Shown one piece after another: positions 1 through 57,791 of a stretch of DNA of 57,791 bases (positions within the stretch are counted from its first letter, which is position 1; each line of letters opens with the position of its first letter). Origin of the DNA: Gemmatimonadota bacterium (GTDB lineage: Bacteria > Gemmatimonadota > Gemmatimonadetes > Gemmatimonadales > GWC2-71-9); assembly GCA_016209985.1 (NCBI GenBank), contig JACQVB010000126.1:1-57791 (forward strand). The letters are read 5' to 3'. Position numbers and translations under genes: made by a program. The notes beneath the pieces are model-generated. The model was given only the letters and a program-made list of their open reading frames with translations, searched no databases and was not told the DNA's origin.

Positions 1-30
1 GGGCGGGCTTCCGCCGGGGTGATGGCGCGG

Positions 31-111
31 GTGCGGGTGGTGGTGTGGGGTGCGTTGTGCGTGGTGCGGGGTGCGTGACGTCCGGCCCCACGCACCACGC
101 ACCACCCACCT
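31..111. repeat. Mirrored heptamer-type tandem repeat (GTGCGTG / CACGCAC) downstream of a gene end
   Basis: Left arm GTGCGTTGTGCGTGGTGCGGGGTGCGTG and right arm CACGCACCACGCACCACCCACC are approximately reverse complementary; lies just 3' of the minus-strand gene ending at 117. Confidence 0.75.
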
Positions 112-116
112 TTCAT

Positions 117-1490
117 TCAGCTAACCTTCCCCACCTTCGGTACCCCCTCCGGCCCATTGTCCCAATCCTGCGCCGAGGAGACGTTCGGCATCCCCCATTG
201 ATGCCCGTTCCAGCCGTCGAAGCCGTCCATTTTGAAGGCCCAGAACCCGGTCACTTTGTCGCTGATCACGATGAGTCCATCCGCGTTCCGGACGTCCACG
301 CCCCAGGCGCCGTTGTCCACATCGCCGCTGTTCGGCGGTCGGGCCGGGCCACGGAAGATCACTCCGGCCTTGTGTGGGCATTGGCAGGTGTAGTAGTAGC
401 CGACCGTATACGGATTGGTCGGGTCCATCATGTTGAAGACCTGAAGCCCGTCCTCATAGCCGGACACGAACACGTAGGGCCAGCGCACCTCGTGATTGTG
501 CGAAAGCGCCCGCCAATCCGCGTTCCAGGCCCCGATCGGGCGGCTGATGTTTTTCACCGTGCCATCGAGGCCCGGTTTCAGATCGAAAATCTTGAGCGGC
601 GCGTGCTGGTACTCCGACTCGACCACCGCGTATCGCCCGTCCGGCGTGGGTGTGAACGTATGACTGCTGCCCGCCCCGGCGTGGCCTGAGATCTGGGTGA
701 TCAGCTTGGGCTCTTCCGGTCGCGTGATGTCGAAGATGTAGAACCCGCTCTCCCAGGCCGCACCGTAGAACTTGTCCTGATGCGTCGCCGGATCATAGGC
801 GACATAGAAGTCGTGATAGGTGCCACGACCGCTGGGCGCGTCGAGGACCGGAATCTGGCCAATGCGTCCCTGGTTGGGGTCGCGGCCAAGGAATTTGTCC
901 ATGTCGTAGATCTTGGCCATCGGGCCCGAGGTCGCGAAGAGCAGCGCGCGCCCATCGGAGTGCTTGTACATGTACGTGTTGTGAAAGCCATTGGGCACTT
1001 CGGGAACGCGAATACGGCCCGCTTCCCTGATGCCGGCGGTATCGGGCAGCGAGGTCACGTCCGTGATCACCGCACCGAGATCGGCGTCAGGGCCGCTGAG
1101 CCCGAACTGCATCGCCTGCACGTAGTAGTAGCGGCCGCGGGTCTTGAAATACTGCGCGTCCATGCCGGCCCGGCCCTGATGGATCTCGGGGTTCTCGATG
1201 TGCCAGTTGTAAATCACGCGTGCACGGGCGGGATCCTTGAGGCTGATGATGGCGAATCCCGGCTGATCGAACCGCCGCGCGACGTAGGCGTAGGGACGGG
1301 AGAGCTCCTGCTCGATCCTCAGGTCGGTCACGGCTCCGTACTCGGCCAGCTGCACGTGACTCATCAGCTTGATGTTGGAGCTGTTGCCGAACTTCTGCCC
1401 GGGATCGGGTGGCGGAACCGCCTGACCGTGTGCTTGCAAGGCACCGGCCAGGAGGAGAAATGTCGTGGCGCCAGCGATGATGCGAGTCAT
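117..1490 (-). CDS. LVIVD repeat-like beta-propeller secreted protein
   Basis: Signal peptide MTRIIAGATTFLLLAGALQAHGQA; repeated VFDL/VFNMMDP/LIVISD strand motifs; close paralog of the next ORF. Confidence 0.75.
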   Translation of the reverse strand: MTRIIAGATTFLLLAGALQAHGQAVPPPDPGQKFGNSSNIKLMSHVQLAEYGAVTDLRIEQELSRPYAYVARRFDQPGFAIISLKDPARARVIYNWHIENPEIHQGRAGMDAQYFKTRGRYYYVQAMQFGLSGPDADLGAVITDVTSLPDTAGIREAGRIRVPEVPNGFHNTYMYKHSDGRALLFATSGPMAKIYDMDKFLGRDPNQGRIGQIPVLDAPSGRGTYHDFYVAYDPATHQDKFYGAAWESGFYIFDITRPEEPKLITQISGHAGAGSSHTFTPTPDGRYAVVESEYQHAPLKIFDLKPGLDGTVKNISRPIGAWNADWRALSHNHEVRWPYVFVSGYEDGLQVFNMMDPTNPYTVGYYYTCQCPHKAGVIFRGPARPPNSGDVDNGAWGVDVRNADGLIVISDKVTGFWAFKMDGFDGWNGHQWGMPNVSSAQDWDNGPEGVPKVGKVS

Positions 1491-1508
1491 TCAAGTTCCC
1501 GGCTCTCG

Positions 1509-1586
1509 GTTGTAAGGGTTGTAAGAGTTGTAAGGGTCTTAAGGGTTCTCACGCCTTTAGAACCCTTACAACCCTTAGAACTTCTA
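1509..1586. repeat. Mirrored 9-bp tandem repeat (TTGTAAGGG / CCCTTACAA)
   Basis: GTTGTAAGGGTTGTAAGAGTTGTAAGGGTCTTAAGGGTTCT followed by AGAACCCTTACAACCCTTAGAA. Confidence 0.8.
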
Positions 1587-2933
1587 GCTGACTTTCCCCG
1601 GCTTCGGCCCCCCATCCGGTCCATTATCCCAGTCCTGCGCGCTCGAGACGTTGGGCATCCCCCACTGGTGCCCGTTCCAGCCGTCGAATCCGTCCATCTT
1701 GAACGCCCAGAAGCCGGTCATCTCATCGCTGATCACGATCAGGCCATCGACGTTCCGCACGTCGATGCCCCACGCGCCCTGATAGATCGGCCAGGTGTAT
1801 GGGCTGTTGGGCCGGTCGTCGCCCTTGGCGTGCGGGCCATCGAAGGTGTCGTAGTAACCGACGGTATACGGATTGGTGGGGTCCATCATGTTGAACACAT
1901 AGAGGCCATCTTCGTAACCCGAAACGAAAACGTAGGGCCAGCGGACCTCGTGATTGTGCGCCAGGTCCTGCCAGTCCGCGGTCCACGCCCCGATCGGCCG
2001 GCTGATGTTCTTCACCGTTCCGTCTAGTCCCGGTTTGAGGTCGAACACGCGCAGCGGCTGGTACTGGAACTCCGTCTCCGCGATCGCGTAGCGGCCGTCG
2101 GGGGTCGGCGTGAACGTGTGTCCCCAGTCCACCCCCGCGGTGCCGGTGATGGTGGTGAGCAGCTTCGGTTCGCCGAGGTCGCTCACGTCGAAGACGTAGT
2201 AGCCGCCGCCGCCGGCCGCATAGAGGACGTCGCGCTTGTTGGCGGGGTCGTAACCGGCATAGAAGTCATGCCAGTTCTTGGATCGCGCGCCCGGCGTCTC
2301 CGGCACGGGAACCTTGCCCACCAGGCCACGGCTCGCATCTCCGCTCACCACTTTGTCGATGTCCCAGACGGCGGCATACCCACCGCTGGTGGTGCTGAAG
2401 ACCAGGGCCTGGCCGTTGGAATGTTTGTAGGAGAAGGTCTCGTGAAAGCCGCCCGGCGCCTCCGGCACCCTTACGCGGGCCACTTCCCTGATCTTGCTGG
2501 TGTCCGGGAGCCCGGTGACATCGAAGACGATGGCGCCGAGATCGTTGTCGGGGCCGGTGGCGGCAAACTGAAAGCCATTGAAGAAGTAGTAGCGACCGCG
2601 GCTCTTGAGATACGTCGGCGCCAGCGATCCGGACCCCTGGTGCAGCTCGGGATTCTCGATTCGCCACGAGTACATCACGTGCGCCCTGGCCGGATCCTTG
2701 AGGTTGATGATGTCGAACCCGGAAGGCGTGAGCCGGCGATCCACGTAGGCGTACGGCCGGGACAACTCCTGCTCCAGCTCGATATCCGCCGTCGTCCGGT
2801 TCAACCCCAACGGCAGGTGAGCCACGATGTGCACGTTGGAGCTACCCTGCTTGCCGGGCGGGAATTGAGCCCTGGCTCCCATGGCGCCGCATAGCGACAG
2901 CAGGAGCGCGGCGGCAGCGATGCTCGTTTTCAT
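1584..2933 (-). CDS. LVIVD repeat-like beta-propeller secreted protein (paralog of 117..1490)
   Basis: Start re-assigned to MKTSIAAAALLLSLCGAMGARAQ signal peptide; shares GFWAFKMDGFDGWNGHQWGMPNVSSAQDWDNGP with the paralog. Confidence 0.75.
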   Translation of the reverse strand: MKTSIAAAALLLSLCGAMGARAQFPPGKQGSSNVHIVAHLPLGLNRTTADIELEQELSRPYAYVDRRLTPSGFDIINLKDPARAHVMYSWRIENPELHQGSGSLAPTYLKSRGRYYFFNGFQFAATGPDNDLGAIVFDVTGLPDTSKIREVARVRVPEAPGGFHETFSYKHSNGQALVFSTTSGGYAAVWDIDKVVSGDASRGLVGKVPVPETPGARSKNWHDFYAGYDPANKRDVLYAAGGGGYYVFDVSDLGEPKLLTTITGTAGVDWGHTFTPTPDGRYAIAETEFQYQPLRVFDLKPGLDGTVKNISRPIGAWTADWQDLAHNHEVRWPYVFVSGYEDGLYVFNMMDPTNPYTVGYYDTFDGPHAKGDDRPNSPYTWPIYQGAWGIDVRNVDGLIVISDEMTGFWAFKMDGFDGWNGHQWGMPNVSSAQDWDNGPDGGPKPGKVS

Positions 2934-3042
2934 CGGAACTCCTGGAGTGTCTTGAAATGCTGCGTGACGGCCGGCCCCCAATGTGATGACGGCACCGACT
3001 CCGGGCAAGCGGCGGAAAAGTGAAGGGCGGAATCCACAGCAA

Positions 3043-3119
3043 GGCGGGTCGGCGGGTGACCACTCAAATGGGGTGACTGAAGCAGCGAACGTCACAGCAC
3101 CGCCACCCGCCGACCCGCC
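3043..3119. repeat. Perfect 16-bp inverted repeat built from octamer GGCGGGTC
   Basis: GGCGGGTCGGCGGGTG at 3043-3058 and CACCCGCCGACCCGCC at 3104-3119 are exact reverse complements, 45-nt loop. Confidence 0.9.
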
Positions 3120-3133
3120 CATCGGCAGGGAAA

Positions 3134-3415
3134 ATGCCCGCGCCTATTAAGGAATGCGGTCTTCCAGGCGGACCCCGGGAGTCGATGTTGAGCATGGAAG
3201 ACCTCGGCCTGAGCATCGAAACGCGGATCAGCCGGCAATGGGGTGTCGCGGCGAGCCTCGACCCACTCAAGGGATGCGAGACGTCCCTGCCTCCGACCAG
3301 CACCCATTATGGCTTGGGGGTCGATGTGTTCTGGGAGCGGCGAGGCTTGCGCTTCGGTGGCGGAGGCGACCGCTCGTCGAAGGAAAGCGCGCGCTGGACG
3401 GGCGAGTGGTTCTGA
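3134..3415 (+). pseudogene. Possible C-terminal fragment of an outer-membrane/translocation-assembly (TamB-like) protein
   Basis: ORF segment LGLSIETRISRQWGVAASLDPLKGC...HYGLGVDVFWERR resembles a terminal beta-strand region; no complete gene. Weak, memory-based call. Confidence 0.25.
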
Positions 3416-3454
3416 GGCGCTGTCCAGCAAGGCATCCTGCGTACTGCGCACTGC

Positions 3455-3997
3455 TCACTTCGTAACGGTCGCTTCGATCCGGCCAATCTGCTTCAGGTGC
3501 ACCAGATCGTGAGCCGCATAGAGCTTCATCATTTGCTCGACGCTTTCCTTGCCCCGCTCACTGTGGTGGCCGTAGCGCTGGAGTTTTTCCGGGCCCAGGG
3601 ACTGCAACAACCGCAGGTTGGAGTCCCGCAGGCAGCGAAACTCGGCCAGCGAATCGGCCAGGTGCCGCTCGGCATAATTCAGTTCTTTCGCCCAGAGGTC
3701 CTGGTCGAATCCCTGGATGGCGGGCGCGGGATGCGAGACGACCATCCGGATCCGATAGCCGAAGACGAGCTCGGAGTCGGCCAGATGCTGGATCACCTCG
3801 AGAATGGACCATTTCCCGGTCTTCTCGGGCCGATGGAGTGTCGCTTCATCGAGACCGGCGATCGAGCGTTCCAGCTTGTCGGGGGTGGATTCCAGCACCG
3901 CCACCGGATCCCGCTCGCCGAGGGTCTTGAGCAGCATCTCGATGTATTCGGAGCCGGTGGACTTCGCCTGGCCGGCGGGATGGGAGAGGGACGTCAT
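3455..3997 (-). CDS. DinB family protein
   Basis: KWSILEVIQHLADSELVFGYRIRMV and AAHDLVHLKQIGRIEATVTK, typical of the DinB_2 family. Confidence 0.8.
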   Translation of the reverse strand: MTSLSHPAGQAKSTGSEYIEMLLKTLGERDPVAVLESTPDKLERSIAGLDEATLHRPEKTGKWSILEVIQHLADSELVFGYRIRMVVSHPAPAIQGFDQDLWAKELNYAERHLADSLAEFRCLRDSNLRLLQSLGPEKLQRYGHHSERGKESVEQMMKLYAAHDLVHLKQIGRIEATVTK

Positions 3998-4017
3998 GGG
4001 CTGAACTCCTGAGAGTA

Positions 4018-4060
4018 GGCAGGGCGCAGTGCGCAGAAGCTTCTGCGTTCTGCATTCTGC
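4018..4060. repeat. Mirrored heptamer repeat hairpin (TTCTGCG)
   Basis: GCAGGGCGCAGTGCGCAGAAG|CTTCTGCGTTCTGCATTCTGCGC at the 3' end of the gene ending at 4064. Confidence 0.75.
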
Positions 4061-4063
4061 GCA

Positions 4064-5188
4064 TTATTTCGGTTCCACAAGATCGCGGCTGACGAGATCG
4101 TAATAACCCTGGTGCCCCGCGCTGTCTCGCGCGGCCAGAAAGCGATCCAGACGCTGCACCAGCTGAACACTTAGATACCCCGATACCCGTTGCGGGTGCG
4201 GGCGGCCATACGGGAAATAGCTGCGCACGATGACACCGTTCGCGCCGCGAGGCAGTTGCTCCACATTCCTGCGAAAGCGACCCATCAGCCCATCCTGCAC
4301 CAGGTACTGCTCCACGTTGGATGTGTAGAACACGGAGGTCACCGCGTCGTGCGCCCGGAGGTACTGCGCGATGAGCGCCAGTGCCTTCTGACCGGCAAAA
4401 TCTCCTACCACCGGTATTACCAGATTACGGTCTTCCAGGTCCTTGACGATCCGGAAGCCGGCCTCCGTGGCGAGATAGTTGGCGCGTCGCCCACTGCGAT
4501 CGGTTTCCAGGAGCAGACGCCGGTAGTCCGGGTAATCCGTCCGCTCCGGACGGTCGAAAGTCGTCATCCGCAGGGCCGGACCACGGCTGATGAAAATCCG
4601 GTGGAACCCGGCAATGGTGATGCGGTCGGCCGGCCGGAGCGGAATTCCCAGCCGGGCGACCCGGCGCCCGACGCGGGCGAGCGCGGCGGCCGAATCCTGC
4701 GGGGCGGCGTCGATGCCGCGCAGCAGATCGGTGATCTCTTTCGTGCTCCACGCGTCGCCACCGGGTGGCGGAGCCTTGCCGAACAGCAGGCAGAGGAACT
4801 CGATCCGGTTCCGCGACAGGGCGAACACCGCCTTGTAGAGCAGCTGCTCGAGCAGGTTGTCGCGCCGGTTGTCGACGATGAACGCGCTTTCCGGCCGGAT
4901 CGCCGCGATATAGGAGAAATTCTGGTCCGGGCCGACGCCCAGGTAGGCGCCGCCGCGGATGCCGAGCTGCTCCAGGATGGTGATCGCGTGAAGGTAGGAA
5001 TCTTCGTTCGAGATCAGGTTGTCGGTGTCGAAAAAACCGCCCGGTTCGGAAAACTGGGCGCTGAATTCACCGAAACTGGAGTCGGAGAGGGACGCCGGAA
5101 GCTGCGCGCCAGCCGGCGCGCTGACCGCGAGAAGCAGCGAGGCGAAACGGAGCCAGCGCACCGGCGGCTTCTTCAGGGACCCTTCCAC
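4064..5188 (-). CDS. Conserved hypothetical secreted protein
   Basis: VEGSLKKPPVRWLRFASLLLAVSAPAGAQ signal peptide; GTG start at 5188 overlaps the DUF1326 stop; contains YLGVGPDQNFSYIAAIRPESAFIVDNRRDN. Confidence 0.65.
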   Translation of the reverse strand: MEGSLKKPPVRWLRFASLLLAVSAPAGAQLPASLSDSSFGEFSAQFSEPGGFFDTDNLISNEDSYLHAITILEQLGIRGGAYLGVGPDQNFSYIAAIRPESAFIVDNRRDNLLEQLLYKAVFALSRNRIEFLCLLFGKAPPPGGDAWSTKEITDLLRGIDAAPQDSAAALARVGRRVARLGIPLRPADRITIAGFHRIFISRGPALRMTTFDRPERTDYPDYRRLLLETDRSGRRANYLATEAGFRIVKDLEDRNLVIPVVGDFAGQKALALIAQYLRAHDAVTSVFYTSNVEQYLVQDGLMGRFRRNVEQLPRGANGVIVRSYFPYGRPHPQRVSGYLSVQLVQRLDRFLAARDSAGHQGYYDLVSRDLVEPK

Positions 5189-5787
5189 ACCGTCCGGAAC
5201 GTCAGCGCATGCTTCCCGGGGTAGCTGAAGTTCAGGGGTCCCGACTTTACCGCGAACTCCTTCGACGAATACATATCCTCGGCCTTGGTCAGGAATCCCG
5301 TCGGCATGACGACTTCGGGGAAATGCTCGGCGCCCGTGACCGGGTTCTTGATCGCCTCGAGCACCACCCGGATGTCGTCTTCGACGGTGAAGGCGCTCTT
5401 CTTTCCGGCATACTTGAAATCGATCGTTCCCTCGTGGACCTCCACGCCCGCGGTGCAGGTGGCCATGAACATTCCCCACACACCACCGGCCTTGCCGGTC
5501 GCGATCGCCTCCAGGGCTTCGCGGCGCTCGCCCTTGGCCCGGACGTCCAGATAGACCACGGCGCGGCCGTTCTTCTCGTGCAGCGGCCCGGGCCACGAAG
5601 CCGCCATGGCCCACTTGAGGCCGTCCAGCGACACCTTGCCGTAATTGCCTTCGACGATCCGGCTGGCGAGCCCGGCCTCGCATTTGCCGAACGTGGGTGG
5701 CGCGTTGAAAGTGCAGGGACAGCCCCAGTTGCAGTTGCAGGCCGTCACGTGCTCGAGAGTGATCCGCCATTTCACCGGTTTGGCCAT
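5173..5787 (-). CDS. DUF1326 domain-containing protein
   Basis: MAKPVKWRITLEHVTACNCNWGCPCTFNAPPTFGKCEAGLA, characteristic DUF1326 N-terminus with CNCNWGCPC. Confidence 0.9.
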   Translation of the reverse strand: MAKPVKWRITLEHVTACNCNWGCPCTFNAPPTFGKCEAGLASRIVEGNYGKVSLDGLKWAMAASWPGPLHEKNGRAVVYLDVRAKGERREALEAIATGKAGGVWGMFMATCTAGVEVHEGTIDFKYAGKKSAFTVEDDIRVVLEAIKNPVTGAEHFPEVVMPTGFLTKAEDMYSSKEFAVKSGPLNFSYPGKHALTFRTVWKGP

Positions 5788-5788
5788 G

Positions 5789-6502
5789 TCACATTCCTGG
5801 CATGAGAGACATTCCAATCGAAATCCAACCCATCGCGACCACAGCTCCTGTAGCCATCATTGCCACGCCCACCGGCAGCGCGAGCCTCTCGCCCCACGTG
5901 GCCACCTTCTCCACCAGCACGACCAGGGCGATGGTCACCATCCAGAGCGGGCTCATCAACCCCAACGTTATTAGTGCGGCCATCAGGCCAGCACAACAAC
6001 CGACGCAATAGAACCCGTGGTGGACGCCCATCAGCAGTGCGCCACTCGCTCCCGGCCGCCAGTGCTGGAGAAAGAAATGCAATGGCGTCCGGCAGTGCGT
6101 CAAGCAGAGCTTCTTCCAGCTAGTCAGTTGGTAGACGCCCGCCAGCCCGAGGGCGGCAGCGGCGATCCATCGGGCCCCGGGTGCGATCGCGGGCCAGAGG
6201 AGCTGCTGGCCAGCGGCCACGACGGCACCCAATGCCGTCCAGGCCAGAAAGTATCCGGTGACGAACAGACCGGTGCGTGCCGGGCTCGCGCTCTGACCGG
6301 GCGCGGGCGCGGTGGTGGCGAAGACCAGGACCGTCGGCAACACGGAAGGCGCCATCATGGCAACCATCATCAGGGTCCACAGGCCGACGAACGCCGCGGG
6401 GTGGACCGGCGTCGCGGAGGAGAACCGCAGACTGAGTGCCCACGCGGCGGTGCCGAGGGCGAGGAGGGCCACGGTGGTCGTGGCTTTCGCGGAAAGTTGC
6501 AT
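5789..6502 (-). CDS. DUF2182 domain-containing membrane protein
   Basis: Multiple TM segments; WTLMMVAMMAPSV, GVHHGFYCVGCC, MVTIALVVLVEKVATWGERLA. Confidence 0.88.
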   Translation of the reverse strand: MQLSAKATTTVALLALGTAAWALSLRFSSATPVHPAAFVGLWTLMMVAMMAPSVLPTVLVFATTAPAPGQSASPARTGLFVTGYFLAWTALGAVVAAGQQLLWPAIAPGARWIAAAALGLAGVYQLTSWKKLCLTHCRTPLHFFLQHWRPGASGALLMGVHHGFYCVGCCAGLMAALITLGLMSPLWMVTIALVVLVEKVATWGERLALPVGVAMMATGAVVAMGWISIGMSLMPGM

Positions 6503-6600
6503 TGGCTGAAAGAATAGCCGCTCAGCCAACCGTGCGCACTCGGTGATGATGGGTTGATGGGGGCGAGAACTCTTGCTGTACGCCCAGGAAGGATTGGAAT

Positions 6601-7158
6601 ATGTTTCCCGATGTGACTACTCCCGCTCTGCTCACCGCAGAAGGGTTAGAACGGATCTCGATTCCGGGCAAAGTCACCGAGCTGATTCGCGGCCAGCTGG
6701 TGGTGCGCGAGCCACCAGGCACGTGGCACGGGATGATCTCGGCAAAACTGGCCTATCGGCTCAGTACTTTCGTCGAGCAGCACGACCTCGGCGCGGTATT
6801 CGCCCAGGACACCGGCTTCAAGATCGAATCGGATCCCGACACGGTTCGGGGGCCGGATGTCGCTTTCGTCGCGAAGGAGCGCCTGCATCTGATCAAGAAG
6901 AAGGGGTACGCGGCGCTGGCTCCCGATCTCGTGGTCGAGGTGCTTTCTCCTGACGAACGGCCGGCTGACGTGCTGGCCAAAGTCGCCAATTTCTTATCGG
7001 CGGGGTGTAGGCTTGCGTGGGTCGTTGACCAGCGGCGCGAAGAGGCGCGGGTGCACCGGCCGGACGGGAGCATTTCGATTGTACCGGCCGAGGGGAACCT
7101 TGACGGGGAGGATGTGCTGCCGGGGTTTGGGTGCCGCTTGAAGGAAATACTCGGCTAA
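6601..7158 (+). CDS. Uma2 family (DUF820) restriction-like endonuclease fold protein
   Basis: GPDVAFVAKERL...APDLVVEVLSPDERPADVLAKVANFLSAGCRLAWVVDQRR, canonical Uma2 motif. Confidence 0.9.
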   Translation: MFPDVTTPALLTAEGLERISIPGKVTELIRGQLVVREPPGTWHGMISAKLAYRLSTFVEQHDLGAVFAQDTGFKIESDPDTVRGPDVAFVAKERLHLIKKKGYAALAPDLVVEVLSPDERPADVLAKVANFLSAGCRLAWVVDQRREEARVHRPDGSISIVPAEGNLDGEDVLPGFGCRLKEILG

Positions 7159-7180
7159 ACACCACTTCGAGGACTCCCAG

Positions 7181-8404
7181 ATGAGCATCTCTCGGCGCGA
7201 ATTCGTATCCCTTTCAGCCGGTGCCGCCGGCGCTGTGGCCGTCGGCGGAGTGGCCACCCCGCTCCCCGGCATTCCGCGACTGCACCGCCTGGCCGCGGCG
7301 TCCCCGTCGTTCGACCCGTGGCTCGAGATCGATGCCGGCGCGCTCCGGCACAACGCCGAGGCCGTCGCCGCGGTGGCCGGCGGACGGCCGATCATCGCGG
7401 TGGTCAAGAACAACGCCTACGGGCTGGGACTCGGTGTCGCGGGGCCGATCCTCGACGGATTGCCGCAGATTTCCGGGTTCGCGGTCGTTCGACCCATCGA
7501 GGCCATGAGCCTGAGAGACGCCGGCGTGACCAAATCCATCCTGCTGATGGGGCCGGCGAGCGATGAGGAAGCGGTGGAGCTGGTGCTACGCGACGTGCGA
7601 CTGGCGCCCTTCACGGATGGAGCCGTCGAGCAACTCGCTCGCGTCACGCGAAAGGTCGAAAAACCGATCGGCGTTCACCTCTATGTCGATACCGGCATGG
7701 GGCGGATGGGCCTTCCGATCGCTCGCGCCTTGCCGTGGATCGCGAGGGTCGCCGCGCTCGACCGGGTTCGTATTGAAGGGACGTTCACCGAGCTCACCGA
7801 AGACAGCGATTTCGACCGCGAGCAGGTTGAGCGGCTGCGCGCGCTGGCGGGACAGGCCACCGCCCGCGGCATCCGGCTCGGCACGCTCCACGCGGCATCG
7901 TCCGACGCCATCCAGAAAGGGCAGACTGAAGCATTTCTCTCCGCGGTCCGTCCCGGCTTCGCCCTCTACGGCGGATACACCAGTGACGATGCGATGGCCA
8001 AAGGCGGCCTCACGCCGGCCTACCGGCTCAAGGCGCGCGTCGCCCGGATCGAGCAGCTCGACCCGGGTGCCGGCGTGAGCTATCACCGCCGCTGGAAAGC
8101 CACTCAGACCACCTGGATCGCGTTGTTGCCGGTCGGCCATGTAGACGGCTATCCCAGCCGCGCGGTGGACGGTGGCCAGGTCCTGATTCGCGACCGGCTC
8201 TGTCGCGTGATCGGCACGGTCAGCGCCAGTCACACGGTGGTCGAGCTCGGGCCGGAGCGAGGGGCGGAGATCGGTGATGAGGCCATTCTGGTGGGGCCGG
8301 AGAGGCCGGAACTGCATCCCAATGCGATTGCCCGGCAGGCGAAATCATCCGAGTACGACATGTTCATGCACTTGAATCCGGGATTGCGGCGGATGGTGGT
8401 GTAA
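7181..8404 (+). CDS. alr: Alanine racemase with Tat-type signal peptide
   Basis: MSISRREFVSLSAGAAGAVAVGG (twin Arg); PLP-lysine motif VVKNNAYGLG; catalytic tyrosine region GVSYHRRW. Confidence 0.88.
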   Translation: MSISRREFVSLSAGAAGAVAVGGVATPLPGIPRLHRLAAASPSFDPWLEIDAGALRHNAEAVAAVAGGRPIIAVVKNNAYGLGLGVAGPILDGLPQISGFAVVRPIEAMSLRDAGVTKSILLMGPASDEEAVELVLRDVRLAPFTDGAVEQLARVTRKVEKPIGVHLYVDTGMGRMGLPIARALPWIARVAALDRVRIEGTFTELTEDSDFDREQVERLRALAGQATARGIRLGTLHAASSDAIQKGQTEAFLSAVRPGFALYGGYTSDDAMAKGGLTPAYRLKARVARIEQLDPGAGVSYHRRWKATQTTWIALLPVGHVDGYPSRAVDGGQVLIRDRLCRVIGTVSASHTVVELGPERGAEIGDEAILVGPERPELHPNAIARQAKSSEYDMFMHLNPGLRRMVV

Positions 8405-8511
8405 CCCGGCGGGCAGGGAATGACCGTGCGTGACCTGCCGCCGCGCCGTTGGTTGCGCCTTTGCGTTCCCGGTCCTTACTTGTCACTTCTCACTTTTCTC
8501 GCGAGGTCGCC

Positions 8512-8805
8512 ATGGCCACCTACATCTCCCTCATCAATTACACCCAACAGGGCCTCGCAAAAATCAAGGACAGTCCCGCCCGGCTCGAGGCCGCCAAAGA
8601 GGCGTACCGAAAGGCGGGCGGCGAGTTGAAAGCGTTTTATCTCACGATGGGTCGTTACGACGCGGTGGCCATTGTCGAGCTGCCCGACGCAACGGCGGGG
8701 GTTCGACTGGCGCTCGCCCTCGGGTCCCAGGGGAACATCCGCACCGAAACGCTGATGGCCTTTAACGAGGCCGAGTTCAAGAAAGTCGTAGCTTCGCTGC
8801 CCTGA
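8512..8805 (+). CDS. GYD domain-containing protein
   Basis: MATYISLINYTQQGLAKIKDSPARLEAAKEAYRKAGGELKAFYLTMGRYDAVAIVELPD. Confidence 0.88.
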   Translation: MATYISLINYTQQGLAKIKDSPARLEAAKEAYRKAGGELKAFYLTMGRYDAVAIVELPDATAGVRLALALGSQGNIRTETLMAFNEAEFKKVVASLP

Positions 8806-8895
8806 GATCGAGGTGAGGCTTCCGCAGCCTTTTTCGCTGCGCCAAGAGAGCCGAGGAGCAATTCCTCGGCTCTCGCTTTTCGCTAGATTTCTTTA

Positions 8896-11739
<2,844 letters not shown>

Positions 11740-11749
11740 GCGGGTCCCG

Positions 11750-13258
11750 ATGATCGAGGCGGCGTATCCCGGCGCGACTATCGAGCCGCGAGTCAACGTT
11801 CCCGAGCGTGAGCGCACCAAGACCTGGACTCGCGAAAGCGCCATCCAGGAATTGATCCGGGGCCAACTCGAGATCGTGGGCCCGATCACGACGTCGGCGC
11901 TCGCCGCCAATCTGGGTCTCGATGGCGGAGACGTGGAGATCGCGCTGGCCGCGCTGGAAGGCGAAGGCTTCGTACTGCGGGGGCATTTCACCCAGGGGCT
12001 GGACGAGCGCGAATGGTGCGAGCGGCGCCTGCTCGCCCGGATCCACCGCTACACGCTCGATCGCCTGCGGAAAGAAATCGAACCGGTGAGCGCCGCCGAT
12101 TTCATGCGGTTCCTCTTCCGCTGGCAGCGGGTTGCGCCCGACTCGCGCACTCAAGGACCCGAAGGTTTGGCCGCCGTGCTCGAGTTGCTGGACGGCTGCG
12201 AGCTGGCGGCGGGCGCGTGGGAATCGGACGTCCTGCCCTCCAGGGTCGAAGACTACGACCCGCTCTGGCTCGACGCATTGTGCCTCTCCGGGGAGATCGG
12301 ATGGGCCCGCCTGACGCCGACCTTGCCCATGAATCAGGACGGTCGCCGAGCCGGGCCGATTCGCTCGACCCCGATCTCGCTGTTCCGTCGGGAGAACGCC
12401 GCGTGTTGGCGCAGCCTGGAGCCCGAGCGCGGTTCGGGACCGCTACCCCTCTCGGCGGCCGCCGAGAGCGTACTCCAGGCATTGCAGGCGCACGGTGCGT
12501 CGTTCTTCGTCGAGCTGGTCCGCATCACCGGCTTGCTGCGCACCCAGGTCGAAAACGGGCTGAGTGAGCTGGTCGCGTGGGGGTTGGTGAGCTCGGATTC
12601 ATTCGGCGGGTTACGAGCTTTGCTTATTCCTTCCGAGCGCCGCAGTCCCATCGCCGGCGCGCGACGCCGAAACGGCCGGATGGCGCCGTTCGGGGTGGAG
12701 ACCGCGGGACGGTGGGCGGTGGTGGGCGGGTCGGCTTGCCTCTCGAGCGACGAAGCCGTCGAAGCTCTCGCCCGCCAGCTGCTCCGCCGCTATGGCGTCG
12801 TCTTTCGCCGCCTACTCGAGCGCGAAGCGATCCTTCCTCCGTGGCGCGATCTCATCCGGGTCTACTGGCGCCTCGAGGCGCGGGGCGAGATCCGGGGCGG
12901 CCGGTTCGTCGGCGGTTTCTCGGGTGAGCAGTTTGCCCTGCCCGAGGCTGTTGGATTGCTGCGAGGCGTAAGGAGGGGTCAGGGAGAAGGCGAGCTGGTC
13001 GCGGTCTCGGGCGCGGACCCACTGAATCTGATCGGCATCATCACCCCAGGCGCGAGCGTCCCGGCAGTGACCACGAATCGCATTCTGTTCCGCGATGGTG
13101 TGCCGGTCGCCGTTTCTGAAGGCCACGGGCGGAAAGAGCAGCTCCTGGTCGACGCGACCCCGGAAGAGGCGCGCGCGCTGCGAGCCGCTCTGGTCCGCCG
13201 CCGCACCTCGCCGCTGGTCCGGCGCTACCTCGGAAAGTCACGCAGCGGGGCGGCGTAG
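11750..13258 (+). CDS. lhr: Lhr-like helicase, C-terminal part (continuation after frameshift)
   Basis: RESAIQELIRGQLEIVGPITTSALAANLGL...GLLRTQVENGLSELVAWGLVSSDSFGGLRALL, typical of the Lhr C-terminal region. Confidence 0.85.
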   Translation: MIEAAYPGATIEPRVNVPERERTKTWTRESAIQELIRGQLEIVGPITTSALAANLGLDGGDVEIALAALEGEGFVLRGHFTQGLDEREWCERRLLARIHRYTLDRLRKEIEPVSAADFMRFLFRWQRVAPDSRTQGPEGLAAVLELLDGCELAAGAWESDVLPSRVEDYDPLWLDALCLSGEIGWARLTPTLPMNQDGRRAGPIRSTPISLFRRENAACWRSLEPERGSGPLPLSAAAESVLQALQAHGASFFVELVRITGLLRTQVENGLSELVAWGLVSSDSFGGLRALLIPSERRSPIAGARRRNGRMAPFGVETAGRWAVVGGSACLSSDEAVEALARQLLRRYGVVFRRLLEREAILPPWRDLIRVYWRLEARGEIRGGRFVGGFSGEQFALPEAVGLLRGVRRGQGEGELVAVSGADPLNLIGIITPGASVPAVTTNRILFRDGVPVAVSEGHGRKEQLLVDATPEEARALRAALVRRRTSPLVRRYLGKSRSGAA

Positions 13259-13341
13259 AAGGGACGGTAAGGATCGGTAAGAGACGGTAACGGTTGGATC
13301 CCGCATCTAGCGCTCCGCGCGCCAGCCTTCATCTTCTCCGC

Positions 13342-14007
13342 ATGAACAAGCTCCGGAACGTCGACGCGTCCGACCGGGCGCTGGTCATCAAGGCGGCCAC
13401 CTGGTCAATGGCGGGTGCGATCATCGGGACGGCCGCCGGTGCCAAGATCGGCGGCGTGCTCGGAGCAATCATCGGATGTCCCCTGGGATTCGCGATTGTG
13501 TTCTTCTTCACGTTGTCCCTCGTGAAAGGCGCGGCAATTACCGCCAGCACGATCTACGCTCCCTCCGGGAATTCGACCCCTCCTAAACGCGAATACTCTC
13601 ACCCCCAGGCACTGGTGGCGCACGGCCACTACGAAGAGGCCGTTCAGGCGTATCAAGTTTTCTGCACCGAGTTTCCCGAGGACCCCGAACCCTATCTGCG
13701 GATCGCCCGGCTGTATCGCACCGAGCTGCAGCGCTACAATGAGGCGTTGTCCTGGTTCAAGAAGGCGCGGACCCAGGCGAAAATGACGCAGGCGCTCGAG
13801 CTGCTGGTGACGCAGGAGATCGTCGAGGTCTATACCCACAAGCTCGGCACCCCGCAGCGCGCGATGCCGGAGCTGGCCAGGCTGGTCGACCGGTTCCCCG
13901 GAACCGAAGCCGCCGCCTGGGCCAGGCAACGGCTGGGTGAGCTGCGCGCTGCCCTGGTGCAGGATCACGAAGCACAAGCCCGCAACGACCGGACGGAACC
14001 CTTGTAG
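13342..14007 (+). CDS. TPR-type membrane protein
   Basis: Two hydrophobic segments (AGAIIGTAAGAKIGGVLGAIIGCPLGFAIVFFF), then TPR-like ALVAHGHYEEAVQAYQVFCTEFPEDPEPYLRIARLY. Confidence 0.65.
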   Translation: MNKLRNVDASDRALVIKAATWSMAGAIIGTAAGAKIGGVLGAIIGCPLGFAIVFFFTLSLVKGAAITASTIYAPSGNSTPPKREYSHPQALVAHGHYEEAVQAYQVFCTEFPEDPEPYLRIARLYRTELQRYNEALSWFKKARTQAKMTQALELLVTQEIVEVYTHKLGTPQRAMPELARLVDRFPGTEAAAWARQRLGELRAALVQDHEAQARNDRTEPL

Positions 14008-14061
14008 TCGCGCCCTGCCGCTGATCGGGGTACTTTTGCGGCGCGTCCTTCGGAGGCTACC

Positions 14062-14499
14062 ATGACTCCGTGGCAATTGTGGCTCATCGCAGGCATTGCC
14101 CTGCTCATCACCGAGATGTTCGCGCCCGGCTTCTGGCTGATCAACGTCGCCGTTGGTTGCTTCGCGGCCGCGGTCGTCGCCTTACTACCGTTCACCTTGC
14201 CACTGCAGATCGCCGTGTTCGCGGGGGCGACGGTGGTGAGCGCGGTTCTCTTCCGGCCCTTTCTGCTGAAACACCTGCACCGGACCGCCGTGCGCACCAA
14301 CGTGGACGCGCTGGTGGGCAAAGTGGGTATGGTCACTCAGCGGATCGACCCGGCCACCCGGGGCGGGCGGGTGATCGTGGATGGTGAGGACTGGCGCGGG
14401 GCGGCCATCGACGGTACCACGCTCGAGCCCGGCACCCGCATCATGGTGATCGAAGTCGATGGGACGACCCTGAAAGTGGAACGCGAGGAGAATCCATGA
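14062..14499 (+). CDS. NfeD family protein
   Basis: WQLWLIAGIALLITEMFAPGFWLINVAVGCFAAA, C-terminal OB-fold VGKVGMVTQRIDPATRGGRVIVDGEDW; next to an SPFH gene. Confidence 0.88.
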   Translation: MTPWQLWLIAGIALLITEMFAPGFWLINVAVGCFAAAVVALLPFTLPLQIAVFAGATVVSAVLFRPFLLKHLHRTAVRTNVDALVGKVGMVTQRIDPATRGGRVIVDGEDWRGAAIDGTTLEPGTRIMVIEVDGTTLKVEREENP

Positions 14500-15515
14500 C
14501 CCCGTCAATCATCGTGCTGGCGGTGATCGCCATCTTCGCGATCGTGATCGTCAGCAAAGGCATCCGCATCGTACGGCAGGCGCAAACCATGGTGGTCGAG
14601 CGCCTGGGGCGCTACCACAAGACCCTGAGCTCCGGCGTCAACCTCATCATTCCCATCCTGGACCGGCCACGAGACATCGACTGGCGGTTCTCCAGCATGA
14701 CCCCGGCCGGCGACATCCTGGTGCGGCGCTACAAAACCGAGCGGATCGACCTCCGGGAGGCGGTCTACGATTTTCCCAGCCAGCACGTCATCACCAAGGA
14801 CAACGTGGTCACCGAGATCAACGCGCTCATCTATTATCAGGTGACCGACCCCATGCGGGCGGTCTACGAGATCGCGAACCTGCCCGACGCCATCGAGAAG
14901 CTGACCCAGACGACGCTCCGAAACGTGATCGGCGAGATGGATCTGGACGAGACTCTCGCCTCGCGCGACACCATCAACACCAAGCTTCGGGCGATCCTGG
15001 ACGACGCCACCGCCAAGTGGGGCGTCAAGGTGAACCGGGTGGAGCTCCAGGACATCAGCCCGCCGCGGGACATCAAGGACGCCATGGAAAAACAGATGCG
15101 CGCGGAACGCGAGCGGCGGGCGTCAATTATCACCGCCGAGGCGGACAAGCGTTCGCGCATCCTGGAAGCGGAAGGCATCAAGGAGGCCGAGATCAACAAG
15201 GCGGAGGGTGACAAGCAGGCGCGGATCCTGAATGCGGAGGCGGAAGCAACCGCCCGGCTCAAGGTGGCGGAGGCGGAGGCCGCCGCGATTGAACGGATCA
15301 CCCAGTCAATCGGCCGCTCGGGTGGCGACCCAGCCAAGTATCTGATCGCAATCCGTTACCTCGAAGCGCTGAAGGAGATGGTTTCGGGGCAGAACAACAA
15401 GGTGATCTACATGCCTTACGAAGCCTCCGCGGTCCTGTCGTCACTCGGCGGTATTCGTGAAATGCTGGCCCTGGGCAATACGGGAGACAGCAACAAGCCG
15501 GCGCCGCGCCAGTAG
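14496..15515 (+). CDS. SPFH/band 7 (stomatin-like) protein
   Basis: IVRQAQTMVVERLGRYHKTLSSGVNLIIPILDRPRDIDWR; EMDLDETLASRDTIN; Ala/Glu-rich coiled coil. Confidence 0.93.
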   Translation: MTPSIIVLAVIAIFAIVIVSKGIRIVRQAQTMVVERLGRYHKTLSSGVNLIIPILDRPRDIDWRFSSMTPAGDILVRRYKTERIDLREAVYDFPSQHVITKDNVVTEINALIYYQVTDPMRAVYEIANLPDAIEKLTQTTLRNVIGEMDLDETLASRDTINTKLRAILDDATAKWGVKVNRVELQDISPPRDIKDAMEKQMRAERERRASIITAEADKRSRILEAEGIKEAEINKAEGDKQARILNAEAEATARLKVAEAEAAAIERITQSIGRSGGDPAKYLIAIRYLEALKEMVSGQNNKVIYMPYEASAVLSSLGGIREMLALGNTGDSNKPAPRQ

Positions 15516-16763
15516 ATGAAGAAACACGCGGCCGGGCTCGGCATCGCCCTGCTCCTGGGGCTTCAACCGGCCTACGCTCAGCGCCGTCCGGCTTCCAGCC
15601 CGCCGCAAGCGGCCGCGCCCTACTATCCCGAGCGCTTCGAATGGCAGCACCGGACAGCCGCGCAGGTCGGGATGGACAGCGCGACTCTCGTCGAGACCGT
15701 GAAGACCGCTCAGGAGCGCGAGACCAAGGCGACAACCGATCTCGCGATGGAGCAGGCCCTCACGTTCGGCCGCGCGCCGTACGGCGATGCGATCGGTCCC
15801 CTGAAGGAACGCGGCCCCGCCAGCGGTCTCGTCATGCGGCATGGTTACATCGTCGCCGAGTGGGGTGATCCTCAGCGGGTAGACATGACCCACAGCGTGA
15901 CCAAGACCTTCCTGTCGACGGTAGTCGGGCTCGCCTGGCAGCGGGGATTGATTCACGACGTGACGGACCACGCTCGCGACTACCTGCCCACATCCGATCT
16001 GTTCACCTCGGAGCACAACGCGCCCATCACGCTCGAGCATCTGCTGCGGCAGACCAGCGACTGGCAGGGCACCCTCTGGGGGAAACCCGATTGGGCGGAC
16101 CGGCCGGAAGGGGACAGGCCCGCCGATTATCCCAACCGCAGGCTCTGGGAGCCCGGCACCCACTATAAGTACAACGACGTGCGGGTGAACGTGCTCGCGC
16201 TCCTGATGCTCAATGTGTGGCGGCGTCCGCTGCCGCAGGTGTTGCGGGAGGAGATCATGGAGCCCATCGGCGCGTCGAACACATGGCGCTGGGAGGGCTA
16301 CCAGAATTCCTGGGTGGAGCTCGATGGACAGCGGATGCAGTCGGTATCGGGCGGCGGTCACTGGGGCGGCGGGATGTTCATCAACACATACGACATGGCG
16401 CGCTTCGGTCTGTTGTTCCTGCGGAACGGCCGCTGGAAGGATCACCAGCTGATCGCGGAGAAATGGATCGCGATGGCGCGGTCGCCGGGGCCCGCGAACG
16501 CGGAATACGGGTATGCCAACTGGTTTCTCAACACCGGGAAAAAACCGCTGCCGTCGGCGCCCGAATCGAGCGTGACGTTCCGGGGAAATGGTCAGAACAT
16601 CATTTACATCGACTGGGACAATGATCTCGTGGCGGTGATCCGGTGGATCGAGGGCGGGCCGGCATTGAATGAGGTTATCGGAAAGCTCCTCGCCGGTCTG
16701 CGTCCGTCGGCCGGCCCGGCGGCCGCGAAGACCCGCCTGTCTCGGCTCGTGGGAGAGCATTAG
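15516..16763 (+). CDS. Serine hydrolase (class C beta-lactamase family)
   Basis: Signal peptide; THSVTKTFLSTVVGLAWQRG (SxxK), YKYND (YxN). Confidence 0.88.
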   Translation: MKKHAAGLGIALLLGLQPAYAQRRPASSPPQAAAPYYPERFEWQHRTAAQVGMDSATLVETVKTAQERETKATTDLAMEQALTFGRAPYGDAIGPLKERGPASGLVMRHGYIVAEWGDPQRVDMTHSVTKTFLSTVVGLAWQRGLIHDVTDHARDYLPTSDLFTSEHNAPITLEHLLRQTSDWQGTLWGKPDWADRPEGDRPADYPNRRLWEPGTHYKYNDVRVNVLALLMLNVWRRPLPQVLREEIMEPIGASNTWRWEGYQNSWVELDGQRMQSVSGGGHWGGGMFINTYDMARFGLLFLRNGRWKDHQLIAEKWIAMARSPGPANAEYGYANWFLNTGKKPLPSAPESSVTFRGNGQNIIYIDWDNDLVAVIRWIEGGPALNEVIGKLLAGLRPSAGPAAAKTRLSRLVGEH

Positions 16764-16838
16764 CGTACTCGAGCGGGGAGCTCGGAGCGATTCAGGTTCG
16801 AGCTTCACTCCGCACTCCGAGTTCCGCACTCCGCACTC
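16764..16838. repeat. Heptamer repeat (ACTCCGC) between convergent genes
   Basis: TTCACTCCGCACTCCGAGTTCCGCACTCCGCACTCAC. Confidence 0.7.
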
Positions 16839-17793
16839 ACATCACCTGCCACACCGCCACCCAGAACGGCATTGCCACGATCGCCACGATGTAGCCCAGC
16901 ATGATGATGGTGCCGGTGCGATCCATGTTGCCGCCGTAGGTCGTGATCTGCAACACGATGTTCGTCGCCGGCGCCGATGAGCCCTGCAAGACCAGCATCA
17001 GCGCGAGCGTCGGGTCGGTGCGCCGGATGCTGGTGGACGAGAGGACCAGAACCGTCACCAGTGGGATCACGATGAACTTCACGGAAAGGGACCGGATCGC
17101 GTCACGCAGGTGATGCCGGAACCGGTGGGTCAGCCCACCCAGCGACCCTCCCAGTACGAACGTCGCCACCGGAATGGTGGCCGATCCCAGCAGCTTGATC
17201 GATGACTCCACCGTGTCGGGCACGAGCTGCTGGGTTCCAGTCAGCACGAAGGCGAGCGCCAGCAGGTTGGCCACCGCCGGCGGGGTAACCAGACTCCACC
17301 AGGTGAATCGGCTGCTTCCTCCGGTGGTCAGCGCCTTGCCCACCGACCAGAACAGCGGGCTGTAGAACACCAGGAAGAGAAAGGTGTAGAGCGCGAATCG
17401 GTCGAACTCCTTCGGCGCCAGCAGCACCTGGCCGATGGGCAGAACGACGAAGGCCGCGTTCTGCATCGCCGACAACGGAATCAGGTCGCGCTTCTCACGG
17501 AGGTTGTTGGCGAACGCGAGGGTGGCGATCAGGGTGGTACCGAAAAACATCGCGATCCCGATCAGCGGAATGACCCACCACAACGGCTGCTCGGCCGGCT
17601 TCAGCGTTTCGAGAATGTTGGAAAACATGAGGCAGGGCAGGAACACCAGCACCGTGACGTCGGACAGGCCCTTGATCGTCGCCGCATGAATGATTCCGCG
17701 GGCGACCATGACCCATGCGATCGCGACGATGACCGCGATCTCGGCCACCCCGATGAACGTCGCGCCAAAGGCGTCGAGGAATTGTTTGGTCAT
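16837..17793 (-). CDS. AEC family transporter
   Basis: About 10 TM; ATIKGLSDVTVLVFLPCLMFSNI, LQGSSAPATNIVLQITTYGGN. Confidence 0.85.
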   Translation of the reverse strand: MTKQFLDAFGATFIGVAEIAVIVAIAWVMVARGIIHAATIKGLSDVTVLVFLPCLMFSNILETLKPAEQPLWWVIPLIGIAMFFGTTLIATLAFANNLREKRDLIPLSAMQNAAFVVLPIGQVLLAPKEFDRFALYTFLFLVFYSPLFWSVGKALTTGGSSRFTWWSLVTPPAVANLLALAFVLTGTQQLVPDTVESSIKLLGSATIPVATFVLGGSLGGLTHRFRHHLRDAIRSLSVKFIVIPLVTVLVLSSTSIRRTDPTLALMLVLQGSSAPATNIVLQITTYGGNMDRTGTIIMLGYIVAIVAMPFWVAVWQVM

Positions 17794-17797
17794 GAGC

Positions 17798-17870
17798 GAG
17801 GTGTCAGGTGCCAGGTTCCAGGTGCCGGGGGAAAAGCCTGGCACCTGATACCTGACACCTGACACCTGAG
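17798..17870. repeat. Mirrored heptamer repeat (AGGTGTC / GACACCT)
   Basis: GAGGTGTCAGGTGCCAGGTTCCAGGTGCC...GGCACCTGATACCTGACACCTGACACCTGA. Confidence 0.85.
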
Positions 17871-17879
17871 ATCTGCCGT

Positions 17880-19067
17880 TCACCCCCCAAACGCATTCAG
17901 TCCGGTGATCGCCTGCCCCAGCACCAGGGTGTGCACGTCGTGGGTGCCCTCGTAGGTGTAGACACTCTCCAGATTCGCCATGTGCCGCATCGCCTGATAC
18001 TCGGCCAGGATGCCGTTCGCGCCCAACAAGCGCCGAGCCTCCCGCGCGACGTCAGTCGCCATGTCCACGTTGTTCCGCTTGGCAAGCGACACCTGCTCCG
18101 GCGTCATGGTGCCCTTGTCCTTGAGCCTGCCGAGCTGGACGCAGAGAAGCTGCGCCTTGGTGATCTCGGTCAGCATCTCCGCCAGCCGGACCTGCTGGAG
18201 CTGGAAGCCGCCGATCGGGCGATCGAACATCACGCGAGCCTTGGAGTAGCTCACCGCCTCGTCGTAGCACGCCATGGCCGCACCGATCGCGCCCCACGCG
18301 ATCCCGTAGCGAGCCTGCGTGAGACACATGAGCGGACTCTTCAGCCCGCCGCTCTTCGGCAACAGCGCGTCGGCGCCCACCTGCACGTCCTGCAATACCA
18401 GCTCGCTGGTGTCGCTCGCCCGGAGCGACAGCTTGCCTTTCTGGTCCTTGGCCGAGAATCCCTTCACGTCGGTGGGCACGATGAATCCGCGAATCGACTT
18501 GGTCTCCGTGAGGTCGCCGGTCTTGGCCCAGACGATCGCCACCTGCGCGGTGGACCCGTTGGTGATCCACATCTTGGCGCCGTTCAGCACCCAGCCGCCG
18601 CCCTTGGTCTCCCGCGCCGTCGTGATCATCCCACCGGGGTTCGACCCGAAGTCAGGCTCGGTCAGGCCGAAACAGCCGATCGCTTTTCCCGACGCCAGCG
18701 CCGGCAGCCAGCGCTGCTTTTGCTCGTCGCTGCCAAAGGCGTGTATCGGGTACATGACCAGCGCGCCCTGCACCGAGGCGAAGGAGCGAACCCCGCTGTC
18801 GCCCCGTTCCAGCTCCTGCATGATCAGCCCGTAGGCGACGTTGTTGAGGCCGGCGCAGCCGTACTCCTCGGGAAGGTTGGCCCCGAATAACCCCAGCTCG
18901 GCCATCTGCGGGACGATCTGTTTGGGGAACTTTCCCTCTACATAGTGCTGGCCAATGATCGGCAGGACTGCATCGTCCACGAAGCGGCGCACGGTGTCGC
19001 GAACCGCGCGCTCGTCCTCGCTGAGAAGTGAATCGGTGTCGTAGAAATCGACGCCCTGGAAGGGCAT
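17880..19067 (-). CDS. gcdH: Acyl-CoA dehydrogenase, glutaryl-CoA dehydrogenase-like
   Basis: IGCFGLTEPDFGSNPGGM, YEGTHDVHTLVLGQAITGLNAF. Confidence 0.85.
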   Translation of the reverse strand: MPFQGVDFYDTDSLLSEDERAVRDTVRRFVDDAVLPIIGQHYVEGKFPKQIVPQMAELGLFGANLPEEYGCAGLNNVAYGLIMQELERGDSGVRSFASVQGALVMYPIHAFGSDEQKQRWLPALASGKAIGCFGLTEPDFGSNPGGMITTARETKGGGWVLNGAKMWITNGSTAQVAIVWAKTGDLTETKSIRGFIVPTDVKGFSAKDQKGKLSLRASDTSELVLQDVQVGADALLPKSGGLKSPLMCLTQARYGIAWGAIGAAMACYDEAVSYSKARVMFDRPIGGFQLQQVRLAEMLTEITKAQLLCVQLGRLKDKGTMTPEQVSLAKRNNVDMATDVAREARRLLGANGILAEYQAMRHMANLESVYTYEGTHDVHTLVLGQAITGLNAFGG

Positions 19068-19073
19068 GAGAAC

Positions 19074-19179
19074 CTCAGGTGTGTTAGGTGCCAGGTGCTA
19101 GGTGTCAGGTTTCAGGTGTCAGGTGTCAGGGTCTTAGCCTGCCACTCCCTGGCACCTGACACCTGACACCTGGCACCCC
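19074..19179. repeat. Mirrored heptamer repeat (AGGTGTC / GACACCT)
   Basis: TCAGGTGTGTTAGGTGCCAGGTGCTAGGTGTCAGGTTTCAGGTGTCAGGTGTCAGG ... CTGGCACCTGACACCTGACACCTGGCACC. Confidence 0.85.
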
Positions 19180-19893
19180 TCAGTATCTCGCCGCTTTCCT
19201 CTTCGACATCACCTGGCGTTTGGCGCTGGGCTCCACGCCCACTTGGCGCGCTTTGTTCCGGAACGAGGCGCCGTGATCGACCGGCAACCCTCCCTCCGCC
19301 TGCCACTGATGGACCATCTCGTGCAGTAACGTCTGCTCCACTTCTTCCCATCCGTCGCGGCGGATGTGCCGACGGGAAATGGCGATTTCCCGCGCCTGGC
19401 CGCGGCCGTCATCCAGCACCAGCTCGCCCAGGCGGCTCCGCATCCGCCCCGACAGACGAAACGAGATTTGGGAAAGCGCGCCTCCGAAATGGGCCCGGTT
19501 CAACCGCCGATGGCTCTCGCAAAGCGCGCTCAGAATCCGTTCGTCTCCCGGGCGCGCGCGCTCGCACCGACGCCGGTCTGCTTCCACCGGAACGAATTCC
19601 TCGACCGGAAAGGCGAGCAGTTCGCGCTCCGCCCGGCGGACCATGACTCGGGGGCTGCGGGGAGTGAGGAAGGTGACGATCGCCCGGAGCACCCGGTCCG
19701 GCGCATACACATAACCCCGGTGAAGTCGGATGGCGCCGCCGCGCGCCTGGCTGACCATCACCGTCCGGTTGGCGTGCAACACCAACCGGCGAGCGGCCGG
19801 CAGGCCGAGCGCCTCGAGCCGACGCTGGATGCTCAACGCGTCATCCCACAACTGGAGCGACATCAGTCTTTCCAGCCGGGCGATACCGGGCAA
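19180..19893 (-). CDS. SprT-like zinc metalloprotease domain protein
   Basis: LNRAHFGGALSQISFRLS...EVEQTLLHEMVHQWQAEGGLPVDHGASFRNKARQVG (HExxH). Confidence 0.85.
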   Translation of the reverse strand: MPGIARLERLMSLQLWDDALSIQRRLEALGLPAARRLVLHANRTVMVSQARGGAIRLHRGYVYAPDRVLRAIVTFLTPRSPRVMVRRAERELLAFPVEEFVPVEADRRRCERARPGDERILSALCESHRRLNRAHFGGALSQISFRLSGRMRSRLGELVLDDGRGQAREIAISRRHIRRDGWEEVEQTLLHEMVHQWQAEGGLPVDHGASFRNKARQVGVEPSAKRQVMSKRKAARY

Positions 19894-20698
19894 AGGCGAA
19901 CACGTCCGAACGACGGAAGAGCTTCCGCGCCGGATCCCAGCGAAACACCTCTGTCTGAACGGACTCGTGATCGACGGTAATCCGGTGAAACGCCGAGGGG
20001 CGCAGGCCCCGGGAACGGTTGGAGAGTGTTCCCGAGCAGGACACCACGATGCGGCGGTCCAGCATGTCCACCTGCTCCTGATGATCGTGGCCGCAGAGTA
20101 CCAGATCCGCCCCGCTCTGCAGGATCCGGCGCTGGGCCTGGCGCCATCGCGCGAGCCCCATGCGCTGCGACAGGTCGCCCCGCAGCACGTTGTGGTGCAC
20201 CACCAGCACGCGGGCCTGTTCCGGTCGTGCCTTGGCGAAGATGGCCGTCACCCGCTTGATCTCGCGGTTGGGCAGGTGTCCCTTGACCGCGATGTCCCGC
20301 AGCCGCGGGGTCAGCGATCCCCACGCCACGCCGTGTGAGGTGAGGGCGCCGGCGATCACCGCCTCCGGCAGGTCCATGGTGGGCGCGAGGGTCGGCCCGA
20401 AGTAGCGGCGATACTTGCGGTATTTGACAGCCGGTCCGAACGGAATGAACGGCCTCCACCACCATTGCACATCGTGATTGCCCGGCATCACGTAGACTGG
20501 TGCGGTCCGCTCCAGGTCCTTGATGTATACCCTCGCTGCCTGGAATTCCCCGTGCCGCGCGCGCAACGAGAGGTCGCCCGAGATCACGATGACGCGGGGC
20601 TCCAGGTCCGGGATCAGGGCCTGCACCGCCTCGACCTGGGTGAGATCGCAAACCTCGCCGAAATGCGGATCGGACAGATGAAGGAGAGAGAAGGTCAC
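19841..20698 (-). CDS. Metallophosphoesterase (calcineurin-like)
   Basis: LLHLSDPHFG, VISGDLSLR, VMPGNHDVQW, GHDHQEQ; GTG start. Confidence 0.88.
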   Translation of the reverse strand: MTFSLLHLSDPHFGEVCDLTQVEAVQALIPDLEPRVIVISGDLSLRARHGEFQAARVYIKDLERTAPVYVMPGNHDVQWWWRPFIPFGPAVKYRKYRRYFGPTLAPTMDLPEAVIAGALTSHGVAWGSLTPRLRDIAVKGHLPNREIKRVTAIFAKARPEQARVLVVHHNVLRGDLSQRMGLARWRQAQRRILQSGADLVLCGHDHQEQVDMLDRRIVVSCSGTLSNRSRGLRPSAFHRITVDHESVQTEVFRWDPARKLFRRSDVFAFARYRPAGKTDVAPVVG

Positions 20699-20713
20699 GC
20701 GGCGCTCCCCGAT

Positions 20714-20785
20714 GAGGTGCCAGGTGCCAGGTGCCAGGTCTTGCAACCCTGACACCTGACACCTGACACCTGACACCTGACACCT
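20714..20785. repeat. Mirrored heptamer repeat (AGGTGCC / GACACCT)
   Basis: GAGGTGCCAGGTGCCAGGTGCCAGG ... CCCTGACACCTGACACCTGACACCTGACACCTGACACCT. Confidence 0.88.
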
Positions 20786-21098
20786 ATCGCATTAGCTCTC
20801 GTACCGCCCTCCTCACGACGATATTCGACAGCGCGAACCAGATGACGATGGCCATTGCGCTCACCAGTCGCGCCGTCGGGTCGGGAGACAGCCGGAAGAA
20901 ATACATATAGACCGCGAGCACGATGGTGGTGACCAGCGAAATGCGGTTGCCCCAACGCGCAGCCCGCCGCTCGATCTCCGCGACGCAGGAGCGGCACAGC
21001 GCACCCAGCGGCAGCTCGACGGCCCGATGGCAACGCGGGCACTCGTGCTCAACCAATACGCCGGCAAACGGCGTCGGTGAATTCCGTCGTCGTAGCAT
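20784..21098 (-). CDS. Small zinc-ribbon membrane protein
   Basis: ECPRCHRAVELPLGALCRSC zinc ribbon, then two TM segments; overlaps the upstream gene end. Confidence 0.6.
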   Translation of the reverse strand: MLRRRNSPTPFAGVLVEHECPRCHRAVELPLGALCRSCVAEIERRAARWGNRISLVTTIVLAVYMYFFRLSPDPTARLVSAMAIVIWFALSNIVVRRAVRELMR

Positions 21099-22065
21099 TG
21101 CCCTTCAAGTCCCGAGTGCGGATCCCGTCGTCACGGATCGTGCGCTCGATGGCGGCGCGGATCCGCGCCGCCCGCGGCGGCTGTCCCACATGGTCCAGCA
21201 TCATGCACGCCGCGAGCATCAGCGCTGACGGGTTCGCGACACCTTTGCCCGCGATATCCGGCGCGGAGCCGTGCACGGCTTCGAACAGCGCGCCGACTGC
21301 TCCGATATTGGCGCCGGGGGCTAGCCCCAAGCCGCCTACCAGTCCCGCGATCTCATCGCTCAGAATGTCGCCGAACATGTTGGTCGTGACGATCACGTCG
21401 AACTGCGTCGGATCCAGGACCAGCTTCATGGCGCAAGCATCGATGATGATGTCGTCCACCACGACGCGCCCGGAATACTCTTTCGAAACGGTTCGGGCCT
21501 CCTCGAGAAACAATCCGCTCAGCAGCTTCAGGATGTTCGCCTTGTGGCAGATCGTCACCTTCCTGCGGCCGTGCCGCACGGCATACTCGAACGCGAAGCG
21601 CGCGATCCGCTCGCAGCCGTACCGGGTGTTGACGGCCACCGATTGCGCTAATGCTCTTGGGTCGCCGGCGACCGCCACCATCATTTCAACGCCGGAGTAG
21701 AGGCCTTCGGTGTTCTCCCGGATAAGCACGATGTCCACGCCTTGGTACCGCCCGCCGGGAACCAGCGTCTTCGCAGGACGGACGTTGGCGTAGAGGTCGA
21801 ACTCCTTGCGCAGGGCGACATTCACCGAGCGGAAGTCGGTGCCGATCGGCGTGGTGAGCGGTCCCTTGAGTCCGAGCCGGGTGGACCGGAGGCTTTCGAG
21901 CGTGGCATCGGGGAGCGGAGTTCCCTCCTCCTCCATCGCCGCCATCCCGGCGGTCTGCCGGTCCCACTCGAACTCTGCGCCGGCCGCGTCGAGCACCCGG
22001 AGGGTCGCCGCGGTGATCTCGGGCCCGATTCCGTCGCCCGGAATCAGCGTCGCCCGGTGCCGCAC
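21049..22065 (-). CDS. NAD-dependent isocitrate/isopropylmalate dehydrogenase family
   Basis: LIPGDGIGPEI, RENTEGLYSGVEMM, IIIDACAMKLVLDPTQFDVIVTTNMFGDILSDEIAGLVGGLGLAPGANIG. Confidence 0.88.
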   Translation of the reverse strand: MRHRATLIPGDGIGPEITAATLRVLDAAGAEFEWDRQTAGMAAMEEEGTPLPDATLESLRSTRLGLKGPLTTPIGTDFRSVNVALRKEFDLYANVRPAKTLVPGGRYQGVDIVLIRENTEGLYSGVEMMVAVAGDPRALAQSVAVNTRYGCERIARFAFEYAVRHGRRKVTICHKANILKLLSGLFLEEARTVSKEYSGRVVVDDIIIDACAMKLVLDPTQFDVIVTTNMFGDILSDEIAGLVGGLGLAPGANIGAVGALFEAVHGSAPDIAGKGVANPSALMLAACMMLDHVGQPPRAARIRAAIERTIRDDGIRTRDLKGNATTTEFTDAVCRRIG

Positions 22066-22111
22066 ATCGACCTCTTGAGCCCTCGCGTGCCGGGCATGGG
22101 CCGGATCTCCG

Positions 22112-22732
22112 CTACCGTCGTTCCATCGCCGTCAGCTTGCGCAGCGCCGCGTCCAGCGCTTCCCACGGCGTGTCGCCGGCCCCGCTCAGCGTGGCACTCC
22201 AGCCCACCGCCCGCAGCCGGATGTCTGCCAGGGCGACGACCAGGTTCGCGGTCCCGCGGCCCTGCCGGTCGCGCGCGAACCAGAGATTGGCCGGGACCAG
22301 CGCGAATCGCCCACCGGCGGCGACGGCGGTGAGCTCGCGCATCTGGCTCGCCAGCGGATCGGCGATGGTGGTCAGCGCATGAGTCTGCAACAGCAGGGTG
22401 GGCATCCGGTCCGGTTCGGTAAGCCTTCCCGGCGCTTGCGCGGCAGCGAGCCGCAAGGCGGCCGGAGTTACCCAGAGCACCTGGGAGAAGCGGTCGTTCA
22501 ATACCGCGACCAACATGCTGTCCACCCGGCCGCGCACCTGGGCACGGTCCGCCAGCGCTTCGTTCCAACCGAGCGTGGAATCGACGCTCATGTTGTTGAG
22601 CGGGTAGACGGCGATTCTTCCGGTCAGCAAGTCGCCCGGAAACGGAGCGACCGGCGCGGGGGGGGCCCGCATCTCGGTCTTGGTGCAGCCAGCCGTCGCG
22701 AGCAGGCCGAGGAGTAGGATCGGATATCGCAT
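22112..22732 (-). CDS. Putative lipoprotein
   Basis: MRYPILLLGLLATAGCTKTEM lipobox. Confidence 0.6.
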   Translation of the reverse strand: MRYPILLLGLLATAGCTKTEMRAPPAPVAPFPGDLLTGRIAVYPLNNMSVDSTLGWNEALADRAQVRGRVDSMLVAVLNDRFSQVLWVTPAALRLAAAQAPGRLTEPDRMPTLLLQTHALTTIADPLASQMRELTAVAAGGRFALVPANLWFARDRQGRGTANLVVALADIRLRAVGWSATLSGAGDTPWEALDAALRKLTAMERR

Positions 22733-22779
22733 GAGGGAAAGAAAGAAGGGGAAGAGGGAAGAGGGAAGAGGGAATCGGT

Positions 22780-23535
22780 TCAGACGATCGTCAACCCCCC
22801 GTCGACCACGATCACCTGGCCGGTGATGTGCCGGGCTTCTTCGGAACAGAGGAAGAGGACCACGTGCGCGATGTCCTCCGGTTCTGCCATGCGCCCCAGC
22901 GCCGCCTGGTGCTCGGCCCGTTCCACCACGTCGGCCGGGAGCTTGCTCAGCATCTCCGTCCGAACGAATCCGGGAGCGACGGCATTCACGTTCACGTTGG
23001 ACGCGCCCAGCTCGACCGCCGCCGAACGGGTAAGCCCGATCACCGCCGCCTTGCTGGCCGCATAGTTGGAAATGCCGAACCCCGGGGTGAACGCCTGGTG
23101 GGACGCGATGCTCACGATCTTGCCGAAATGCTGGGCCCGGAACTGGGGTGCTACCGCTCGAATGCAGTTGAAGGTCCCCATGGCGTTGGTGTCCATCACC
23201 TCGCGCCAGGCTGCTTCCGACAGGCGCCACAGGGCGCCGTCCCGTGCGACGCCCGCGTTGTTGACCAGGTAGTGCAGGCCACCCAGCTCCGCCTTGGCGG
23301 ACTGGACGAAGTGGTCGACTTCTTCGCGGGACCGGACGTCGCAGGCCTCGCAGTAAACCTCGACCCCGAGACCGCGAAGCGCCGTTTCGGTGAGCAGCGC
23401 CTGCGCCCCGATGTCACGGTCGGGGAGGTCCAGATAGTTGAACGCGACGTGAACGCCCTTGCGGGCAAACTCCAGCGCGATGGCCCGGCCGAGGCCGGTG
23501 GCCCCGCCCGTCACTACGGCGACGTTGCCTTTCAT
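22780..23535 (-). CDS. fabG: SDR family oxidoreductase (3-oxoacyl-ACP reductase-like)
   Basis: VVTGGATGLGRAIA, NNAGVARDG, YAASKAAV, VNAVAPGFVRTEM, VDGG. Confidence 0.85.
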   Translation of the reverse strand: MKGNVAVVTGGATGLGRAIALEFARKGVHVAFNYLDLPDRDIGAQALLTETALRGLGVEVYCEACDVRSREEVDHFVQSAKAELGGLHYLVNNAGVARDGALWRLSEAAWREVMDTNAMGTFNCIRAVAPQFRAQHFGKIVSIASHQAFTPGFGISNYAASKAAVIGLTRSAAVELGASNVNVNAVAPGFVRTEMLSKLPADVVERAEHQAALGRMAEPEDIAHVVLFLCSEEARHITGQVIVVDGGLTIV

Positions 23536-23715
23536 CTCGGCACCATGAACCCGCTGCCCCTTCGGGCGCGGTGCCACCATCGAGCCGGAGGAACGTTCAC
23601 CCGGGCCGGCGCCGAAGTAGCGAGGTTCGGTGGGATCGTAGGTCAGGGGCCGGTCCGATGGTGAGGGTAGGGCCAACGTAGGTCGCGGAACACGGAAGGG
23701 CAACGGGGACACCAA

Positions 23716-23790
23716 GGCATGAGCGGGATGAGAGGCATGGGCGGCATGGCTTCCCGTTTGCCCCTCATGCCCCTCATGCCTTGCGTACCT
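23716..23790. repeat. Mirrored repeat (GGCATGAG / CCCCTCATGC)
   Basis: GGCATGAGCGGGATGAGAGGCATGGGCGGCATGG...TTGCCCCTCATGCCCCTCATGCCTTGCG. Confidence 0.7.
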
Positions 23791-23816
23791 ACTCATCCGG
23801 CGTAATCTGTACCCTC

Positions 23817-25862
23817 ATGCGCAAAATCCTCTCGATGCTCGCCTGGGCCGCGCTGGCGGCCGCCGGCGCACTCGGCTTCGCGGTCCTCGCCCTGCACCGT
23901 GGCGAAACGGTCAGCGCGGCGTGGATGGTCATTGCCGCCGTCTGCACCTACCTCATCGGATACCGGTTCTATTCCCGGTTCATCGCCACTCGCATCATGG
24001 CGCTCGATGACCGGCGCGCGACGCCCGCCGAACGGATCAACAACGGCCGCGATTTCGTTCCCACCAGCAAGTGGGTCCTCTTCGGACATCACTTCGCGGC
24101 GATCGCGGGCGCAGGCCCCCTCGTCGGACCGGTGCTGGCGGCCCAATTCGGATATCTCCCCGGCACTATCTGGCTCATTATCGGCGTGGTGTTCGCTGGA
24201 GCGGTGCAGGACTTCGTGATCCTGTTCGCCTCCATGCGCCGCAACGGCAAGTCACTCGGCCAGATGGCCAAGGAAGAGGTGAACCCGGTGACGGGGATGG
24301 CGGCCATGATCGCCATCCTGGCCATCATGATCATTCTGCTGGCGGTGCTCGCCCTGGTGGTGGTGCGCGCCCTGGCCGAAAGCCCCTGGGGCACCTTCAC
24401 GCTCGCATGCACCATCCCGATCGCGCTGGGCATGGGATGGTGGATGAAAGTCTTCCGGCCGGGGCGCACCATCGAAGCCACCGTGGCGGGCGTCATCCTC
24501 CTGATGCTGGCGCTCTGGGCCGGCCGGTTCGTGGCGGGCCATCCCACCCTGGGGCCGTTCTTCACCCTCGAGGCCACGACCATCGCCTGGTGGATGATCG
24601 CCTACGGATTCATTGCGTCGGTCCTCCCGGTGTGGATGCTGCTGTGCCCGCGCGATTACCTGTCGACTTTCCTGAAGATCGGCGCCGTGGTGGCGCTGGC
24701 CCTGGGCATTCTCCTGGTGCTGCCACCGCTCAAGATGCCGCCGGTCACCCAGTTCATCGACGGCACCGGCCCCATCTTCGCGGGCAAGCTCTTCCCCTTC
24801 GCCTTCATCACCATCGCCTGCGGCGCCATCAGCGGGTTCCACGCCCTGGTCTCCTCCGGCACTACCCCCAAGATGCTCACCCGTGAGACCGACGCGCGTG
24901 TGATCGGCTACGGAGGGATGCTCACCGAATCGTTCGTGGGCGTGATGGCGATGACGGCGGCCTGCGTGCTCGACCCCGGGATCTACTTTGCGATCAATGC
25001 TCCCGCCGGCGTGATCGGCACGTCGCTGGATCAGGCGGCACAGGTGATCCAGGGCTGGGGCTTTACTCTCTCGCCCGCCGACATGACCCAGCTCACCGCC
25101 GCGATGGGCGAAACGACGCTCATGTCGCGCACCGGCGGCGCGCCGTCGCTGGCGGTCGGGATGGCGCACATCTTCTCCAGCGCGACCGCCAAGCTGGGCG
25201 GCTCCGGGTTCACCGCCATGTGGTACCACTTCGCGATCCTCTTCGAGGCGCTCTTCATCCTGACCACCATCGACACGGGAACCCGGGTCGGTCGGTTCAT
25301 GATGCAGGAGCTGGGCGGCCACGTATGGAAGCGCTTCGGAGAGGTCTCCTGGTACCCGAGCATCGTGATCGCCAGCGCCTGCGTGGCGGGCGGGTGGGGG
25401 TACTTCCTGGTGCAGGGCGTGCTGGATCCGCTCGGCGGCATCAACTCGCTGTGGCCCATGTTCGGCATCAGCAATCAGTTGCTGGCGGCCATTGCGCTCA
25501 CCGTCGGGACCACGGTGATCATCAAGATGCGGAAGGCGAAATACGCCTGGGTCACGCTGGTGCCGCTGGTCTGGCTGGCGGCGACCACGCTCACCGCCGG
25601 CTGGCAGAAGGTCTTCGCGGCGGATCCCAAGCTCGGCTTCCTGGCCCACGCGCGCTCGCTGGCCGGCAGCGCCGCTCAGGATGTCGCGCGACTCCGCTTC
25701 AACGACTATATCGACGCCGGGCTCACGCTGGCCTTCATGATCGTCGTGGTCCTGGTTATCCTCGCGGCGGCACGGGAATGGGTCCTGGTGCTGGGCGGCA
25801 AGAAACAGCCGGTCGTGCAGGAGGCACCGTTTGTGGAGAGCGCGTATGCGACAGGCGACTGA
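23817..25862 (+). CDS. cstA: Carbon starvation protein A / pyruvate transporter family
   Basis: SKWVLFGHHFAAIAGAGPLVGPVLAAQFGYLPG; SGFHALVSSGTTPKM; many TM segments. Confidence 0.95.
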   Translation: MRKILSMLAWAALAAAGALGFAVLALHRGETVSAAWMVIAAVCTYLIGYRFYSRFIATRIMALDDRRATPAERINNGRDFVPTSKWVLFGHHFAAIAGAGPLVGPVLAAQFGYLPGTIWLIIGVVFAGAVQDFVILFASMRRNGKSLGQMAKEEVNPVTGMAAMIAILAIMIILLAVLALVVVRALAESPWGTFTLACTIPIALGMGWWMKVFRPGRTIEATVAGVILLMLALWAGRFVAGHPTLGPFFTLEATTIAWWMIAYGFIASVLPVWMLLCPRDYLSTFLKIGAVVALALGILLVLPPLKMPPVTQFIDGTGPIFAGKLFPFAFITIACGAISGFHALVSSGTTPKMLTRETDARVIGYGGMLTESFVGVMAMTAACVLDPGIYFAINAPAGVIGTSLDQAAQVIQGWGFTLSPADMTQLTAAMGETTLMSRTGGAPSLAVGMAHIFSSATAKLGGSGFTAMWYHFAILFEALFILTTIDTGTRVGRFMMQELGGHVWKRFGEVSWYPSIVIASACVAGGWGYFLVQGVLDPLGGINSLWPMFGISNQLLAAIALTVGTTVIIKMRKAKYAWVTLVPLVWLAATTLTAGWQKVFAADPKLGFLAHARSLAGSAAQDVARLRFNDYIDAGLTLAFMIVVVLVILAAAREWVLVLGGKKQPVVQEAPFVESAYATGD

Positions 25863-25870
25863 AAAAACGT

Positions 25871-25984
25871 TAAGAGTGAAGAGTGAAGCGGGAAAAGTAC
25901 GTCCCAGCGGCGCAGCTCCGGCCGCGCCAATGGCGTCGGGTGACACTAGTACTCTTCCCTCTTCACTCGTTGTTACTCTTCACG
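25871..25984. repeat. Mirrored heptamer repeat (GAGTGAA / TTCACTC)
   Basis: TTAAGAGTGAAGAGTGAAGCGGG ... ACTCTTCCCTCTTCACTCGTTGTTACTCTTCACGC. Confidence 0.8.
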
Positions 25985-26157
25985 CTTGCAGACGTGCGCT
26001 CTCCGTAATACGGACGGTTCTTGGCATGCCGGATTACGACCGCTACCTGGAGCATTGCCGGCTGCGCCATCCCGACCAGCCGGTGCTTTCACGTTCCGAC
26101 TATTTCGCCCAGTACGTGGCTCGGCGGTATGGGAGCGGGCCGTCGAGGTGCTGCTGA
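25930..26157 (+). CDS. YbdD/YjiX (DUF466) family small protein, start uncertain
   Basis: VLGMPDYDRYLEHCRLRHPDQPVLSRSDYFAQYVARRYGSGPSRCC, located after cstA as usual for this family. Confidence 0.75.
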   Translation: MASGDTSTLPSSLVVTLHACRRALSVIRTVLGMPDYDRYLEHCRLRHPDQPVLSRSDYFAQYVARRYGSGPSRCC

Positions 26158-26201
26158 GCCACAGATCAGGCTGATGCCGGAGCGGCAGAAAGCGAAGGGC
26201 C

Positions 26202-26591
26202 CTACGCGGCTGCCAGAGCCGCAGGTGCGGGGCCGGCATCTACCAAGCGCTTGTGCACCGGGTCGATCGTGAGATTCAAGCCCTCGAGCGAACGGGACCC
26301 CAGCAGAATCATGTCCCCTGGTTGAGCGAAAACGACGTCGTCGAAGGTCCGCGTCCCGGCCAGATAGAGCCGGACCTCTCCGGTCCAGCGCTCGCGCACC
26401 GATCCGTCGGCCAGGCGGAAGCGCAGTTGCTTCACTCGGTCCACGCCGAGTGATTCCAGCAGTTCGGCGGGGACCCACGACAGCTCGGCGCCCGTGTCTA
26501 TCAGCACCGAGCACAGCACCCGTCTCTCGCCCGGGCGTAGCGGGTTCTCGATCTCGACATCTACGCGGAAGCTTCCCATTTCGTCGGTCAT
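26202..26591 (-). CDS. Retropepsin-like aspartic protease domain protein
   Basis: CSVLIDTGAELSWVPAELLESLGV (DTG motif); DMILLGSRSLEGLNLTIDP. Confidence 0.8.
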   Translation of the reverse strand: MTDEMGSFRVDVEIENPLRPGERRVLCSVLIDTGAELSWVPAELLESLGVDRVKQLRFRLADGSVRERWTGEVRLYLAGTRTFDDVVFAQPGDMILLGSRSLEGLNLTIDPVHKRLVDAGPAPAALAAA

Positions 26592-26744
26592 GTTAACTCC
26601 CGAAGATGGGGCGAGTAGTATCGTACGGCAGCGGCTGACGCCGCGCCGTAATAGAACACCGCCGCATGGCCGACTGGTCGGTTCGAGGACGCCGGCGCCG
26701 GTTCCGTGACCAGCAAGGTCCGCATGCACGTTTCAAACGGCGGT

Positions 26745-26965
26745 TTTGAAGCTTCGAATGGCCAGTTCGAAGCTTCGAACGACCGTTTCGAAGGATCAAG
26801 ACGACGTTTCAAAGCTTCAAAATGCTCGATCGAAGGTTGGAAATCGCATTTCTGAGCTTCGATGGCCCCTTTCGATCCTTCGAAATGCCATTTCCAACCT
26901 TCGAAACGTCCGTTTGAAGCTTCAAAACCATGTTTCGAAGCTTCGAAACGACTGATCGAAACGGA
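26745..26965. repeat. Array 1: 11 tandem 21-bp units with palindromic core TTCGAAGCTTCGAA
   Basis: Core GAA (or variant) recurs at 26748, 26769, 26790, 26811, 26832, 26853, 26874, 26895, 26916, 26937, 26958, an exact 21-bp step each time. Confidence 0.93.
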
Positions 26966-27363
26966 GGGCCTCCCAGCGTAACTGCACCACGCTCAATCGA
27001 AGGTTCGAAACGACTGATCGAAATGGAGGCCCTTCCGGGCGTAACTGCATCTGCAGGATCGCGTTACACCGTTAGGTATCGGAAAATACCTTCTCGAACC
27101 GAAGCCGGCGAACGCCGGTCGCGGCAAGCGATCTCGCGGCTCATCGACGAGGAAAGATCGGCGCTTGGCTAAGTCCGCCGGGCGAAAAGTGTCCAATTAG
27201 ACACTGGTTGGGATTGCCCCGGTTTCGTGGACAATGGAGCGGCTTAATCACGCCGGCCGGAGCCTGGTTCGGCTGGTGCCAACCCCGGATTACCCATGGC
27301 TCCATGCTGCAATTGGTGGCAGCCGCGAGTGCCGGTGTCATTCTAGGAAGTGTTTTTCGGTGA

Positions 27364-27573
27364 GGGGTACTTATCCGAAGGCATGGGACAACCATCTCAA
27401 GGCTTGGGACAACTGTCCGAGTGCGTGGGACAATGGTCTCACGCCTTGCGACAGTTGTCTCCGAACGAAAACGTGGTGTCTTTTGGTGCAAGCAAATGGT
27501 TTCTTGCCCAAAGACAATTGTCTGAGGCCGTGGGACAACCATCCCACGCCTCGGGACAGTATAGCCGGTCCCC
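27364..27573. repeat. Array 2: about 10 tandem 21-bp units with palindromic core GGGACAATTGTCCC
   Basis: Unit starts at 27385, 27406, 27427, 27448, 27469, 27490, 27511, 27532, 27553 (exact 21-bp step), plus a degenerate unit at 27364. Confidence 0.93.
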
Positions 27574-27739
27574 TCGCTCGCCTTCCCCCACTTCCCGATG
27601 ACTTGCGGGCGCATTGGGCCAGTCAGCCGAACAACCATCGTCATCACTCCCTAGCCCTGGACACTGTCCAAGGAAACTGGGTGCTCTATACCGGCCATGT
27701 CTAATTAGACTTTGAACCGGGAACCGGAAAAGCGGGAAA

Positions 27740-28639
27740 TCATTCTTCGTTCGCTGCGCGCTTCCGCCGCTTCAGCTCATCATAGAGAGTTTTGCGGCTC
27801 ACGTGGAGCTCTCGGGCAGTGGCCGCCCTGTTGCCGCCGTTCTTCGCCAGAACTTGGTCCAGCCTCTCGCGCCAGTCGGCCTCCGGGCTGGCCGCCCCCA
27901 GCGGCAGCGGCAGCTCTTCGAAGATCACGAAGTGCTGAAGGACCTTCTCCAACTCGCGCACGTTGCCGGGCCAGTCGTACGAGTGCAACGCCTTCAGTTC
28001 GAGGGTTTCCAGGGACCGGACCGAGGCTCCCGACTCCCTGGTCAATCTTTCCAGCGGGTAGTCAATGAGCTCCGGAAGATCATCACGGTGGTCGCGGAGA
28101 GGGGGCATCCGCACCGGAAGGTCTCCTAATCGGTAGAGCAGGTCGCGCCGAAAGGTCCCCGCGAGCACCGCCTCCTTCAGATTCGCGTTCGTGGCGAACA
28201 CCAGCCGCACGTCGACCAGGCGGGGACGCTGTTCACCGATCCGGCGCACCTGCTTCCCTTCGATCAGGGTCAGCAGCGCTTCCTGCACGGTCGGCGAGGC
28301 GGTGGCGATCTCGTCTACAAACAGCGTCCCACCATGGGCCTGCTCGAACTTGCCCATGTAGTCGAACTCAGCCCCGGTAAACGCGCCCTTGCGGTAGCCG
28401 AGCAGCTCACCGATAGCCAGCGTATCGACCAGCAGGTTTACCGCGCAGGCCACGAAGGGACCGTGAGCACGCGGCGACATGACGTGCAGCACGCGGGCCG
28501 CCAGGCCCTTGCCGGTGCCGCTGGCTCCTTCGATGCGTACTGGCCAGGGGAATTGCGCGAGCCGGGCGAGCGCCGCGCGCACCTTGCGCATGACTGCGGA
28601 GGAACCAATGAGTGGAGTCCGGTCCAGGTATTCGACCAT
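27740..28639 (-). CDS. Sigma-54-dependent transcriptional activator (AAA+ plus Fis-type HTH, no receiver)
   Basis: GASGTGKG Walker A, GAFTGA loop, GTLFVDEI Walker B, WPGNVRELEKV, C-terminal NGGNRAATARELHVSRKTLYDELKR. Confidence 0.93.
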   Translation of the reverse strand: MVEYLDRTPLIGSSAVMRKVRAALARLAQFPWPVRIEGASGTGKGLAARVLHVMSPRAHGPFVACAVNLLVDTLAIGELLGYRKGAFTGAEFDYMGKFEQAHGGTLFVDEIATASPTVQEALLTLIEGKQVRRIGEQRPRLVDVRLVFATNANLKEAVLAGTFRRDLLYRLGDLPVRMPPLRDHRDDLPELIDYPLERLTRESGASVRSLETLELKALHSYDWPGNVRELEKVLQHFVIFEELPLPLGAASPEADWRERLDQVLAKNGGNRAATARELHVSRKTLYDELKRRKRAANEE

Positions 28640-28723
28640 CTATACGTCCATCTGCAAGTCCCTGGGCGCGATCTCAATTTATCCCCACCCCATGTTGGCG
28701 CTAGACCATTTTGGTGATCCTCG

Positions 28724-29674
28724 TCACGCTTGCCGGAGGACTGTGAAGATCTTACTAGCCGGGCGCCGGAGATCGAATTGTTTCAATCTTGTATAGAGCG
28801 TGGCGCGTGATACCCCTATAGCACGCGCGGCCGCCTTGACATTCCAGCGGTGGGTCTCGAGGAGCCCCTGTAGTCGTGCCCGGTCGCTGGCCGCGTTAAA
28901 TGAGTTGCCCAGCGCGGCGAGAACTTCCTCCGCCAGAATCACCGGCCCTTCAGCCAGCAGTGCGAGCCGCTCAACGACGAATCTGAGTTCCCTCACGTTG
29001 CCCGGCCAATGGTGACGACGCAGTATACCGAGCGCACCGTTAGCGAATTGTTTGGCCGGGAGTCCCTCGTGTTGGGCAGCGCGAAGAAAGTGGCTCGCCA
29101 GCAGCTCGATGTCGTTCGGTCGCGAGCGTAAGGGTGGAAGCTCGATCACGATCCCACCGATCCGGAATAGGAAGTCCGCGCGCAGCTTGCCGGAGGCAAG
29201 CAGCGGATCGAGCGGCTCCGATAGCGCACTCACCAATCGAAAGGCGGACGCTACCCGCTCCTTGCCGCCCACTCTCCGGAAATCGTGCTGCTCGATGGCC
29301 CGGAGCAGCTTTGCCTGGAGCGGGACGGGCATGCTGTTGATTTCATCGAGAAAGAGCGTTCCATCCCGTGCCGCCTCGAGCAGGCCCGCACGCGCGTGAT
29401 GCGCGCCAGTGAAGGATCCGCGCTCCCAGCCGAAGAGCTCTCCCTCGGCCAGGGTTTCCGGGACCGCCGCGCAGTTGATGTCGATGAATGGAGCGCCTGC
29501 ATGGTTCCCCAGCGAGTGCAGCGCCCTGGCGACCAACTCCTTTCCCGTACCCGTTTCTCCCACGATCATGACCGGCAACATCTCCCCAGCTACCCGCCGC
29601 ACGAGCCGGCACACAGCCTTCATGGATGCATGCTGACCCAGCATTCCCGGAAGGATCTCAACGCTTCGGTCCAT
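28724..29674 (-). CDS. Sigma-54-dependent transcriptional activator (AAA+ plus Fis-type HTH, no receiver)
   Basis: GETGTGKELVARALH, GSFTGA loop, GTLFLDEIN, WPGNVRELRFV, WNVKAAARAIGVSRATLYTRLKQ. Confidence 0.93.
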   Translation of the reverse strand: MDRSVEILPGMLGQHASMKAVCRLVRRVAGEMLPVMIVGETGTGKELVARALHSLGNHAGAPFIDINCAAVPETLAEGELFGWERGSFTGAHHARAGLLEAARDGTLFLDEINSMPVPLQAKLLRAIEQHDFRRVGGKERVASAFRLVSALSEPLDPLLASGKLRADFLFRIGGIVIELPPLRSRPNDIELLASHFLRAAQHEGLPAKQFANGALGILRRHHWPGNVRELRFVVERLALLAEGPVILAEEVLAALGNSFNAASDRARLQGLLETHRWNVKAAARAIGVSRATLYTRLKQFDLRRPASKIFTVLRQA

Positions 29675-31187
29675 CAGGCACTCCCAGGTCGGTTCGCTTG
29701 ACGCCGGCGCGCTCCGCGTCGTCGAGTGCCTTGTCGGCTGCCATCTGGGCATTCGCGTCGTCTGTCAGAATTCGCGGCGTGATGAACAGGAAAAGTTCCG
29801 TCTCGGTGGTCCGCCGCTCTTGATGGCCGAAGAGGCCGCCGATGAACGGAAGCCACGAGAGAACCGGGATCCCGGACCGGATCACGTCCTTCTGTTGCTC
29901 TTTGAGCCCTCCCAGCACCACTGTCTGGCGGTCTCGTACCAGCAGCTCGGTCTCGGCCTCCCGCGTGGAAATGATGGGCGCGTCGAACTGCGTCTCGTTG
30001 GTGGCACTGTTCACCTCCTGACGGATCATCAGGGACACATATCCATCGCTATTGATGGTCGGTATGACCGTCAGCTTAGTGCCGACATCCTTGTACTGCA
30101 CCACCTGGTCTCGGGTGGGCGTTTCGGTGGGCAAACTGCGGCTGACCTGCACGAAGGGGCGCTGGCTGCCGACCAGAATCCGGGCTTCTCGATTGTTCGA
30201 CGCGAGCAGGACGGGTCGTGACACAATGCGCGCGTCGCCGCGCGAGACGGCCGCCCGGATGGTGGCATCGAGATCGAAGCTTCCGAGCTTCATGACCTCC
30301 AGCGCAAATTCGCCGAGTCCGCCACCCACAAGCGAGGGTTTTAGCGTGCCGTCTCCGTGATCGAACCCAAGCGCCCTGGCTGAGGCATCAGCACCGAGGG
30401 AGAATGCCCTCGCCTTTCGCACTTCGACGATCAGGACTTCGATCAGCGCCTGAAGTGGACGCAGGTCGAGCTGCTGGACGGCCGAATCGATGACGGCGAA
30501 ATCCGAGCGGCCAGAACGCACCAGCAAAGAGTTGGTCAACTCGTCGGGAACGATCACGACTGCCCCACGCAATTGGGCGACACGAGTTCCTTCGGGAGGT
30601 TGAGGCGCCGGCTGGCCGGGACCGGCAGCAGGCGGAATAGCGCCGCGCCGCAACTCGTCGGTGAGCGTGCCGGACGAGAAGCCGGTGGTCGCTCCTCCCG
30701 CGGAGATTCCAAAAAGCGCCCCGATGGTGGAGGCCACGTTCGCAGCCTTCGCGTGCTTGAGCTTGATGACCGATAATTCGATCGGTTCGCCCTGGATGTT
30801 GGTAGCGGCCACGGGTAGCGGCGGCGGCGGGCCGGTCGCTGTCTTGGATTGAACGCGATAGAAGGCCGAGTCCGCGCGCAGCTCCAAGCCGTTGGATTCG
30901 ACCAGGCCACGTATCAGGTCGAGCAGACCCGCACGAGAAACCGGCCGCGGGGTTTCCACCGTCACCTGCACCGGCTGGGTGATGCCGATGAAGAGCGGAC
31001 GGTCGAGGTAGCGGCCCAATGCCTGGAGCACCGATCTCAAGTCGGTATCCACGAATCGAAAGGAGATCGAGTCATTGAACTGGCGAATCTGCAAACTGTC
31101 CTGGGCGCTGGCGGGCGTGACGCCAGTGAGCGCGACGAGCGCGGTGCAGCAGACCCAGATTCTCAGGCAGCCGAGCACCCGGATCAC
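29658..31187 (-). CDS. gspD: Type II secretion system secretin GspD
   Basis: Signal peptide; VQVTVETPRPVSRAGLLDLI; secretin domain with GIPVLSWLPFIGGLFGHQERRTTETELFLFITPRIL. Confidence 0.93.
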   Translation of the reverse strand: MIRVLGCLRIWVCCTALVALTGVTPASAQDSLQIRQFNDSISFRFVDTDLRSVLQALGRYLDRPLFIGITQPVQVTVETPRPVSRAGLLDLIRGLVESNGLELRADSAFYRVQSKTATGPPPPLPVAATNIQGEPIELSVIKLKHAKAANVASTIGALFGISAGGATTGFSSGTLTDELRRGAIPPAAGPGQPAPQPPEGTRVAQLRGAVVIVPDELTNSLLVRSGRSDFAVIDSAVQQLDLRPLQALIEVLIVEVRKARAFSLGADASARALGFDHGDGTLKPSLVGGGLGEFALEVMKLGSFDLDATIRAAVSRGDARIVSRPVLLASNNREARILVGSQRPFVQVSRSLPTETPTRDQVVQYKDVGTKLTVIPTINSDGYVSLMIRQEVNSATNETQFDAPIISTREAETELLVRDRQTVVLGGLKEQQKDVIRSGIPVLSWLPFIGGLFGHQERRTTETELFLFITPRILTDDANAQMAADKALDDAERAGVKRTDLGVPDGPKR

Positions 31188-31663
31188 GGCGGACCTTCCT
31201 TGAGTCGCAACACCAGGGTGTCGGCCGGAGAGCCGAGTACCGCGCTGTCGGCACTGACGACCAGGAGGCGATAGACCCCGACCGGCTCTTCGATGCTCAC
31301 CACACTCGTGCCGGCGACGCCGGGAACCCCCTTGAGCACCGCACTTGGCCGGGGCCCGAGCACCACCCCGACCAACTGGGGTGAGACTGTGGTGGCGGCG
31401 CTGGTCACCAAAGGCTTGGACGGATCAAAAGCGATCGATGGCGGCCGGCGCGAGGCACGGAAGAGATTCCGATTGAGGACGAAAGGATCGAACCTCGAAT
31501 CGGGTGGCCTGGTCCGCTCGCGTCGCGCGGTCTCGGCGGCGGGCGATGACGCCGGCGGAGTCGCCTCGAGATCCACAATCGACGCCCAACTCGCCGCCGC
31601 GAGTCCCGAAGCCAGGAAGATCGTCGCGCCGACAACGGTCCAGGTCGCCAATCCGTTTACCAT
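31184..31663 (-). CDS. gspC: Type II secretion inner-membrane protein, GspC-like
   Basis: Single N-terminal TM; RNLFRASRRP, QLVGVVLGPRPSAVLKGVPG; position between gspM and gspD. Confidence 0.65.
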   Translation of the reverse strand: MVNGLATWTVVGATIFLASGLAAASWASIVDLEATPPASSPAAETARRERTRPPDSRFDPFVLNRNLFRASRRPPSIAFDPSKPLVTSAATTVSPQLVGVVLGPRPSAVLKGVPGVAGTSVVSIEEPVGVYRLLVVSADSAVLGSPADTLVLRLKEGPP

Positions 31664-32205
31664 TCGATCAACCAGCCTACTACCTGAAGGTCAAAATGCA
31701 GTCGCTGGGGTGAGGACGTGGCATCGTTGGGATTGGTCACTGACAACCGTCGCACGGAAAGCAGTTGTCTTCCGGCTTCGATCTTCCGCAACAAGCCCGA
31801 GACACCGGCAAGGTCGCCCTCTCCCTGCAGCGAGATCCCCACACGACGGAAGATTCCCGCGGTACTGTCCGGGAGTTGATCCAGCCGGGTCATGCTGAGC
31901 TTGTGATCTTGCGCCCACATCGTCAGCAGCGACGAAAGCGCGGCGTTCCCCACGGTTGCCGAGTTTGCCTGCAGGAGTCGCGGGGCGAGAGCGATCAGCG
32001 AGTCAGTGCGGGCACGCAGGACGACCTCCAGACCCGCTCGCCGTGAAACGATCTGCTGGGAACGAGCGGCGAGGTGCACCACCTGTGCGGCTTCTTCTCT
32101 GGCAGTGCCGCCCATCCTCCATACCGCCGGCACGGCGCGCCAGCCGATGGCTCCCAGGATAATCGCGCCTCCGACTACGATCGCGCGACGATCGCGGTCT
32201 ATCAC
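31657..32205 (-). CDS. gspM: Type II secretion protein GspM
   Basis: N-terminal TM, coiled coil; ferredoxin-like LSMTRLDQLPDS...; GTG start overlapping the gspL stop. Confidence 0.7.
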   Translation of the reverse strand: MIDRDRRAIVVGGAIILGAIGWRAVPAVWRMGGTAREEAAQVVHLAARSQQIVSRRAGLEVVLRARTDSLIALAPRLLQANSATVGNAALSSLLTMWAQDHKLSMTRLDQLPDSTAGIFRRVGISLQGEGDLAGVSGLLRKIEAGRQLLSVRRLSVTNPNDATSSPQRLHFDLQVVGWLIEW

Positions 32206-33353
32206 TGGGAGGTCTCTGGGTTCCAGGTGAACTTTGCCGCGAAACGCTCCCAGGAGACGCCATCTCGCAGTTCCAGCGTGACCGGGCCGTTGACGTTCAC
32301 GTCCTCGATGCCATCGGTCGTTGCCAATTTCGCGATGGCAGCCCCGGCACGTATTCCATAGCCGGCAATGTCTACGAACCGGTCGGCGCAACTGATGGAG
32401 ACGAGGTACACCGAATCAGGAAGGGCGCGTGACAGCGTTGCCAGAAGCTCGAGATCACGGGAACGGCCGGCGTCGATATCGGCCACCGTCCCAAAGGCCG
32501 CATCGAATTTCCCCATCTCCTGCTCGGCGGCGAGAATCTCATTGACTTCGGGCTGCAGCCGCTGGATCACGGCGCGGGCGCGGGTGGACTCCACGTGGAG
32601 TCGGGAGCCGTAGATCAGGCCGGCCGCGATCCAGGCGACGATCCCTGCGGCGATGACGGCAATGGTGAAGCGCCGCTGGTACCGAGTCCGCGCCGACTGC
32701 AGTGCCGTCGGGACGAACGCGATCGCTGGACGCGTGCGTGCGGCGGCGTAGGCCCCAACCCATTCGGGTGCTCGATCGCCGAGCGCCTGGAGGGCGGGAA
32801 TAGACGCGGGCCGAAGGGCTTCCTCGGACCGCGGCCGCCGCCGGATGGTCTGCAGCGCGCCCCTTCGCACCTCGATCTCCTCGGCCAGTTGTCCAGCGAG
32901 TCGCTCATGCGTTCCATCCGGAAGGACCTGCGCGACGCAGCATACAACTGGCGAGAACCACTCGGCTTCCATGCCGGCGTGCTCCATGCCATCAACGATC
33001 TCTTCCAGCAGTCCCGATTCCACGGCGGCAACCAGCGCTGTTGACCGATCACTCCATCGCGCGGCCGTCACCAGAGCGGTCGGGCCCTTGAGGAACCAGC
33101 GGTGGGGCTGAAGGCTGACTGCTCGTTGCAGACGAGACCCGGAGAGCCGAGGAAAGCCATGGAGGATCTTGACCTGGCAGCTATCGGTCTCGAGCGCGAC
33201 CCGAACGCACCTCGTGCCACGCGGCCGCTCCGACGCAAGCTCCGACAGGGCGATCCCCGGCCCGCTCTCAGTTGTGATGGCACGCTCGGCCGCCCACACC
33301 ACCCGTCCCCGCTTGAGAGCGATGGCCCGTATGGCGCGCCGCGAGATGACCAC
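32202..33353 (-). CDS. gspL: Type II secretion protein GspL/PilN-like
   Basis: Actin-like N-terminal half, TM FTIAVIAAGIVAWIAAGLIYG, C-terminal LELLATLSRALPDSVYLVSIS; start uncertain. Confidence 0.7.
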   Translation of the reverse strand: MVISRRAIRAIALKRGRVVWAAERAITTESGPGIALSELASERPRGTRCVRVALETDSCQVKILHGFPRLSGSRLQRAVSLQPHRWFLKGPTALVTAARWSDRSTALVAAVESGLLEEIVDGMEHAGMEAEWFSPVVCCVAQVLPDGTHERLAGQLAEEIEVRRGALQTIRRRPRSEEALRPASIPALQALGDRAPEWVGAYAAARTRPAIAFVPTALQSARTRYQRRFTIAVIAAGIVAWIAAGLIYGSRLHVESTRARAVIQRLQPEVNEILAAEQEMGKFDAAFGTVADIDAGRSRDLELLATLSRALPDSVYLVSISCADRFVDIAGYGIRAGAAIAKLATTDGIEDVNVNGPVTLELRDGVSWERFAAKFTWNPETSQ

Positions 33354-33364
33354 CGCGAGCCGGG

Positions 33365-33790
33365 TCAGAAGATCTCCCTTCCCACTACCGCGACACGGTA
33401 TCCGCCACGAACCCATCGCTCGGCCATCGCGGGCAAACGACGCCCAGCGACCATCCCAATGCCGATGACCCGCAGGGGACCGGGGCCGGAATCCGAGGGG
33501 ATCTCTATGGCGCAAGCGATGCCTGGGGACAGAGTGACCGTCCCGATCCGGGTTGGCAGTCTCTCTGGATCCGACCACGAGGCGGTGTCACCATCCCGTA
33601 CCCAGCGCTCCGCCCGCGCCCGGGCAAGATTGAGACATCCCTCCGCCACCCAGCGAGCCACCGCGATACTCGTGCGATAGCGTGATGTGAGCTGAACATT
33701 GCTCGCGAATCGAAACGCCAGTGCCGACGCCGCCCCAACGGCGACGAGCACCCAAAGAACGATGAGCAGAGTTATGCCGCGTGACGTCAT
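33365..33790 (-). CDS. gspK: Type II secretion minor pseudopilin GspK-like
   Basis: MTSRGITLLIVLWVLVAVGAASALAFRFAS. Confidence 0.7.
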   Translation of the reverse strand: MTSRGITLLIVLWVLVAVGAASALAFRFASNVQLTSRYRTSIAVARWVAEGCLNLARARAERWVRDGDTASWSDPERLPTRIGTVTLSPGIACAIEIPSDSGPGPLRVIGIGMVAGRRLPAMAERWVRGGYRVAVVGREIF

Positions 33791-34374
33791 CCGCGAGTCC
33801 CGATGCGAAGTAGCAGGGTATCGGTCCCGGATTGCCGGCTGATCCGCAGCCGCGCCGCCACCGGTCCGCTCACCGGCGAGACCCACTCGGATACCCATTT
33901 CGAGTTGGATCCGTATTCGATGAGATGGTCGGCCGAGAAGGTTGTGACCGAATCCGCCAAGTCCAACGTTGCGCTCTGCCCCCTGTCCCCTGTCTCGGGG
34001 TCGAGGCGAGCTCGCAATTGGCCCTGGGGAGAAAGGCTGATGGTCACGAGGCGATACTCCGGCACGCTGTCCACGCGGGCAAGCGTGGTGAACTGAATCC
34101 GTGCGCCGGGACTCCCGCGAAGACCGGCAAACCCACGTTGAGGGGTGGACGAGAACTCTGCACTCCCGAACGCTCGAAGCAGCCAATCGCGCCGGTTGAA
34201 CCGGCGGTCGGTCTCCCTGCTGGCGGTCATTGTTCGATCGGCTCCGTCGGTGACCGATGCCAGGATCTCCCTCGCGAGCAGGATGACGATCCCGCTCACC
34301 GCGAGTGAAACCATCAGCTCCACCAGCGTGAAGCCGCCTCGCCGGCGTGCAGACCGCGGGTGCCTACTGGTCAT
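33787..34374 (-). CDS. gspJ: Type II secretion minor pseudopilin GspJ
   Basis: Prepilin motif RRGGFTLVELMVSLAVSGIVI. Confidence 0.8.
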   Translation of the reverse strand: MTSRHPRSARRRGGFTLVELMVSLAVSGIVILLAREILASVTDGADRTMTASRETDRRFNRRDWLLRAFGSAEFSSTPQRGFAGLRGSPGARIQFTTLARVDSVPEYRLVTISLSPQGQLRARLDPETGDRGQSATLDLADSVTTFSADHLIEYGSNSKWVSEWVSPVSGPVAARLRISRQSGTDTLLLRIGTRG

Positions 34375-34720
34375 CAGAGGGCCCTGGGCGATAGATCACC
34401 GTCACCAGATCCGGAGCAGACCAGCCGATCCCAACCCCGACGCGATAGAGACTCCAGTCGAGTCGCTCCACTGTCAGGGCGTATTCACCGACTATCACTC
34501 TGCCAATTCGCTGTTCGAGATCCTGACGATCGAGCAGTGCGTACGCGGTCAAGAGGCGATCTTCCTGGGCGAGCTGCTCCTCTACCTCTCTGGTGCGGCT
34601 CGCACTCCGGGCGGCTTGCGCCGTGAGGTCCACGAAGCCGAGACCGGCGACGGCAACGATGGTGAGCGCGACCAGTGCCTCGATCAGCGCGAATCCCTGC
34701 CGGCTCACATTAGCGCGCAT
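34364..34720 (-). CDS. gspI: Type II secretion minor pseudopilin GspI
   Basis: RQGFALIEALVALTIVAVAGLGFV. Confidence 0.75.
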   Translation of the reverse strand: MRANVSRQGFALIEALVALTIVAVAGLGFVDLTAQAARSASRTREVEEQLAQEDRLLTAYALLDRQDLEQRIGRVIVGEYALTVERLDWSLYRVGVGIGWSAPDLVTVIYRPGPSDDQ

Positions 34721-35021
34721 GGATCAGGTCTCCGGTCCAGGGATCGATCCGCAGCGTATCCCGTCCTTCGGCTAGAAGCACTGGGATCGCAGACCCGTCA
34801 GGGAAAAACACCATGCGAGTGGTTGAGTCGCGTACCAGCGCGACTGTACGACCGGTGCGAACCGCGGAGTCGCGCGCGGCTTCGGCTGGTGCGAGGAATG
34901 ATGATTCCGGCTCTGGGCGCGACGGCACGACCGCGGCGGCAACGAGGCCGAGGCAGACGCCGAGGATGGCGAGTGAGACGATCAGCTCGAGCAAGGTGAA
35001 CCCACCGGCCGCGTGGTTCAT
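34710..35021 (-). CDS. gspH: Type II secretion minor pseudopilin GspH
   Basis: MNHAAGGFTLLELIVSLAILGVCLGLVAAAVVPS. Confidence 0.78.
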   Translation of the reverse strand: MNHAAGGFTLLELIVSLAILGVCLGLVAAAVVPSRPEPESSFLAPAEAARDSAVRTGRTVALVRDSTTRMVFFPDGSAIPVLLAEGRDTLRIDPWTGDLIHAR

Positions 35022-36190
35022 CCGACGCGCAGTCCGTATACGGCTTGCAACATGGCAGCGGCGACCAGCGCGATCACCGCACCGAAGAGCACTATCAGCG
35101 AGGGCTCGAGCAGCCTGACCGCAGAATTGAGCGTCCGGGCCGCGTACTCCTCGGCGAGCGCCGCGGCTCGGTCGAGAAAGTCGGGAACCCGCCCGGAGTC
35201 TTCTCCGATGCGCAGGAGCTGGATCGCTTGGGCGGACAGCGCCTGGAACGAGGCCAAGGCCTGGCTCAGCGACTCGCCCCGACGGATCGCCTCGGTTGCC
35301 TTGAGAATCCGGCCGCGGATCACCAGGTCTCCCGAGGCTTCGGCCGCCGCTGCCAGTGCAATGAGGGCAGGAGTACCTCGCCCCAGCAACGCGGCGAGGG
35401 TTCGGGACACTCGGCTGGTCGCGAGGGCCAGTCGTAGATCGCCAACGACTGGAATGGCCAGCAGAGTACGATGCCCTGATTCTGATCGGAGCCACTGGGC
35501 ACCGGCGACCGCCATTGCGAAGGCCCCAACCAGAACCAGCAACCAACCCTTGTTAAGGAAAGCGCCGAGACCGAGGAGCAACCGCGTGCTGGCCGGGAGC
35601 GTCACGGCCGACCCACCGAGGAGGCGGACGAAGCGAGGCAAAACTCCGATCAGCAGCGTGGCGATGGCCACGCTACCCACGAAGAGCAGGATACAGGGGT
35701 ACGCCAGCGCCGAACGCAGCTTCGCTGTGAGGTCCGCTTCTCGCTCGAGGTGCACCGCCGCGCGTTCTAACGCTTCGCTAAGCCCAGCGGCCTCTCCCGA
35801 TCGCACCAGTCCCACCACGACGCCGGGCACGCCTGGGTGAGCGGCGAGCCCATCGCCAAATCGCTCGCCCTCTCGAATGCGGCGCAGCAGATCATCTACC
35901 AGGGAATCGATTGCACCGCTGCCTCGGCTGGCACGCAGCGCTTCATCGAGGGTGATACCTGCGGAAAGCAGCGTGGCAAGCCCGCGCAAGAGAATAGCCA
36001 TGTCGCGCAGCGGCCATCGCCGCCGGGTCGCGTTGGTCGATGCTGGCGTGATGACCACGGGCGTGAGCTTCCGGCGTGCCAGGGAGTCGAGTGCCGATGT
36101 CGCGTCGGCGGCAGTCAGGACTCCGTATACCAACTCGCCATCGGCACGTGCCGCTTCGAAGCGAAAAGTTTTCACTTGGGGTTGCCCCAT
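35018..36190 (-). CDS. gspF: Type II secretion inner-membrane protein GspF
   Basis: LRDMAILLRGLATLLSAGITLDEAL; RRGESLSQALASFQALSAQAIQLLRIGEDSGRVPDFLDRAA. Confidence 0.92.
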   Translation of the reverse strand: MGQPQVKTFRFEAARADGELVYGVLTAADATSALDSLARRKLTPVVITPASTNATRRRWPLRDMAILLRGLATLLSAGITLDEALRASRGSGAIDSLVDDLLRRIREGERFGDGLAAHPGVPGVVVGLVRSGEAAGLSEALERAAVHLEREADLTAKLRSALAYPCILLFVGSVAIATLLIGVLPRFVRLLGGSAVTLPASTRLLLGLGAFLNKGWLLVLVGAFAMAVAGAQWLRSESGHRTLLAIPVVGDLRLALATSRVSRTLAALLGRGTPALIALAAAAEASGDLVIRGRILKATEAIRRGESLSQALASFQALSAQAIQLLRIGEDSGRVPDFLDRAAALAEEYAARTLNSAVRLLEPSLIVLFGAVIALVAAAMLQAVYGLRVG

Positions 36191-36618
36191 GAGGTGATAT
36201 CGCCGTCCTCGCCTTCGCCGCCCGGCTCGCCGTCGCGGCCGAGGGAGAGGAGATCGTAGCCGGCGGGATTCGCGGTCCCGGGCGACCGGTACAGATACGG
36301 CCGGTTCCAGGGGTCGTTGGGGATCTCTTTTCGGGTGTAGGGCCCCCGCCATCTGGGCGGCAGGGGCGGTGTTTGTGGCGCCTGCCAGAGCGCTGCAAGC
36401 CCCTGCACCGCGGTTGGGTACATTGCGTTGTCCAGCCGGTAGGAATCCAGCGCCAGGCCGAGGGACTCGATTTGGGAGCGCGCCGCCTGGAGCTTCGCGT
36501 CGGAGACGTGCTGGAAGACCTGAGGAGCGACGACTCCTGCGAGCACACTGATCACTACGATCACTACCATAAGCTCGATCAACGTGAACCCGCGGCGCGA
36601 GTCAATCGGTCGTGACAC
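36172..36618 (-). CDS. gspG: Type II secretion major pseudopilin GspG
   Basis: RRGFTLIELMVVIVVISVLAGVVAPQVF; GPYTRKEIPNDPWNRPYLYRSPG; probable GTG start at 36618. Confidence 0.92.
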   Translation of the reverse strand: MSRPIDSRRGFTLIELMVVIVVISVLAGVVAPQVFQHVSDAKLQAARSQIESLGLALDSYRLDNAMYPTAVQGLAALWQAPQTPPLPPRWRGPYTRKEIPNDPWNRPYLYRSPGTANPAGYDLLSLGRDGEPGGEGEDGDITSWGNPK

Positions 36619-38095
36619 GCAGGACCTCCTCGACCGTGGTGATTCCGGTTCGGACCTTGCTCCATCCATCTCGCCGCAGGGTTCTCATGGCCCGTGCGGT
36701 GGCGCATTCTTTGAGTTCCGCCCGACTCGCGCGCCGGAGCACGGCATCGCGTAGTTCCTCATCCACGGTCAGCAGCTCGAAGATTCCGGTGCGGCCTTTG
36801 AATCCGGTTTGGCGGCACGCGACGCACCCAGCGCCTCGCTCGAGCTTCGCGCGCCGAATCGGCGTCTCGGCAATCAGCGCGACAGATTGCGGGTCTGGTT
36901 CGTACTGCATGCGGCAATGGGGGCAGATCTTTCTGACCAGCCGCTGGGCCAGGACGGCTTCGAGGGTCGAGGCGAGCAGGTAGGGTTCGATGCCGAGGTC
37001 CATCAGGCGCGGTACGGCGCTCACCGCATCATTGGTATGGAGGCTCGAGAAGACCGCATGGCCGGTGAGGGCCGCGCGAATGGCCACATCGGCGGTCTCG
37101 CCGTCCCGCATTTCACCCACCATCAGGACGTTGGGATCCTGTCGCAGCACGTTTCGCAGCACCGCGGCGAAAGTCACGCCGGTCGCTGCGTTCACCGGGA
37201 TCTGAGTCGTTCCCGGGAGTTGGTACTCGATGGGATCTTCGACGGTGAGGATCTTCTCGGCCATGGCGTCCCGGAGTCCGATCGTGGCATACAGCGTGGT
37301 CGTCTTGCCGCTACCGGTGGGACCGGTAACCAGGACGATCCCATGCGGCCGGAGCGACAACTCGCGGAATTGGGAAAGCGTATCCGAATCCATCCCCAGC
37401 TCATCCGGCGCTACCGGCCTGCCGCCGCGTTCCAGCAGGCGAAGAACCAGGCTTTCGCCGAAGAGCGACGGCACGGTGGAAACGCGAAGGTCCAGCTCGC
37501 GATCTTCGAGCCGAGCCCTGATCCGCCCGTCCTGGGGCTTCCGCCGTTCGGCGATGTCGAGCGAGGCCAGGAGCTTGATGCGCGAGACGACCGCGTTGGC
37601 GATTCCCCGTGGCGGCCCTTCGATATCGGAAAGCACCCCGTCCAGCCGGAGCCGTATGCGGAGCCCCGTTTTGGTCGATTCGAGGTGAATGTCGCTCGCA
37701 CCGGACGAGGACGCGTCCCGCAGGAGCAGGTTGACATAGCGGATAACCGGGGGCTGGTTGGCGAGGTTGCGGGCGTCGGCGAGATCGTGATCGTCCGCGA
37801 GATTCGCATCCTCACGGCCGGCGTCATCGATCAACTCAACGACGGACTCGTTCGCATCCATGGCGCGGCGGATGGCCTCGCCGAGTTCATCCGGCTCAGC
37901 GGGGACGATCTCGATCGGGAGTTGCCAGAGCAGACTCAGGTCATCGAGGGCCTGAGGATCGGGGTCGCCCGCGGCTGCGACGCGCAGTTTTCCCTCGGCA
38001 ATCTCGAGCGGAAGCACCTGGAATTGCTCCAGGTATTCAGCCGCGAGGACGTCGGGAACGCTGAGTCCGGTTTTGGAGCCTGCTGGAAAAACCAC
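36602..38095 (-). CDS. gspE: Type II secretion ATPase GspE
   Basis: GPTGSGKTTTLYATI, ASDIHLES, GEMRDGETADVAIRAALTGHAVFSSLHTNDA, CPHCRMQYEP. Confidence 0.95.
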   Translation of the reverse strand: MVFPAGSKTGLSVPDVLAAEYLEQFQVLPLEIAEGKLRVAAAGDPDPQALDDLSLLWQLPIEIVPAEPDELGEAIRRAMDANESVVELIDDAGREDANLADDHDLADARNLANQPPVIRYVNLLLRDASSSGASDIHLESTKTGLRIRLRLDGVLSDIEGPPRGIANAVVSRIKLLASLDIAERRKPQDGRIRARLEDRELDLRVSTVPSLFGESLVLRLLERGGRPVAPDELGMDSDTLSQFRELSLRPHGIVLVTGPTGSGKTTTLYATIGLRDAMAEKILTVEDPIEYQLPGTTQIPVNAATGVTFAAVLRNVLRQDPNVLMVGEMRDGETADVAIRAALTGHAVFSSLHTNDAVSAVPRLMDLGIEPYLLASTLEAVLAQRLVRKICPHCRMQYEPDPQSVALIAETPIRRAKLERGAGCVACRQTGFKGRTGIFELLTVDEELRDAVLRRASRAELKECATARAMRTLRRDGWSKVRTGITTVEEVLRVTTD

Positions 38096-38127
38096 GCGCC
38101 GCCCGGGTGAAGGACGGCGCGAGTTAG

Positions 38128-38143
38128 TACAAGGGTTGTGCCA
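38128..38143 (-). promoter_or_regulatory. Candidate sigma-54 (-24/-12) promoter for the gsp operon
   Basis: Minus strand TGGCAC-AACCC-TTGTA versus consensus TGGCAC-N5-TTGCW, about 33-48 nt upstream of the gspE start. Confidence 0.7.
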
Positions 38144-38234
38144 GGTGCGGCGTCACGCGTCTGGGTTAGCTAAGTCCCTGCATGGCGGCAGGATGGAATT
38201 CTCGATTCCGGGCACGAGGGCCGGCTAAGAAGTG

Positions 38235-38270
38235 TAACGGTAACGTTACCCGCATGCACCGGGTTACAGT
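38235..38270. promoter_or_regulatory. Candidate upstream activator site (palindrome GGTAACGTTACC plus flanking half-sites)
   Basis: Perfect 12-bp palindrome at 38241-38252; TGTAAC at 38235-38240 mirrored by GTTACA at 38265-38270; about 100 bp upstream of the -24 element. Confidence 0.55.
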
Positions 38271-38276
38271 CACGAA

Positions 38277-38834
38277 TCAGTTTTGGTCTTCGTACGCGAT
38301 GGCGGATTCCTCGCGCTCCGTCGCGAAAACTTCATAAAAGGACAATTCGATCCATGGTCCTTTTTCCCACCAAAAGCAAGCTCGATGCAACGCCATGGAC
38401 AGCGGTTCAGTCGCCTTAGCCGTCTGGTCCTCCACCGTTAACCGAGCAATTTCAGCGAAGCCCCAGTTTAGACGGCTTGGAGACCTGATCATCGCGGGAG
38501 TGAGAGAGTTCATGATGTGCAGATCCTGCACTTGGCAGAATGCAAGAGTAATGATTCGCCTCTTCTCCCAAGAACCACGAACCTTACCATCATCACCCCA
38601 GACGTAGTCCACATCGACTTCAATTCGAGTCCCGAAAGCCAACCAGCGGACATCCCGGACGATGCATTCCCGGAAGTCTCGGTACGCGTGCACATAGGCC
38701 CGAATTTCAGAAATGTCCTTCACACCGGCACCAAGCACGTGAATCGAGTCATCGGTTGAAGATCGGTAAGTGAGCCGACCTTGCGTACGGTGAACCTTCG
38801 GTTGATTCCTGTTCGGCCAAAGGCAGGTTACCAC
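38277..38834 (-). CDS. Hypothetical protein, possible immunity protein
   Basis: Lower-GC ORF in the region downstream of the RHS toxin gene; no family recognised. Confidence 0.5.
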   Translation of the reverse strand: MVTCLWPNRNQPKVHRTQGRLTYRSSTDDSIHVLGAGVKDISEIRAYVHAYRDFRECIVRDVRWLAFGTRIEVDVDYVWGDDGKVRGSWEKRRIITLAFCQVQDLHIMNSLTPAMIRSPSRLNWGFAEIARLTVEDQTAKATEPLSMALHRACFWWEKGPWIELSFYEVFATEREESAIAYEDQN

Positions 38835-39331
38835 ACAAAGATGACATGAAACGGGATGCCCGTCGAAGCTTTCTCCTCCGCAGCCGCCAAGACGGAAGAG
38901 AGCAGCCGTGCTGAGACCTGTGGGAGTCTACGCCAGAATGTATCGGCGCTGCGTACAATCAGCAGGTATCCCTTTGCGCCAGGCTTATCGAGGTCCGACA
39001 GTACTTCAATGACTGCGTTCCAGTTCATTCCGAAACTGGCCGCCAGGTCGAATGCTGAGGAAAAAAGATCAAAGAATGCGCGCTCGTCAAAAACCGCTGT
39101 CGTATCCATTTCGACGATGTGCAATTCAGTTCGGCCCAGCGCGTCGAGGAGGGCCGCGGTCTCCCCCTCCGAAAAGAAGTGAATGCAAACCCACGAGACC
39201 ATCTTGAGGTCGTCGGGATGCAGCGGCAGCCGTGGCCCCCTTCGTGCAAACACTTTAGCGGATCCTCGTTGTTCCTCGGGCGCAATGGACGCGGGTGGAT
39301 CGGATCTACTCCGGAGGCCGCCGAATGCCAC
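38828..39331 (-). CDS. Barstar-like immunity protein
   Basis: ELHIVEMDTTAVFDERAFFDLFSSAFDLAASFGMNWNAVIEVLSDLDKPGAKGYLLIVRSADTFWRRL fits the barstar pattern. Confidence 0.7.
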   Translation of the reverse strand: MAFGGLRSRSDPPASIAPEEQRGSAKVFARRGPRLPLHPDDLKMVSWVCIHFFSEGETAALLDALGRTELHIVEMDTTAVFDERAFFDLFSSAFDLAASFGMNWNAVIEVLSDLDKPGAKGYLLIVRSADTFWRRLPQVSARLLSSVLAAAEEKASTGIPFHVIFVW

Positions 39332-39390
39332 GACTTGTGCTAGGGTCGGCAGCGTACCGGGCCCCAGATGCTGATCGGCCCAGCGGGAAT

Positions 39391-39429
39391 AACGATCTGG
39401 AGGATACGTTCAATATCCTCCAGATCGTT
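39391..39429. terminator. Perfect 16-bp hairpin downstream of the RHS/immunity pair
   Basis: AACGATCTGGAGGATA-CGTTCAA-TATCCTCCAGATCGTT; TTTT follows on the plus strand. Confidence 0.6.
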
Positions 39430-39486
39430 TTCCAAGACATCAAGAACGATGTAATCGATTACTGCTTGAGGCTGTGTCCATCGATA

Positions 39487-39756
39487 TTATCGGTGTCCTA
39501 ACCAGTCTATGGCGGCTTGGACCAATAATCCGTATTCGTTTGGCTCATCATCCTCGCGGAGCCCCGACTCGACGAATTCGGCCGCCAGGGCCTCGCGTAT
39601 GAGTTCTCGCTCCACAATTGACAGGGGTCGGAGGTCCATGATTGTCAGGACCTCTTGTTTATCAGGTGCGCGTCGGCGAAGCACGTCACCAATGAGTTGC
39701 CGAAGCACCTTCTCAGTTACGCCGACCCCATAGTTTTTCAAGGACGAATTCTCCAT
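39487..39756 (-). CDS. Putative cognate immunity protein for the RHS C-terminal toxin
   Basis: MENSSLKNYGVGVTEKVLRQLIGDVL...; start overlaps the RHS stop codon by about 18 bp. Confidence 0.55.
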   Translation of the reverse strand: MENSSLKNYGVGVTEKVLRQLIGDVLRRRAPDKQEVLTIMDLRPLSIVERELIREALAAEFVESGLREDDEPNEYGLLVQAAIDWLGHR

Positions 39757-42700
39757 CCAGCAAGCGTTCGTGCCCACGTCGTGACGACCAGCCCAGCTTG
39801 GTTGAGAACTACGCTCGCGTCCTGCCCGATGTAAAGCATCTTGCCCCCAGCTTGCGCTACGACGCTCAAAGGATTCCTAACAGCGTCAAGTATACCTCTG
39901 GAGCTGACACCAACGCCGTCCCTTGAAATGGCTTGATTCAGACCATGTTTGGTGAAACCGGCGATTCGGCCGGCTACGACCTTACCGCCGACGCCCCTGA
40001 GGGCGCCCAGCAAACCAAAGTACTCAACAGGTCCCAAGCCGATGCTCACGGTGCGATCCTGTGCAGCCAGCCGCTGGGCCGCAGACCCGAAGGCACCTTC
40101 GGCGGCAGCCCGGCAAAGAACGCAGTCGCCTCCCTTGTTTGCCGCGCTCCAACGGTCCGCGAATGCCCTGTACCACGGGTCCGCTATGACATTTATGGGC
40201 GGCAGAGGCACCGGACACTTCGGATCCCTCGTCCAATCGCAACCGGCCTCATCGTCGGCGAGACCTGTCGGATCACGACCGTTCACCGGATCCCCGGTCG
40301 CATAGGCATAGGGATTAATTCCACCCTCGAGGCCGACTGGATCCTCACTCAAGAACCTTCCCGTGTGTGGCTCGTACCACCGGTTCCGCATGTAGTAGAG
40401 CCCGCCGCTCCCGACGTCGCCGAACCAGAGCGCCCCCTTCCATCGCGCCCGGTCACGGTCGGCGAACCCGCCGGGGTCGGTCCCCGCAACGAGCTTTCCC
40501 CATTCGTCGTAGACGTAGGTCCGCTGCGTGGTCGGACCTGTACTGACGTTCGTTAGCGCTATGACATTGCCGAGAGCATCAGAATGAGCCATATACTGAA
40601 GGCTATTAACGGTGATCGATTCGAGGCCGTCAGTCCCGCCTGGATAGTACGAGTAAGCCGTGATCGTAGCACCGGCAGCATCCAGCTCCGCCCCAAGATG
40701 ATCCTCATCCCAGGCATAGTACCGGATCGTTCCGTTCACATCCCTCTTGGCCAGCCGGCCGTAGGCGTCGTAGTAATTCCTGGTCTTTTGCCCGTTGACT
40801 GCTAGGGAATCGAGGCGACTCTCGGCCGACCACCAGAACGAGGCCCCCTCTGATCCGCAGGTGCGGCTGGAGACATTGCCATCGGCATCCGCGACGCCGT
40901 ACGTGCAGCTATTGAACGCGGTAATGCGATTACCCGTTGTGTAAGCTCCCCCAAGGTCCCTGCGATTGCCGACGGAGTCATACCCAAAACTTCTAGTCGA
41001 GGTAACCGTTGTGTTGCAGGTGTACCCGTTATCCTCGCTCCAATAGCAGCCACTGGTGGTGACCGAATCGGTCTGGTTCAGACGCGCCGTCGCGTCGTAG
41101 CCGTACTTGGCTCCGATATTGCCGATGTTTTTCTGAAGCCTCAGCCGATCGCCGACGTCGTATTCCATCTCACGCCAGACGTCTGACTGATAAGCGGCGC
41201 TGGTCCAGATTTGCCCTGCGTCGTGGACAGTGGAGAACGAACGATTCACGACGTCGCCACCCCAGAAACTCGTCGTCGTAGCTCGCAGGTCTGCATTGTA
41301 TCCCAATGCGGTTGAGAGCGTCCCGCCGACATAAATGGTGTCCAGACTTCCCCGCAGAGTGCCGATGGCGAAAGAGCGCGCCGATGCGGGGCCAGCCGCA
41401 CTCGTCAGCATCCCGGCTGAGTTATAGCCATACCGGAGCCACCGATCGCCAAACGAGAACGTGTTCTTGACCGAGTCTTCCTGACCACGAGCGTTGAGGT
41501 AGCTCATTACCGTTGCAACAGGGCTTGTTGCCGTGACGACTCGGCCATTAGACGCGTAAGCCCACGACTCGGCCTGAGTGTTCGTTCCGGATTTGCTCGT
41601 GAGGCGGTGGAGAGGATCGTACCCGTAATCGATGTTTTGATTCCGCCGGTTCTTGAGCTGTTTAAGCAATCCGTCCCGGTCGTATTTCAGCGTCTCGGCC
41701 GTTCCGGTGGGATCCTTCCGACTGGTCAACCACCCCAGCGAGTTGTAGCCGAATTCATAGACCTGCGCGTTGGGATCCGTTACGCGCGTGAGGTGGAGAC
41801 TGTCTCCATAGACCAGAGAGATCGTCCCGAGTGTCCCCGGCGCATTCACCAGACTCGTCGGACGGTTCAGGATGTCATAGAACGTCTTGGGCCACAGCAG
41901 TGTCGATGCGGCGGGAACGAAGACGGAATCGCGACCATAGACATCCGAGACATACTGATTCACTCTCCCACCAGGCATCGAATCCTTGTTCAGATTTCCG
42001 TTGCCGCCTAGATACCAGCTCTGGGTGAGCAGGTGGTTCATCCCGTCAGTCGCCGTGAGAACTCTGCCGCGCCAGTCGTAGGTGTACTTGGTGATCGTGC
42101 CGGTACTTCCACCTACTCGCACCGAGGCCACTCGGCCGTTCGCCCCGATGTACCTCCGGATCGTCGGCTGGTCGGTGCCCCAGATGCTGTCGGGCTCGGC
42201 GAACGCCGCGTAGCGAATATTCGTGGCGCTGGTGTTCTTGGGCCGGAGGTAGGTCGGGAGCCCGCTGCTATTGTAGAGGGTCGTGTCCGCCAGCCCGGCC
42301 GGATCCACCGTATCGAGCGTATCCCGGACCGTGGTCGGCTGGCCGTTACTGGTGCGGGTAATCCGGATCGATTTGCCGAGCGGGGTATCAATCCGGGCCG
42401 GGACACCCCATCGACCCTCATAGTAGTATTTCGTGACGTGCCCGCCAGCATCCGTGACTCTGGAGTAGTTGTCCATGCTGGTCACCGGAGGGAACGGGCT
42501 CGAGCCCGTTAAGCGAGACGGCACGACTTGCTTCTGCCACGACTGCAGCGTCACCACCGGCGCGATATTGCTCGAATCAGGATAAATCGTGATGGCCGGG
42601 TACGTGATGGTCTTCACCTTACCGGTCGAGTCGTCGTAGGCGAGAGTAGTCGCCTTGCCACGCCGATCGGTGATCGTTGAAAGCCGCGCATTTCCATCGT

Positions 42701-44321
42701 ATCCGAAGGTGGCCGCGATGTTGTCAGGATCGCGAATCTCGGTGAGCCTCCTGCTTCCATCGACGTTCACGGTGGTACTGCGACCGAACGGGTCGGCGAT
42801 CTGTGAGAGGCCGTTCGTGCCGTAGCTAAGCGTGAGGTCCAGGCTTTGCGGATCGCGAATCGTCTGGATCCGGCCACTGCCGTCATAATAGATCCAGGTC
42901 ATGTTCAAGAATCGGTCATTGACCGAAGCCATTCTGCCGTTTGAATCGAACCAGACCGTGGTCGAGTCAGGATATTTCCGGAACCAGTTGCTTCCATCGT
43001 AGAGCAGATCGGCGAATTCGCCGGCGGGACGGGTGAAGGAGCTTCCCGACTTCTGGTAAAAGACCGCACTACCGTCGCCCTCGGTGATCAAGGCCGAGCC
43101 GTCTGGTTGCGCGTAGAGACGTTGAATTCCCGCGACCGTCCAACCCCGCGCAATCGCTGAGTTGTTCTCGTTCACGACGATGAGCTTCTTGAAGGTAGTG
43201 GCTCCTGCCGTCCCGTCGCTGTATTTCGACGTGACGATAACGGCGAGCTCGTACTTGCCGGTGCTCCCCATGCCATTCGCCGCTGCATCGAACTGCCCTC
43301 CAATCCGAACCCAGGCGAGCAGAGGATCACCGCTGCTGGGCGCCACGAATTTGAGGCGCGTTTCACCATTCAAGAACGTGATCAGTCCGCCACCGGACTT
43401 CTGAGCCTCCAGCCAGAACTCTTGTGGAGGGGTGCCACCACCTTCGGGATGCCGGACATCGACTATGATGAACGGCTTGGGGTCCACCCGATCGCCATGA
43501 TAGACCAGCGTGACATTCCGGGGAGTGTTCAGGCTGAGGTATGGAACAGTCGACTGAGAATAGGTCGCCGCATAGCAGGACATGTTGCAGCGACTCATGT
43601 CCTGTTTCACATAAGAGTCCATCGGGCCAGTGGTCACGACCTGCGGGGCGACCCAGGATGTCGTCACGTTGTAGAGACCGTCGTCTATCGCCCCGGTCCC
43701 AGATTCCGTCGCGACCAGCGTGACGGACCCGTTCCCGGACCCGACATTGTAATAGGCCGTGACGTTGGTAGAGGCCCCGTTCGCCAGCCCGCTCACGGTC
43801 CCCGGCGGCGTGCACGAGTTCACCCATTGCCATATGGCACACGTGAACGTGTAGTTACGGCTGGATCCGCTGTTGTTGGTGACCGTAAACGTCACCGGAT
43901 TTGAATAGGAGTTTTGAGAGGCGGTGGTCGCGCCTCCGTCGGGGATCACCGTTGGCCGGGTATAGCCGACGGTCACGTTGTATTTGCCATACACAATCGT
44001 TCCACCGCCCACCGGTGTCAGCTTCAACTGGACGTACCCGGACCCGTTGGTCGAGGAAACATTGAAGTTGACGGTCTTCTGAATAGTCGTCCCCGCGCCC
44101 ATGTCGATGTACGTTCCTCCGGTGACGGTACAGGTTGTTACTTGCCCTCCCTTCAAGCAGGACAAGTTGGCGTCCCAGGACCGGTTCGCGCCTTTCCAGA
44201 TGGTGAACGTCGCGGCGTTATTCGTGCCGCCGGGACTGGCACTGAGGGAGCCCGCTACGGGCGTCACGCAGAAATCGTCGTAGCAGGTTTGCGCCGCTGC
44301 CGAGGAGACCAAGAACAACAT
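39738..44321 (-). pseudogene. RHS repeat protein with C-terminal toxin domain; 5' end interrupted by the IS (original start inferred at 45578)
   Basis: Many YD/RHS repeats; core RWYEPHTGRFLSEDPVGLEGGINPYAYATGDPVNGRDPTGL; variable C-terminus GFTKHGLNQAISRDGVGVSSRGILDAVRNP. Confidence 0.9.
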
Positions 44322-44346
44322 CGAGAGCAGAACCAGGACCGTCAGG

Positions 44347-45557
44347 TGTACTTAGTGGAAGTTCCCCGGACAGTTCCGGTGGTCGCCGGTTCCTAACGCT
44401 TCGTCACGCTGCCTGCGGCTGACTCATCGCCGCGAGTCCATCCTGGAATGCTTGCCACGGCGTGCGCCCTTGCGTGCGATAGCCGTGGTGACTCCGCTCC
44501 TCGTTGTAGAAGTGCAGCCAGGTGTCTAGATCCTCCTGTAACTCCTGGACGCTGACGTAGAGCTTCTTCCGCAGCGCCACACTGAAGAATTCCTCTTTCA
44601 GCGTCCGGTGAAAGCGCTCGCAGAAGCCGTTGGTCTTCGGGCTGTGCACCTTCGTGTTCCGATGCTCGATCTGCTGCACCGCGAGGTAGAGCTCGAAGGG
44701 ATGGTGCAGCGGCCGGCCGCAGAACTCCCTTCCGTTGTCCGTGAGCAGGTGCTCCAGGGCAATCCCGGCGGTCTCGTAGATCGGCAGCACGCGATCGTGC
44801 AGCAGATCCACGGCCGTCATCGGGATCTTCGAGAGATAGAGCTTGGCCTGCGCCCACGAGCAGTGCGCATCCACGAAGCTCTGGGCGTAGATCCGCCCCA
44901 CGCCTTTGAGCGTCCCCACGAAGTAGGTGTCCTGGCAGCCGAGATAGCCCGGCGTCGGCGCGTCGACGTGCTGCTCCGGATCGGTCAGCTGCTGCCGCTG
45001 ATACCGGGCGAGCAGCTTGGCCACGCGCTCGGTCAGCGGTCCGCCGGTCGCCGCGGCCTCCCGCTCAAGCCACAACAGCCGATCGTAACGCTTCACCAGG
45101 CCGCGCCGGAGCCACACGCCGCGGACCTGGTTCGCGGTCGCCGGCACCCCGATCAGCTTCAGCTGGTCGCTGATCTTCACATAGCTGTACGTCGGGTACT
45201 CCTTGCTCATCGCGAGAATCTGCTGCTCCAGCTCGGCGGGCGTCTCATTCGGCATCCGCGGCCGTCTCCTCGCCACCGGCGCCAGGCCTTCCCGCCCGTA
45301 CTTCTCGAAGGCGTCCTTGATATCGTAGAAATGACTGCGACTGATGCCGGCCACCTTGCACGCCCGGCTGATGCTCTGGAGTTCATCCGCCAGTGCTAGC
45401 ATCGAGACACGGGCCTGGATAAGCTTCTCTCGGGTGCTCATCGCTCCTCCTCTGGTAAACTGGTTTGACTTGACATCTCCAGCTTACCACCGGAAAAGGG
45501 CTTTGAGCACCCTTCAGCTTTTCAGGCTGACTGTCCGCTCATCTTCCACTAAGTACA
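44347..45557. mobile_element. IS481-family insertion sequence, intact
   Basis: Terminal inverted repeats TGTACTTAGTGGAAGTTCCCCGGACAGT / TGTACTTAGTGGAAGATGAGCGGACAGT; 7-bp direct repeat CGTCAGG at 44340-44346 and 45558-45564. Confidence 0.92.
44404..45441 (-). CDS. IS481 family transposase
   Basis: N-terminal HTH (ACKVAGISRSHFYDIKDAFEKYGREGL); DDE region FVDAHCSWAQAKLY, LTDNGREFCG, NGFCERFHRTLKEEFF. Confidence 0.92.
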   Translation of the reverse strand: MSTREKLIQARVSMLALADELQSISRACKVAGISRSHFYDIKDAFEKYGREGLAPVARRRPRMPNETPAELEQQILAMSKEYPTYSYVKISDQLKLIGVPATANQVRGVWLRRGLVKRYDRLLWLEREAAATGGPLTERVAKLLARYQRQQLTDPEQHVDAPTPGYLGCQDTYFVGTLKGVGRIYAQSFVDAHCSWAQAKLYLSKIPMTAVDLLHDRVLPIYETAGIALEHLLTDNGREFCGRPLHHPFELYLAVQQIEHRNTKVHSPKTNGFCERFHRTLKEEFFSVALRKKLYVSVQELQEDLDTWLHFYNEERSHHGYRTQGRTPWQAFQDGLAAMSQPQAA

Positions 45558-45752
45558 CGTCAGGGGGACGCGCCGCATGGTGACTCCGGGAAAGGTTCTG
45601 CCCGGATACATGGGCACGCTCCGTGCCGAATCGTTCGGTTCGCTATGTGCAGGAAAAACAACCAGTTGTAGCGGAGGGGGACAAACGAAAAGTGGCACCT
45701 TCCACCGAGAATCCGGAGCGGTCTTACTCTTCCCTTTTCCCCTTCGCTCGGC

Positions 45753-46973
45753 TCAGGGCGGCGCCTCTTCCCTCCTATGCGCCGGGACCAGCACGACCAA
45801 CGCCGCACTCCCCGCCACCGCCGACGCAGCGCCGAATACGAAAACCGCCGCGTGCCCGATCCGGTCCCACAACACGCCGGCGACCACACTCGAGAAGAGC
45901 TGTAGCAGTCCTACCGTCGTGCTGTACCAGCCCACCGCACTCGCGCGCATCTGCGCCGGCACGAAATCGGTGGCGAAGGCCTTGCCCACCGAACGAAAGA
46001 TCCCCTGATACAGCCCGTACAGCGCAAACAACACCGCAATGAGCACGACATGCCGGGTCACCGCGAAACCCAGATAGGTGACCAGAAAGACGATGAACGA
46101 CAGCAGCAGGATGTTACGCCTCCCCAACCGATCGGAGAGAAAACCCGCCGGATACGAGATCAGCGCAGCCACCAGGTTGAACGCTGCGTAGATCAGGATG
46201 GTGGCCTGCAGCGAGGCACCGATGTCCCTGGTCTGCAAAATGAGAAATGAATTACTGGAGTTACCGATCCCGAACACCGCGATCACTACCAGATACTTCC
46301 AATACGCCCTGGGGAACTGGCCGAAGTTGACCTCGAGCTTGGACTTCGCCTCGACCCGCGCGGCCTGCTCCTTGACCAGCACGATCAGGACAACGGCGAG
46401 CAGGCCGGGGATGATCGCCAAGTAGAAGATGGAGCGGATGCCGACGTGCAGCGTGCCGAGGAGCACGACGGCCAGCAGCGGTCCGAGGAAAGCCCCCAGG
46501 TTATCGCCGGCACCTTCCAGCCCGAACGCCTTGCCCCGATGCTCCTCGTCGGCGGACGCCGCGATCAACGCGTCGCGAGGAGCCGAGCGGATGCCCGAAC
46601 CGAGCCGGTCCAGAAAGCGGGCACCCAACACTGCCGGCCACACCGCCGAAGCACCGATCAGCGGCTTGGAGACCGCTCCCAGCACGTATCCGGCCAGCGC
46701 GATCGGCTTGCGTTTCCGCAGCTTGTCCGACAGCCAGCCGGAGAATCCCTGCACGATATTCTGGGTTGCCTGGGCGACGCCTTCCACCAGGCCGACGACG
46801 GTACCGCCGGCTTTCAGCGTCTGGGTGAGAAAAATCGGCAGGACCGGGTAGAGCATTTCCGACGAGATGTCGGAGAAGAGACTGGCGAAGGCGAGGAGGA
46901 ACGTGTTGCGGGAAAGACCCGCGAAATAACCGTCTGACCGTCTAACCGTCCAACCGTCCAACCGTCTATTCAC
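45753..46973 (-). CDS. MFS transporter
   Basis: FASLFSDISSEMLYPVLPIFLTQTL, GWLSDKLRKRKPIALAGY; about 12 TM; start uncertain because of a repeat. Confidence 0.9.
   Translation of the reverse strand: MNRRLDGWTVRRSDGYFAGLSRNTFLLAFASLFSDISSEMLYPVLPIFLTQTLKAGGTVVGLVEGVAQATQNIVQGFSGWLSDKLRKRKPIALAGYVLGAVSKPLIGASAVWPAVLGARFLDRLGSGIRSAPRDALIAASADEEHRGKAFGLEGAGDNLGAFLGPLLAVVLLGTLHVGIRSIFYLAIIPGLLAVVLIVLVKEQAARVEAKSKLEVNFGQFPRAYWKYLVVIAVFGIGNSSNSFLILQTRDIGASLQATILIYAAFNLVAALISYPAGFLSDRLGRRNILLLSFIVFLVTYLGFAVTRHVVLIAVLFALYGLYQGIFRSVGKAFATDFVPAQMRASAVGWYSTTVGLLQLFSSVVAGVLWDRIGHAAVFVFGAASAVAGSAALVVLVPAHRREEAPP
46927..46965. repeat. 8-bp tandem repeat (ACCGTCTA) at the MFS 5' end
   Basis: ACCGTCTGACCGTCTAACCGTCCAACCGTCCAACCGTCTA. 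Confidence 0.85.
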
Positions 46974-48582
46974 CCAGTCCCATTCCCCACCTGATGAGAC
47001 TCACCGGCAGCCCGCCGTACCTCAGCGCCGCGTCATGGAACGCCCGCAGCGAAGAGCCGTTACTCCCGGCCGCACGGTAGTCGTCGCGCAGCTTGCGGAA
47101 TTCGCGCCGGCCGACGGCATAGCACAGCTGGTAGGCCGGATTGGCGCAGTACCGCCGCACCTCCGCCTCCGCATTGTGCCGGTCGAAATGCACCCGGTCC
47201 ACCAACAGCTGCACCGCCTCGGCGAAGGTCATGCCGCGGGTGTGGAGGCCGACGTCCAGCACGATGCGCAACGCGCGCCACAAGAGATGCACCCGCTGGA
47301 AGAAGCGCTCCTCGGGTCCGCGATAAAAGCCTTCTTCTCCCATCATCTCCTCGCAATAGAGCGCCCACCCCTCGATCGTGAGCGGGGTACCGATCAGGCG
47401 GCGCACCGGTTGCGGCTGCGCCTGAGCGGTGAGGAACTGGAGATGATGGCCGGGGAACCCCTCGTGCAGCGCCGTCGAGGCCAGCTCGTGGACGCAGTGA
47501 TCCCGCAGCATCCGCTCGCTAACCTTGGGGTCGGTATCCCCGTCCGGGGGCGTCACGAAGAAGCGTCCGGTGCGATCGGTGGAAAACGGGCCCGGAGCCT
47601 GGTAGGCGGCGAACGGCATGAGCGGCTTCAGGAACTTGGGCGTCTCGATCACGTCGAGAGGGCCGGCTGGAATCGCGACCAGGTCCCGCTCCATCACGAA
47701 CCGGCGCGCGCGCTCCATTTCCGCCGCATACGCGCCGACCAGTTCACCTGCCGACGGATGATCCGCCCGCAGCCGGTCCACTACATCCGGCCATTGGGCC
47801 GAGCCGTCGATGGTCCGCGCGAGACTGACCAGATCCTGCTCCACTTCCTCCATCAGGTGATTGCCATACCGCCAAAGCTCGGGCGCCGTATCCTGCAGCG
47901 CATGCTCGAAGTGCAGCCGGAAATTGAACGCGTCCTCGCCGATGGCATAGTCGTCGGTCGCCGATGGGAGCAGCTCGTTCTCCAGATATTTCCCGAACGA
48001 TTCCAGGCATTCGCTCGCGCGCCGCAGGGCGGGCCCGAATGCGTCATCATCGCCGGCCCGCAGCTGCGCTCCCACCTGGACCAGCAGGAGCTTCCCTCCC
48101 TCGGTCATCTCGATAGCGGTATCCACGAACACCCGCGGGCATTCTCCCAGCGTTTCTTCCGCCAGATCCATGAAGGTGGGAAGGGCTTCCAGCCGGTGGC
48201 GCGCCGCGCTCGCGCGATGTTCCAGCGGCCGGTCGCGCAGGACCAGGAGGTAATAGAGTCCCTCGAGGACGTGGGAAACCCAGAAGCCGGGGTCGTTGAC
48301 GTGCGGCCGTTCCTTGGTGAACCGGTGGATGCTGACGCGGACGTCGTTGAGCAGCGCCGTGCGGTCGATTTCTTCTTCTACCGAGTCCGGCGATGCCTGC
48401 TCCAGGGCCGACGCGGTGGCGCGCAGTGCGGCGATATGCTGGCGGACGTCTTCTTCCGAATAATTCCCCAGGCGGGCGTCGTAATCGGTGAGTCCGGAGG
48501 CGGTAGCCGCCACCGGATCGATGTGCCACCGCAGGTCGAGGTAGGAGGCGACCACTCCAGCGAGGTTACCGGCTTCGGCCAA
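46966..48582 (-). CDS. DUF885 family protein
   Basis: HELASTALHEGFPGHHLQFLTA; GWALYCEEMMGEEGFY. Confidence 0.9.
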   Translation of the reverse strand: MAEAGNLAGVVASYLDLRWHIDPVAATASGLTDYDARLGNYSEEDVRQHIAALRATASALEQASPDSVEEEIDRTALLNDVRVSIHRFTKERPHVNDPGFWVSHVLEGLYYLLVLRDRPLEHRASAARHRLEALPTFMDLAEETLGECPRVFVDTAIEMTEGGKLLLVQVGAQLRAGDDDAFGPALRRASECLESFGKYLENELLPSATDDYAIGEDAFNFRLHFEHALQDTAPELWRYGNHLMEEVEQDLVSLARTIDGSAQWPDVVDRLRADHPSAGELVGAYAAEMERARRFVMERDLVAIPAGPLDVIETPKFLKPLMPFAAYQAPGPFSTDRTGRFFVTPPDGDTDPKVSERMLRDHCVHELASTALHEGFPGHHLQFLTAQAQPQPVRRLIGTPLTIEGWALYCEEMMGEEGFYRGPEERFFQRVHLLWRALRIVLDVGLHTRGMTFAEAVQLLVDRVHFDRHNAEAEVRRYCANPAYQLCYAVGRREFRKLRDDYRAAGSNGSSLRAFHDAALRYGGLPVSLIRWGMGLGE

Positions 48583-49831
48583 CGCCCGCGCCTGCGGTCA
48601 CCCGTTTCGCCTCGGACACGAGCCGGTGACATTCGGCCTCGGTCAGAGTCCGGTCGGCTGCCTTGGCCGCACCGAAGAGCCGCTCGCACAACGCGGCGTC
48701 GTTCGGATCGTAGCCGTGCTCTTCCAGCCAGCATTTCACGTTGGACAGGCCGGATACCGGCGAGATGTCAATTGTTTGCCTCCGGCCGAACGTGCCGGCT
48801 GGCACGCTGGAGTACACCCGGTCGGCCAGCCAGTCCTCGCCCTTCTTCCGCGCCTTGATGATGGCCGCGGCGTGAACCCCGGTGGCGGTGCGAAACGCGT
48901 CGGCGCCCATGACCGGATAGTTGGCCGGCAGCGGGATGCCGATCGCCTGTGCGGCGACCTGGCAATACTCGCCCAGCTTCGAAACGTCGTGCCGGTGCGT
49001 TCCCAGCAGGTGCAGGTTCACGATCAGCAAGTCCATTTCGGCATTACCCACGCGCTCGCCCACGCCGAGCGCGGTGGCATGCACGCGGTCTACCCCCGCC
49101 TCGATCGCGGCGAGGCAGTTGACCAGCCCCATGCCACGGTCGCGGTGCCCATGCCAGTCGATCTTCACGTCTTCGCCTGAAGGCCGCACGATCTCCTCGC
49201 GAACGAAGCGAACCAGCCGACGCACGCCGTCGGGTGTGGCGTAACCCACCGTGTCGGCCAGGCAGATCCGGCGGGCGCCCCAACCGATAGCGTTGCCGTA
49301 GAGCGCCTTCAGTGTCTCAGGCCGCGCCCGGGTGGTGTCCTCGGTCACGAACATGACCGGAAGTCCTTCCCGGACCGCGAACGTCACTGCTTCCTCGCTC
49401 GCCTTGAGCATGCGCTCGAGCGTCCAGTCTTCCGCATACTGCCGAATGGGAGAGGAACCGATGAACGTGGCCGCTTCGATCGCGAGCCCGACTTCGTGCG
49501 AGATGCGGGCAATCGGCTCGACATCCGCCACCACGGTGCGGGCCGCGCAGTTGGGTGCCAGCGGCAGCTTGTGCTCGACGATCTCCCGCGCCAGCGCGCG
49601 CACCTGCTCCACCACCCGCGACCCCGCGCCCGGCAATCCGATGTCGGCCGAAGCGATGCCGAGGTCGGCCATGAGATGGAGCAGTCGGAGCTTGATGTCG
49701 AGCGGGGGGTCGATCGCGGAGGGAGATTGCAGGCCGTCGCGGAGAGTCTCGTCGTTCAAGTCGACGCGCGCGGACTGCCAGTCGAATCCGCCCGCCGCAT
49801 TCCAATCGTAAATCAGCGCAGACTCTTCCAT
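48566..49831 (-). CDS. 2-isopropylmalate synthase/homocitrate synthase family (HMGL-like) protein
   Basis: NDETLRDGLQSPSAIDPPLDIKLRLLHLMADLGI; DWHGHRDRGMGLVNCLAAIEAG; GVGERVGNAEMDLL. Confidence 0.85.
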   Translation of the reverse strand: MEESALIYDWNAAGGFDWQSARVDLNDETLRDGLQSPSAIDPPLDIKLRLLHLMADLGIASADIGLPGAGSRVVEQVRALAREIVEHKLPLAPNCAARTVVADVEPIARISHEVGLAIEAATFIGSSPIRQYAEDWTLERMLKASEEAVTFAVREGLPVMFVTEDTTRARPETLKALYGNAIGWGARRICLADTVGYATPDGVRRLVRFVREEIVRPSGEDVKIDWHGHRDRGMGLVNCLAAIEAGVDRVHATALGVGERVGNAEMDLLIVNLHLLGTHRHDVSKLGEYCQVAAQAIGIPLPANYPVMGADAFRTATGVHAAAIIKARKKGEDWLADRVYSSVPAGTFGRRQTIDISPVSGLSNVKCWLEEHGYDPNDAALCERLFGAAKAADRTLTEAECHRLVSEAKRVTAGAGVGRSR

Positions 49832-49906
49832 GGTCCAAGTTTGCCCGTCCACTCCAGGGGCGTCAAGCTTCCGGATGCATCCGGAGCCGGGTAACGTCCT
49901 AAGGTC

Positions 49907-51100
49907 ATGACGCAACCTGTGGCTTCACTGACACACCACCCGGCCCTGGTGGACGCGCGAGACCAGCTCGCCCGGACCGACGAGCTGACATTGGCCACCC
50001 AGGCGACCCTCAGCGCCATCCCCGCGCCCACCGGTGGCGAATCGGCCAGGGCGGTCGCCGTCGCGCGCGAGATGGAGCGGGTGGGGCTCCGCGACATCGG
50101 CACCGACGCAGTAGGAAACGTATCCGGCTGGCTAGGCGCGCCGGTGGAGCAACCCGCGGTCGTCGTCGCGGCTCATCTCGATACGGTATTCGGGCCCGAA
50201 GTGGATGTCTCGGTCCGCCGCACCGGAAGGCTGCTGACCGGCCCCGGGATCGCGGACAATGCCCGCGGCCTCGCCGGCATGCTGGCACTGGGTCGCGTCA
50301 CGGCGACCCCCCCATGGAAGACGGTGAAGCCGGTGGCCTTCGTCGCCACGGTGGGCGAAGAGGGCGCCGGCGATCTTCGCGGTATCAAGCATCTTTTTGG
50401 AGAACGCCGGTTGGAGGCGGATTCGGTGATCGTGCTGGACGGCGCGGGTGACGACCGGATCGTGTACTCGGCGCTGGGCACCCGCCGGTTCCGGGTCACC
50501 TACCGCGGGCCCGGCGGCCACTCGTGGGCGGCGTTCGGCGTACCCAATCCTGCGCATGCCGCAGGTGCGCTCGCCCATGCCGTGGCCGCCTTCCCCCGCT
50601 CGCGCGCGCCCCGCAGCGCCTGTTCGGTGGTCGGTCTCCATGGCGGGAGCGGGCTCAACTGCATTCCCGAGTCGGCACGGGTCGAGATCGACCTGCGGAG
50701 CGAAGATCACGCCATGCTGGTCTCGCTGGAAAAGAGGATGCGCGCCCAGTCGCAGATGGCGCTGGAGCAGGAGAACGCGCGCCGGAGCGCCGGCACCGCG
50801 CCGCTGCAACTCACGATCGACGTGATCGGCGATCGTCCGTCGGGCGGCACGCCCGCTGACCATCCGCTGGTCATCGCCGGCATCGAAGCCACCCGCGCCA
50901 TCGGCCGGCAACCGGGCCTGGCGACCGCGTCGACCGATGCCAACATCCCGATTTCCCTGGGAATTCCTGCGATTGCGCTGGGCGCCGGAGGCAAGGCCGG
51001 CGAGCCGCATCGCACCACGGAATGGTTCGAGAACGCAGACGGGGCGTTGGGACTGTATCGGGCTTTACTGGTACTCGCCGCGGCCGCAGGCCAGCCCTAA
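49907..51100 (+). CDS. M20/M28-type zinc peptidase
   Basis: VVAAHLDTVFGP, VGEEGAGDLRG, GPGGHSWAAFG, GAGGKAGEPHRTTEW. Confidence 0.88.
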   Translation: MTQPVASLTHHPALVDARDQLARTDELTLATQATLSAIPAPTGGESARAVAVAREMERVGLRDIGTDAVGNVSGWLGAPVEQPAVVVAAHLDTVFGPEVDVSVRRTGRLLTGPGIADNARGLAGMLALGRVTATPPWKTVKPVAFVATVGEEGAGDLRGIKHLFGERRLEADSVIVLDGAGDDRIVYSALGTRRFRVTYRGPGGHSWAAFGVPNPAHAAGALAHAVAAFPRSRAPRSACSVVGLHGGSGLNCIPESARVEIDLRSEDHAMLVSLEKRMRAQSQMALEQENARRSAGTAPLQLTIDVIGDRPSGGTPADHPLVIAGIEATRAIGRQPGLATASTDANIPISLGIPAIALGAGGKAGEPHRTTEWFENADGALGLYRALLVLAAAAGQP

Positions 51101-52080
51101 GGAGCCTTCGCCAACTCCTCTCCTGCCGCGATCATCTCCTTCAACCGCTGTCCCATCACTTCGGTATCATCACCCACCATCGAGCCCTCGACGGTCGAGC
51201 CCACCACCTTCGCGCGCTCCCCCACGATCGCATCCCGCAGCACACTGGTCTTCACGACCGCTCCGGCATCGATCGAGACGTTGGGCCCGATGGTACAATC
51301 TTCCAGCTCGACGCCGTCGGCGACGTAAACCGGTTCGAGCACCCGCACCTGCGCGTGGGGACGCGGGCGGCGAGCGCTGCCACTCTCCAGCAGGTGCCGG
51401 TTGGTTTCCAACACTGTCCCCACCTTTCCGCAGTCGTACCATCCGCCCACCGGGGCGGCCAGCAGCTTCTTCCCCTGGTCGACCATGTACTGAAAGGCAT
51501 CGGTCAGGAAATACTCGCCGTTGACCGGCGGGCGGCTGCGGGTCCAGGTGATCCCGTCGAACAGCGTGCGCCAGTCACGGATATAGTAGAGGCCGATGTT
51601 GGCGAGCTTCGAGACCGGCTCGCTCGGCTTTTCCACGATCCGCTTCATGTAGCGGCGCTCGTCGGTCACCACCACCCCGAAGCGCTGGTAATCCTCAACT
51701 TCCTTCACCCAGATGATGCCGTCCGCGTCAACCCGGGAAATCAGGCCCAGGTCGGCATCAAAAAGCGTATCCACGAAGATGATGAGCACCGGCCCATCTA
51801 CGTACGGCCGCGCCAGGTCGATCGCGCTGGCGGTGCCGTCCTGGATCTTCTGTTCGATGAATCGGGCAGGATAGTGATAATGCTGACGGACGTGGCTCTC
51901 GACCCGGTCCTTGAGATGGCCGGTGATGATGATCAGTTCTTCCACGTCGAGCTGGCCGACCTGATCCATCACGTAATCCATGACCGGCCGGCCCGCGACG
52001 CGGATCAGGGGCTTGGGGACGGTCTTGGTGAGCGGAAGGAGGCGGGTGCCTTTGCCCGCGAGCGGTATGATGACTTTCAT
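51097..52080 (-). CDS. Sugar-phosphate nucleotidyltransferase (RmlA-like)
   Basis: MKVIIPLAGKGTRLLPLTKTVPKPLIRVAGRPVMDYV; hexapeptide C-terminus. Confidence 0.9.
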   Translation of the reverse strand: MKVIIPLAGKGTRLLPLTKTVPKPLIRVAGRPVMDYVMDQVGQLDVEELIIITGHLKDRVESHVRQHYHYPARFIEQKIQDGTASAIDLARPYVDGPVLIIFVDTLFDADLGLISRVDADGIIWVKEVEDYQRFGVVVTDERRYMKRIVEKPSEPVSKLANIGLYYIRDWRTLFDGITWTRSRPPVNGEYFLTDAFQYMVDQGKKLLAAPVGGWYDCGKVGTVLETNRHLLESGSARRPRPHAQVRVLEPVYVADGVELEDCTIGPNVSIDAGAVVKTSVLRDAIVGERAKVVGSTVEGSMVGDDTEVMGQRLKEMIAAGEELAKAP

Positions 52081-52454
52081 CAGGTTCTTCCGTAGCGGTC
52101 TTTCACGCGAACCACGTCGTCGACTTCGGGAGTGGAAGCCTCCAGCAGATCGCTGGCGGTCACGGCTTCCATCTGATGCACCGTGGGTGGCGTGATGTGG
52201 TAGCTCTCGCCTTCCCGCATCCGCCGCTCGGTCAGTTTGCCGTCCACCTGCACCCGGAAAATGATCTCCCCCCGAAGGACGTGAATGGTTTCGTCCTTCC
52301 GGTTGTGGTACTGGAGGCTCAGGACCTGGCCGGGCTCGATGTGAAGAATCTTTCCGACGTAGCGGTCGGTCCGGGCCCACACCAGCTCATAGCCCCAGGG
52401 TTTCTCGACCCGGTAGGGCGGCGTGGCGTTCTCGATGGGCGGGTGCTCTGGCAT
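52080..52454 (-). CDS. Cupin, phosphomannose isomerase type II C-terminal-like
   Basis: VEKPWGYELVWARTDRYVGKILHIEPGQVLSLQYHNRKDETIHVLRGEI. Confidence 0.88.
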   Translation of the reverse strand: MPEHPPIENATPPYRVEKPWGYELVWARTDRYVGKILHIEPGQVLSLQYHNRKDETIHVLRGEIIFRVQVDGKLTERRMREGESYHITPPTVHQMEAVTASDLLEASTPEVDDVVRVKDRYGRT

Positions 52455-52676
52455 GCGAGGAAAAGTAACGGCCTGCGGCAGGTTGTGAGGATACGCAAAA
52501 GGCCGCTGCGCAAGGCGCACAGCCGCGGCCGAGTATTGGGGTGAAGAACGCGCCAAAGCGCGAGGTTCTCGGCCGGCATGCCCGGGAGACCGGCCGTGAT
52601 TCATGCTTGGGGAGCCGGCCGTGTACCTCGCGCGGAGGCGCGGTCGGAAGCGCAATACTCGGCGCGGCTGTGTGCC

Positions 52677-54782
52677 TCAGGCTGCCGCCTCCACCCTCAC
52701 CGCGTCGAGCGCCTCACTCATCTCGGCCGCCGTCTGCCAGCGCGCATCACGCCCCTTGGCCAGCGCTTTGAGAATCACCGCCGCGAGGGGCCCCGGAATA
52801 TCGGACACGATCTCGCGGGGATCCTGCGGCTGCGCCTCCAGATGCTTCACCATGAGGGCCGTCACGGTGGGCGCGCTGAATACCGGCTGCCCGGTGACAC
52901 ATTCGTAGAGAACAGCCCCGGCCGAATAGAGATCCGCCCGGGAATCGAGCTCTTCTCCCATCAACTGCTCCGGCGGCATGTACTCCGGCGTGCCGATCGC
53001 CACGCCGGCGGCGGTGAGACCCTTGGCGTCCTGTTGCTTCGATTCGGCCAGCCGGGCGATCCCGAAGTCCATCACCTTGAGGAACCCTCCCGCGTCCACC
53101 ACCATGTTCTGCGGCTTGATGTCGCGGTGAATCACGCCCTGCTCGTGCGCCACTTCGAGCGCGCGACAGAGCTGCTTGCCCACCGTGATTGCGACCCCGG
53201 CGGGGAGATGACCCCGCTTCTTGATCAGATCCTTCAGGCTGGTTCCCTCGACGAACTCCATGGTGATGTAGTACATCCCGTTCACTTCGCCCAGGTCGTG
53301 GGTCCGTACCACGTTCCGATGGGTGATCCGCCGCGCCAAGCGGATCTCCTGCTTGAATCGCTCGAGGCTGGTACCGTCGGTCTGGACCGAATCGGGCTTG
53401 AGGGTCTTGATGGCCACCGGTTCGTCCAGCTCACGATCATGGGCGCGATACACGACTCCCATCCCACCGACGCCGAGCACCTTCTTGATCTCGTAACGAC
53501 CGTCGAGCACGCTGCCGGCGGCGAGCATGCTCGCGGCCTGGGTCGTGGAAGGGCCGCGCCCGACCAGCGCCTGCGGTAGGGTGACCGCCGACAACTGGTC
53601 GGCGCTCAGCGTCACGGTCTTGGCGCCTGGGCCGCTCATGTACTCGATCAGGCTCTGCTTGTCCTTGAGCTCCTGTACCATGCTCTGAAAGGACGCCGCG
53701 AGCTGCCCGATTTCGTCTCGCGAGCGGACCTGGATGTCGGCGCTGTACTGGCCTTCACCCACCTGCCGGGTGGCCTCCACCAGCTGCTGGACGGGACGCG
53801 TGATCTGCCGGGCGATGACCACCGAGGAGAGCAGGGCCAGAACGATCCCGCCCACGAAGGCGATGGCGATGGTATCGCGGAGCCGGGTGAAGACCGCCAG
53901 TTCCCTGCTCCGCGACCGGAATCCGACGTACCCGCCGACCGGCGTTCCCGAAGCAGTGACCAGCGGCCCGACGATGCCGGCCAGCGTCTCGCCCTCCAGC
54001 TTCCAGCGCACATGCTCGCCGGGTTTGAGGCCGGCGAGCGAGGTCTCCATGTCGGGCGCCTGCGCCATCGCACTCCCCACCGACCCCAGCGATAGCGTGG
54101 ACGCGGCGACATGAGGCGAATTGGTCGTGTCGAGCGAGACGATGACGACGTCCGAGTTGGTGTTCCGTTTGATTTCGGCCACGAAGGCGCTGTCGATCGG
54201 AACCGCGGCGACCAGCACACCATACGGCGCGCTGCCCCGCGGGGCGCCCGGGGCCATGATGGGAACGCCGACGGCCTGGTAGAGGACGTCGCCCGCGGGC
54301 CCCGGCTCGATCCAGATTCCCTGCGTCGAGTCGCCCGCCAGCGCGAGGCCGACCAGCGAACCTTCCGAGAGGTCGTCGCCGAACGCGTCCCGCCGGTTGG
54401 ACCGGGCCTTGAGGATCCCGACGTTGTCGGTCAGCAAGGTCCAGTCGGCGCCGATCTGTTGCCGAAATTCGTCGGCCTGATCGAGCAGCGTGGACCGGTT
54501 GTCGGTCCGCAAGCCCTCCGAAATGCGGGCCACGTACTGCGGAACCCGGGCGAGCACGGCGGAGGCGTGAACCAGCGTGCCGCTACGGCGTTGCAGCGCG
54601 TCCTCGATGGCCGACCGGGTGGCGGCGAGCGCCTTGTCGATCGATTCGTCCGCCGCCTGGTTGGCGCGCCGGGCCGTCACCAGCAGGGCGCCACCCAGCA
54701 CCACGATCACGACGGCCGCGGTCGCGAGGAAGATCTTGGTAGAGAGACCGAACCGGACGCGGCTGCTAATAGCGCGCTCCAC
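52677..54782 (-). CDS. Transmembrane Cache-HAMP-Ser/Thr protein kinase
   Basis: TM1 IFLATAAVVIVVLGGALLV, periplasmic sensor, TM2 IAIAFVGGIVLALLSSVVIA, HAMP RQITRPVQQLVEATRQVGEGQY, kinase GVGGMGVVYRAHD/HRDIKPQN/DFGIA; GTG start at 54782 inferred. Confidence 0.88.
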   Translation of the reverse strand: MERAISSRVRFGLSTKIFLATAAVVIVVLGGALLVTARRANQAADESIDKALAATRSAIEDALQRRSGTLVHASAVLARVPQYVARISEGLRTDNRSTLLDQADEFRQQIGADWTLLTDNVGILKARSNRRDAFGDDLSEGSLVGLALAGDSTQGIWIEPGPAGDVLYQAVGVPIMAPGAPRGSAPYGVLVAAVPIDSAFVAEIKRNTNSDVVIVSLDTTNSPHVAASTLSLGSVGSAMAQAPDMETSLAGLKPGEHVRWKLEGETLAGIVGPLVTASGTPVGGYVGFRSRSRELAVFTRLRDTIAIAFVGGIVLALLSSVVIARQITRPVQQLVEATRQVGEGQYSADIQVRSRDEIGQLAASFQSMVQELKDKQSLIEYMSGPGAKTVTLSADQLSAVTLPQALVGRGPSTTQAASMLAAGSVLDGRYEIKKVLGVGGMGVVYRAHDRELDEPVAIKTLKPDSVQTDGTSLERFKQEIRLARRITHRNVVRTHDLGEVNGMYYITMEFVEGTSLKDLIKKRGHLPAGVAITVGKQLCRALEVAHEQGVIHRDIKPQNMVVDAGGFLKVMDFGIARLAESKQQDAKGLTAAGVAIGTPEYMPPEQLMGEELDSRADLYSAGAVLYECVTGQPVFSAPTVTALMVKHLEAQPQDPREIVSDIPGPLAAVILKALAKGRDARWQTAAEMSEALDAVRVEAAA

Positions 54783-55455
54783 CCTTGGAGTAGGGTTGAC
54801 CGAACTTGTTGAGGTGCTCCACGAACTTGTATCCCCTCGCATCGAGCTGCACCTCGACCGCGGGAGCGCCTTGGGGACCCACCTCCAGCGCGCGGGTCAC
54901 CTCCGGCGTACGCTCGTGCCAAACATGGAGAACGTATGTGCCGGGAGGAACTCCCGCGATCACGAAGGTCCCGTCGGCTGAGGGTTGCGCGTAGTGGGGG
55001 TTCTCCCGGACCACGATGAAGGCCGCCATGGTCGCGTGCACGTTGCAGTACACCCGGATCACGCCCGGACGATTGAACCTGCTCGATTTGGCCTGCCCGC
55101 GGCCATACAGCCCGAGGTCGAAGGCCCCTTCGTCCGACAGGGAGAAAACGTTGTGATTAAACGGATCGTTATTGGGAAAGGAGACCATCGAGCCCGCCGG
55201 GATCACGGTGACCCTCGGCCGGAACTCCTTGCCTTCGGTCAGTACCGTCGCAGGCTTTGCCGGAGACGGTTTCAGTCCGGGGCCTTCCAGCCAGAGGACT
55301 GTTTGTCCCACATCGGTCCCCGGCTTGTTGCCGCGTTCCATGATGCTCACCCGCCCGGTCACCGTGGCAGAGGGGGGAGCCACCGAGGAGGATAAGGTCG
55401 CCACGGCCACCGTTGCGACCCAGATCACAGCATGGCTGGCGGAAGGTCCCCGCAT
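54766..55455 (-). CDS. Cupredoxin-like secreted protein
   Basis: VSFPNNDPFNHNVFSLS and IRVYCNVHATMAAFIVV (Cu-ligand-like Cys-His-Met). Confidence 0.75.
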   Translation of the reverse strand: MRGPSASHAVIWVATVAVATLSSSVAPPSATVTGRVSIMERGNKPGTDVGQTVLWLEGPGLKPSPAKPATVLTEGKEFRPRVTVIPAGSMVSFPNNDPFNHNVFSLSDEGAFDLGLYGRGQAKSSRFNRPGVIRVYCNVHATMAAFIVVRENPHYAQPSADGTFVIAGVPPGTYVLHVWHERTPEVTRALEVGPQGAPAVEVQLDARGYKFVEHLNKFGQPYSKGGARY

Positions 55456-55571
55456 TAGTCTATCCACGGTCGGCAAGGGTCGTGCATTGGTCAGCGCGAA
55501 ACCATGACGGGCTGAGGGGTGTCAGGCTGCGAAAACTACACAATTTCGAGCGCGGTGCGAGGGGAGACGTC

Positions 55572-56825
55572 ATGAGCGTACGGCTGCTGTTCCCGGCTCT
55601 TGTCATCTGTACGGTTGCGCCGCTGGCAGCGCAGGAGCGGGCAGACACATCGCTGGCCGCGCGCCTCGAGCGCGCCGAACGCATGATCCAGGTGCTGCAG
55701 CAGCAGATCGCCGAGCAGGCTCAGGCGCGCGTCGAGCCGCAACACCGGAACAAGATCGAGCTGGGCGGGATCGTCCTGATGAACGGCTTCTTCAACAACG
55801 CGAAAGTGAACAACAGCGATCTCCCGACCTACGTCCTTCCGCCCGACCCGCCGGGAGGGCTGCCGGCCAGCGCGCTGGGCGCGACCGCGCGCCAGAGCGA
55901 GATCACCCTGACCGCATCCGCGCCGGACGTACTGGGGGCGTCATTCACCGGCGAGCTGGATGCCGACTTCTATGGCGGGCAGTTCCTCTTCGGACGGCTC
56001 TTCCCGCTCCTGCATCTCAAGCGGAGCCGCGCCGAGCTGCGGTGGAATCATGCGTGGCTCATGTTCGGCGAAGAAGCCCCGCCCATCTCCGACCTCAATC
56101 CCTCGACCTTCGCCGCCCGCAGCATCACCGGCTTCACCAACGCCGGCAACCTCTGGTTCTGGATTCCGCAGGTACGGGCCGGGGTGGAAGCGGGCACCGA
56201 CTTTCGCCTCGGCGTGGAAGCAACCGCGCTGGCGCCGATTTCGCTGGAGAATCCGACCACCTTCGCGCCCGAGCCGGGCCGGGCCGAGCGGAGCAAACTC
56301 CCCTTTGTGGAAGCGCGTCTCCTCGCGCGGTGGAACAGTCCCAATAGCGAAGGCGAGATCGGCATCGGCGGCCACTACGGGTGGTTTGCCACGGCGGCAG
56401 ATTCGTTCCTGATCTCGCGCGCGGCGGCTGCGACCGCGCGGTTCACGGTGACGCCGCACGTCGAGTTCCTGAGCGAAGCCTTCGTCGGCCAGGCCCTCGC
56501 GGGGTTGGGCGGCGGCGGCATCAGCCAGGATCTGGGCCTGAATGGTGTGCCGGTGCGCACCTATGGGGGATGGGCGCAGCTCAACTTCAAGCCCATCCCG
56601 GAAGTCGAGCTGGGAGGCGGCTACGGCTTCGACAACCCCGACAACCGGGACCTCGACGCGGCCACGGCACGGCTGCTCAATGTCACATGGGAAGGCCATC
56701 TGCACCTGAAGCCCGGGCCGCTGGTGCTCGCGCTGGAGTTCCGGAGGGTGGAAACCACCTACGGCCCGCTCAGGGGGAAGTTGTTCGCCCACCATTTCAA
56801 CATCGCGACGGGATTTCAGTTTTAG
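55572..56825 (+). CDS. Outer-membrane porin-like beta-barrel protein
   Basis: Signal peptide MSVRLLFPALVICTVAPLAAQ, coiled coil, barrel-like strands, C-terminal ...FNIATGFQF. Confidence 0.7.
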   Translation: MSVRLLFPALVICTVAPLAAQERADTSLAARLERAERMIQVLQQQIAEQAQARVEPQHRNKIELGGIVLMNGFFNNAKVNNSDLPTYVLPPDPPGGLPASALGATARQSEITLTASAPDVLGASFTGELDADFYGGQFLFGRLFPLLHLKRSRAELRWNHAWLMFGEEAPPISDLNPSTFAARSITGFTNAGNLWFWIPQVRAGVEAGTDFRLGVEATALAPISLENPTTFAPEPGRAERSKLPFVEARLLARWNSPNSEGEIGIGGHYGWFATAADSFLISRAAAATARFTVTPHVEFLSEAFVGQALAGLGGGGISQDLGLNGVPVRTYGGWAQLNFKPIPEVELGGGYGFDNPDNRDLDAATARLLNVTWEGHLHLKPGPLVLALEFRRVETTYGPLRGKLFAHHFNIATGFQF

Positions 56826-57070
56826 GTACGTGGGGAGTGTTGCGTCGTGCGCGGTGCGTGGTGCGGATCGCCAAGAGACGCCCAAGGAAGCGCTGAAGTA
56901 CCGCAGAAATACGATGCCAAGACTCGGAGCATTGGAGTCTTTCGCTCGCTAATCGGGCTGACCCCCAGCCCCAACCCGCGTCGCAGGCTCCGGTGCTAGT
57001 GTCTTGAGCGAGAGGCTTACTCACCACTCACCTGACACCTAGCGCCCAGTTACCCGTAGTATCTTCCACC

Positions 57071-57791
57071 ATGCGCTCGCTGCTGCTCCTGCTCGCGCTG
57101 CAACTGCAGATCCCCGCCCCGGTCGGATACGTCAATGACTTCGCCGGCATCATCGCTGAACCGACCAGGCAGGCGATGCTCGCCGTGATCGACGAAGTGC
57201 GCCAGAAATCCGGCGGCGAGATCGTCGTGGTCACCCTTTCCGATCTTGGTGGGCGAGCCTCCATTGACGTTGCCCGCGATATCGGACGCCAGTGGAAGGT
57301 AGGGGCCATCGGGGGCCCCGGCGATGCGGCAAAGAACGCCGGCGTGGTGCTCCTCCTGAAGCCGGGTGTTCTTCCCGGGGACGGCAAGGCGGAAATCGCC
57401 ATCGCCACCGGCTCGGGAGCCGAGGGATTCGTCACGGATGCGGCCGCCGGCCGGATTCGCGATGCCATCGGCGAGGAGGCGATCAACGCTGGACGTTACG
57501 ATGCCGGATTGCTGGTCGGCGTCCAGCTTCTTGCCCAGGCATACGCTCGGGAATTCCAGTTCGAGCTTTCCGGCGCTGCCCGGCCGCCGGAGTCGGTGGC
57601 GCCCCCGCGTCCCGCGTTTCCCTTGGGCCTCATCCCGCTACTCATCTTTCTGTTCTTCTTCATCGCCATCTTGGGACGGCGAAGTGGGCGGGCACCCGGC
57701 CTGCTCTCTTCCCTGCTCTGGGTCCTCTTCTGGAGCGGTGCGGGCCGCCGGCGTGGAGGCTGGGGAGGAGGCGGTGGGCGCGGGGGCGGGA
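57071..57791 (+). CDS. TPM domain (YgcG-like) protein, truncated by the window end
   Basis: Own translation: MRSLLLLLALQLQIPAPVGYVNDFAGIIAEPTRQAMLAVIDEVRQKSGGEIVVVTLSDLGG...AIATGSGAEGFVTDAAAGRIRDAI...GRRRGGWGGGGGRGGG; not in the ORF track because it is open-ended. Confidence 0.88.
   Translation, partial: MRSLLLLLALQLQIPAPVGYVNDFAGIIAEPTRQAMLAVIDEVRQKSGGEIVVVTLSDLGGRASIDVARDIGRQWKVGAIGGPGDAAKNAGVVLLLKPGVLPGDGKAEIAIATGSGAEGFVTDAAAGRIRDAIGEEAINAGRYDAGLLVGVQLLAQAYAREFQFELSGAARPPESVAPPRPAFPLGLIPLLIFLFFFIAILGRRSGRAPGLLSSLLWVLFWSGAGRRRGGWGGGGGRGGG

Follow-up and report, generated by a model that had tools for sequence, protein, structure and literature searches.

The question raised by this locus is whether a run of short palindromes repeating every 21 bp acts as DNA, as RNA or as a coding sequence. 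The run lies in a stretch of 57,791 nucleotides from a Gemmatimonadota bacterium (contig JACQVB010000126.1), analysed whole and referred to here as the window. A preliminary description of the sequence had left a protein-binding array, a cryptic coiled-coil peptide and a structural RNA side by side. The features discussed are collected in Table 1.

Table 1. Coordinates of the arrays and their surroundings in the window.
Feature	Position	Strand	Remarks
Retropepsin-like aspartyl protease gene	26202..26591	-	context; multi-copy in the family, most copies without an array
Array A	26731..26960	.	11 units of 21 bp; dyad about TTTCGAAGCTTCGAAA plus 5-7 bp variable spacer
69-aa open frame through array A	26746..26955	+	TTG start; judged not a gene
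Second copy of array A right end plus flank	26997..27049	.	offset 62, out of phase by 1; families D3, D4
Dispersed element bearing array B	27268..27631	.	inverted-pair ends TTCGGCTG / CAGCCGAA
Array B	27366..27560	.	21-bp units, dyad about TGGGACAATTGTCCCA
Sigma-54 activator with Fis-type HTH	27740..28639	-	context; no regular linkage to arrays

A weight-matrix scan placed all ten intervals among the 11 units of array A at exactly 21 bp, bearing out the earlier claim of an 11-unit array without phase slippage. The units had also been called exact, which holds for their phase but not for their sequence: GAAGCTTC is intact in four units (26748, 26769, 26916 and 26937) and the eleventh (26958) is half a dyad only. 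The genome assembly holds just two copies of the full 14-mer TTCGAAGCTTCGAA, at 26766 and 26934. Identity at lag 21 is 0.62 in the array, against at most 0.41 in 3000 Markov-1 simulated sequences matched in composition. When the whole window was scanned, the peaks at lags 21 and 42 fell on array A (z about 7); an unbiased palindrome-array scan of the window (periods 14-42) found only 21 and its multiple 42, and array A is also reported by Tandem Repeats Finder. Unit-to-unit likeness is 14.7 of 28 in inverted and 14.5 of 28 in direct orientation. An inverted copy of unit 26895 makes up part of unit 26832 (15 bp exact), and the 40-nt right end of the array (26935-26974) is repeated at 26997-27036 with 90% identity. 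A search for phage or plasmid relatives gave no match; the viral collection yielded one contig.

Further arrays were sought by searching for pairs of GAAGCTTC cores at a distance of 21 bp, with up to one mismatch. Multi-unit arrays were found in several genera of the source family, while a reversed control pattern gave at most 3 matches per genome. A three-unit pattern run across GTDB genomes returned 34 stretches, among them some in Gemmatimonadota MAGs (including the relatives G007, G017 and G021), Sandaracinaceae, Spirochaetales, Bacteroidetes and a cyanobacterium; some of these look like alanine-rich coding repeats. The genome search for 21-bp-period palindromic arrays proposed in the preliminary description thus finds more of them in this genome, in the Gemmatimonadota family and in other phyla. 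Four or more kinds of unit occur in this genome (those of arrays A, B, L091 and L150/L156), the density of arrays in it being judged from samples.

The three-unit search presupposed a 21-bp period; in later searches the spacing was freed (13-42 bp). By hand count, 34 of 36 core pairs in 103 family genomes then lay 21 or 42 bp apart, and in eight genomes reached via the GTDB matches all of the pairs listed, at least about 75, were spaced by 20, 21, 22 or 42 bp (also a hand count). One genome (G346) has repeated 20-bp spacings and another (G341) runs of 22. The CAAGCTTG pattern recurs solely at 21 or 42 bp in this genome and at scattered spacings elsewhere in the phylum. Across 33 arrays, 299 intervals equal 21 bp; the near-misses comprise 18 cases of 20, 22, 19, 40 or 43 bp and one of 18. 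The spacing is that of two helical turns and not of seven codons: left free, it is almost exclusively 20, 21, 22 or 42 bp. In a Bacteroidaceae MAG, unbiased scanning also revealed a palindromic array of 22-bp period (ATTTTAACAGCTGTTGAAATTG) beside a 21-bp match (L038, about 138-300).

Symmetry was assessed by comparing the best dyad score of each of 23 arrays with column permutations. It was significant (p<0.05) in 19 of the 23, and in 12 of the 15 that had been found without GAAGCTTC (Fisher 3e-16). Symmetry was not significant in the 21-bp arrays sampled from a Bacteroidetes MAG, nor in most of those from Sandaracinaceae SSF7, some of which are coding-like. In array A the dyad core is better conserved than the spacer, by 0.81 bit per column (p=0.002), and conservation is mirror-symmetric (p=0.022). 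L091 and L105B behave in the same way; most other arrays are non-significant singly, and the whole set combined gives p values of 1e-4 and 8e-4. Around the symmetric consensus, variation in one arm of a unit is independent of that in the other. Indels in related arrays are mostly of +/-1 and hence frame-breaking. In G021 the ratio of indels to substitutions is 1:20 in arrays and about 1:18 in flanks (small numbers), so that no depletion of indels is seen there and this genome gives no support for selection on spacing inside arrays. Orthologous arrays may simply have inherited their period, and the apparent case for selection on spacing comes from the recurrence of one period in arrays unrelated to each other.

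One array of this genome (L091) sits between two genes, X and Y, downstream of an Amidase_2 gene. Gene X encodes 225 aa with a coiled-coil look and a C-terminal hydrophobic stretch, and has no Pfam match; gene Y carries an fn3 domain. Matches to gene X number 11, from four genomes that each belong to a different genus, and a 21-bp array follows it in 10 of the 11 copies; the eleventh contig stops 83 bp past the gene. The palindromes in this spacer include TTTTCAAGCTTGAAAA, GCCGAACGTTCGGC, ATGCGGATTCGCAT, TTCGAAACGRCGTTTCGA, ATGTCAATTGACAT and TTGTCCRTGGACA: the sequence has been replaced, the period and the symmetry kept. The spacer is a natural experiment for finding the predicted binding protein. 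The surrounding cluster, in the order Amidase_2, gene X, array, gene Y and gene Z, is multi-copy in several Gemmatimonadota genomes and has a phage-like look (L091 2246-5584 on contig G000:C10; related loci L147-L156).

Array B shares its 21-bp period with array A but has a different dyad. It lies inside a MITE-like element of 364 bp whose ends are short and inverted; a second copy of this element, 92% identical and with sharp boundaries, is found on another contig of this genome (G000:C43, L266 2842-3214). Array B is also bracketed by an inverted pair, GTCCAATTAGACA / TGTCTAATTAGAC, at 27191-27203 and 27698-27710; each member is nearly palindromic, and the pair looks like a putative operator pair close to a sigma-54 activator gene.

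The analysis shows exact phase, dyad symmetry, independently varying half-sites and a conserved core with a decaying spacer; arrays recur between genes in relatives, and whole arrays are dispersed. The reading that we favour, with a probability of roughly one half, is that array A is a non-coding array that would function at the DNA level as a series of sites for dimers, all on the same helical face. Each dyad would bind a homodimeric DNA-binding protein, successive dimers would bind cooperatively along one side of the helix, and the array might then act as a local nucleoprotein patch with a role in regulation, in insulation, or as a scaffold for the nucleoid or for segregation. From locus to locus the palindromes change, whereas spacing and symmetry persist. 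Among the three options first proposed, protein binding on a helical face is the best supported, by two-turn spacing even where the period is 20 or 22 bp, by the independence of the halves and by conservation of the core over the spacer; independent halves and a conserved core are both predicted by a dimer site. Against it, palindromes are locus-specific, which means that one sequence-specific protein cannot read all of them; no regulator was found consistently adjoining the arrays; and the asymmetric arrays of the Bacteroidetes MAG and SSF7, like the indel ratio in G021, which is no lower than in the flanks, also weigh on that side.

The main rival is that the arrays are a selfish or neutral satellite, the palindromes promoting replication slippage in two-turn steps and serving no host function; arrays would expand, travel inside MITE-like elements and decay. 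We regard this as quite possible, though less probable than binding sites. The residence of array B in a dispersed element fits such a history, as do the G021 arrays, which lie on dispersed copies with flanks in common, and the inverted copy within array A, which points to template switching or conversion. The like indel ratios of arrays and flanks in G021 are in its favour too, and plain decay is also compatible with the absence of covariation described below. A palindromic satellite under plain decay predicts independent halves but not a conserved core, however, and the mirror-symmetric conservation of the core against a decaying spacer argues for the dimer-site reading. The retention of arrays at a single spacer across four genera, and an identical period in unrelated sequences and phyla, also speak against a satellite.

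A role as RNA, with the array transcribed and the hairpins functioning in the transcript, seems improbable. The fold predicted in silico is strong (z -9.1 on the + strand and -7.9 on the - strand), and in Bacillus coagulans there is transcription of 52-nt repeats that belong to the same general class (PMC8161180, PMC8625621). Folding on both strands follows from symmetry alone, however, as any palindromic array would fold in this way. Selected hairpins should show co-varying arms and, on the transcribed strand, G.U more often than A.C. Within units, paired cells number 272 against 271.6 expected, and 391 against 384 in the gene X-Y spacer arrays, where gene direction is known; there is thus no compensation within units in either set. 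Nor is G.U in excess over A.C, the G.T:A.C counts being 39:31 and, for the gene X-Y spacer arrays, 60:52. An Rfam search gave no match, and a structured RNA would leave the two-turn period without a reason. The structural-RNA option is not supported by covariation within units or by G.U asymmetry, despite the strong folding of both strands.

A coiled-coil gene, in which the 69-aa frame encodes a heptad-repeat peptide, is very improbable indeed: the frame is open across ten units with hydrophobic a/d positions, but openness is expected of a core palindrome without a stop codon in any frame, GC1/2/3 is 0.53/0.39/0.47 where GC3 is 0.72-0.89 in four real genes nearby, Pfam gives no match, off-intervals other than 18 exceed 18 by 18 to 1, related arrays carry frame-breaking indels, and units of 20 or 22 bp are incompatible with heptads.

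The neighbouring genes gave no recurrent partner. By Pfam, the neighbours in the window are the aspartyl protease, two sigma-54 activators and CstA, and no replication or partition gene was seen among them. A single genome can hold as many as 9 copies of the aspartyl protease gene, with 63-73% identity across the family and mostly differing surroundings; among the loci examined from other genomes, clear non-coding 21-bp arrays were found only at L179. No linkage to the sigma-54 activator was seen at loci of two relatives. Four-helix-bundle genes (IVP, PF05635) are present in 7 of 7 genomes searched but array-adjacent only in G007:C41. An integron integrase or XRE-type gene was also considered as a partner; these lie beside one array (L013) and did not recur. 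At that locus (G017:C6; 414-1391 and about 1899-2120) the array is flanked by the integron integrase gene (TIGR02249) and by a small HTH gene of the XRE type, the latter called by eye, and is followed by a two-unit stretch resembling array B. Tandem repeats of 7 bp (CCTGACA, GTGTCAG, AGGTGCC, GAGGGAA) also lie between genes of the window, at 17837-17869, 19081-19130, 20715-20785 and 22733-22774, and form a separate repeat class.

Several known systems invite comparison. Plasmid iterons and par centromere repeats are sites of about two helical turns, set in phase so that the bound proteins share one face, and this in-phase two-turn geometry is common to the arrays described here. They differ in that our arrays are chromosomal, occur at many loci per genome and have a locus-specific palindrome; since no replication or partition gene was found beside array A in the window, we have not filed it as an iteron or centromere. 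REP/BIME elements and MITEs are dispersed, non-coding palindromic repeats between genes. The array B element, with its short inverted ends and second copy, resembles them; they are, however, single hairpins or small clusters, in contrast to the long in-phase two-turn arrays seen here.

The closest match is a class described by Subirana and Messeguer, non-coding bacterial tandem repeats with a constant length of 20-21 nt and a variable, species-specific sequence, found in many phyla with several families per genome and with no known function; that 21 nt equals two helical turns was remarked upon there (PMC8161180). Array A belongs to this published class of constant-length (20-22 bp), variable-sequence repeats. 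Like its members it is non-coding and constant in length (ten of ten intervals), it has 11 units where at least four are called for, and this genome holds several unrelated families of variable sequence; array A is far more diverged than a young satellite. The preliminary description recognised no named element of this form, which was too strong given these published repeats, yet the palindromes are indeed not described there. Dyad symmetry, a conserved core, a 22-bp version and swapped palindromes at a conserved spacer are all absent from that account, which is silent on palindromes and symmetry, and we found no report of dyad symmetry in such repeats in the literature on palindromic or phased repeats. 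A wider proposal, which we hold to be rather doubtful, is that the 20-22 bp bacterial repeats as a whole are two-turn phased arrays of dimer sites for a fast-diversifying DNA-binding family, each locus having its own palindrome, and so a chromosomal analogue of centromeres or iterons. Constant-length, variable-sequence non-coding repeats have posed a puzzle since 2020 or earlier, and the dyads, independent half-sites and 20-, 21- and 22-bp versions seen here make the two-turn remark testable, in the form that a symmetric protein reads the DNA from one face.

What the first reader, a model, noticed from the sequence alone, without database searches (positions are those of the whole stretch)
44340..45578. 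IS481 element sits inside the signal peptide of the RHS gene; the original reads through perfectly after excision
Removing 44347-45557 and one CGTCAGG copy gives ATGCGGCGCGTCCCCCTGACGGTCCTGGTTCTGCTCTCGATGTTGTTCTTGGTCTCCTCGGCAGCGGCGCAA = MRRVPLTVLVLLSMLFLVSSAAAQ, a textbook Sec signal peptide in frame with the RHS ORF, with GGAG upstream of the ATG at 45578. The ORF-track start (44321) is therefore an artefact of the insertion, and export of this large RHS protein is probably disrupted while its coding body is intact, suggesting a recent event.
Basis: seen in the sequence. Interest (0 to 1): 0.72.

Follow-up and report, generated by a model that had tools for sequence, protein, structure and literature searches.

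The report
Transposon-split RHS toxin beside secretion operon
A jumping gene has landed inside the export signal of a large toxin-like RHS protein in an uncultured bacterium; the insertion itself is ordinary, but the gene sits next to what looks like its own dedicated type II secretion machine, an arrangement that recurs in many relatives and that I found no description of.

Summary
An intact IS481-family element (44347-45557, 7-bp duplication CGTCAGG, 15-bp perfect terminal repeats) splits the N-terminal codons of an RHS gene. The true start (ATG 45578, GGAG 5 nt upstream, sigma-54-like box 34 nt upstream) now reads MRRVPLTCT and stops at a TAG inside the IS end. The 1,527-aa body (44321-39738) begins after a TAA in the other IS end, without the basic n-region of its Sec signal. 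Homologues, including a paralogue in the same genome, carry Sec signal peptides. 'Recent' is plausible but unproven. The larger result is the context. The RHS gene (with immunity-like genes downstream) is followed on the same strand by a type II secretion operon and two sigma-54 activators. In the phylum this GspE lineage lies within 20 kb of an RHS core far more often than chance (20 of 74 against 1.3 expected), the RHS-linked GspEs form one clade (100/99), and sigma-54 boxes are enriched before the RHS genes. Best reading: an insertion-inactivated effector of a dedicated, sigma-54-controlled T2SS-RHS polymorphic toxin island.

The parts
44347..45557 (-). IS481-family insertion sequence, 1,211 bp, 15-bp perfect terminal repeats
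44404..45441 (-). IS481 transposase, 345 aa, same orientation as the RHS gene
   Evidence: NF033577, 239 bits, cut-off 224
44340..44346 (.). target-site duplication copy 1, CGTCAGG
45558..45564 (.). target-site duplication copy 2, CGTCAGG
45558..45578 (-). 5' remnant of the RHS gene: native ATG and first 7 codons (MRRVPLT), now ending at TAG 45551-45549 in the IS end
45584..45587 (-). GGAG ribosome-binding site, 5 nt before the native ATG
45613..45628 (-). sigma-54-like -24/-12 box CGGCACGGAGCGTGCC, 34 nt before the native ATG
   Evidence: boxes of this type recur before homologous RHS genes
39738..44351 (-). 3' remnant of the RHS gene (open frame from 44351, first ATG 44321): end of Sec signal, N-terminal beta-type domains, YD/RHS repeats, RHS core, variable C-terminal toxin-like domain
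39738..40085 (-). variable C-terminal (toxin-like) domain; homologue on another RHS protein in G238
   Evidence: fold not resolved
39487..39756 (-). immunity-like small ORF next to the C-terminal domain; homologue directly follows the homologous C-terminal domain in G238
38828..39331 (-). Barstar-family (immunity-like) gene
   Evidence: PF01337, 3.9e-14
38277..38834 (-). unknown ORF, possible further immunity or orphan gene
38128..38143 (-). weak sigma-54-like box TGGCACAACCCTTGTA upstream of gspE
36602..38095 (-). GspE, T2SS ATPase
   Evidence: T2SSE, 5e-128
35018..36352 (-). GspF
33365..35546 (-). pseudopilin genes: N-methylation motif at 34710-35546, 34364-34720 and 33787-34374; a fourth ORF (33365-34186) has no Pfam hit
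32202..33578 (-). GspL/PilN-like
31657..32391 (-). GspM
31184..31663 (-). GspC-position ORF, conserved in RHS-linked T2SS operons
   Evidence: assignment by position only
29658..31187 (-). GspD secretin
28724..29752 (-). sigma-54 activator (AAA + HTH, no receiver domain)
27740..28639 (-). second sigma-54 activator

Best explanation
A copy of an IS481-family element inserted, with a 7-bp duplication, between codon 7 and the hydrophobic core of the Sec signal peptide of an RHS polymorphic-toxin-like gene. The sigma-54-like promoter, ribosome-binding site and basic n-region are now cut off from the RHS body by stop codons carried in both IS ends, so the protein is probably not made in exportable form (inferred). 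The gene belongs to a conserved island in which a dedicated type II secretion system (GspE, F, pseudopilins, L, M, C, D), its own sigma-54 activators, Sec-signal RHS proteins and immunity-like genes lie together. The likely mechanism of the intact system (inferred): sigma-54 switches on the island, Sec moves the RHS protein to the periplasm, the linked T2SS moves it outside, and the variable C-terminus acts on a competitor while immunity proteins protect the producer.
For: IS anatomy. Sec signals on homologues. T2SS plus sigma-54 activators next to the RHS gene. Same arrangement in other genomes. GspE within 20 kb of an RHS core: 20 of 74 against 1.3 expected overall; 14 of 23 against 0.8 for the closest GspEs, or 13 of 22 without the window. 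RHS-linked GspE is one clade, 100/99. Sigma-54 boxes before RHS genes: 9 of 28 with at least 9 of 12 matches, background 4%, p about 1e-6. RpoN present in this genome. Toxin/immunity pair conserved in G238.
Against: No expression or secretion data. Several RHS homologues have no T2SS nearby and some T2SSs of the lineage have no RHS in reach; most of these are at contig ends, but one is followed by a TonB receptor. The C-terminal domain matches no described toxin family and its model is of low confidence. Sigma-54 boxes are not found before every RHS gene. The linkage test assumes random gene placement, and the clade test used 20 chosen sequences.
Confidence: 0.75

Rival explanations
1. Ordinary IS hit in a decaying, unimportant RHS gene; the neighbouring T2SS is a general exoenzyme secretion system and its proximity to RHS genes is incidental.
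For: IS insertions into RHS genes are unremarkable (general knowledge); not all RHS homologues are T2SS-linked; a T2SS of the same lineage is followed by a TonB receptor in G268.
Against: Linkage far above chance, a single RHS-linked GspE clade distinct from the other T2SS of the same genomes such as G011 C10, shared sigma-54 boxes; the RHS body shows no stop or frameshift.
Confidence: 0.2
2. The IS does not silence the gene: the RHS protein is still made from the remnant, from CTG codons just inside the gene or ATG 44321, perhaps from a promoter in the IS, giving a cytosolic or poorly exported protein.
For: Open frame from 44351 with CTG codons before the hydrophobic core; coding body intact.
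Against: No sigma-70-like promoter found in the region; no GGAG-type site before these codons by eye; the basic n-region is missing.
Confidence: 0.15
3. Assembly artefact or strain mixture: the IS join is a MAG chimera.
For: Source is a 289-contig assembly.
Against: Matching 7-bp duplication, perfect terminal repeats, and only one full copy of the element in the genome, so no repeat for an assembler to confuse.
Confidence: 0.03

Closest known systems
IS481 family (NF033577)
   Same: Transposase over the family cut-off, TGT...ACA ends, 7-bp duplication inside the 2-15 bp range reported for the family (PMC10045372).
   Different: Nothing unusual; nearest full-length relatives found are 60% identical, in Acidobacteriota MAGs.
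Polymorphic toxin systems exported by Sec/'T2SS' (Zhang et al. 2012, PMC3482391)
   Same: Signal peptide, RHS repeats, variable C-terminus, adjacent immunity-like gene.
   Different: That survey uses 'T2SS' for the general secretory pathway, gives '-' for signature neighbour genes, and mentions no GspD, GspE, secretin or sigma-54 in the text held. Here a Gsp apparatus and sigma-54 activators are physically linked.
P. aeruginosa H2-T6SS with RpoN/Sfa2 (PMC8855297)
   Same: Cluster-encoded sigma-54 activator coordinates a secretion system and its toxin set.
   Different: Type VI, not type II; the effectors here carry Sec signals. An analogy, not membership.
Wall-associated RHS toxins such as WapA (from general knowledge; S. 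suis WapA is in PMC12704120)
   Same: Exported RHS polymorphic toxins.
   Different: Firmicute; no linked secretin system.

Membership tests
IS481 family | transposase over the curated family score | tested here: met
   239.3 bits vs cut-off 224
IS481 family | TGT...ACA terminal inverted repeats and target duplication of 2-15 bp | tested here: met
   15-bp perfect repeats, 7-bp duplication; relatives 6-7 bp
RHS/YD-repeat proteins | RHS repeats and RHS-associated core | tested here: met
   PF05593, TIGR01643, TIGR03696 over cut-off
Polymorphic toxin system | variable C-terminal domain after the core, shared between otherwise different proteins | tested here: met
   C-terminus found on another RHS-core ORF in G238, and absent from the RHS proteins of nearer relatives
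Polymorphic toxin system | adjacent immunity gene | tested here: inconclusive
   small ORF follows the same C-terminus here and in G238; Barstar gene further on; protection not tested
Polymorphic toxin system | toxic activity of the C-terminus | not testable with these tools
   no family match; low-confidence model
Type II secretion system | GspE, GspF, secretin GspD, pseudopilins, L/M platform | tested here: met
   GspC by position only
T2SS substrate | Sec signal peptide on the protein family | tested here: met
   present on homologues; in the window the signal is split
T2SS substrate | export depends on GspD/GspE | not testable with these tools
   needs a cultured relative
Sigma-54 regulon | -24/-12 box plus activator and RpoN | tested here: met
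   regulation itself not shown

The most novel reading that the evidence does not exclude
In this phylum a separate lineage of type II secretion systems, carrying its own sigma-54 activators, is dedicated to exporting very large Sec-signal RHS polymorphic toxins; the window shows one such effector naturally inactivated by an IS while the machine stays intact.
Probability: 0.55. Interest if true: 0.72.

Novelty: new variant of a known kind. Interest (0 to 1): 0.52.

Why it matters
The IS insertion alone is routine. If the island works as proposed, it gives RHS toxins of diderm environmental bacteria a delivery route other than type VI: a dedicated T2SS with built-in sigma-54 control. That raises a testable question of how a secretin passes a 1,500-3,400-residue RHS protein. 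It also warns that gene callers will start this RHS gene at 44321 and miss the signal peptide.

Tried and rejected
Allelic empty site: none in 60 relatives or 298 phylum genomes; the only other member of the genus held lacks the gene. Other full IS copies in the genome: none, only a 94-bp, 81%-identical end remnant on C213. Sigma-70-type promoter in the IS or upstream: none. Naming the toxin fold: no Pfam or NCBIfam match, AlphaFold model pLDDT 38, so no fold search was made. Plasmid collection for named relatives of RHS or GspE: only distant general hits. Strong sigma-54 boxes before gspE across the clade: only 3 of 17 reach 10 of 12 matches, so this is left as weak.

Full report
Observation. 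The minus-strand RHS gene is split by a 1,211-bp element at 44347-45557, flanked by the 7-mer CGTCAGG (44340-44346, 45558-45564) and ending in 15-bp perfect inverted repeats TGTACTTAGTGGAAG. Its 345-aa transposase exceeds the NCBIfam IS481 cut-off (239 vs 224 bits). Distant relatives of the element in the same phylum have TGT...ACA ends and 6-7-bp duplications; a published survey gives 2-15 bp for IS481, mostly 6 (PMC10045372). It is the only full copy in the genome; a 94-bp end remnant at 81% identity lies on C213.

Effect on the gene. I read each side on its own and did not join the flanks, because this is probably a toxin gene. From the native ATG (45578) the reading is MRRVPLTCT and then TAG in the IS end; from the other side a TAA in the IS end lies just before the open frame, which starts at 44351. 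The duplicated 7-mer is in the same phase in both flanks. GGAG lies 5 nt before the native ATG and a sigma-54-like box, CGGCACGGAGCGTGCC, 34 nt before it. So promoter, ribosome-binding site and the basic n-region are on one side, and the hydrophobic core, cleavage region and the whole body on the other. CTG codons upstream of ATG 44321 could give a core without n-region, but no sigma-70-like promoter was found in the region and no GGAG-type site is evident there.

Relatives. No close allele exists in the genomes searched (best homologue 57% over part of the N-terminus), so the empty site was not seen, and the string proposed for finding it occurs in the filled allele. 'Recent' rests only on the perfect duplication, the intact transposase and the intact body.

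Context. Downstream on the same strand lie a small immunity-like ORF, a Barstar-family gene (PF01337), an unknown ORF, and then a type II secretion operon with GspE, GspF, pseudopilins, a PilN/GspL-like protein, GspM, an ORF in the GspC position and the GspD secretin, followed by two sigma-54 activators. In G238 the homologous C-terminal domain sits on an RHS-core ORF and is again followed directly by a homologue of the small ORF. The genome encodes RpoN.

Generality. T2SS genes with a sigma-54 activator next to an RHS gene recur in G006, G005, G011, G004, G230, G133, G045, G209, G160, G297, G037, G023 and G268; G134 and G123 have T2SS genes beside RHS without a detected activator. Among 74 GspE hits of this lineage in 298 genomes, 20 are within 20 kb of an RHS core against 1.3 expected; for the 23 closest it is 14 against 0.8, or 13 of 22 without the window. 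The list of RHS matches was cut off in the output, so linked cases may be under-counted. Most of the unlinked close hits stop at contig ends (G029, G216, G055, G265), and G166 has a very long Sec-type protein with a weak RHS-repeat match right after the activator. In a tree of 20 GspE sequences, 11 RHS-linked ones form one group with support 100/99, apart from other T2SS GspEs including a second one of G011. With the classical sigma-54 consensus (taken from memory), 9 of 28 RHS upstream regions reach 9 of 12 matches against 4% of random regions, p about 1e-6; before gspE the signal is weak.

Interpretation. Shown: the insertion, the split signal peptide, the gene neighbourhood, its recurrence above chance, and the shared promoter-like boxes. 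Inferred: sigma-54 control, export through the linked T2SS, antibacterial action of the C-terminus, and loss of function in this strain. One contig of G043 has 4,636,964 bases, which from memory is the length of the Gemmatimonas aurantiaca T-27 chromosome; this would make the phylum Gemmatimonadota, but no tool named it.

Comparison with the literature. Zhang et al. 2012 list RHS toxins under 'T2SS/Sec' but mean the general secretory pathway, with no signature neighbour genes and no mention of GspD, GspE, secretin or sigma-54 in the text held. Searches of the open-access library found no account of an RHS-linked T2SS; subscription papers are not covered. The RpoN/Sfa2-controlled H2-T6SS of P. 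aeruginosa is the nearest regulatory analogue.

Noticed in passing
   Followed up: yes
L173 8179-9147 (G238:C61): Homologous RHS C-terminal domain directly followed by a homologue of the window's small immunity-like ORF.
   Followed up: partly
L002 1501-1590 (G000:C213): 94-bp degraded end of a related IS481 element, no transposase.
   Followed up: partly
window 45613-45628: The sigma-54-like box is also a palindrome (GGCACG-GAG-CGTGCC); some relatives share part of this symmetry (e.g. TGGCACTCGGCGTGCC in G045 and G047), so another DNA-binding protein may be involved.
   Followed up: no
window 26202-26729: Retropepsin-like aspartyl protease gene close to the end of the sigma-54/T2SS run, in a dip of G+C.
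   Followed up: no
L183/L184 (G268:C1) and L176 6923-15100 (G166:C26): Very long Sec-type ORFs (3,406 aa and over 2,700 aa) beside T2SS operons of the same lineage, with little direct similarity to the window RHS protein.
   Followed up: partly
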